A DNA stretch of 29,441 bases, from positions 1 through 29,441 of IMG/VR virus record IMGVR_UViG_3300009481_000064, one strand, 5' to 3'. Under the pieces are notes generated by a model. That model saw nothing but the letters and a program-made list of their open reading frames with translations, was not told the DNA's origin and did not search any database. A program made the translations under genes and the position numbers. Numbering within the stretch: position 1 is the stretch's first letter; every line of letters starts with the position of its first letter. This DNA comes from a virus. This document shows positions 1-29,441 of this stretch, piece after piece.

Positions 1-2
1 CA

Positions 3-938
3 GAGAAGAAAGGTTTGTTTGATTTTGAAGTTCCTGATTTTGTATCGGAGATGCAAAAAGGAAGCGTAACTTCAATTGCTAAAGACATCTATAACAGCCC
101 TAACTTTACGGACCTAGAAAAACTGGGAGCAGCGATAGCATCAGCGTTTTCTTTTGCAACTCCCGGTCTTATGTCTCTTGGCGGAATGGCAATGAACGCT
201 TATGGTGGTCCCAGTTTAGACCTTGAACCGGGAAACCAGACTATATCCTACGATCCCATATCAGGAGTTGTGGCTTATGGTCCTAATGTTGCAAGAGAAA
301 GAGACGCTGATCCAGAAGTAGGTAGTGTCGAAACAGGAGGTTTTGGTAGAGCAGAACCAAATCAAATTTCTTCTGTGTTAGATGCTCTAGCAGACTTACA
401 AACTGCTGATCTTCAAACAGCTTTTGATGTTAGAGGTGCAACTGCTTATGACCTTGGCTTAGACCCTGCAAGTTATAGTACCCTTGGAGATATAGCTTTT
501 GCTGACTTTGGTGTAAACCCTGCCGCTTTTGGTGCAACTAACGCAGTGTCTCCTGCCTTTGGTACTTTAAGTCTTAATCCCGCAAGAGGTACTCTTGGCA
601 GAGTAGGCGCTTTAGGACAGGGAGCGTTTGGTCAGGGAGCCTATAGCGCACGGGCTGACTTCACAAGTCCTTATGGTCTTATGTCTGATTATCACAGTCC
701 TTCGTTTGATCCCGGCGGTCGTTCACCTAGCATCAGCAGTCCTTCGTTTAATCCTGATACGGGAGAAATAGATATGGGATTTGAGACATCTAATGTTGGA
801 CCGGGCCGTAGTGCTGGTATAGGTGGTCCTTCTCTTAGCATTGACTATGGTGTTGATATAAGTTCCTTATCAGATTCCGCTGGTGAAGGTATGGACGATT
901 CATCAGGTACTGAAGGATTTGGTGAGGGGATGTACTAA
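3..938 (+). CDS. Structural protein, 5'-truncated by window edge (unknown function)
   Basis: The reading frame is open to the left edge (Glu-Lys-Lys-Gly-Leu-Phe precede the first possible TTG start at 15), so the true start lies outside the window. About 311 residues are seen. The protein is rich in Gly, Ser, Pro and Ala, with a hydrophobic Ala/Gly stretch near residues 40-65 and a low-complexity C-terminal half with repeated Ser-Pro-Ser-Phe-(Asp/Asn)-Pro words and a Gly-rich tail. No catalytic motif is recognised. It is followed at 34 nt by another structural-type gene and lies upstream of large ejection-type proteins, so a tail or internal virion role is inferred from context only. Confidence 0.7.
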   Translation, partial: EKKGLFDFEVPDFVSEMQKGSVTSIAKDIYNSPNFTDLEKLGAAIASAFSFATPGLMSLGGMAMNAYGGPSLDLEPGNQTISYDPISGVVAYGPNVARERDADPEVGSVETGGFGRAEPNQISSVLDALADLQTADLQTAFDVRGATAYDLGLDPASYSTLGDIAFADFGVNPAAFGATNAVSPAFGTLSLNPARGTLGRVGALGQGAFGQGAYSARADFTSPYGLMSDYHSPSFDPGGRSPSISSPSFNPDTGEIDMGFETSNVGPGRSAGIGGPSLSIDYGVDISSLSDSAGEGMDDSSGTEGFGEGMY

Positions 939-972
939 GGTTATTAACTAATATTTAATTGAGGAAAAAGAA

Positions 973-1917
973 ATGGCAAATGGTTTGTTTAGTAGCAGGA
1001 ACAATGCTGCACAAGTGATGATGCTTATGGAGGCTGAAAAAGCCAAACGTATCAGGGACGCTGGTGCTGGCATGGACCCCATTGTTGCTTCTATGGCACG
1101 AGCGCAGCAAGGTATGCGTGAGAGCATAAGCGGATTAACAAGGAGTCTAGGGTCGGGGATGTTTGGTGTAAACTTTGCTCCAGACCCTAGGTTAGCTCAA
1201 GCCCAGAAGCGAGATAAAGATCGTAACGAGATGATGCAAATGCTTCAGGGGTTTGCTGCTCCAAATCCAAAAACAGGGGAAAAGCAGGGCGTAATTACCG
1301 AGCAGGAAATAAGAATAGGGTATACCGAACTTATGCGCCGTGGGTATATGCAGGAAGCTAGAGAGTTTCTTCAGCAAGCAGCATCTATGGGAACCATGAG
1401 AAGGGCTGAAGCAAGAGAAGCTAGAGAAGTTTCTGAGGAAGAACGAAAAAAACAAAAGGCTCCTTTAGATATCAAAACTAAGGAGCTTAACATTCAAAAA
1501 TTAAAAAAGCAGTTAAATGAAGTTCCTCTACCCAAAGAAATAGCAGCGGCTACTGCTTCTGAAGTAGCCAGAGTAAGAGCTAGTCTTTCTACAAATTCTG
1601 CTTTGAAAAGTGCTGCGGAAAAGTTTTATGGTAAGGGTTGGTTAAGCAAGCTTAAAAAAGATGAATATACAAACTTAGCTAACAAGGTAAAACAAGTTTA
1701 TAGTAGCGATAAGTTTAGAAGAGGGGGTGGAACTTTTGAGGATGCTCTCTTTGCTGCTTTAAATATGAGACCACAGGCATCTTCTAAAGGAAAGGGGAGA
1801 GTTTTTAAACAGCCACCTACTATTGGAGCGCCTCAACCAGCAGCAATGCCTCAAGGTTCCTTTAGAACTTCTACGGGTGGGATAAACATGCCACTAACAA
1901 AACCACCATCAAGGTAA
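973..1917 (+). CDS. Putative internal virion protein (coiled coil, unknown family)
   Basis: A 314-residue protein with a good ribosome binding site (GAGGAAAAAGAA before ATG). The N-terminal third has Met/Ala-rich helical sequence; residues of about 120-185 are highly charged and probably form a long helix or coiled coil (runs of Glu, Arg, Lys). The C-terminus is Pro-rich and basic. It sits between two other structural genes, 7 nt before the 951-residue protein, in the order expected for the internal core/ejection proteins of podoviruses. No enzymatic motif is seen. The role as a core or tail-associated protein is inference from position and composition. Confidence 0.75.
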   Translation: MANGLFSSRNNAAQVMMLMEAEKAKRIRDAGAGMDPIVASMARAQQGMRESISGLTRSLGSGMFGVNFAPDPRLAQAQKRDKDRNEMMQMLQGFAAPNPKTGEKQGVITEQEIRIGYTELMRRGYMQEAREFLQQAASMGTMRRAEAREAREVSEEERKKQKAPLDIKTKELNIQKLKKQLNEVPLPKEIAAATASEVARVRASLSTNSALKSAAEKFYGKGWLSKLKKDEYTNLANKVKQVYSSDKFRRGGGTFEDALFAALNMRPQASSKGKGRVFKQPPTIGAPQPAAMPQGSFRTSTGGINMPLTKPPSR

Positions 1918-1923
1918 GCAAGA

Positions 1924-4779
1924 ATGGCTAATTATGTAATTACCTTAGAAGACATAAGAAACACTACTCAGTATCAAGAGTATCGTGTTCAGCCGGGAGA
2001 TGAGATAGACGAAGAAGGAAATCTTATCCGAAAGTTTTCTGAAGATCAGGAGCCTTCTCCAGTAGGCTTGTCCCTGACTGCTGAGGATATCGCTGTAAAC
2101 CCTTGGATGCAAGAGGAGGGCGTTGAGCCGGGAGATAGGTACACTGAAGACAAGGGAATTATCAAGGACAGGTCCGGCTCTACATGGGAGCAGTTCAAAT
2201 ATCATTATGATAAAAGTGATGGTCTGATGGGCTATGCTTTGGACGCAGCTACTATAGCAACTGGCTATGATTTCTGGTTGGATGGAGATGTCAATGAAAA
2301 CTATGGCGAAGGTTTTGATAAAGCTACTCCTGCCGAAAGACGGGAGATGCTGTACAGGGCAAAGGAACGTCTTCTCTTAGAAGAATATGGATATGACTTT
2401 ACTCCAGATAAAAGCAGCGTTGGCGGTACACTAGGTAGCATAGCGGGAGATATTACTGATCCCTCTCTTCTAATACCTTTTACCAAGGGAATTAAAGGTG
2501 CTGTTGTAGGAGGTGCTGGCTTAGGAGCGGCATACAGTGGTCTGGAGGACTACTCTAAGACAGGTGAGGTAGACCCCGGTAAGATGGCGGTGATGACCGT
2601 TGCTGGCGGCGCGTTGGCTGGTGGAGCTAGTCTTGCTGGAAAGAAGTTGGCTGACAGGGCTGCTAGAAAAACAATAGCTAAGGTTCAAAGCACTGTTAAT
2701 AAAGAGTTAGCATCTCCTTTTGGAAGTGTCTCTGCTGCATCAATACCTCGCTTGGCTGCTGAAGCAGGAGTATCCGAAAGGAAACTTTTGAACTCCCTAG
2801 ATAGAAACAAGATGAAGCCTGAAGACTTGATAGAGGCTGCTGTTCCTGAGTTCTCTAGGTCCAAAGCAATTACACAAGATAGTGCAGCGTCTAGGTTCTA
2901 CAGTCCCGGTGTAGATAAATTTCTTGGCGTTCTTTCTACACAGTTAAGCAACATTTCGGAACCCATAGCTGCCAGACTTCGCAGGTTTGAATACGAAACA
3001 ATTAACAGAACAAAAGACTATATGGCACGAATTCGTCCTTTCCAAGCTGAACTGAAGGCTCTCGGTGATAGTCCTTTGAAAAAAGAAATTTCAAGAGAGC
3101 TTGCTAATGCAGAAACTAACGGCTTTGCTAGGGCAGAAGAGTTGATGTCGCGAGTAAGCGATACAATGTTTGAAAACTTTAAAGAAGTTAGAAAAGTTCT
3201 TGATGAGTTAAAACCCGTTGTTGGTTTAAAAGAAGAAGGAGGACTTGCTAACTACTTTCCCCGCGTTGTTAGAGACAAAGAGGGGCTTTTCAGAGCGTTG
3301 GATACTGGAAATCCTAAACACGCTGGACCCTTCAAGGCTGCTCAAGCTGCCTATGCAGCGAAAAACAAAATTAAAGTATCGGACATTCCACTTCCTGTAA
3401 GAGAGTCTATCAACAATAACGTAGTTAGAGGACGCGCCGCACGAATCGAAACTCCCGGACCTCGCTTTCTCAAGACTCGTAGTGTTGATGTCGATAACTC
3501 TTTGCTTCCTTTCTACGCAGAACCAGAAGCAGCTTTGGAAAACTACATACGTGGTGCTGTTAATTACAGTGAACGTAATGCATTTCTAGGCGCTGGAAAG
3601 AAGGGGAAAGATTTTCAACTTACTTTTAAAGAAGATGGAACTGTTGATCTTAACAGTTCAATAGGTTCTTTTGTTGAAAAAGAGTTGGCATCCATGTCTT
3701 CTCAAAATCAACAAAAAGCTATTGATCTTCTAAATGCTCGTTTTGTTGCTGGTGAAACTCCTCTGGGTAAGGTTGCTGCTACTGTCAAAGAAGCTGGTTA
3801 TCTATATACAATAGCAAAACCTCTTTCTGCTTTGGTTCAGCTAGGCGACCTTGCGGTAACAGCAGCAATAAAGGGTGCGGCAAACACGTTCATGTCTCTC
3901 ATGCTTCCTAAGAAAGTAAAACTTTCACAGGTCATGGACGATACTATATCCAGAGAGTTTAACGATCCTAGCTTGCTTGCGAAATCTTTGGAAGCTACGT
4001 TCAAGGCCAGTGGTTTTAAATTTGTTGATCGTCTTGCTAAAGAAACTTCGATAAACGCTGCCTACCGCATTAACCGAAAAGCAGTTCGTGGTAAAGGTGA
4101 GCAAGCCTTTAGAGATAAATGGAAGAATACTTTTCCTGATAACATGGACAATGTTGTAGACGATCTTAAAAACGGAAGAGTTACTGAAGATATTAAGTTT
4201 CTTTTGTTCAATGAGCTTGCTGATCTACAACCTATTACTCTCTCTGAGCTTCCTCCCGGCTATCTCACGGCTGGAAACTATAAACTTGTGTATATGTTAA
4301 AATCTTTTATGCTTAAACAGATTGATATTGTACGGCGTAATGTTGTTCAGCAATACAAAAAAGGTAACAAGGCTAAAGCTGCTATGACCGCTATTAGGCT
4401 TGGTGCATACCTCGGTGCTTCTGGTGTTGGCATTGACCAGTTAAAGAAAATCATGTCAGGGCAAGAGTTGTCCCGTGTAGAAGACTTACCGGATGAAGCG
4501 TTGTGGTCTGTTCTAAGTATCTACGGTCTGAGTAAATACACTACAGAAAGATATCTACAAAGGGGCGAGGTAACACAGGCTGCTGCTAATACCTTATCGC
4601 CGCCTCTTACTCTTCTGGACAACATTGTTAAAGGCGTAATTGACTTAAATTCAGAAGATACGGAAACAACTAAGATTCTAAAAACTATACCCGGCTTCGG
4701 TAACCTTGCATATATGTGGTTTGGTGGTGGCGCTGAGAAAGCTATGGAGCAACGGGAAAGAGATAGGGCATCTGAATAA
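1924..4779 (+). CDS. Large internal virion / DNA-ejection-type protein
   Basis: At 951 residues this is the largest gene in the window. The N-terminus has two copies of a roughly 32-residue unit (about residues 7-38 and 51-82) sharing the pattern L-(E/A)-D-I ... Q-E ... V-x-P-G-D ... I-x-(K/D). Residues of about 165-240 are Gly/Ala-rich and hydrophobic, as in proteins that enter membranes during DNA ejection. The rest is mainly charged and helical, with another hydrophobic stretch near 815-850. No lytic transglycosylase motif was recognised, unlike T7 gp16. Its stop overlaps the next start (TAATG). An ejection/internal core role is inferred from size, composition and the position late in the structural operon. 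Confidence 0.75.
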   Translation: MANYVITLEDIRNTTQYQEYRVQPGDEIDEEGNLIRKFSEDQEPSPVGLSLTAEDIAVNPWMQEEGVEPGDRYTEDKGIIKDRSGSTWEQFKYHYDKSDGLMGYALDAATIATGYDFWLDGDVNENYGEGFDKATPAERREMLYRAKERLLLEEYGYDFTPDKSSVGGTLGSIAGDITDPSLLIPFTKGIKGAVVGGAGLGAAYSGLEDYSKTGEVDPGKMAVMTVAGGALAGGASLAGKKLADRAARKTIAKVQSTVNKELASPFGSVSAASIPRLAAEAGVSERKLLNSLDRNKMKPEDLIEAAVPEFSRSKAITQDSAASRFYSPGVDKFLGVLSTQLSNISEPIAARLRRFEYETINRTKDYMARIRPFQAELKALGDSPLKKEISRELANAETNGFARAEELMSRVSDTMFENFKEVRKVLDELKPVVGLKEEGGLANYFPRVVRDKEGLFRALDTGNPKHAGPFKAAQAAYAAKNKIKVSDIPLPVRESINNNVVRGRAARIETPGPRFLKTRSVDVDNSLLPFYAEPEAALENYIRGAVNYSERNAFLGAGKKGKDFQLTFKEDGTVDLNSSIGSFVEKELASMSSQNQQKAIDLLNARFVAGETPLGKVAATVKEAGYLYTIAKPLSALVQLGDLAVTAAIKGAANTFMSLMLPKKVKLSQVMDDTISREFNDPSLLAKSLEATFKASGFKFVDRLAKETSINAAYRINRKAVRGKGEQAFRDKWKNTFPDNMDNVVDDLKNGRVTEDIKFLLFNELADLQPITLSELPPGYLTAGNYKLVYMLKSFMLKQIDIVRRNVVQQYKKGNKAKAAMTAIRLGAYLGASGVGIDQLKKIMSGQELSRVEDLPDEALWSVLSIYGLSKYTTERYLQRGEVTQAAANTLSPPLTLLDNIVKGVIDLNSEDTETTKILKTIPGFGNLAYMWFGGGAEKAMEQRERDRASE

Positions 4780-6533
4780 TGGGAATGTTTGATAGAATTG
4801 CTGAGTCTATCAGGAATGAGCTACTTCAAACCAGCTCTCCTCCTGCTGTAGATGTGCTGATAGGAGGCCTACTTACTAGACAGGCTGCAAAGGGAATGTT
4901 CAACGAGATGTCTACTTTGGACAAGGCTGCTCTTGTAACGTCTCCAGTACCTTATGTTGGTACTGCTACAGGCGTAACTGCAGATTCAGTAGCAATGGCT
5001 AAAGACCCTTCTGTTCTCAACGCGGCTGCAATAGGTACTAACTTTGTTCCGTTTGCTAGAGCCTTAAGATTTCTTGGGGATGCCTCTAGACCTGCCCGTG
5101 AGTATTTTGAAGACAAAGCTCTTGAGGGCTTAGAAAATGTTCCTAATTATGTAAGGGGTTTCTATGGAAGTCCTCTTGCTGGGCTGTTTGGTTTGTCCGA
5201 ATCTGCTGTTAAGGGAATTGCTAATGTAGCAGAACAACGGTTAAGTCCCCAAGCAATAGCAAACCAGAGAGAAGGGGTTCCTGTTAATCTTAAACGAGTG
5301 GCTCAACAAGAGCTTAAGAAGTCTGACAAAATTCCAGAAAAAGTTGAAAAGCTAGAAGACAAACTTTTACAGCCGGGTCTTACAGGAAAGCAACAAAATA
5401 AAATTACTGAGGAAATTAGAAAACTTAAGACTGAAAGATCAACAGCCCTTAAAAAAGTAATGGGTCAGGCAAACGCTAACAAGTTGTATTACGAACAGTA
5501 CGACAGACAGCAGCCTAAATTCTTAGCTGCTCTTGATGGGCTAGACTTTAGAGGTTTTTCTGATCTAAGTTCTAAATCATATTATGATCTTGTAAAAGGG
5601 TCTACTGATCTTTCAAAAGGAGAGGCCGATGCAGCTTTCAGGGAAATAAAGAAGGCGTGGAATGTAAACCCTGAAAAAAACTACCGCATGGCTCTTAGAA
5701 ATCCAACTACAGGAGCATCTGGAAAACTCATAGACCCTATAAGGGCGGGAAGAAAAGACCCGTTTGGTGGTGTAAACAGAGAGCAGCTTGCTTCTGTCTT
5801 TCAAGGAGGTACTTTCACAAGCAATAGGAATCTTCTCAAGGCACTTGAGAACGCACCTGATCTGAAGAAGCCTGTGAAAAGCAAATCAAAAATAGCAGAG
5901 CTTAGAAAGAAAAATAAAATTGTAATAAGAGACGGTGTTGCTTACGAAAAGCTTCCTATTAAGATAAGAAACAAAGCTGGTGTGTTGAAAGACAACGAAG
6001 CTCCCATAATCATGGGCAGTATGAGAAGTGATGCCGTTGAGTTAGGAGGGGTAAACCACGCTACTACTATTAAACCCAATGGTAGAATGATTGTAATGGT
6101 TTCGGATGAAAACGATCTGCTGAACATACCTCTTTCTAAACTTAATAAAATTACAGGTGGTAAAACAAACATCAAAGACACTGCTATTAAAGCTCCTTTT
6201 GCTAAGAGCCGTATGATAACTACTGTAACTCCTTTTGAGTTTGACCTTGCAAAGATTGCTAAGGGCGAACAAGGTGTGGTTGAGAGAAGTATGCCAAGGG
6301 CAGAAGGTGTCGGGCAGAAAGTGGAAGAAGCCATGTCTGAGGGACTTCCAGATTTTGGTAGGAAAGTAGGGGCTGGCTCTGGTAGTGCTAGTAGAGCAAA
6401 CCTCAGAACAGCAGAAGCTCTTGCTAATTACAAAGCTGGTATTACAAATGCAGATAGAATAGCTGCAGCGGTAAATCAAGCTAAGGTTGCCACGTTGGCT
6501 GGTAAACCCTTAGTCAGACAAGAGGAAGAATAA
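4779..6533 (+). CDS. Putative internal virion protein (584 aa)
   Basis: The ATG overlaps the stop of the 951-residue gene (TAATG), so the two are translationally coupled. The N-terminal 110 residues are Ala/Val/Gly-rich with a hydrophobic stretch around residues 24-100. Residues of about 185-230 are Lys/Glu-rich and probably coiled coil. The C-terminal 200 residues look globular with alternating beta-type segments. No known enzyme motif is visible. With the previous gene it probably forms the ejection-protein set that precedes the end of the late operon; this is inferred from order and size. It is not clearly homologous to any T7 core protein by eye. Confidence 0.72.
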   Translation: MGMFDRIAESIRNELLQTSSPPAVDVLIGGLLTRQAAKGMFNEMSTLDKAALVTSPVPYVGTATGVTADSVAMAKDPSVLNAAAIGTNFVPFARALRFLGDASRPAREYFEDKALEGLENVPNYVRGFYGSPLAGLFGLSESAVKGIANVAEQRLSPQAIANQREGVPVNLKRVAQQELKKSDKIPEKVEKLEDKLLQPGLTGKQQNKITEEIRKLKTERSTALKKVMGQANANKLYYEQYDRQQPKFLAALDGLDFRGFSDLSSKSYYDLVKGSTDLSKGEADAAFREIKKAWNVNPEKNYRMALRNPTTGASGKLIDPIRAGRKDPFGGVNREQLASVFQGGTFTSNRNLLKALENAPDLKKPVKSKSKIAELRKKNKIVIRDGVAYEKLPIKIRNKAGVLKDNEAPIIMGSMRSDAVELGGVNHATTIKPNGRMIVMVSDENDLLNIPLSKLNKITGGKTNIKDTAIKAPFAKSRMITTVTPFEFDLAKIAKGEQGVVERSMPRAEGVGQKVEEAMSEGLPDFGRKVGAGSGSASRANLRTAEALANYKAGITNADRIAAAVNQAKVATLAGKPLVRQEEE

Positions 6534-6724
6534 TGGCACAATCTAAATCAATACCCAACGATCCATCTAAGTGGTCACAGGCAAAAGCCAAAGCTAAACG
6601 AAAGTTCAAGGTATATCCATCTGCCTATGCAAACGCTTGGGCTGCTAAAGAATACAAAAGAATGGGTGGAACTTGGAGAGGTGCCGATAACCGTGTAAAG
6701 AAACGGAGTACGAAACGTGGCTAA
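6533..6724 (+). CDS. Small basic phage protein with YPSAYANAWAAK motif
   Basis: A 63-residue basic protein, ATG overlapping the upstream stop (TAATG). It carries the segment Y-P-S-A-Y-A-N-A-W-A-A-K followed by Y-K-x-x-G-G-T-W. This pattern recurs, in my recollection, in small proteins of many marine phages and is related to DUF5872-type sequences. The function is unknown. The high Lys/Arg content suggests nucleic-acid or virion association. It overlaps the next gene by 8 nt, so both are probably translated together at the end of the late operon. Confidence 0.75.
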   Translation: MAQSKSIPNDPSKWSQAKAKAKRKFKVYPSAYANAWAAKEYKRMGGTWRGADNRVKKRSTKRG

Positions 6725-6950
6725 ATCTGGTCTAGGTAAATGGTTTGGTGAAGAGTGGGTTGATGTTAAGACAGGTAAGCCTTGTGGTCGTAGTGGTAAG
6801 AACGACAAACGAGCTTACCCCGCCTGTAGACCCAAGTCTGTAGCTTCCCGTATATCTAAGATGGAAGCTAAGAAGAAAACTGGCCCCAGCAGGGTAAACT
6901 GGTCTGTCACTGCGTCAGGTAAAAAACGTGGGATGTCCCAGAAAAGTTAA
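6717..6950 (+). CDS. Small basic protein, DUF5872-like (last gene of the rightward operon)
   Basis: A 77-residue protein starting with GTG inside the end of the previous gene. The N-terminus reads G-L-G-K-W-F-G-E-E-W-V-D and is followed by C-G-R-S-G-K and Y-P-A-C-R-P; I associate this pattern with DUF5872. Two cysteines lie in basic context, and the remainder is rich in Lys and Ser. Function unknown. The last codons (Gly-Met-Ser-Gln-Lys-Ser-stop) contain a full copy of the TGGGATGTCCCA palindrome, and the stop shares TTAA with the stop of the convergent nrdJ gene. No terminator lies between the two operons. Confidence 0.75.
   Translation: MAKSGLGKWFGEEWVDVKTGKPCGRSGKNDKRAYPACRPKSVASRISKMEAKKKTGPSRVNWSVTASGKKRGMSQKS
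6929..6940 (+). repeat. TGGGATGTCCCA palindrome at the convergent operon junction
   Basis: Exact 12-bp core, and with the following GAAAA a 17-nt match to the reverse-strand copy near 18328. It lies in the last codons of the final rightward gene, 10 bp before its stop. Its asymmetric flank points rightward, opposite to the copies in the leftward operon. Confidence 0.8.
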
Positions 6951-8647
6951 CCGCACTCCTTCTGTCCCGTCTCTGGATCAATAAAGCAAGCAGCACCCTC
7001 GTCAGTGTCCTTCTCCTCGCTGACGTTTAGGATACCATAGCGTTTACCGGCTAGTCGGAAGGTTGTAACACCCTTGAGTTTACCCTTCCACCCCTTCAGG
7101 TACACTTCCTTAAACTCAGCAAACGTAACTGCGTCACCGACATTGATGGTCTTTGAACAAGCACTGTCAATGAACGGTTGAACTGCAATCTGAATATTAA
7201 GGTGATCGTCAGTCGTCAAGTCGCTGGTCTGTTCTCCTTTCTTCTCAAACATATTCCACACATAGTCCTTCATCTTCATTACAATCGGACCTTCGGGTAG
7301 CTGAACTGTGCGATCATACTCATGGGCAAACACAGGTTCAATACCACTGGACACGTTATCAGCACAGAAGCTGATGGTTCCTGTGGGTGCTATGGAAGTC
7401 AGATGGCTGTTTCGTATACCCTGCTTTCGTATCTTATCCTGCAAGTCTTTAGGCAAACGTGAGATAAAACCACTAGCCATATAACCCTCTTCCTCGTACA
7501 GAGGGAACGATCCCTTCTCTACCGCAAGATCAGAGCTTGCCTCGTATGCGCTGTGGGTCAGTGTCTGCATGATCTTCTTCGTAAGCTTAATGGACTCTGG
7601 AGAGCCGTAGGACATCCCTAGAAGCGTGAAGGTGTTTGCTAGGGCAGTGATACCCAAACCCATACGACGCTTATCCTGATGGTCCCTGTGCTGTTCCTCA
7701 AGGGGATATTTAGTACGATCAATAACATTGTCCATAGCCCGTACAATGTGAGGAATATCTTCCTTCATCTTAGCAAAGTTAAACTGATCGTCTTCTACAT
7801 ATTTAACGAGGTTGAATGACCCTAGAAGACAAGCACCAAAAGGAGGCAGAGGTTGCTCACCACATGGATTGGTTGCCGAGATAGTCTCACAGTAGTTCAG
7901 AGGATTATCCTCGTTGACACGATCAATGAAGATAACTCCCGGCTCTGCCCAATCCCAGTTGTTTCGCATAATTTCATCCCACAACATTCGAGCGTTAATA
8001 GTACGGTGCTTCTCCCCTTTGTATTGTAGATCAAAACTATCGTCCTTCTCAACAGCTTTCATAAACTCATCGGTGACTGCAACACTGACGTTGAAGTTAG
8101 TAAGGTCTTTATCGTTCTTCTTAGCACGAATAAACTCTTCGATGTCGGGATGATCGACACGAAGCATACCCATCATAGCACCACGACGATGACCGGCAGA
8201 TACTATCGTCCGACAAACCGAATCAAAGATGTGCATAAATGATACAGGACCGCTGGCAGAACTATCAAGAGATACAATGCGAGAACCACGAGGGCGAATA
8301 AGAGAGAAGTCGTAGCCAATCCCACCTCCGCGCCGCATAGTTTCAGCCGCTTCAGAAGCTCTTTGCATGATAGAGTCCATAGAGTCTTCAATTGTTCCAC
8401 TGACGAAACAGTTAAGCGCTGTAACATCCCTCGGACTTCCCATAGCAGATTGGACCCTTCCAGCAGCGAGGAACCGCATGTCCATAGTGATTTCTTTATA
8501 CGCTCTACGATGTTCTTCATCATCCGACATTACTCCTGCTTGTCTGTTAATGGCTTCTTCAAAGCTCTCATTCTGAAGACGGTACTTCATTGCATGAAGA
8601 TCGTCGCATGGTTTGACCAGTGGTCCTACTGAGTTTCTTCCGTACAT
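6947..8647 (-). CDS. nrdJ: Adenosylcobalamin-dependent ribonucleoside reductase (class II)
   Basis: This enzyme reduces ribonucleotides to deoxyribonucleotides using a B12-generated thiyl radical. The 566-residue protein shows the first redox cysteine (LNC80FV), the radical-site signature N260-P-C262-G-E264 and the following GACLLGSFNL. The Ala-Pro-Thr-Gly-Thr segment and a C-terminal cysteine pair (C554, C565) that would re-reduce the active site are also present. No R2 subunit or glycyl-radical activase is seen, consistent with class II. The start ATG has AAAGGAGA upstream, inside the preceding small gene. It is the last gene of the leftward operon and, with ThyX and dCMP deaminase, supplies dNTPs. 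It needs cobalamin from host or environment. Confidence 0.95.
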   Translation of the reverse strand: MYGRNSVGPLVKPCDDLHAMKYRLQNESFEEAINRQAGVMSDDEEHRRAYKEITMDMRFLAAGRVQSAMGSPRDVTALNCFVSGTIEDSMDSIMQRASEAAETMRRGGGIGYDFSLIRPRGSRIVSLDSSASGPVSFMHIFDSVCRTIVSAGHRRGAMMGMLRVDHPDIEEFIRAKKNDKDLTNFNVSVAVTDEFMKAVEKDDSFDLQYKGEKHRTINARMLWDEIMRNNWDWAEPGVIFIDRVNEDNPLNYCETISATNPCGEQPLPPFGACLLGSFNLVKYVEDDQFNFAKMKEDIPHIVRAMDNVIDRTKYPLEEQHRDHQDKRRMGLGITALANTFTLLGMSYGSPESIKLTKKIMQTLTHSAYEASSDLAVEKGSFPLYEEEGYMASGFISRLPKDLQDKIRKQGIRNSHLTSIAPTGTISFCADNVSSGIEPVFAHEYDRTVQLPEGPIVMKMKDYVWNMFEKKGEQTSDLTTDDHLNIQIAVQPFIDSACSKTINVGDAVTFAEFKEVYLKGWKGKLKGVTTFRLAGKRYGILNVSEEKDTDEGAACFIDPETGQKECG

Positions 8648-8787
8648 ATCTGGCTTTCTCCTTTCCGTTTGATTTCTTCTATGGTTCTGTCACAACCTAT
8701 GCAGACATCCCCTTCTAGTTTACATATGCCTAAACATATTTTAATTTCAGTGGTGTGAAGTAAAGGAGATTTCTGAAAATCCTTCAT
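8626..8787 (-). CDS. Small cysteine-rich protein, DUF1289-like
   Basis: About 53 residues from the ATG at 8787; an upstream TTG at 8817 would give 63. It has the pattern I-C-L-G-I-C-K-L-E-G-D-V-C-I-G-C followed by R-T-I-E-E-I. This matches the Cys-x3-Cys ... Cys-x2-Cys plus R-T-x-x-E-I layout of DUF1289 proteins, which are short proteins thought to bind metal or an Fe-S centre. It overlaps the gene before it by 41 nt and ends 22 nt inside nrdJ, so it is tightly coupled to the reductase. A redox or metal-supply role next to nrdJ is possible but is inference. Confidence 0.75.
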   Translation of the reverse strand: MKDFQKSPLLHTTEIKICLGICKLEGDVCIGCDRTIEEIKRKGESQICTEETQ

Positions 8788-8950
8788 CTTGATCCAAGTG
8801 TGCTTTGAAGTCTTCAAGTGCTTGCATAATAAAGTAAGTAGGAGTTCTGTAGTTTAGAGCGGCCATCTCTTCTATAAACATGAGAACATCTGGGTCTAAC
8901 CCATCGTTTACTAGAGCTTTAAAGTAGGCGTGTTCTATATACTCTTCCAT
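8747..8950 (-). CDS. Small acidic protein of unknown function (67 aa)
   Basis: A 67-residue acidic protein, probably mostly helical, ending in two histidines. No motif is recognised. The ATG overlaps the stop of the DUF6378-like gene (TAATG), so expression is coupled. It overlaps the DUF1289-like gene downstream in another frame. Its place in the nucleotide-metabolism part of the operon is the only hint to role. Confidence 0.65.
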   Translation of the reverse strand: MEEYIEHAYFKALVNDGLDPDVLMFIEEMAALNYRTPTYFIMQALEDFKAHLDQDEGFSEISFTSHH

Positions 8951-9234
8951 TATTTATCTCCATCTATTACTACCTTAGACATCTCTCCCGCTAAAGCACT
9001 GTACCCACAGATATCTACAAAACTATCTTCAGTGTATGAGTTCTGTAGTCTGGCTACTTTAACCATCATCATCATAACAGCTACATCTGTTGGTGTAAAT
9101 AAAATCTTGTTGTCTGTGTAGTTAGACCAGTAATCAGCAATACGTTTATGATTAAGCCAAGCGTCACCGTAGTCCTTCTTACGATCTCCATTGATAAGTT
9201 CTTTAGCCTGTTCCAGTATCTCATCTCTCTTCAT
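8950..9234 (-). CDS. DUF6378-like protein
   Basis: A 94-residue protein with the family pattern: G-D-R-x-K-D-Y-G-D near residues 16-24, then N-H-x-R-I-A-x-Y-W, then T-P-x-D-V-A-V-M-M near 47-55, followed by K-V-A-R-L and F-V-D-I-C-G-Y at 72-78. DUF6378 proteins are common in phages; their charged helices recall MazG-type nucleotide hydrolases, but no activity is established to my knowledge. ATG preceded by GGGAGAGATCG. It overlaps the end of thyX by 14 nt. Its position suggests a role tied to nucleotide pools (inference). Confidence 0.8.
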   Translation of the reverse strand: MKRDEILEQAKELINGDRKKDYGDAWLNHKRIADYWSNYTDNKILFTPTDVAVMMMMVKVARLQNSYTEDSFVDICGYSALAGEMSKVVIDGDK

Positions 9235-9910
9235 CGATCTCTCCCTTCAATGCTTTCCAACTATAAGGATATAACTTCTTACAGTGTTTGTCAATACCCG
9301 TAGCTATTTCTCTTGTCTCCTCTTGACTGTCCTCTGCCAATCTTAAGTTGCAGACACGAGAGAAGGCGTAGAGAGAGCCGGTCCAGTACCATTCTGTATA
9401 AGCAGATTGAGGAAGGACCATCCTTGCTTGTTCAGGGGATACACCCTTCTCTAACAAGTGTTCATAAGTCCACAGAGCTTTGTGAAGAGAGAGTTGATAG
9501 GGGTCATTCATCTGGTTATGGGGGTTGATATCTATAACCTTGTTGGATGATCCCTGTTTCTTGTTTTCAGGATACCCTCTCCAAACTTCAGGAAAAAAGA
9601 ACTCCGGTTGTGTGTCCACATACCTACGAGATATCTCATTCCAAGACAAACCTACTTGGTGTTTGCCTAGCTGTCTGGCTACAAACAAAGGGGCTTTTAT
9701 TCTGAACTGTATCTGAGGGTGGCTGAAGGGGGACCAGTGTTTGTGCTTTGAAAGATAGTTTAAGAGATTAACATCTTTAGGTTTCAAATACTTTCTGACC
9801 TTGCCATCATCGTTCCAGTAGTTCCACTCCGAAGTTTTATCAAAGGAAACTCTGGCAGCATTTACAACACTGATATCAGAACCCATGTTTTCTATCAGGT
9901 CTACGTTCAT
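9221..9910 (-). CDS. thyX: Flavin-dependent thymidylate synthase
   Basis: This enzyme makes dTMP from dUMP with methylene-tetrahydrofolate and FAD/NADPH. The 229-residue length fits the family. Seen are the H-W-S-P-F-S-H segment (58-64), F-V-A-R-Q (76-80) and S-W-N-E-I-S-R-R-Y (89-97), all typical of ThyX. The signature RHR-x7-S is altered: the corresponding residues are K83-H84-Q85 followed by eight residues before S94. The other flanking conserved residues are intact, so the gene is probably active but divergent. It uses dUMP that the upstream dCMP deaminase could provide. Its ATG overlaps the stop of the preceding gene (ATGA). Confidence 0.93.
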   Translation of the reverse strand: MNVDLIENMGSDISVVNAARVSFDKTSEWNYWNDDGKVRKYLKPKDVNLLNYLSKHKHWSPFSHPQIQFRIKAPLFVARQLGKHQVGLSWNEISRRYVDTQPEFFFPEVWRGYPENKKQGSSNKVIDINPHNQMNDPYQLSLHKALWTYEHLLEKGVSPEQARMVLPQSAYTEWYWTGSLYAFSRVCNLRLAEDSQEETREIATGIDKHCKKLYPYSWKALKGEIDEER

Positions 9911-10110
9911 TCATCGTACTCCCTATTATACAACATTGTTTCCTCAAAGTCAATATCATAAATCTCCCTTAGTACCTCAATCCTATCCTCTAGTACATCA
10001 GAAAATCTCTCTAGTATATCTTCACTGTTTAATCCAAGAAGCTCACACAACAGAGGAGGGTCGCTTACCTGTGAAAGTCTTTCAATAAACTCTTCAATTG
10101 GTAAAGGCAT
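9907..10110 (-). CDS. Small acidic protein of unknown function (67 aa)
   Basis: The start at 10110 is chosen because GGAGG lies 9 nt upstream inside the endonuclease I gene; a longer reading frame to 10155 has no comparable site. The protein is acidic and helical (pattern L-L-G-L-N-S-E-D-I-L-E-R-F then D-R-I-E-V-L). Similar short proteins with a Leu-Leu-Gly-x-Ser/Asn-x-Glu-Asp core are, as far as I recall, frequent in phages, with no known function. It overlaps endonuclease I by 17 nt and thyX by 4 nt. Confidence 0.65.
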   Translation of the reverse strand: MPLPIEEFIERLSQVSDPPLLCELLGLNSEDILERFSDVLEDRIEVLREIYDIDFEETMLYNREYDE

Positions 10111-10459
10111 CTGTAACATCCTCCAAAGTGTACCACTTGAACTTCTCCTTCTCACACCACTCAGCCATCGTCATCTTGCTACCCTTTCTAAGTTTCTTAC
10201 TTGGGTTATACAGAAGGAAGACTAGCTGCTTCTTCTTAGGAAGACTGTCTCTGATGGCTTTGTACTTCTGAGTGTCCCCTACTCTAAAGAAACCTTTAGC
10301 TTCCACCAGAATATCAATCCTGTTCTTGCTTCTTCCTACAAAATCAGGTATGTAATTCCGGTGAACAACGTAGGGGACTTTCTCAGGCTCGTACTTACAG
10401 TGGTCTTTTAGAAGAAGCCCTGCCGTCTCCTCGAATTTATTACGATACTTCGGAGGCAC
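10094..10459 (-). CDS. T7-type endonuclease I (Holliday-junction resolvase)
   Basis: The 121-residue protein resembles T7 gp3 (149 residues), which cuts branched DNA, resolves junctions before packaging and helps degrade host DNA. Catalytic residues in the T7 order are visible: Glu10/Glu11 near the N-terminus, D39 in Y-I-P-D-F, and E53-A-K55 in I-L-V-E-A-K-G. The start is GTG at 10459, preceded by a purine-rich TAAGAAAA inside the previous gene, which it overlaps by 20 nt. It lies beside the PD-(D/E)XK nuclease, matching the gp3/gp6 functions of T7. Confidence 0.9.
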   Translation of the reverse strand: MPPKYRNKFEETAGLLLKDHCKYEPEKVPYVVHRNYIPDFVGRSKNRIDILVEAKGFFRVGDTQKYKAIRDSLPKKKQLVFLLYNPSKKLRKGSKMTMAEWCEKEKFKWYTLEDVTDAFTN

Positions 10460-10628
10460 TTTTCTTAGACTTATTAGTTTTAACTTCGCGGGTTAACGCT
10501 TGGGTCATACCACCTGTCTGAGCTACAAAGGGACTACCCTGTAGTGTCCAACCTTCGTTGAGCAGTTCAGCAATCTGCTCCTCGAATCGGTCGTGTCGTG
10601 GTGTGTTTACTACTTTAAATTCAATCAT
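10440..10628 (-). CDS. DUF1737-like small protein
   Basis: A 62-residue protein: F-E-E-Q-I-A-E-L-L-N-E-G-W-T-L-Q-G-S-P-F-V followed by Q-A-L-T-R-E. The G-W-x-x-x-G-x-P/x-F core after a helix of this length is the DUF1737 pattern, a small domain of unknown function frequent in phages. AGGAG lies 7 nt upstream of the ATG. It overlaps the nuclease gene by 8 nt and endonuclease I by 20 nt. The C-terminus is Lys/Ser-rich. Confidence 0.75.
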   Translation of the reverse strand: MIEFKVVNTPRHDRFEEQIAELLNEGWTLQGSPFVAQTGGMTQALTREVKTNKSKKSASEVS

Positions 10629-11532
10629 AGTTGTTCTCCTGTTGGTCTAAGTTGATCTCAGGGTAGGGATTACCTTTTCGATTTTTTGGTACGTTTACGA
10701 CGGTAGTTAAGAACTTGGGACCAGAGCCAGTATGAAAGGCGCGGACTTCTGGATAACAAATTCTCTTGTATTGGCAGTAAGAGCAGGTAGTACAGAGTTT
10801 TAAGTTTCCTGATTTCCCATCCTCCTGTGGAGAGTAACATCTTGAGGGTCGGTCTTCCTGCTTTACGGACTTTTTTACGTGTTCTATCCTTTCCTCTATG
10901 TTATCTGAAAAATATTCGTGCATTGGATCAGCTTTATTATCAAGGTCATACTCAAGAACAGCGAGCTTCCCGCTATCACGATCCATTGCCAGCCATGCCC
11001 ACTTACGTTGACCCTCTGCGTGAGCGTATGCTTTGATCTGGTCAACATAACCGAAGTCATCCTTGGATGCTAGTGTTCGATCCTTGAACTTCATCAGTCC
11101 ATACTTGGTGGTGGACTTAACGTCAGTTACAATGCCATTGATCTTACAGTCCATATGGCCCACCACACCCCCGACAGAGACAGCCTTCTGCTCATCGGTC
11201 ACCTCATGTCCAGCCAGACGGGTGAACAGAAGCAGCATCTCTTCAATCATGTGTCCATACATGAACTTGATAAGGGTGTAAGGCTTGATACGCTCACCAC
11301 GGTAGCCATTGTAGGAGAACCATTGAACTAGGTCGTTCTTTCCTACAGATGAGAGGCGAAGCTTACGACCGTCTCTGCCTTTGGTAGATGGTAGAAACTC
11401 CTTACGCATGATGTCCTTCATAGCCTCTCCGAACTTGTCGATCTCAGCCTCAATATCAACACCCTTGTCAGAGTTACGATCTTTCATAAGCTGATAAATG
11501 TCATCGACTAGTGTTGATAAAGTTTTACTCAT
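10621..11532 (-). CDS. PD-(D/E)XK exonuclease with C-terminal cysteine cluster (Cas4/RecB-like)
   Basis: A 303-residue nuclease. Visible motifs are Y-G-H94-x-x-E97, G-H-M-D128, V-T-D137-V-K139 (the D-x-K of the PD-(D/E)XK core) and D-Q165-x3-Y169. The cysteines C232, C247, C250, C253 and C259 fit the C-terminal iron-sulfur cluster of Cas4/AddB-type nucleases. In T7-like phages a 5'-exonuclease (gp6) sits near endonuclease I and is needed for host DNA degradation, recombination and primer removal. This protein probably fills that role (inference). Its ATG overlaps the stop of the preceding 52-codon gene (ATGA). Confidence 0.88.
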   Translation of the reverse strand: MSKTLSTLVDDIYQLMKDRNSDKGVDIEAEIDKFGEAMKDIMRKEFLPSTKGRDGRKLRLSSVGKNDLVQWFSYNGYRGERIKPYTLIKFMYGHMIEEMLLLFTRLAGHEVTDEQKAVSVGGVVGHMDCKINGIVTDVKSTTKYGLMKFKDRTLASKDDFGYVDQIKAYAHAEGQRKWAWLAMDRDSGKLAVLEYDLDNKADPMHEYFSDNIEERIEHVKKSVKQEDRPSRCYSPQEDGKSGNLKLCTTCSYCQYKRICYPEVRAFHTGSGPKFLTTVVNVPKNRKGNPYPEINLDQQENNYD

Positions 11533-11687
11533 GATAATTTATAACCTCCCTCGTCAATACCAGACGGAATGATAACCTTAAAATCATCTTCCTGTAGATG
11601 CTGTCTTATTTCTCGAATGGCTTTCCAGATTTCTTTTAGTTCATTGAGTTCTTTTGTTTCTTCTACGAGGGTGTCGATGGTATCCAT
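11529..11687 (-). CDS. Small acidic helical protein (52 aa)
   Basis: This gene is supported by AGGAG 8 nt before its ATG and by a stop overlapping the next start (ATGA). The 52-residue product is acidic; its first 30 residues form a likely amphipathic helix or coiled coil (Glu/Leu/Lys-rich), ending in G-G-Y-K-L-S. No family recognised. It begins just 2 nt after the stop of the 66-codon gene, so it is one link of a coupled chain from polymerase to nuclease. Confidence 0.65.
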   Translation of the reverse strand: MDTIDTLVEETKELNELKEIWKAIREIRQHLQEDDFKVIIPSGIDEGGYKLS

Positions 11688-11688
11688 T

Positions 11689-11889
11689 TCAATCTCCTGT
11701 CTTTATTACGTTTAACAAATCTTTGAGGTCATCAAATCCAAACCACTCATGTTCTCTTTTGAGGAAACACCACCTGTTTTTTACAGGAGCAATTCGAACA
11801 CTGTCTTCTACTATAAAGTTGTTTTTATTTTCTATGTAACTCAACCCTAGGGTATCAAACTGTGATCGTCTAAGCTCTCTAGTTGACAT
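11689..11889 (-). CDS. Small protein of unknown function (66 aa)
   Basis: A 66-residue basic-to-neutral protein with an N-terminal S-T-R-E-L-R-R-S-Q-F and aromatic residues in the middle (W-C-F, E-W-F-G-F). No family is recognised. TAGGAG precedes the ATG, and the palindromic TGGGATGTCCCA element sits directly upstream, between it and the polymerase stop. Its expression may therefore be controlled separately from the polymerase. Confidence 0.65.
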   Translation of the reverse strand: MSTRELRRSQFDTLGLSYIENKNNFIVEDSVRIAPVKNRWCFLKREHEWFGFDDLKDLLNVIKTGD

Positions 11890-11906
11890 GAGTATCTCCT
11901 ATTTTA

Positions 11907-11918
11907 TGGGACATCCCA
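11907..11918 (-). promoter_or_regulatory. Palindromic element, copy upstream of the 66-aa gene
   Basis: On the reverse strand AATCTGGGATGTCCCATAAAA directly follows the polymerase stop codon and lies about 6 nt before TAGGAG. It belongs to the same family as the sites at 15389, 16386, 18328 and 18608. Confidence 0.75.
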
Positions 11919-11920
11919 GA

Positions 11921-13651
11921 TTAGTGGGTAGCTGCCCAGTTGTCTCCGACTTTGTATTCACCGTCCAGTGGGCATCTCAGTTCTAAACCATCTCCAGCCG
12001 CCTTGATACACTCTACTGCCAACCATCCAAACTTTTCTGCTTGAGTATCCCTAACCTCTACCTGAAACTCATCATGGATATTACCAACAAAGTTGTACTC
12101 TATACCATGTATATTAGCATACTCATTTAGTATTGTCAACGCTTTCTTCATAACAACCGCACCGGCTGACTGTAAAAGTGTATTCAAGGCTGCGTGTTCA
12201 CTTCGGATTATCAGGCGTCTACCGTCTAACCCTCTGAGGTGTCCCCTTTTGGTCGCCCGTATGACTCGTTCCCGTAGAGTTCGAAGAGATGGTGTGTTAG
12301 TGAGAAACTTTTCTTTAAGTTCTGCTCCGTCTCTACGAGAACCGCCGATAATGCTTCCGATCTTGGCATCTCCTGCGCCGTAGAGGAAAGCATAGATAAA
12401 AGTTTTAGCGTTGTCTCTTGTTGAAAGGCCAGCAGCTTTCTGGTTTGCTGTATGTACGTCTCCGTTCGTGACTTCATGTGTATACTCCTCATCGTCCATG
12501 TAGTGTGCTAACATTCTTAGCTCCAGACCAGCGGCATCTACACCTACCAATTTGAAACCTTTCGGCACTGTCCAACACCTGCGGCAGTCAGTACCGTACG
12601 GAGAGTAAGAGGCAGGAACCTGTGCCATGTTAGGGTTACTGTGCGTCATCCGTCCCGTGACTGCACCAATCGTATTGACCCTACCATGCACTCTGCCGTC
12701 TTCCTCTACCGCTTCTATCCAAGACTGAACTTGTGCTGATCTCTTCTGTAGCAGTAGATACTCAGCGATTAGTTTGGCTTCGGGTATGTCCACCTCAGAT
12801 AGAATACTCTCGTCAACAATGGCATGTCCTTTCTCCGTAAAAGAGGAGGGCTTCCAACCGTAGAACTTCAAGTGCCTACCAATCTGTTGACGTGAACCTA
12901 GATTAAACTGAGGCCAATCTACCCGCGAAAATGGGCCGTCAACGGTATTGAAATCATCCCCAAGAAAGCGAAGCCCAACAGAACTGAGGGTGCCGTCTTT
13001 CTTAATTTTTGGATTGACTTCCTTAACAAATATCGGTAGCGGCGTGAACCTTTTATGTACTTCATCTTCAACCTCCATACTTCTCTGTTTCAAACGTGCT
13101 TGGATATCGAAAGCTTTCTCAAGGTCAAGCACCCACCCCTTGCGTTCCTGTTGAGACACTATCTCCTGAACCTTATGCTCCAGTTCGATAGACTCGCCGG
13201 GAAACTGAGTAAGCCTTTCGCAGAGGGTGGTGTATAGCTTAGTAGTTACCTCTACGTCACGCTCACAGTATTTAATCATCTCATCGGATAGCTTAGTCCA
13301 ATCATCGTGGTCGCCCTTCTCAAAGTGTAGGCGCTCACCCCATGCTCTCAAAGAATGTCCACCGTCTAGCTGTGGGTTGAACAAACGCGAGAGAACCAGA
13401 GTGTCTATAATCTTAACATTGTCAAAAGAAATTCCAAGGTGTTCTTCTAAAACGGGTTTATCAAAATTAATGATATTATGACCGATAACAATGTCAGCAT
13501 CATTGATCTCCTTCTGTATTAAAGCAGTTTCTACATAGGGTTTCAAAAAATTCTTCTTGCTCTGTGTATTCAACTGCATCGTACCTACCATCCAGACCTT
13601 GCTTACGGGCAAAGCGGTAGTTTCGATATCTAGTATAAGCTTCTTTGTCAT
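11921..13651 (-). CDS. Family A DNA polymerase with 3'-5' exonuclease (T7 gp5-like)
   Basis: This is the replicative polymerase. The exonuclease domain shows D8-x-E10, N62-F-D64 and R-D132-V-E. Polymerase motif A is V-D372-A-A-G-L-E-L-R, motif B R412-D-N-A-K416-T-F-I-Y420-A-F-L-Y424-G and motif C I-H526-D527-E. The position equal to E. coli Phe762 is Tyr420, as in T7. At 576 residues it is shorter than T7 gp5 (704), so the thioredoxin-binding insertion is probably missing and another processivity solution is likely (inference). The first 152 nt overlap the HNH gene in another frame. The ATG follows GGTGAG at a long spacing of about 11 nt. Confidence 0.95.
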   Translation of the reverse strand: MTKKLILDIETTALPVSKVWMVGTMQLNTQSKKNFLKPYVETALIQKEINDADIVIGHNIINFDKPVLEEHLGISFDNVKIIDTLVLSRLFNPQLDGGHSLRAWGERLHFEKGDHDDWTKLSDEMIKYCERDVEVTTKLYTTLCERLTQFPGESIELEHKVQEIVSQQERKGWVLDLEKAFDIQARLKQRSMEVEDEVHKRFTPLPIFVKEVNPKIKKDGTLSSVGLRFLGDDFNTVDGPFSRVDWPQFNLGSRQQIGRHLKFYGWKPSSFTEKGHAIVDESILSEVDIPEAKLIAEYLLLQKRSAQVQSWIEAVEEDGRVHGRVNTIGAVTGRMTHSNPNMAQVPASYSPYGTDCRRCWTVPKGFKLVGVDAAGLELRMLAHYMDDEEYTHEVTNGDVHTANQKAAGLSTRDNAKTFIYAFLYGAGDAKIGSIIGGSRRDGAELKEKFLTNTPSLRTLRERVIRATKRGHLRGLDGRRLIIRSEHAALNTLLQSAGAVVMKKALTILNEYANIHGIEYNFVGNIHDEFQVEVRDTQAEKFGWLAVECIKAAGDGLELRCPLDGEYKVGDNWAATH

Positions 13652-13928
13652 TGATTAAAGTCTCACCATTTTTCAAAGCTACGTGTTCTAACCTGTGGCA
13701 GTTGCTACATAGTATAGCACACTTTGCTGCCTCTTGAAACACTTCTTTGTTCAACCTGTGTGATCTCCACTTAGAGGACTTCAAACCGAACTCTTTCTTC
13801 GACGGATCACGGTGGTGGAACTCCAAGACCTCCTCTGGATACGTTTGACCGCATACCTCACAGGCGTAGTTTGTCCTCATCTTGATATACAAAGAGCGAT
13901 TAAGTCTACCAAGTTCAGAACTCCTCAT
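13500..13928 (-). CDS. HNH endonuclease (probable free-standing homing-type)
   Basis: About 142 residues from the ATG at 13928, which lies in the last codons of the primase-helicase gene with CGAGG 6 nt upstream. Metal-binding and catalytic residues are C23-x2-C26, F-H38-H39-R-D and C74-x2-C77-H78, the typical zinc-HNH layout. The core ends by about residue 85; the remaining 50 residues are encoded in the region that is also the start of the DNA polymerase gene. Such genes often sit beside polymerase or primase genes as mobile intruders. A nicking/homing function is known for the family; activity here is inference. Confidence 0.85.
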   Translation of the reverse strand: MRSSELGRLNRSLYIKMRTNYACEVCGQTYPEEVLEFHHRDPSKKEFGLKSSKWRSHRLNKEVFQEAAKCAILCSNCHRLEHVALKNGETLINDKEAYTRYRNYRFARKQGLDGRYDAVEYTEQEEFFETLCRNCFNTEGDQ

Positions 13929-15369
13929 CTGCAACCTCGTGTACTTCAGGAGCAGCACCGGCAACCATCCTTCCCGTGTCCTCTTCATAGTACAGCCAGC
14001 CAGCATGTCCTGTCCGTCCTGTGCGACGGCACTTCACAAGCTGCACCTTAGTACAGTTACGGGTGTAGTCATCATCAGACATCTTGTCGCGGCTCAGAAG
14101 CAGCGTGTTAAATGCTATCTGATTGATGGACCCTGACCCCTTCATGTCATATTCGTTGACATCGTGAGGGTCTTTCACACTAGGCTTGCGGAGATGGGAT
14201 ACGATTATGATTGACGCATTAGTTTCTTTGGAAAGTTTTAAACACCTGTCCATGAAGCTATCGATCATTCCATTTTCGTTAGATGAAACCGCTGCTTGTA
14301 GTGGGTCAAGGATTATAACCTCACAGTCCATACCTTTAATTAGATACCGCATACGAGAGAACAGATCATCAATATCAGAAGACCCCATGTGGTCATCAAT
14401 ATGTATCCTGTCTGCCTCCTTCACCTCGTCGTAGAACACACGGTACTGACTGTAGTCTCTATCCTTTTCCTCTATAAGTCCGATGTTCACTCCACCGATT
14501 ACGCTGACTACATTTTCCGTAGTCTCACCTCTGTTCGACTCAAGGAATACGGCACCGATCTTACGTTTAGTTTCTGTATACATACCGTACAGAAGGTTAG
14601 TCACGAACGTGGTCTTACCTACAGATGTTAAGGCACCTACTACAGTCACCTCCCCTGCCGCCATGCCACCGTTCATCATCTTGTTTAGCGTACCAAACGA
14701 GGAAGGGAAGGGGATAATCTCCGCTTTACCACGGTTCACGAACGCATCCCAACAACTCTCATCTGATAGGGAGACAACTCCAGCGGGTTTATAATCCTCC
14801 GCTCCCCACCACGACTTCACAAACTGTTGAACCTTACCACGTTGTAGCATCTCCCCGGCATCCTTAAGTGGAAGGGATACCACCTTGGCTTTCCCCGGTG
14901 AGAAGATCGACATCACCTCTTTCGAGGCTTGCTTTCCTGCCGCGTCGTTGTCGAAACAGATTACTACCTTTTCAAAAGACTCCAACCACTCTAGGCTTTC
15001 TTTAACGTCCTTGGCTGCGGCTGCTGCTCCACGTTTGAGACTAACGACAGGGTACTTTCCGTCAAACATTTCGGCCACAGCGAGAGCATCTACCTCGCCT
15101 TCCGTTACGGTGACGAACTTACCTCCCTTGTTCCATATGTTCTGACCGAACAATCCCGTGCCTTGAAAAGTTCCTGTTGTGTAGAAGTCTTTGCTTGGGC
15201 AGTTCCGAACCTTAGTTCCCACCACTTCACCACCGTCTTGTGTGTAGTAAGGGTAGTGGTGCTTAAGTACCTGTCCACTTTCGTTGTCATACTCCAGAGT
15301 GACGCCGTAATCTTCGGCTATCCTCTGAGATATCTTCCTGTCAGTAATTGGTCCTGATACACCAATCAT
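13915..15369 (-). CDS. Probable short helicase form from internal start (gp4B-like)
   Basis: An in-frame ATG (codon 70 of the primase-helicase) is preceded by AGAGG 7 nt upstream. Directly before that is a copy of the palindromic element otherwise found before gene starts. The product would be 484 residues, lacking the zinc ribbon but keeping TOPRIM and helicase domains. T7 makes the equivalent gp4B from an internal start at codon 64, which raises the likelihood. This is inference from sequence signals; no expression data are available. Confidence 0.6.
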   Translation of the reverse strand: MIGVSGPITDRKISQRIAEDYGVTLEYDNESGQVLKHHYPYYTQDGGEVVGTKVRNCPSKDFYTTGTFQGTGLFGQNIWNKGGKFVTVTEGEVDALAVAEMFDGKYPVVSLKRGAAAAAKDVKESLEWLESFEKVVICFDNDAAGKQASKEVMSIFSPGKAKVVSLPLKDAGEMLQRGKVQQFVKSWWGAEDYKPAGVVSLSDESCWDAFVNRGKAEIIPFPSSFGTLNKMMNGGMAAGEVTVVGALTSVGKTTFVTNLLYGMYTETKRKIGAVFLESNRGETTENVVSVIGGVNIGLIEEKDRDYSQYRVFYDEVKEADRIHIDDHMGSSDIDDLFSRMRYLIKGMDCEVIILDPLQAAVSSNENGMIDSFMDRCLKLSKETNASIIIVSHLRKPSVKDPHDVNEYDMKGSGSINQIAFNTLLLSRDKMSDDDYTRNCTKVQLVKCRRTGRTGHAGWLYYEEDTGRMVAGAAPEVHEVADEEF

Positions 15370-15576
15370 TTCTAATCCTCTCGTTTTATGGGATGATCCC
15401 AGATTTTCTGTGGGAAGTGTGGAGGGATCGATTGATCCCCCCGACACCACATGACCACACTTGAAGCAGAACCCGTGTCCGTCATCGTAGACTGCGAGGT
15501 TGTCACCTGAGTTATCCTCACCGTTCTCTCTACATGCTGGACATGGAGCCTTACCAATAAAGGTGGATTCCAACAT
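13915..15576 (-). CDS. Bifunctional DNA primase-helicase (T7 gp4-like)
   Basis: At 553 residues (T7 gp4 is 566), this unwinds the fork and primes lagging-strand synthesis. The N-terminal zinc ribbon has C12, C15, C37 and C40. TOPRIM residues are T-E159-G-E161 and F-D209-N-D211. The helicase has Walker A G-A-L-T-S-V-G-K321-T, Walker B I-I-L-D424-P, the H461 sensor (V-S-H) and the C-R-R-T-G-R-T-G region that holds the arginine finger in T7. A linker (about 48-69) separates zinc ribbon and TOPRIM. It contains a palindromic element and a strong internal ribosome binding site before Met70. The ATG overlaps the SSB stop (TAATG). Confidence 0.95.
   Translation of the reverse strand: MLESTFIGKAPCPACRENGEDNSGDNLAVYDDGHGFCFKCGHVVSGGSIDPSTLPTENLGSSHKTRGLEMIGVSGPITDRKISQRIAEDYGVTLEYDNESGQVLKHHYPYYTQDGGEVVGTKVRNCPSKDFYTTGTFQGTGLFGQNIWNKGGKFVTVTEGEVDALAVAEMFDGKYPVVSLKRGAAAAAKDVKESLEWLESFEKVVICFDNDAAGKQASKEVMSIFSPGKAKVVSLPLKDAGEMLQRGKVQQFVKSWWGAEDYKPAGVVSLSDESCWDAFVNRGKAEIIPFPSSFGTLNKMMNGGMAAGEVTVVGALTSVGKTTFVTNLLYGMYTETKRKIGAVFLESNRGETTENVVSVIGGVNIGLIEEKDRDYSQYRVFYDEVKEADRIHIDDHMGSSDIDDLFSRMRYLIKGMDCEVIILDPLQAAVSSNENGMIDSFMDRCLKLSKETNASIIIVSHLRKPSVKDPHDVNEYDMKGSGSINQIAFNTLLLSRDKMSDDDYTRNCTKVQLVKCRRTGRTGHAGWLYYEEDTGRMVAGAAPEVHEVADEEF
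15389..15401 (-). promoter_or_regulatory. Palindromic element inside the primase-helicase gene
   Basis: On the reverse strand AATCTGGGATCATCCCATAA, a 13-bp variant of the palindrome with a three-base centre. It is encoded by the interdomain linker and sits 7 bp before the AGAGG ribosome binding site of the internal ATG at 15369. Confidence 0.75.
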
Positions 15577-15950
15577 TAGAAATCCTCGTCGTCAGCCCCG
15601 GCCATACCCTCTGCCATCTCAAGAACTTTGATCTTCTTGAAGTAGGGAGAGACTCCGTGTTGTGGATGGGGCTTGCCCGGTTCCCACATTACACGAACCC
15701 TAGACCCGTAGGGGATATACTTGGCGATCTGTTCGCCCTCCGAGTCAAGCACAGGGAAACCAGAGAACTTGGTAACAAACTTACGCTGGGGCTGGTTCTT
15801 GTACTCGCGGAGTTTAACACCCTCCTCTGCTAGCTTGGCCGCTTCGTCAGGCTCCAACGTGAGGACGATGGAATACTTCCCAGTGTCCTGTCCGTTGTAG
15901 CGTTCAGTGTCCTCAAGGTTTGAGAAAGCAACTGTTCCTTCGGTAATCAT
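15576..15950 (-). CDS. Single-stranded DNA-binding protein (T7 gp2.5-like)
   Basis: The start is the ATG at 15950, with AAGGAG 7 nt upstream; the reading frame itself opens at a TTG two codons earlier. The 124-residue protein looks like an OB-fold (alternating beta segments such as Y-S-I-V-L-T-L and R-V-R-V-M-W). It ends in an acidic tail finishing with phenylalanine (A-D-D-E-D-F), as in T7 gp2.5, where the tail contacts polymerase and helicase. It is the first gene after a predicted promoter and is coupled to primase-helicase by TAATG. It is shorter than T7 gp2.5 (232 residues). Confidence 0.85.
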   Translation of the reverse strand: MITEGTVAFSNLEDTERYNGQDTGKYSIVLTLEPDEAAKLAEEGVKLREYKNQPQRKFVTKFSGFPVLDSEGEQIAKYIPYGSRVRVMWEPGKPHPQHGVSPYFKKIKVLEMAEGMAGADDEDF

Positions 15951-16003
15951 ATTCAAACTCCTTCTTCCATTGTGTCATACATAGCGTTCATACTACACCT
16001 ACT

Positions 16004-16032
16004 ATACTACTTAAAAAACTATCCATTGTCAA
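16004..16032 (-). promoter_or_regulatory. Predicted sigma-70 promoter for SSB-primase-polymerase genes
   Basis: Reverse strand: TTGACA (16032-16027), 17-bp spacer, TAGTAT (16009-16004). The -35 box overlaps the TGA stop of the upstream gene. Transcription would start near 15997, about 47 nt before the SSB start codon. The same TTGACA-17-TAGTAT arrangement is present at 16495-16467. Confidence 0.65.
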
Positions 16033-16205
16033 CTGCCTTTTTCAATGGGAAACTCTTTTATATAGAAACCGTTCCACCTTTCATCTCCTAATTTTGTTAT
16101 GTGATCCCGATACTCAAGTGCCATCTGCACTGATGTAAAAACTTTTTGAATTTTAGAACTATCGTAGCCGTCATAAGCGAAGACCACCCATACTTTATCC
16201 ATCAT
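16029..16205 (-). CDS. Small phage protein, DUF7336-like (58 aa)
   Basis: The ATG at 16205 is chosen because AAGGGG lies 6 nt upstream; an adjacent ATG at 16202 is also possible. The 58-residue protein starts M-M-D-K-V-W-V-V-F-A-Y-D-G-Y-D-S-S-K-I, then has a helical middle and ends W-N-G-F-Y-I-K-E-F. A beta-strand, Tyr-Asp-rich loop and helix order like this occurs in many small phage proteins; the DUF7336 link is tentative. Function unknown. It overlaps the preceding gene by 11 nt. Confidence 0.65.
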   Translation of the reverse strand: MMDKVWVVFAYDGYDSSKIQKVFTSVQMALEYRDHITKLGDERWNGFYIKEFPIEKGS

Positions 16206-16365
16206 AGTCACCCCTTATGTAATCCTTAAGCTCCCTATCGACATCTTTGGTAGCCAACTCACTCTTCTGGCTACGGAACACCTTCCGCTTGTTGAACCTG
16301 TGCAACTCACGGGCCACAGGGTTCCTCTTCCTAGGTGCCTTGCGACGACTATCTTTGACAGACAT
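16195..16365 (-). CDS. Small basic protein (56 aa)
   Basis: A 56-residue Arg/Lys-rich protein, strongly basic over residues 4-34 (for example R-R-K-A-P-R-K-R-N-P and R-F-N-K-R-K), with an acidic-mixed C-terminus. AAAGG precedes the ATG, with the palindromic element and a predicted promoter further upstream, so it would be the first gene of that transcript. Nucleic-acid binding is plausible from charge only. Confidence 0.65.
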   Translation of the reverse strand: MSVKDSRRKAPRKRNPVARELHRFNKRKVFRSQKSELATKDVDRELKDYIRGDYDG

Positions 16366-16385
16366 AACCAATCCTTTCTAATTTA

Positions 16386-16397
16386 TGGGACATCCCA
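16386..16397 (-). promoter_or_regulatory. Palindromic element upstream of the 56-aa basic gene
   Basis: Reverse strand AAATCTGGGATGTCCCATAAAT, about 60 nt downstream of the predicted transcription start and just before the AAAGG ribosome binding site. It therefore lies in the 5' leader if the promoter at 16467-16495 is real. Confidence 0.75.
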
Positions 16398-16402
16398 GAT
16401 TT

Positions 16403-16456
16403 CTTAGGTATCCTAAGGAGTATAACATTAATGATTAATATATATACATCCTTAGG
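16403..16456 (-). promoter_or_regulatory. CCTAAGGA inverted repeats in the leader
   Basis: CCTAAGGA (16412-16419) and TCCTTAGG (16449-16456) form an 8-bp inverted repeat around an AT-rich 29-nt segment. CTTAGG-TAT-CCTAAG (16403-16417) forms a second, smaller one. Related words flank the 20.3-kb promoter, suggesting shared control. Confidence 0.5.
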
Positions 16457-16466
16457 GTTCTTAAGT

Positions 16467-16495
16467 ATACTACAGTTCTTCGTCCTCCCTGTCAA
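16467..16495 (-). promoter_or_regulatory. Predicted sigma-70 promoter (leftward)
   Basis: Reverse strand: TTGACA (16495-16490), 17-bp spacer, TAGTAT (16472-16467). The -10 overlaps the TAG stop of the zinc-ribbon gene and the -35 lies in its last codons. Transcription would start near 16460 into a leader carrying inverted repeats and the palindromic element. Confidence 0.6.
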
Positions 16496-16649
16496 GGGCA
16501 TAATTTACATCACGTATAAAATCATACTCCTCTGTGGTTTCGTAGATGGAACCGATGCACTTGTTGCAAGTGTCCAGATGCTTACCGTCCACATCTTTAC
16601 GGAGTAACTCCCCGTCCGATAGTTTAACATCACATATTTTACATCTCAT
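16470..16649 (-). CDS. Small zinc-ribbon-like protein (59 aa)
   Basis: The 59-residue product has C-K-I-C at residues 3-6 and C-N-K-C near 28-31, a four-cysteine metal site, followed by an acidic helical C-terminus. Small proteins beginning R-C-K-I-C are common in phages; their function is not known. The ATG lies 1 nt upstream of the previous gene's stop region (TAAATGAGATG). The end of the gene contains the predicted leftward promoter. Confidence 0.7.
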   Translation of the reverse strand: MRCKICDVKLSDGELLRKDVDGKHLDTCNKCIGSIYETTEEYDFIRDVNYALDREDEEL

Positions 16650-16859
16650 TTACTTGGCCTCTTCTTTAGTCTTTACTTGATCCTCAAATACCCTCAGACG
16701 TGCCGCTGCGTCACACAACTTGGCATAGTCAGACATAAACATATCCCCGTCACACTCCCACAGTGTTCGAACAGGAGCGTTTACCAGCGGCACAAGTCGC
16801 AATAGAAACTCCTCGGCTGTAATTTTTTCGTCGTAAGTCCAGTTGTATTTCTTAGCCAT
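16650..16859 (-). CDS. Small protein of unknown function (69 aa)
   Basis: The start is the ATG at 16859, preceded by GAAGGAG; a longer reading frame to 16883 would overlap dCMP deaminase without a better signal. The protein starts M-A-K-K-Y-N-W-T-Y and has a helical middle and a Lys/Glu-rich end. No family is recognised. It follows dCMP deaminase by 13 nt. Confidence 0.65.
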   Translation of the reverse strand: MAKKYNWTYDEKITAEEFLLRLVPLVNAPVRTLWECDGDMFMSDYAKLCDAAARLRVFEDQVKTKEEAK

Positions 16860-16872
16860 TATACAATCTCCT

Positions 16873-17325
16873 TCATTTATCAAACTCCACTTTACATTGA
16901 ATTATTTGAACACCGCCTTCGTTGAGAAAGTTTAACCCTTCAATACTTCTGTATTCTTCAGAATATATAACACATGCTATGCCTGTTTGCAATATTAATT
17001 TTGAACAGTCTATACAGGGCGCATGAGTGCATACCAATGTTGCTCCTTCTCCGCTCTCGGTACACCTAGCAAGCTTGGCTATTGCGTTGGACTCTGCGTG
17101 TAGAACCTGTGGCCTTGTTATTAACTTAGGTTGGTCATCAGCATCAGTGGTATATAGCTCCGACTCACAATTGTTGTCCCATCCTACAGGAGTTCCGTTG
17201 TACCCTATGGATATAATTCTATTGTCTTTCACAATCACACAACCAACCTTCAACCGACGTGCAGTGCTGCAATCAGCAAACGCATAGGCAGTTTGCATGA
17301 ACGCGATCAGATGTTTCTCTTTCAT
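16873..17325 (-). CDS. Deoxycytidylate (dCMP) deaminase
   Basis: This converts dCMP to dUMP, the substrate for ThyX. The 150-residue protein has the zinc and catalytic residues H76-A-E78 and P-C104-x2-C107, and near the N-terminus K-V-G-C-V-I-V-K-D with G-Y-N-G-T-P (41-46), typical of the ComEB/dCMP deaminase family. GAGG lies before the ATG. The start overlaps the stop of a 30-codon membrane peptide gene (ATGA). Confidence 0.93.
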   Translation of the reverse strand: MKEKHLIAFMQTAYAFADCSTARRLKVGCVIVKDNRIISIGYNGTPVGWDNNCESELYTTDADDQPKLITRPQVLHAESNAIAKLARCTESGEGATLVCTHAPCIDCSKLILQTGIACVIYSEEYRSIEGLNFLNEGGVQIIQCKVEFDK

Positions 17326-17414
17326 AGCAACCTCACGAATAAAATAAATATAAGTACCTGTATAAGTAAAACAGACAAATCGTCATTTAATACTTGCTTG
17401 ATTACTTTAAACAT
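17322..17414 (-). CDS. Tiny predicted membrane protein (30 aa)
   Basis: A 30-codon gene coupled at both ends: its ATG overlaps the previous stop (TAATG, with GGGG/AGGA upstream) and its TGA overlaps the dCMP deaminase start (ATGA). Residues 13-29 are almost all Leu, Ile, Val and Phe, a likely transmembrane helix, after a short charged N-terminus. It could instead be only a coupling leader for the deaminase. Function unknown. Confidence 0.5.
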   Translation of the reverse strand: MFKVIKQVLNDDLSVLLIQVLIFILFVRLL

Positions 17415-17668
17415 TATCCCCAATCCTTTTTTTCGTCTTCCTCACGCCAACCGCGAAGGTACTCCGCTATCTGGTCGGCTGTCATCATTTCTCTGGGTAC
17501 TCTGTGGCCTTTACCTGTGCCGTTAGGCCAATAATGTGGGCTGTATTTATGACCGTAGTATTTATCCGCTGATCCTCTATCGTATGGGCTACCGTGTGCA
17601 TGTTTCATTGCAATCTTTTCTCCTGCTTTCCGTAGTTTCGTTATGATTTCCTGAGTTTCGTAGTTCAT
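17414..17668 (-). CDS. Conserved phage protein with GSPYDRGSADKYYG motif (84 aa)
   Basis: The start is the ATG at 17668, with GGAGG 6 nt upstream at the end of the preceding gene. The 84-residue protein has an N-terminal helix, the segment H-G-S-P-Y-D-R-G-S-A-D-K-Y-Y-G with N/S-P-H-Y-x-P-N-G-T, and then a helix with M-T-x-x-x-I-A-E-Y and G-W. Such G-S-P-x-D-R-G-x-A-D-x-Y-Y-G proteins are, in my recollection, very widespread in phages and prophages, function unknown. It overlaps the tiny membrane gene by 1 nt. Confidence 0.78.
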   Translation of the reverse strand: MNYETQEIITKLRKAGEKIAMKHAHGSPYDRGSADKYYGHKYSPHYWPNGTGKGHRVPREMMTADQIAEYLRGWREEDEKKDWG

Positions 17669-17669
17669 C

Positions 17670-17885
17670 TCATGCCTCCGTAATTTTCTTAGGTCTTGAA
17701 GAATATATCTCGTATACTTCCCCGTTAACCCATTTATCTCCCAATGAACCACCTGCTATATCTTCAGCCTTCTCATGAAGAAAGCACATATCTGTCTGGT
17801 CCTCCATTTCTCGTTTAGTTTCTATCGTAACTGAAACCGCCTGTTTTACCATTCTGAAGACAGTCACTTCATATTTATAAGTCAT
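17670..17885 (-). CDS. Small protein of unknown function (71 aa)
   Basis: A 71-residue mixed-charge protein; the first 24 residues alternate as in beta strands (K-Y-E-V-T-V, A-V-S-V-T-I-E-T), followed by a helical and Gly-rich part. No family recognised. The ATG overlaps the stop of the preceding gene, and its last codons carry the GGAGG for the next gene. Confidence 0.65.
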   Translation of the reverse strand: MTYKYEVTVFRMVKQAVSVTIETKREMEDQTDMCFLHEKAEDIAGGSLGDKWVNGEVYEIYSSRPKKITEA

Positions 17886-18097
17886 TCGTCATCCTCCTCT
17901 TGAAATAATCCATCCCAGTAATTCACAAGATACCCTCTTGTTCCTATCATTGCAACAAAAACTTTCTTACCCGGTTCGTATTCCTCTTCTGTCTCATACA
18001 TTCCAGTGTTCCCCTTGGCCGGGATGGTGTACCCCGCCTTTCGGAGTGCCTTGATTGTTTCCTGTGTTTGTTCCTTGGTCCATACTCTAACAGTCAT
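17882..18097 (-). CDS. Small protein of unknown function (71 aa)
   Basis: The ATG at 18097 overlaps the preceding stop (ATGA), with AGAGG upstream; a longer frame to 18127 is unlikely. The N-terminus has a helix (E-Q-T-Q-E-T-I-K-A-L-R-K-A-G-Y), then beta-type segments (K-V-F-V-A-M-I, Y-L-V-N-Y-W) and an acidic end. No family is recognised. Confidence 0.65.
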   Translation of the reverse strand: MTVRVWTKEQTQETIKALRKAGYTIPAKGNTGMYETEEEYEPGKKVFVAMIGTRGYLVNYWDGLFQEEDDE

Positions 18098-18309
18098 GTC
18101 TTTACCTCTGCTTCGGTTTCGATCCATACTTTAGCACCACAACTCAGTGGCTTATCGGGACTATATACTATTTTACATGGTCCGTCAACATAAACTTCGT
18201 GAGCATAGTTATTATCTTTGTATGTCTTCACGGTTATCACTGGCTCACGTTCGCCTGTCTTGGCGTTGCTTTTAATAATGTGCTGGTTTATGTGAATAAC
18301 TTTCTTCAT
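18094..18309 (-). CDS. Small protein of unknown function (71 aa)
   Basis: A 71-residue protein that begins M-K-K-V-I-H-I-N-Q-H and looks mainly beta (V-I-T-V-K-T-Y, K-V-W-I-E-T), with two cysteines. Small beta proteins with an N-terminal I-x-I-N-x-H recur in phages, function unknown. TAGGAG precedes the ATG, with the palindromic element immediately upstream inside the end of the previous gene. Confidence 0.68.
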   Translation of the reverse strand: MKKVIHINQHIIKSNAKTGEREPVITVKTYKDNNYAHEVYVDGPCKIVYSPDKPLSCGAKVWIETEAEVKT

Positions 18310-18584
18310 AGCGTGCTCCTAATTTTCTGGGACATCCCAGATTTCAAGATATTTTCTATCATAGACTGGTCAAGTTGTCTACAGTGATCTTCACCACCAT
18401 ATAGCTTCAGGTATTTATTGATATGCTTTGACGTGGTGCGACTGAAGTATTCCGTTGTTCTGAATGGTCCCTTGCAGTCCCATCCAGCTACCGGGGTTTC
18501 ATAGCTGAACAATACCGAGACGTTGGCCTTAGTGTTTTGAAGTTCAGTCATGTTCGAGCCGAGTTGTTTGATTGACATATTCAT
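18306..18584 (-). CDS. DUF8033-like phage protein (92 aa)
   Basis: Residues 22-37 read N-V-S-V-L-F-S-Y-E-T-P-V-A-G-W, followed by T-T-E-Y-F-S-R-T-T-S-K-H-I-N-K-Y-L. This S-Y-x-T-P-V-A ... T-S-x-H-I-N-K order fits a small phage family I know as DUF8033 (tentative), with no established function. The C-terminus reads G-M-S-Q-K-I-R-S-T-L, its codons formed by the palindromic element. The same Gly-Met-Ser-Gln-Lys appears at the end of the gene at 6950. AAAGGAAACTAAACT precedes the ATG, and the gene overlaps the next by 4 nt. Confidence 0.7.
   Translation of the reverse strand: MNMSIKQLGSNMTELQNTKANVSVLFSYETPVAGWDCKGPFRTTEYFSRTTSKHINKYLKLYGGEDHCRQLDQSMIENILKSGMSQKIRSTL
18328..18339 (-). promoter_or_regulatory. 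Palindromic element upstream of the 71-aa gene at 18309
   Basis: Reverse strand AAATCTGGGATGTCCCAGAA, followed by AATTAGGAG. Here the palindrome extends to 16 bp (TCTGGGATGTCCCAGA). It lies within the last codons of the DUF8033-like gene. Confidence 0.78.
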
Positions 18585-18607
18585 AGTTTAGTTTCCTTTC
18601 AATTTTC

Positions 18608-18619
18608 CGGGACATCCCA
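18608..18619 (-). promoter_or_regulatory. Palindromic element upstream of the DUF8033-like gene
   Basis: Reverse strand AAATCTGGGATGTCCCGGAA, one mismatch to the core. It begins 4 nt after the stop of the two-helix membrane protein gene and ends before the AAAGGAAACTAAACT leader. Confidence 0.72.
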
Positions 18620-18623
18620 GATT

Positions 18624-18806
18624 TTACATCATGTCTTCTGTCATCCATGCAGCGAATGCCACCATACCTAACACGCTACCGGAAAGCAACCCTATTTGTG
18701 GAATGAATCCGAAATTCTCTGGACCAATTACCATCATGGATATTAGGCCACACGTTACTGATAAGAACGCAGATATTACTCCAGCGATTTTGATTGTCTT
18801 AGTCAT
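18624..18806 (-). CDS. Small membrane protein with two predicted helices (60 aa)
   Basis: A 60-residue protein: residues 7-27 and 34-53 are hydrophobic and probably span the inner membrane, joined by a short loop (G-P-E-N-F-G-F). The C-terminus is acidic (T-E-D-M-M). AAAGGAAACTGAACT lies before the ATG, the same leader as in its neighbours. It could be a holin-like or superinfection protein; its early-operon position makes holin less likely. The function remains unknown. Confidence 0.7.
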   Translation of the reverse strand: MTKTIKIAGVISAFLSVTCGLISMMVIGPENFGFIPQIGLLSGSVLGMVAFAAWMTEDMM

Positions 18807-18809
18807 AGT

Positions 18810-18956
18810 TCAGTTTCCTTTCTCAGTTTTTTCTTGGAAGAACTTCTCGACACGCTTTCGCCAAGCCACAAACTCTGCGAATCCATCTACTGTTGGCTGG
18901 GAATTTCCCTCGATACAGAACTCGTTGTACATTTCGATATATTCTTGATCGGTCAT
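18810..18956 (-). CDS. Small acidic protein of unknown function (48 aa)
   Basis: The 48-codon gene starts at ATG 18956, 2 nt after the preceding stop, and ends 4 nt before the membrane protein gene. Its last codons (Lys-Gly-Asn-stop) carry the AAAGGAAACTGA leader for that gene. The product has F-A-E-F-V-A-W-R-K-R in the middle and several aromatic residues. No family is recognised. Confidence 0.6.
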   Translation of the reverse strand: MTDQEYIEMYNEFCIEGNSQPTVDGFAEFVAWRKRVEKFFQEKTEKGN

Positions 18957-18957
18957 T

Positions 18958-19191
18958 TCATTTCCCCAATTTTCTTTTGGTGTCAAGGGTGGTCTCGTTC
19001 CAGCGCATCAGAGCCACCTTCGCTACTACCACGCATAGGCTTGAACGAGTAGGAAAACCCGCATCCGCTAGTGAATCAGCCGCGAATGGCACTATCTGCT
19101 TTATGGTAGACATGGAATGCAAGCTTCCGATCTCGAATTCGCTTTGCATATCATCCGCTATAGTTTGTATTTGCTCATCAGTTACGAACAT
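18958..19191 (-). CDS. Small protein of unknown function (77 aa)
   Basis: A 77-residue, mainly helical protein: D-E-Q-I-Q-T-I-A-D-D-M, then P-F-A-A-D-S-L-A-D-A-G and V-V-V-A-K-V-A-L-M-R-W. No family is recognised. AAAGGAAACTGAAC lies before the ATG. A predicted promoter is 31 nt or more upstream, so it may be the first gene of a second leftward transcript. Confidence 0.65.
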   Translation of the reverse strand: MFVTDEQIQTIADDMQSEFEIGSLHSMSTIKQIVPFAADSLADAGFPTRSSLCVVVAKVALMRWNETTLDTKRKLGK

Positions 19192-19221
19192 CGTTCAGTT
19201 TCCTTTCATGTTGATAAGTGA

Positions 19222-19257
19222 ACTCTATAGAGCCTCCCAACGTATGTCAAGAGGCTC
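19222..19257 (-). promoter_or_regulatory. Predicted promoter within an inverted repeat
   Basis: Reverse strand: TTGACA (19250-19245), 17-bp spacer, TAGAGT (19227-19222). A perfect 7-bp inverted repeat, GAGCCTC/GAGGCTC (19230-19236 and 19251-19257), surrounds the -35 box. This could be an operator, or a hairpin ending or attenuating transcription from the first gene. Confidence 0.5.
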
Positions 19258-19271
19258 CGAGAGGTCGCTCC

Positions 19272-19811
19272 TCACTTGTTTTTGAAGAGGTTCACAACGT
19301 CCTGAATGACTTCAGCGGGGTCATGTCCAGCCTGTTCCGCCTGTAGCAGCAAGGCGAAGATAGAACTGGCATAGTCGTCTCGCTGGCCGTTAGGCGTCGT
19401 GTCTTCAGGAGCTTCTTCAGAAGGTTCTTCGGTAGGTTCCTCCGCAGCCTTCTGAGCCTTCTGGATAGCCTTCCGCATGGCATCGATCTTCCGCCACCCG
19501 TTCGTCTCGCCTTCAGATACTACCTCATCGAAGTTCTCGGATACGAACTTGATGTCTCGAACGTGGTTCGAACGGTCAGATTGAGAGAGACCTACGAACA
19601 TGTCCTGTAGTACCTGAGAGGCATCGATCATCTTGACAGTGAGAGACTTCGTAGGCCATGCGCCGTCCGTCTCCTTCTTCAGTATCTCAGCAGCGAATGG
19701 GTGAACTTCCAGCACCAGCTTTCGTGCAACCTTCGCATCTGTTTTGACTGCCTTGACCAGTTCCTTGTTGATGGTTTCAGCGGTTACTTCTACGGTTTCG
19801 ATGGTAGTCAT
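19272..19811 (-). CDS. First gene of the leftward operon, acidic protein of unknown function (179 aa)
   Basis: The 179-residue protein has a strong ribosome binding site (TAGGAGGA). The first 120 residues look helical and globular with few motifs. About 118-140 is a Glu/Pro-rich linker (E-E-P-T-E-E-P-S-E-E-A-P-E-D). The end is a short helical tail (I-F-A-L-L-L-Q-A-E-Q-A-G, V-V-N-L-F-K-N-K). Being the first and most promoter-near early gene, it may be a regulator or host-takeover protein, but nothing in the sequence proves this. The upstream control region holds several palindromes. Not recognised as a known family. Confidence 0.75.
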   Translation of the reverse strand: MTTIETVEVTAETINKELVKAVKTDAKVARKLVLEVHPFAAEILKKETDGAWPTKSLTVKMIDASQVLQDMFVGLSQSDRSNHVRDIKFVSENFDEVVSEGETNGWRKIDAMRKAIQKAQKAAEEPTEEPSEEAPEDTTPNGQRDDYASSIFALLLQAEQAGHDPAEVIQDVVNLFKNK

Positions 19812-19843
19812 GGCTGTATCCTCCTATGGGTTAGCCGTTGTTG

Positions 19844-19856
19844 ATGTTCTGAACAT
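19844..19856. promoter_or_regulatory. Perfect palindrome ATGTTCTGAACAT
   Basis: Six-base arms with a one-base centre, 33 bp upstream of the first leftward start codon. A candidate operator for the leftward operon. It is not a match to the alphaproteobacterial LexA box (GTTC-N7-GTTC). Confidence 0.55.
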
Positions 19857-19865
19857 AGGGACAGG

Positions 19866-19922
19866 TTCTGAGGATGTCCAGAGAAAATTCTGGGATATCC
19901 CATTTTTTTTCTGAATATCCCC
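19866..19922. promoter_or_regulatory. Tandem array of three TGGGANNTCCC-like sites
   Basis: TTCTGAGGATGTCC (19866), TTCTGGGATATCCC (19888) and TTCTGAATATCCCC (19909) follow each other at 22 and 21 bp, two DNA turns, so a bound protein would lie on one face. The middle copy contains the perfect palindrome TGGGATATCCCA (19891-19902). Confidence 0.65.
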
Positions 19923-19980
19923 TAAAGTGTGACAATTATGCAACAGTTTCTCTATGTATATATAAGGTATCTGGTCATGG

Positions 19981-20013
19981 TGTGGTTCTGATGTGGTTCT
20001 GATGTGGTCTTGA
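19981..20013 (+). repeat. Three tandem 11-bp repeats (TGTGGTTCTGA)
   Basis: Two exact copies (19981-19991, 19992-20002) and one degenerate copy (TGTGGTCTTGA, 20003-20013). The 11-bp period equals about one helical turn. They adjoin a TATATATAAGG patch, so they may be activator sites for a leftward promoter or origin iterons. Confidence 0.75.
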
Positions 20014-20021
20014 GGATTTCA

Positions 20022-20033
20022 TGGGATGTCCCA
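20022..20033 (+). promoter_or_regulatory. TGGGATGTCCCA palindrome in the control region
   Basis: Exact core, extended to ATGGGATGTCCCAT by one base on each side and followed by ATATCT. The asymmetric centre is read on the forward strand, opposite to the leftward-operon copies. Confidence 0.75.
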
Positions 20034-20075
20034 TATATCTACACTCAGGCATTCTTTCTTCTGACGTTTTCTCAG

Positions 20076-20125
20076 GTGGTTCTCAGGTAGTCATGAGGTG
20101 GCGATGTGGTTCTCAGGTAGTCATG
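20076..20125 (+). repeat. Two 20-bp direct repeats spaced 30 bp
   Basis: GTGGTTCTCAGGTAGTCATG occurs at 20076-20095 and 20106-20125. Its TTCTCAGGT core also occurs at 20069 and at 20271. Together with the 11-bp repeats it suggests an iteron-type origin or activator site. Confidence 0.75.
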
Positions 20126-20303
20126 GGGTTTCTGTGGTGGTCATAGGTAGGCCGGGGGGACCCATTGACGACGCGCCATGTTATATATACCCTCATGACC
20201 ACATGGGAAGCAATTTGGAGGTCCATGAATTAGATAACTAATTTAACTAAAGTAGAATTAAGGGGTTGACTTCTCAGGTGAGGCGGGGTATTCATAAGAA
20301 CTC

Positions 20304-20408
20304 CTAAGGAATCCTATTGACAAGAGAAGCTAAATATGTTATAATATAGATATATTAGGTTGTTCATTAAGTAGTTTATTAAAATTAATAACTTAGTATA
20401 TTCCTTAG
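20304..20408. promoter_or_regulatory. CTAAGGAAT/ATTCCTTAG inverted repeat flanking the rightward promoter
   Basis: Nine-base arms at 20304-20312 and 20400-20408 bracket the sigma-70 promoter. The right arm with its flank (TATATTCCTTAGAATACTTAAG) resembles the leader at 16.4 kb on the reverse strand. Confidence 0.5.
20317..20345 (+). promoter_or_regulatory. Perfect sigma-70 consensus promoter for the rightward operon
   Basis: TTGACA (20317-20322), exactly 17 bp, TATAAT (20340-20345). Expected start of transcription near 20352, about 115 nt before the first rightward gene. The host RNA polymerase should recognise it without help. The flanking inverted repeat could allow repression until the late phase. 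Confidence 0.85.
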
Positions 20409-20422
20409 AATACTTAAGTTAT

Positions 20423-20442
20423 CCAAACCCCTTTAGGTTTGG
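20423..20442 (+). other. RNA hairpin in the leader of the rightward operon
   Basis: CCAAACC-CCTTTA-GGTTTGG, a 7-bp stem ending 24 nt before the first start codon. There is no U-run after it, so it is more likely to stabilise the 5' end or act as a control structure than to terminate transcription. Confidence 0.55.
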
Positions 20443-20465
20443 GACGGTCTTTAAAAGGTTCTGCC

Positions 20466-20627
20466 ATGACATCTTCCAAAAAACTTACTATGCGTCAACG
20501 CGATACGCTTGCACGACATAGGAAACACCACACTGCCAAACACATGGCGGAAATGCGTAAGTATATGAAAAGTGGAGACACGTTTACTCAAGCACACAAA
20601 AAAGCCATGAAAAAGGTAGGGAGATAA
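20466..20627 (+). CDS. Small basic protein, first gene of the rightward operon (53 aa)
   Basis: The start is the ATG at 20466, with AAAAGG 8 nt upstream; an in-frame TTG at 20439 lies inside the leader hairpin and is rejected. The product is rich in His, Lys, Arg and Met (M-R-Q-R-D-T-L-A-R-H-R-K-H-H-T-A-K-H-M) and ends F-T-Q-A-H-K-K-A-M-K-K-V-G-R. It probably binds nucleic acid or acts in the virion. Similar small His-rich proteins occur in marine podoviruses in my recollection. No known function. Confidence 0.72.
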   Translation: MTSSKKLTMRQRDTLARHRKHHTAKHMAEMRKYMKSGDTFTQAHKKAMKKVGR

Positions 20628-20630
20628 AAT

Positions 20631-20693
20631 ATGAACTACAGCTACGGAAAAAAGAAAACTCCTAAGAAAAAGAAACCTAAGAAAAAGAAATGA
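20631..20693 (+). CDS. Tiny lysine-rich peptide gene (20 aa)
   Basis: A 20-codon frame: M-N-Y-S-Y-G followed by an almost pure Lys tail broken by Thr-Pro and Lys-Pro. It starts 3 nt after the previous stop, with GGGAGATAAAAT upstream, and its TGA overlaps the next ATG (ATGA), so it is translationally coupled at both ends. It could encode a real peptide or serve only to couple translation. Confidence 0.5.
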   Translation: MNYSYGKKKTPKKKKPKKKK

Positions 20694-20938
20694 TAAACTA
20701 TCGGGGCGAGAAGTTTTCTGGATACAACAAACCAAAGAGAACTCCCGGCAAGTCAAAGAAGTTTGCAGTTCTTGCTAAGAAGGGGGATAAAGTTAAGTTG
20801 GTTAGGTTTGGTGATCCAAACATGACAATTAAAAAAGATCAACCTTCTCGTCGTAAAAGCTTCCGTGCGAGGCACAAGTGCGACACAAGCCCTCCAGATA
20901 AACTAAGCGCAAGATATTGGAGTTGTAAGAAATGGTAA
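20690..20938 (+). CDS. Conserved small basic phage protein (82 aa)
   Basis: An 82-residue protein with a conserved pattern: K-L-V-R-F-G-D-P-N-M-T-I-K-K at about 36-49, then R-R-K-S-F-R-A-R-H-K-C-D-T and S-A-R-Y-W-S-C-K-K-W at the end. I recall this pattern from many phages, often near terminase or portal genes. Two cysteines may bind metal. The function is unknown; position before terminase suggests head assembly or packaging (inference). A small inverted repeat CCTAC-ATT-GTAGG follows the gene. Confidence 0.78.
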   Translation: MINYRGEKFSGYNKPKRTPGKSKKFAVLAKKGDKVKLVRFGDPNMTIKKDQPSRRKSFRARHKCDTSPPDKLSARYWSCKKW

Positions 20939-20977
20939 CTGTCTTCCTACATTGTAGGGCAAAGTCAGGAGTAATAG

Positions 20978-21373
20978 ATGTCAGATACAGAAGAAGCACC
21001 AAAGAAAAAAAGAGGCAATCCAAACTTCCATAAGGGAATGAAAGCTCTTAATCCAGAGGGTCGTCCCAAAGGTTCCCTAAACAAATACACAAAAATCTCA
21101 AGAGAACTTATGTCCTCCAAAGGACCAGAGATTGTAAACAAAGTAATTGAGATGGCATTGGAAGGCGACAGGCATTGTCTGAAGATGTGTATGGACAGAA
21201 TTATTCCTACTTCAAAGGCAGTAGAGATTACACACGAACATCAGGACTTGGGTGTTAATATTATAATCGAAGGTGTAAAAGCTGTAGAAGCCAAAGAAGC
21301 AAAAGAACAGGAAGTGTTTGAAGCAGAGTTTGAAGAAGTTAAATGGGGTGAACCTACTGTGGACATGGAATAA
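20978..21373 (+). CDS. Putative terminase small subunit
   Basis: The 131-residue protein begins with a basic region (K-K-K-R-G-N-P-N-F-H-K-G-M-K-A-L-N-P) and G-R-P-K-G-S-L-N-K-Y-T-K, the DNA-binding-type motif also seen in DUF5681 and small terminase proteins. A helical middle (about 45-80) and an acidic C-terminus follow. AGGAG precedes the ATG, and the stop overlaps the large terminase start (TAATG). The assignment rests on this motif and on the gene being directly before the large subunit. Confidence 0.72.
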   Translation: MSDTEEAPKKKRGNPNFHKGMKALNPEGRPKGSLNKYTKISRELMSSKGPEIVNKVIEMALEGDRHCLKMCMDRIIPTSKAVEITHEHQDLGVNIIIEGVKAVEAKEAKEQEVFEAEFEEVKWGEPTVDME

Positions 21374-22653
21374 TGCCCGATCTTAAGGTTACTCTTCACG
21401 ATGCTCAGATGCAAATCTTCAAGTCTGACAAACGATTTAAAGTAGCAAGTTGTGGTAGAAGGTTTGGTAAAAGTTATTTAGCTGCATGGGTGCTAATTAT
21501 TAAAGCACTCCAAAGTGAGGACAAGGATGTCTTCTATGTAGCCCCTACATTTCAACAAGCTAAAGATATTCTCTGGTCAATCCTTAAGGACGTAGGCCAA
21601 GATGTAATCAAAAGCACACATGAAAACACTGCTACAATTACACTGGTCAATGACCGTAAAATTTATCTAAAGGGATCAGACAGACCAGATACACTACGAG
21701 GCGTAGGACTAGCATATGTCGTAATGGACGAATATGCCTCAATGAAACCAGAAGTGTGGGAAATGATACTTAGGCCCACACTGGCAGACGTTAAGGGTGG
21801 TGCTTTGTTTATAGGCACACCGGCAGGTAAGAACCATTTTCATAAGCTTTGGGTAGAAGCCCAGTTATCAGAAAACGAAAAAGATTGGGAGTCGTATCAG
21901 TTTGTTTCAACAGATAATCCTTTTTTGGACCCCGACGAGATCGAGGCCGCAAAGAAATCAATGTCAACACAAGCTTTCCGTCAAGAGTTTGAGGCTACGT
22001 TTGAAAGCTTTTCGGGAGGCATTTTTCAAGAAGAGTGGGTTAAGTATGAAGATGATGAAGAGTTTGATGAAGATACGGCTTCTAAAACGGGTTCGTATGT
22101 GGTATCGGTCGATCCGGCAGGTTTTGAAAAGAGCAGTAAGTCCAGAGGATTAAAGTCTTCTAAACTGGATGAAACAGCCATATCAGTAGTTAAAGTAGTC
22201 GGTGACGAGTGGTTAGTAAAAGACATACACCATGGTCGTTGGAACATTAAAGAGACGGCAGAAAAGATTATTACAATAGCCGAAGATGTAAATGCCACAA
22301 CAGTAGGGATTGAAGCTGGCGCACTTAAGAACGCTATCATGCCTTACATAGAAGACGAGATGAGAACAAGAGGTACGTGGGTTAATCTTACAGATGTTAC
22401 TCACGGTGGCAAAAGAAAACAAGATAGAATAGTTTGGTCTTTGCAAGGTAGGTTTGAACACGGTAAGATCAAGTTTAGAAAAGCAGATTGGAACCATCAC
22501 TTTATTACACAGATGCTAGACTTCCCAAGCCCACTTTCTCACGATGACTTGTTGGACTCTTTAGCATATATAGACCAAGTTTCTGTAGCAGACTTTGCAC
22601 AGCAGATAGAAGTAGACGAGTGGGAACCTTTGGATACTGTATCAGGATATTAA
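21373..22653 (+). CDS. terL: Terminase large subunit (packaging ATPase/nuclease)
   Basis: This drives DNA into the prohead and cuts the concatemer. Walker A S-C-G-R-R-F-G-K33-S (26-34), Walker B A-Y-V-V-M-D119-E120 and the coupling motif L-F-I-G-T-P (145-150) form the ATPase. The RNase H-like nuclease has S-V-D247-P-A-G, V-G-I-E314-A-G and H-D391-D392-L-L-D395 as the metal-binding acidic residues. At 426 residues it is compact but complete. Upstream is the small subunit (overlapping stop/start) and downstream, 4 nt away, the portal. How the ends are generated cannot be told from the sequence. Confidence 0.95.
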   Translation: MPDLKVTLHDAQMQIFKSDKRFKVASCGRRFGKSYLAAWVLIIKALQSEDKDVFYVAPTFQQAKDILWSILKDVGQDVIKSTHENTATITLVNDRKIYLKGSDRPDTLRGVGLAYVVMDEYASMKPEVWEMILRPTLADVKGGALFIGTPAGKNHFHKLWVEAQLSENEKDWESYQFVSTDNPFLDPDEIEAAKKSMSTQAFRQEFEATFESFSGGIFQEEWVKYEDDEEFDEDTASKTGSYVVSVDPAGFEKSSKSRGLKSSKLDETAISVVKVVGDEWLVKDIHHGRWNIKETAEKIITIAEDVNATTVGIEAGALKNAIMPYIEDEMRTRGTWVNLTDVTHGGKRKQDRIVWSLQGRFEHGKIKFRKADWNHHFITQMLDFPSPLSHDDLLDSLAYIDQVSVADFAQQIEVDEWEPLDTVSGY

Positions 22654-22656
22654 TTT

Positions 22657-24600
22657 ATGGACGAAATATCATATAAAGACCCCAAAGCATCCCTAGTTTC
22701 GTGGGTTATGGATAAGGTGGAAGAATGGGAAACCCACCGTAATACCAACTACATGGAAAACTGGGACGAGTATTATCGCATTTGGCGGGGTATTTGGTCG
22801 TATGAAGATAAAACCCGTGAGTCTGAAAACTCTAAATTAATCTCCCCTGCTACTCAGCAAGCTATTGAATCAACTGTAGCAGAACTAGAAGAAGCTATTT
22901 TTGGACAAGAAATGTGGTTTGATCTACGTGATGATGTTCTTGACCAAAATTCTATCGACGCTACGGTAGTTAAAGTTCTTTTACAGGAAGACTTAAACAG
23001 GTGTAAAGTAAAAGACTCAGTTGTTGAGTGTCTTCTAAATGCTGCTATTTACGGTACGGGCATTGCAAAAATAAATGTTATCGATGAGATAGATCGTATA
23101 CCAGTAGAAATGGCTGTTCCTAACACTCTTACTACAGATGTTAGTGTTGAGGAAAAAGTAATTACTTCTGTAAAAGTTGACTCACTTACCCCTAAAGAAT
23201 TTGTTATTGATCCCTGTGTAACTTCTATTAATGATGCTCTTGGTGTAGCACAGATTGTTACCAAGCCTAAGTATGAAATAATTGAAGGCATGGAAGAAGG
23301 AGTTTATGAAGATAAACCTCTTGGAAGTTATGACCACGTTGACTTTGGTTATGACGAAGAGTCGGATGGTGATTCTTCCGACATGGATAAAGTTAAGCTT
23401 GTAGAATACTGGGGAAGGGTTCCTAAAAAATATCTTAACAGTAAGACTGATGGCTTGTTAGAAGAATTTGATTATGAAGACGATGAGTTAGTAGAAGCGG
23501 TTGTTGTTATTGCAAATGATTCTGTGGTTCTTAAGGCGGCTGAAAACCCGTACTTAATGAAAGATCGTCCGTTTGTATCTTTTCAGCTAGATAGGGTTCC
23601 TAATAAGTTCTGGGGACGAGGCGTGGCAGAGAAAGGTTACAATCCTCAAAAAGCTCTTGATGCAGAACTAAGAGCAAGGATTGACGCTCTGGCCCTTACA
23701 ACGCACCCCATGATGGGTGTGGATGCTACTCGTCTCCCTAGGGGAGTCAAGTTCGAGGTTAAAGCCGGTAAGACAATTCTTACAAATGGCGATCCCCGTT
23801 CAACCTTGTTCCCCTTAAACTTTGGAAATGTAGCAAATTCTACATTTACTGAAAGTGCTGAACTAGAGCGCATGGTTCAAATGGGTACGGGAGCAATGGA
23901 TGGAGCTAATAGTAATTTCTCCAACCCCCGTAATTCCACTGCTTCTGGTATGTCTATGTTACAGGCAGCATCAATTAAACGTCAGAAGCGTACCATTATG
24001 AACTTTCAGGAAAACTTCCTTATTCCTTTAATTCACAAGTCTGCATTACGCTACATTCAGTTTGCACCGGAACGGTATCCGGCAGGAGACTACAAGTTTA
24101 AAGCATACTCAAGCATGGGTATTATGGCTAAAGAGTTGGAGGTAATGCAGCTTATTCAGCTTATGTCCATGACTCAGCCGGGAACTCCTCCTCATGCTAT
24201 GCTTCTCATGTCCATCTTTGAAAACAGTTCTGTACCCAACAGGGATGCAATGAAACAAGCTATTGCTCAAACAATGCAGCCTGACCCTCAGATGGCACAA
24301 GTACAGCAAATGGCTCAACAGCTTGAACTGATGAAGCTACAAATGGAAATTGAAGAGATGAAAGCTGGTGCAATGAAAGATACTGCACATGCTGTTAAGT
24401 TACAGTCTGAAGCTCAATCTAAAATACCTGAGATTGATATGCTTAAACTTCAAACAGATTTAGCAGAAAAGATGGCGCGTATTGAAAAAATTAAAGTAGA
24501 GTCTGAAAATGTAAGGTCCGAGACAATGCGTAATGGTCCTGAAGTACAACACCTTCAATCAGAAACTCTCCTTAACATTGCAAAAGCTAACAAACAGTGA
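22657..24600 (+). CDS. Portal protein (head-tail connector)
   Basis: At 647 residues, within the podovirus range (T7 gp8 is 536, P22 gp1 is 725). Features: N-terminal helical and W-rich region (N-T-N-Y-M-E-N-W-D-E-Y-Y), an acidic middle, and R-P-F-V-S-F-x-L-D-R-V-P-N-K-F-W-G-R-G-V-A (about 308-328), a typical portal wing-stem signature. A following helix bears A-L-D-A-E-L-R-A-R. The last 100 residues are Gln/Met/Glu-rich coiled coil, the likely barrel. It lies between terminase and scaffold, the classic order. Its TGA overlaps the following GTG start. Confidence 0.93.
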   Translation: MDEISYKDPKASLVSWVMDKVEEWETHRNTNYMENWDEYYRIWRGIWSYEDKTRESENSKLISPATQQAIESTVAELEEAIFGQEMWFDLRDDVLDQNSIDATVVKVLLQEDLNRCKVKDSVVECLLNAAIYGTGIAKINVIDEIDRIPVEMAVPNTLTTDVSVEEKVITSVKVDSLTPKEFVIDPCVTSINDALGVAQIVTKPKYEIIEGMEEGVYEDKPLGSYDHVDFGYDEESDGDSSDMDKVKLVEYWGRVPKKYLNSKTDGLLEEFDYEDDELVEAVVVIANDSVVLKAAENPYLMKDRPFVSFQLDRVPNKFWGRGVAEKGYNPQKALDAELRARIDALALTTHPMMGVDATRLPRGVKFEVKAGKTILTNGDPRSTLFPLNFGNVANSTFTESAELERMVQMGTGAMDGANSNFSNPRNSTASGMSMLQAASIKRQKRTIMNFQENFLIPLIHKSALRYIQFAPERYPAGDYKFKAYSSMGIMAKELEVMQLIQLMSMTQPGTPPHAMLLMSIFENSSVPNRDAMKQAIAQTMQPDPQMAQVQQMAQQLELMKLQMEIEEMKAGAMKDTAHAVKLQSEAQSKIPEIDMLKLQTDLAEKMARIEKIKVESENVRSETMRNGPEVQHLQSETLLNIAKANKQ

Positions 24601-24827
24601 CTGATAGAGAAATTCTTGAGGGACGTTTAGAACTATTTACCAAGGACGCTTGGGTTTCTTTTACAAAAGAATTAGAAGAAATGGCAAAATCTTTGGAAAA
24701 TATTCAAAACATACCTGACGAGAAGACCCTCTTCTTACGAAGGGGTCAGGTGGATATGCTAAATATGATAATTAATTTAGAGGAAACCACCAAACTAGCG
24801 TTGGATCAATTAGAGTTAGATATCTAA
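24597..24827 (+). CDS. Small helical protein between portal and scaffold (76 aa)
   Basis: The GTG start overlaps the portal stop (GTGA). The 76-residue product is helical and acidic (E-I-L-E-G-R-L-E-L-F, E-L-E-E-M-A-K-S-L-E-N), with R-R-G-Q-V-D-M-L-N-M-I-I-N-L-E near residues 48-62. Proteins of this size with an R-G-x-x-D/E-x-L-x-x-I-I-x-L-E stretch commonly lie at this location in marine podovirus head modules, in my recollection. Assembly role inferred, family not named. Confidence 0.7.
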   Translation: MTDREILEGRLELFTKDAWVSFTKELEEMAKSLENIQNIPDEKTLFLRRGQVDMLNMIINLEETTKLALDQLELDI

Positions 24828-24876
24828 TCCCAGCATTTTTTAACTCCATAATCTTTATAGACGGAGGATTGGTAAT

Positions 24877-25665
24877 ATGGATAGCATCGTTGTAGAAGAA
24901 AAAACCGAAACGCCTGAGGAAGCAGAAGAGTATGCGAACATCGAAGAGGCTCCCGAAGTGGAACAACCTCAAGAAGAGCAAGAGATGGAACTGCCTGAAA
25001 AGTTCAAGGGTAAATCGATGGAAGACATTATGTCTTCATATGAAAACCTTGAAAAAGAACTTGGACGGAAGGGACAAGAAATAGGCGAACTCAGAAAACT
25101 AACAGATGGAATTCTTCAACAACAGATTACCACACCAGAAAACGGAACAGTCGAGCCTGAAGAGGAGGTCGATTTTTTTGATAACCCTGAACAAGCAGTC
25201 AGTAAAGTTATTGAAAACCATCCTAAGTTCCGTGAGTTTGAGCAGCAGCGTCAAGTACAACAGATTGAGACGACTACTGCTAAACTTAAAGAGGCACACC
25301 CTGATTTTATGGATATTGTTTCAGATTCAAAATTTCAGGAGTGGGTTCAGGATAGCCCCGTAAGAAAGCAGCTTTTTGTTTCGGCACACAATTATAATTT
25401 ACCAGCCGCTATGGAACTGATGAATAATTGGAAAGAGCGATCACTGATAAATAACACAAGTGAAGTTGAAGCAGAAAAAGCAGCTAACCGCGAACAAGCT
25501 ATGAAGGCAGGAAAAAGTGTTTCTCGTACTTCTTCTGAATCTACATCCGGTAAAAAAATCTACCGTAGAGCTGATCTAATCAGACTTAAGACTACTGACC
25601 CTACTCGTTATGAGTCGTTACAGGATGAAATCCTAGCTGCTTATGCGGAGGGTCGTGTTAAGTAA
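24877..25665 (+). CDS. Capsid assembly scaffolding protein
   Basis: A 262-residue acidic, helical protein. The first 45 residues are mostly Glu/Pro. Then come a helix (Y-E-N-L-E-K-E-L-G-R-K-G-Q-E-I-G-E-L), the P-E-K-F-K-G-K-S sequence often seen in scaffolds, and a C-terminal basic helix-rich part ending in Y-A-E-G-R-V-K. Position directly before the capsid gene, composition and length match podovirus scaffolds (T7 gp9 is 307). A strong GGAGG site is 8 nt upstream. It would leave the prohead on maturation. Confidence 0.88.
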   Translation: MDSIVVEEKTETPEEAEEYANIEEAPEVEQPQEEQEMELPEKFKGKSMEDIMSSYENLEKELGRKGQEIGELRKLTDGILQQQITTPENGTVEPEEEVDFFDNPEQAVSKVIENHPKFREFEQQRQVQQIETTTAKLKEAHPDFMDIVSDSKFQEWVQDSPVRKQLFVSAHNYNLPAAMELMNNWKERSLINNTSEVEAEKAANREQAMKAGKSVSRTSSESTSGKKIYRRADLIRLKTTDPTRYESLQDEILAAYAEGRVK

Positions 25666-25690
25666 CCCTCATAAAGAAAGGAATTAAATT

Positions 25691-26614
25691 ATGGCTTTGG
25701 GTTCTAATCATCAAACTACCACAACGGCGGCTAAGTTTATCCCCGAACTGTGGTCCGACGAAGTTATTGCCGGTTATAAGGCAAATCTCGTTCTAGGTAA
25801 CCTCGTTACCAAAATCAACCACGCCGGTAAAAAAGGCGATACGATCCACATTCCGGCTCCGGTTCGTGGTTCTGCTAACGCTAAAGCTGCAAATACGGCA
25901 GTTACTCTTCAGGGTGACACCCACACTGAAGTACAGGTTAGCATTAATAAGCACTATGAATATTCTGTAATGATCGAAGACATTACGGAAGTTCAGGCGC
26001 TTCAATCGCTTCGCCGGTTCTACACCGACGACGCTGGCTATGCTCTTGCTACGCAGGTCGATACTGACTTGTTTACTCTCTCTGAAGCTTTTCAGGGTGG
26101 AACAGTAGGCGGCACGGGTGCGGCTCTTTACGAAAAAGCTGTTATTGGCGGAAACGGAACGACCCTGTATACGGGTAACTCCACGAACGCTACTGACCTG
26201 ACGGATGCTGGTATTCGTGCCATGATCCTCAAGTTGGATAACGCTGACGTTCCTTCGGATAACCGTTGCATGGTTATTCCTCCGATTGCTGCTAACGACA
26301 TGCTCGGCATCAACCGCTTCACTGAACAGCAGTTCATTGGTAACGGTGACGCCATCAAAACTGGCAAGATCGGCAGCATCTACGGCATGGACGTTTATGT
26401 TTCGTCCAACTGCCCGTCCATCAACTCCGATGCCCAGCGCGTTGGTGTTATGATGCACAAAGATGCTCTGTGCCTTGCGGAGCAAATGGGTGTCCGTTCG
26501 CAGACTCAGTACAAGCAGGAGTACCTTGGTGACCTGTTTACGGCTGATACGCTGTACGGTGTTGCGGAACTTCGCGACAATGCTGGTATTGCTTTCGTTG
26601 TACCTGCTACCTAA
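25691..26614 (+). CDS. Major capsid protein
   Basis: A 307-residue HK97-fold-type capsid protein, judged by length, place after the scaffold, and features such as an N-terminal helix, F-I-P-E-L-W-S-D-E-V-I (17-27), the segment G-D-T-I-H-I-P-A-P, and Y-G-V-A-E-L-R-D-N-A near the C-terminus. Codons end in C and G far more often than in neighbouring genes, the usual sign of very high expression. AAGGAATTAAATT precedes the ATG. A stable hairpin directly follows the gene, as Tphi does after T7 gene 10. Confidence 0.92.
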   Translation: MALGSNHQTTTTAAKFIPELWSDEVIAGYKANLVLGNLVTKINHAGKKGDTIHIPAPVRGSANAKAANTAVTLQGDTHTEVQVSINKHYEYSVMIEDITEVQALQSLRRFYTDDAGYALATQVDTDLFTLSEAFQGGTVGGTGAALYEKAVIGGNGTTLYTGNSTNATDLTDAGIRAMILKLDNADVPSDNRCMVIPPIAANDMLGINRFTEQQFIGNGDAIKTGKIGSIYGMDVYVSSNCPSINSDAQRVGVMMHKDALCLAEQMGVRSQTQYKQEYLGDLFTADTLYGVAELRDNAGIAFVVPAT

Positions 26615-26623
26615 GTAGGTCTG

Positions 26624-26656
26624 GGGAGTCTCTGGTCTTTTTGGCTAGGGACTCCC
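26624..26656 (+). terminator. Terminator-like hairpin after the major capsid gene
   Basis: GGGAGTCTCTGG (26624-26635) pairs with CTAGGGACTCCC (26645-26656), counting two G-U pairs: a 12-bp stem with a 9-base loop. Only a short U-poor tail (TCCCTTTAT) follows, so termination is probably partial, lowering expression of the tail genes. Confidence 0.75.
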
Positions 26657-26680
26657 TCCCTTTATACAGGATAAGCCAAT

Positions 26681-27253
26681 ATGATTACTATTGAAGCAGC
26701 TTTATCAGACACCAGTTATAGCTTAGAACTGGAAAAGATTAAAAATAAAATAGCACAGCTATATAAAGAACTGCTTACAAAAACATTTAAACAGGCAAAT
26801 CCTGCTGCAAGCCTAGAAGAGTTGTATAGTTTTTTAGAAGAAAATGAATTAGAGTTTAAAGATACAGAAGAGTTTGAAGACGAGGCAGAAGACATAGAAA
26901 ATATTTTATCACTGCTTTCCGATAAAGAAGATTTAGATCAGGTTAAAGAAAAGTCTTTTGAAACTCCTTCGGTAGCCACCGGCAAAACACCGGGAAACAA
27001 ATCAAATGAAAAAGGTGACGTTCCAAACACCGTAGCTTTAAAAGATTACAAAGGAGGTTTGTTTACTCCTCCAGATAAAAAAGTTAAGAAAGTTACAAAA
27101 GCACTTAAGACTCCTACAGGAAAAGTAACCAGAGTTATTGACGATAATCCCAAAGTAAATACTGAAATGTTAAAAGCAGTGTGGGATAAAGAACGGGACA
27201 AGCTTTTAGAATTAGTCAGAGAACGTAACAAGGAATATGGTGTTGTACTATGA
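26681..27253 (+). CDS. Acidic structural-region protein of unknown function (190 aa)
   Basis: A 190-residue protein: helical first 60 residues, a very acidic segment (E-E-F-E-D-E-A-E-D-I-E-N) at about 64-78, a Lys/Thr/Pro-rich linker, and a basic helical C-terminus. No motif recognised. It lies directly after the capsid terminator, where podoviruses usually carry the tail tubular/adaptor genes, but it does not resemble these by eye. Stop overlaps the next start (ATGA). Confidence 0.7.
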   Translation: MITIEAALSDTSYSLELEKIKNKIAQLYKELLTKTFKQANPAASLEELYSFLEENELEFKDTEEFEDEAEDIENILSLLSDKEDLDQVKEKSFETPSVATGKTPGNKSNEKGDVPNTVALKDYKGGLFTPPDKKVKKVTKALKTPTGKVTRVIDDNPKVNTEMLKAVWDKERDKLLELVRERNKEYGVVL

Positions 27254-27372
27254 AACCTGTTAAAGACAGAAAAGCCGGTAGCTTTGTCAAAAAGAAAAAG
27301 AAAAAGATGACAGAGGAAAAGAAAAAGAAAAATCTTGCTCGTTGGGCAGGGGAAAGACTTAGGGTATCCTAA
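27250..27372 (+). CDS. Small lysine-rich protein (40 aa)
   Basis: A 40-codon gene whose ATG overlaps the previous stop and whose TAA overlaps the next ATG (TAATG). The product is about half Lys/Arg, with runs of six and four lysines, ending A-R-W-A-G-E-R-L-R-V-S. It is the second lysine-tail micro-protein in the late operon, after the one at 20631. A virion DNA-binding role is possible but unproven. Confidence 0.55.
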   Translation: MKPVKDRKAGSFVKKKKKKMTEEKKKKNLARWAGERLRVS

Positions 27373-27569
27373 TGCCACGAGGACGAACAAGACCATTATT
27401 TAAACCTATGCCTAGAGTTCAAACTCCTAAGTGGTCTAGGCAACAGTTATTTATAAAGCTTTCAAACCAACGACAAGAAGAAAGAGCGCCTTATGATGAC
27501 GGAGATCAAGCTCTTTATGGTAGTGCTAAATCATTATATGGAATAGCTAGATATTCTTCACGCAGTTAA
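27372..27569 (+). CDS. Small basic protein of unknown function (65 aa)
   Basis: A 65-residue protein, Arg/Pro-rich at the N-terminus (P-R-G-R-T-R-P-L-F-K-P) and Tyr/Ser-rich at the end (Y-G-S-A-K-S-L-Y-G-I-A-R-Y). No family recognised. Its start is coupled to the preceding lysine-rich gene by TAATG, so the three genes 26681-27569 form a translational unit. Confidence 0.6.
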   Translation: MPRGRTRPLFKPMPRVQTPKWSRQQLFIKLSNQRQEERAPYDDGDQALYGSAKSLYGIARYSSRS

Positions 27570-27585
27570 ACATAAGAGGTAACAA

Positions 27586-28140
27586 ATGAGCGATTATACA
27601 ATTCAAGTTAGCTGGTCTGGTAAAGATGCTTTAGCCGATTCTAACGCAGCTAAGATTGTTTCCGGCGCAGATTTTAACACAGAGTTTTCTGCTGTTCAAA
27701 CCGCTGTAAACAGTAAGTATGACTCGACTGATCTTGGAGTAACCCTTCAACAGTACGATGCTGATACCGTTAAAAAAGATGTTCAAAACACTTTTACCAA
27801 GGCGCAATTGCCAAGCACCTACACCGCTGCGTTGTCAGCAACCTCCGGTGTGCTGGACTATGACACCTATCAAAACTTCATAATTACCTTGGCAGCAGGG
27901 TCGAACACATTGGCGGCTCCGACGACCGAGGCAAGTCAGATAGGGCAATGCGGGGTTATTATATTCGTTCAGCCAAGTTCCGGCAGTGCAGCAACCTTGT
28001 CATTGCATGGAGACTATGAGACGGCTGCGGCGGCAGGGATAACACTTTCAAGCGCAAACAACGACTACGACATCGTTCCGTACATGGTGAAGGCGGACAA
28101 CAGTATCCTGCTTGGCGCAGCCCAACTGAACTTCGGGTGA
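27586..28140 (+). CDS. Tail fibre / virion surface protein (184 aa)
   Basis: The N-terminal 55 residues (S-W-S-G-K-D ... I-V-S-G-A-D-F-N-T-E-F-x-A-V) are a module I associate with marine phage tail fibres, where a short N-terminus attaches to the virion. The rest is Ala/Ser/Thr/Gly-rich beta sequence (F-I-I-T-L-A-A-G-S-N-T-L, N-S-I-L-L-G-A-A) as in fibre shafts or knobs. From about 27810 the DNA becomes visibly more GC-rich than the first third, suggesting a recombination junction. AGAGG precedes the ATG. Confidence 0.75.
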   Translation: MSDYTIQVSWSGKDALADSNAAKIVSGADFNTEFSAVQTAVNSKYDSTDLGVTLQQYDADTVKKDVQNTFTKAQLPSTYTAALSATSGVLDYDTYQNFIITLAAGSNTLAAPTTEASQIGQCGVIIFVQPSSGSAATLSLHGDYETAAAAGITLSSANNDYDIVPYMVKADNSILLGAAQLNFG

Positions 28141-28145
28141 TCTGA

Positions 28146-29441
28146 ATGTTTACTGAACCCGGACAATTTTTTACGTCGAGCGGCGGATATGAAATTGAAC
28201 AGTCTATCCGGTTTAACAAAAATGATGACGCTAAACTAACCAAAACATTTGGCACAGCTACAAACCGTAGAAAATTTACTTTGTCCGTGTGGCAAAAAAA
28301 TGGAAGCAGTGCAGGTTCAATGCTAGAGTATAATCAATCTGGTGGAAGCACATGGGCTAACATTACCATAGGTGCGGGTGGTCGTGTAGATATTTTTGAT
28401 TATTCTAGCGGAAGTGCTAGAATTGATTTACGCACCTCAAGAGTTTTTAATGATCCCTCTGCTTGGGTTCATCTAGTTGTTGCTTTTGATACCACCGCCG
28501 GCAGCGCCGCTGATCGTATCAAGGTATATATAAATGGAACTCAAGAAACTAGTTTTGGAACGTCGACATATCCAAGTCAAGACTTTGATGGGTTTCTTAA
28601 CTCCGCTGTAGAACATTTAATTGGTGAAGGTGTTAATGGTCCATTTGACGGATACATTGCAGAATATTATTTTATTGATGGTCAACAATTAGGACCAGAT
28701 AGCTTTGGCGAAACTAACGACGATGGCGTTTGGATACCGAAGGATGCGTCAAGCCTGACGTTTGGAACTAATGGCTTCTACCTAAAAGGGCAGGACAGTT
28801 CTGCACTTGGTGACGACAGTAGCGGCAACGGGAATGACTTTACCAGCAGTGGCTTGGCAGCGGCGGATCAAAAATCTGATACTCCGACACTGAACGCATC
28901 AACCTTTAACCCACTGTGGGCAGGGGCAACATTGTCTGATGGCAATCTTGTCGCCACTGCAAGTGGTAATGCGTACCAGTGGGCTACATCAACATTTGCG
29001 ATTGATGATGGTGGTAAATACGTTTGTGAGTTTCAGAAAAGCGCTGGTACATTTGGCTACGTCGGTATCTTCCAACTCGGAAATCACAATGTAACCACCG
29101 GCAACAACTATATGTACGCCTATAATCTTGGCACAGGCGAAATTGTAAAAAATGCCAGCGCCGTTACAGACCTTGGTACTGGTGCAGCCAACAGCTTAAT
29201 GCGTATTGAATACGATGGCAGTAATGACACTATTGAGATATTTGATGATGGTACAGAAATCTTTCCAGCATCAACTGGTGTATCAAACACTGTTGGTTTG
29301 ACTGGTCATAATTCACTTCATTTTGGTTGTGCGCCTTATGCGAGCGGCACAATTATTACAGCAACTTTCCAAGGTTTAAGCGGAACACCAACTACCAATT
29401 TTAAAGAGTTGACAAGTGCTAATCTTTCCACACCAACAATC
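28146..29441 (+). CDS. LamG/concanavalin-like tail protein, truncated by window edge
   Basis: The frame opens at ATG 28146, 5 nt after the previous stop, and runs 432 codons to the edge without a stop. Residues of about 40-180 resemble a LamG/concanavalin A-like jelly-roll: F-T-L-S-V-W-Q-K, W-V-H-L-V-V-A-F-D-T, I-K-V-Y-I-N-G and F-D-G-Y-I-A-E-Y-Y-F-I-D-G. A second similar beta-rich domain follows from about 270. Such domains bind carbohydrates; a receptor-binding role is likely (inference). Full length unknown. Confidence 0.8.
   Translation, partial: MFTEPGQFFTSSGGYEIEQSIRFNKNDDAKLTKTFGTATNRRKFTLSVWQKNGSSAGSMLEYNQSGGSTWANITIGAGGRVDIFDYSSGSARIDLRTSRVFNDPSAWVHLVVAFDTTAGSAADRIKVYINGTQETSFGTSTYPSQDFDGFLNSAVEHLIGEGVNGPFDGYIAEYYFIDGQQLGPDSFGETNDDGVWIPKDASSLTFGTNGFYLKGQDSSALGDDSSGNGNDFTSSGLAAADQKSDTPTLNASTFNPLWAGATLSDGNLVATASGNAYQWATSTFAIDDGGKYVCEFQKSAGTFGYVGIFQLGNHNVTTGNNYMYAYNLGTGEIVKNASAVTDLGTGAANSLMRIEYDGSNDTIEIFDDGTEIFPASTGVSNTVGLTGHNSLHFGCAPYASGTIITATFQGLSGTPTTNFKELTSANLSTPTI

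Follow-up and report, generated by a model that had tools for sequence, protein, structure and literature searches.

What does a short palindrome do inside a primase-helicase gene, where it stands just ahead of a potential second start codon? The question arises from a virus record of 29,441 bases (IMGVR_UViG_3300009481_000064, positions 1 to 29,441), the whole of which is referred to here as the window. On the minus strand, the linker between the zinc ribbon and the TOPRIM domain of the encoded primase-helicase reads AAAATCTGGGATCATCCCATAAAACGAGAGGATTAGAAATG, comprising a palindrome, then a Shine-Dalgarno (SD) sequence and then Met70. The initial annotation, which had described this succession as an internal start, was accurate in sequence and coordinates, and the product of about 484 residues that it expected from codon 70 agrees with the open reading frame (ORF), in which Met70 leaves 484 residues. 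The locus comprises the following features:

13915..15576, minus strand: primase-helicase, full-length, 553 aa (phrog_239, E 1.5e-163)
15389..15401, minus strand: internal palindrome TGGGA-TCA-TCCCA (TGGGATCATCCCA), codons L59-H63 in the primase-helicase linker
15376..15381, minus strand: Shine-Dalgarno AGAGGA of the proposed internal start, exceeding synonymous expectation across relatives
15367..15369, minus strand: ATG of Met70 (codon 70), the proposed internal start, conserved in most relatives
13915..15369, minus strand: proposed 484-residue helicase form lacking the zinc ribbon, a putative T7 gp4B analogue predicted from the ORF and the start signals

The layout recalls gene 4A/4B of phage T7, in which an in-frame internal ATG with its own SD lies between the zinc-binding and the RNA polymerase/TOPRIM parts (PMC12593628; NC_001604). 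The helicase-only start of T7 had been placed at codon 64, which the T7 record confirms (11754 vs 11565), with a strong SD at that codon. As in T7, the window presents an in-frame, SD-bearing ATG between zinc ribbon and TOPRIM. In contrast to T7, for which no palindrome has been described and whose internal start is established, the start in the window is a predicted one accompanied by a palindrome. The SD at T7 Met64 is stronger than that at Met70, and an SD-bearing start codon in the linker is found in several other phage primases, though not in all. Judged by these sequence features, the internal start is likely comparable to that of gp4B and probably represents a further case of the T7 type.

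We followed the start signals through relatives from an IMG/VR scan, namely loci whose primases share 54-99% identity with the query. Most lineages down to ~59% identity retain Met70, within an otherwise variable linker; it is missing from L046/L047/L049 and from the 54-57% group. The SD at Met70 beats synonymous resampling when 21 related sequences are pooled (z -4.5; the p-values overstate independence because the compared sequences share ancestry), and several single lineages show no excess over synonymous codons. A column-by-column control ranked Met70 7th of 521 by z and 1st of 14 conserved Met columns, with six other columns, none of them Met, above it; part of the SD signal could thus stem from the K/R-rich codons of the linker. 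The claim that the start signals are conserved beyond protein-level need is supported by the pooled excess and by the lead among Met columns, and is tempered by the six higher-scoring non-Met columns.

The palindrome at this site has its own pattern of conservation. In most relatives with 77-99% identical primases, both arms of the internal copy are kept, whereas the loop and the encoded residues differ. The arms are retained in the 89-99% group, in the 77-78% group (L014, L015, L019 and others) and in L021. The centre reads TCA, CGG or CCG, and the central residue is accordingly S, R or P, while the arm codons GGA and TCC stay the same; where residues are conserved, these lineages use identical codons in only ~48% of cases. 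Resampling of synonymous codons yields a palindrome at the site in 2.3% of cases for the window protein, 4.5% for L015 and 12% for L021. In the close clade (the window, L005, L011, L012 and L013), the invariant run over element and SD extends for 39 nt and is the longest of the gene, the next one elsewhere measuring 38 nt. The internal palindrome is absent from L022, L148, L151 and L167, which bear the element elsewhere. Because the L022/L148 lineage retains Met70 and its SD, the palindrome is not required for the internal start. Of the features for which conservation had been sought in relatives, Met70 with its SD is thus found in most lineages, whereas the palindrome is gone from L022/L148. 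A second inverted repeat (GGGATCAATCGATCCC, minus strand) occupies 15421-15443, immediately ahead of the internal element; two changes within it leave G-U pairs in L005.

The same palindrome recurs across the window. Exact TGGGANNTCCCA is present in 6 copies, compared to 0 for the reversed-control pattern, and allowing one mismatch gives 8 matches vs 0.85 expected. In shuffled windows, no single 5-bp-arm palindrome reached more than 3 copies, vs the 6 observed. The set consists of the six exact copies, one variant (18608) and the internal copy, which has a 3-base centre (TCA) and measures 13 bp, the remaining copies having 2 bases and measuring 12 bp. Besides the internal one, four copies stand before ATGs with an SD, two belong to the divergent region and one is in a coding end:

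11907..11918, minus strand: start-associated copy before the gene 11689-11889, with the polA stop codon within its flank
16386..16397, minus strand: start-associated copy before the gene with ATG 16365
18328..18339, minus strand: start-associated copy before the gene 18094-18309, in the coding end of the preceding gene
18608..18619, minus strand: start-associated copy before the gene 18306-18584, the sole arm variant (TGGGA..TCCCG)
19891..19902, minus strand: copy associated with the leftward promoter, 10 nt upstream of its -35
20022..20033, minus strand: second upstream copy in the divergent region, ~131 bp further upstream
6929..6940, plus strand: further copy, within the coding end of the last rightward gene and followed by no start
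19852..19880, minus strand: sigma-70-like leftward promoter TGGACA-17-TATGTT, at the same position in several relatives

The internal palindrome ends 19 nt ahead of Met70, and the four start-associated copies end 17-23 nt ahead of their ATGs. The spacing of palindrome, SD and ATG at Met70 equals that of ordinary gene starts, in support of a likely internal start, as had been suggested. The copy at 6929-6940 is shared with L005 only, among the relatives examined.

Across the relatives, the dispersed element follows the consensus TGGGAY(N)RTCCCA. The element-bearing group consists of uncultured, mostly marine phages in which the palindrome precedes the starts of several early genes. In 76 distinct start modules, it lies 17-30 nt (mostly 17-25) before the ATG, with the SD in between and AT-rich flanks. 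The arms are near-invariant, with one arm variant among the start modules of the clade, and vary too little for a test of RNA covariation. The centre follows the Y..R rule in 76/76 modules, yet its two bases are independent of each other (p 0.57). The spacer has 2 or 3 bases depending on the lineage, and in the window clade 3 bases are kept in the primase copy only, presumably because losing 1 bp there would put the primase out of frame. Several start copies touch the end of the gene before them or reach into it, which leaves little room for a separate promoter. A second class is represented by a copy upstream of the sigma-70-like -35 box that serves the first leftward gene, at a distance of 8-11 nt and at the same place in most lineages examined. 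The element is absent from relatives at 54-64% primase identity, and pattern scans detected it also in phages with primases just 34-38% identical. We found no convincing equivalent, that is, a repeated start palindrome, in the scanned parts of non-bearing relatives or of HTVC115P/HTVC103P, and no relevant description of such a palindrome in the literature on phages of this kind or on HMO-2011. The initial annotation had also suggested that the element itself helps genes to start. Copies upstream of a -35 box and at other non-start places speak against this idea, as do the palindrome-free Met70 and SD of L022/L148 and the relatives at 54-64% identity that lack the element.

One gene follows the distribution of the element:

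19272..19811, minus strand: early1, first leftward gene, 179 aa, all-helical, assigned to no family; candidate cognate regulator by co-occurrence (model m17a6b06f0ed6)

In the primase-sampled set, at least two elements are present in 15/15 loci with early1, and 61 of the 64 loci lacking early1 do not carry at least two. The three exceptions, which have elements and miss early1 from the locus, are L005, L008 and L021. The full record behind L005 does contain early1, L008 is a 10.8-kb contig, and the record behind L021 (G007) has elements but no early1 on a contig that begins inside the early region. Alone of 45 window genes, early1 occurs in 4/5 distant bearing contigs (L139, L116, L142/L192, which are one contig, and L168; not L130) and in 0/19 non-bearing relatives. 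An alignment search did not find it in 15 non-bearing records, some of which are fragments, the search having no positive control. One locus departs from the rule in the other direction: L189 has an early1 relative and no element within 8.6 kb. The structural model of early1, which is predicted to be all-helical, shows an N-terminal domain modelled with confidence, then an acidic linker that is disordered and a pair of helices at the C-terminus; the protein is net acidic, with a near-neutral helical domain. Searches for a helix-turn-helix (HTH) or other known domain found none, and no DNA-binding fold was recognisable. There was no PDB fold match and no sequence match, a pattern-based scan of bacterial genomes revealed no relatives, and tblastn gave no match in cultured phages. 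Being acidic and of no recognised DNA-binding fold, early1 may therefore bind the element itself, serve as a partner or act on a host factor. Based on its distribution, we infer that early1 is the best candidate for the element-binding protein or its essential partner.

A parallel was found in a cultured phage. The best structural match of early1 in BFVD, a viral structure library, is S4S2E1 (prob 0.97, with a weak E-value of 0.025), which corresponds to gp74 of the SAR116 phage HMO-2011 (100% identity across 205 residues). Our own model of gp74 was of low quality (pLDDT 45) and was used for no purpose beyond this identification of S4S2E1. Sequence similarity between early1 and gp74 was not detectable. 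The HMO-2011 genome (NC_021864) carries a palindrome of its own, AGTCCG-N4-CGGACT (AGTCCGACAGCGGACT), in five copies that all fall in the early region: four are followed by an SD and ATG at 10-32 nt, and the fifth is located ~275 bp upstream of gp74. In shuffles of this genome, the maximum was 1-2 palindrome copies vs the 5 observed. As in the window, the early block opens with a gene for a helical protein, and a repeated palindrome precedes early gene starts. Unlike the window, HMO-2011 uses another palindrome, its protein lacks sequence similarity to early1, and primase and helicase are separate genes. The HMO-2011 palindrome and gp74 thus appear to support the general arrangement, without proving homology with early1. 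At position 60 of HMO-2011, a palindrome-SD-ATG module precedes an unannotated ORF start, gp01 being annotated from 433.

We propose that the palindrome is a regulator site at selected early starts which also marks Met70, and that the primase-helicase gene gives rise to two products, a reading of the sequence data to which we assign an even chance. The palindrome would be a sequence-specific binding site that a dimeric protein most likely recognises in double-stranded DNA, and that is placed by these phages at the starts of selected early genes and at the first leftward gene's promoter. With its invariant arms and its Y..R centre it resembles a protein-binding site, and the independence of the centre bases fits two half-sites rather than a base pair. 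The internal copy would mark Met70 as a tagged start, in which case both the primase-helicase and the 484-residue helicase form are the most likely products, as for T7 gene 4. Once bound, the protein may adjust expression of the tagged gene downstream, either as an obstacle to transcription across the site or by making the neighbouring ribosome-binding site less accessible, and it may control its own promoter via the copies upstream of the -35. The binder or its essential partner would be early1 (19272-19811). If the internal primase copy is active, it would constitute a regulatory tag on one of two products from a single gene. A wider proposal, which we hold to be possible though on the doubtful side, is that early1 and HMO-2011 gp74 represent a novel family of phage regulators, each of which recognises a start-site palindrome of its own, uses it gene by gene and, at the internal start, sets the ratio of primase-helicase to helicase.

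The alternatives to this reading are not mutually exclusive in the confidence that we attach to them, and several differ from it on single steps. Two concern the internal site. The start at Met70 may be real and the primase palindrome a relic, or an independent operator unrelated to the start. We regard this as conceivable, though we lean against it: the primases of L022/L148/L151/L167 lack the palindrome, with L022 retaining Met70 and SD, and the internal copy of the window clade is 13 bp long vs 12 bp for the others, but a frame break upon 1-bp deletion can explain the retained length. Moreover, the spacing to Met70 matches that of ordinary starts, the copy is invariant within the 12-bp clade, and its arms persist across diverged lineages. 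It is less probable that there is no internal start at all, Met70 being kept for protein reasons and the SD-like bases arising from the K/R-rich linker. Glu69-Met70-x-Gly is indeed a conserved protein motif, and the SD excess is absent from several single lineages; yet the pooled excess makes Met70 the best of the Met columns, and the location is that of the T7 gp4B start.

The remaining alternatives concern the nature of the element. It might act in mRNA, as a 4-6 bp hairpin upstream of the SD that tunes translation, the internal helicase start included, either bound by a protein or acting on the 30S subunit or on mRNA stability. A translational role in RNA retains some probability, and we consider it doubtful rather than far-fetched, because the element keeps a tight distance from SD and ATG even within the primase gene, in coding sequence where DNA-level sites could lie elsewhere. 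The predicted hairpins have energies of -4.9 to -9.4 kcal/mol, and the sole arm variant keeps a G-U pair. However, the copy upstream of the -35 would be outside the transcript of that promoter, the Y and R bases of the centre show no pairing association, the clade offers no compensatory arm change, and the local fold at the internal copy is unremarkable (z -1.44). We favour a DNA-bound regulator because one copy is not part of the transcript from the promoter and the rule for the centre is consistent with two half-sites. A role as boundary sequence aiding recombination of gene cassettes between phages is very improbable: small tagged genes are 91-97% identical in phages with 37-38% identical primases, but neither the copy inside the primase gene nor those at the promoter fall on cassette boundaries, and the tie to early1 would be left unexplained. 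Least credible, with hardly any chance in our estimate, is that a phage RNA polymerase uses the element as its promoter, be it T7-like or of the N4-like hairpin type; the element is a short conserved sequence before genes and has a hairpin-promoter-like shape, but no such polymerase was recognised among the long window proteins or in the relative G003 described below, and a sigma-70-like promoter adjoins one of the divergent-region copies.

Read as a putative regulator-binding site, the element appears to have its nearest known kinds in the start-associated sequences (SAS/ESAS) of cluster K mycobacteriophages and in the stoperators of L5 and other cluster A phages. The former are short repeats at the starts of some genes only, found in the non-structural half and mostly sharing one orientation. 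SAS is defined as a 13-bp asymmetric consensus (GGGATAGGAGCCC) 3-7 bp before the start, and ESAS comprises inverted repeats upstream of starts that the authors judged more likely to be DNA-binding sites; neither function nor partner protein was known at the time of description (PMC3203893). The window element likewise is a repeat upstream of start codons in a subset of non-structural genes. It departs from the SAS consensus as the palindrome TGGGAY(N)RTCCCA located 17-30 nt before the ATG, and from SAS/ESAS together in being symmetric, 12-13 bp long and ~20 nt before the ATG, in occurring also beside a promoter and within coding sequence, and in having a named candidate partner protein. Stoperators are asymmetric sites bound by a monomeric HTH repressor in temperate phages (PMC9283540). 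The element resembles them as one type of site present at promoters and in short intergenic spaces, whereas it is symmetric, and early1 has no HTH family or fold match. Because one defining feature of each kind is thus missing from the window, we assign the element to neither SAS/ESAS nor the stoperators. The question of start repeats is now testable, since the element can be traced across levels of relatedness and has a single candidate partner and a parallel in a cultured phage.

Further observations concern the surroundings of the element. The tagged gene 18094-18309 is 91-97% identical in L139, L142/L192 and L130, whose primases are 37-38% identical, which suggests recent exchange of tagged cassettes. 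A 36,454-bp relative, G003 (IMGVR_UViG_3300025151_000124), has 94-bp direct end repeats and is therefore probably complete. No phage RNA polymerase was recognised in G003 or among the long window proteins (Pfam/PHROGs, ORF size); a direct PF00940 genome search had no working control and was uninformative. The divergent region of the window contains GTGGTTCTCAGGTAGTCATGAGG-type direct repeats at 19982-20135, which are similar in relatives and may be origin or regulatory repeats. It also holds a rightward promoter of perfect consensus (TTGACA-17-TATAAT, 20317-20345), a similar one being found in G003.
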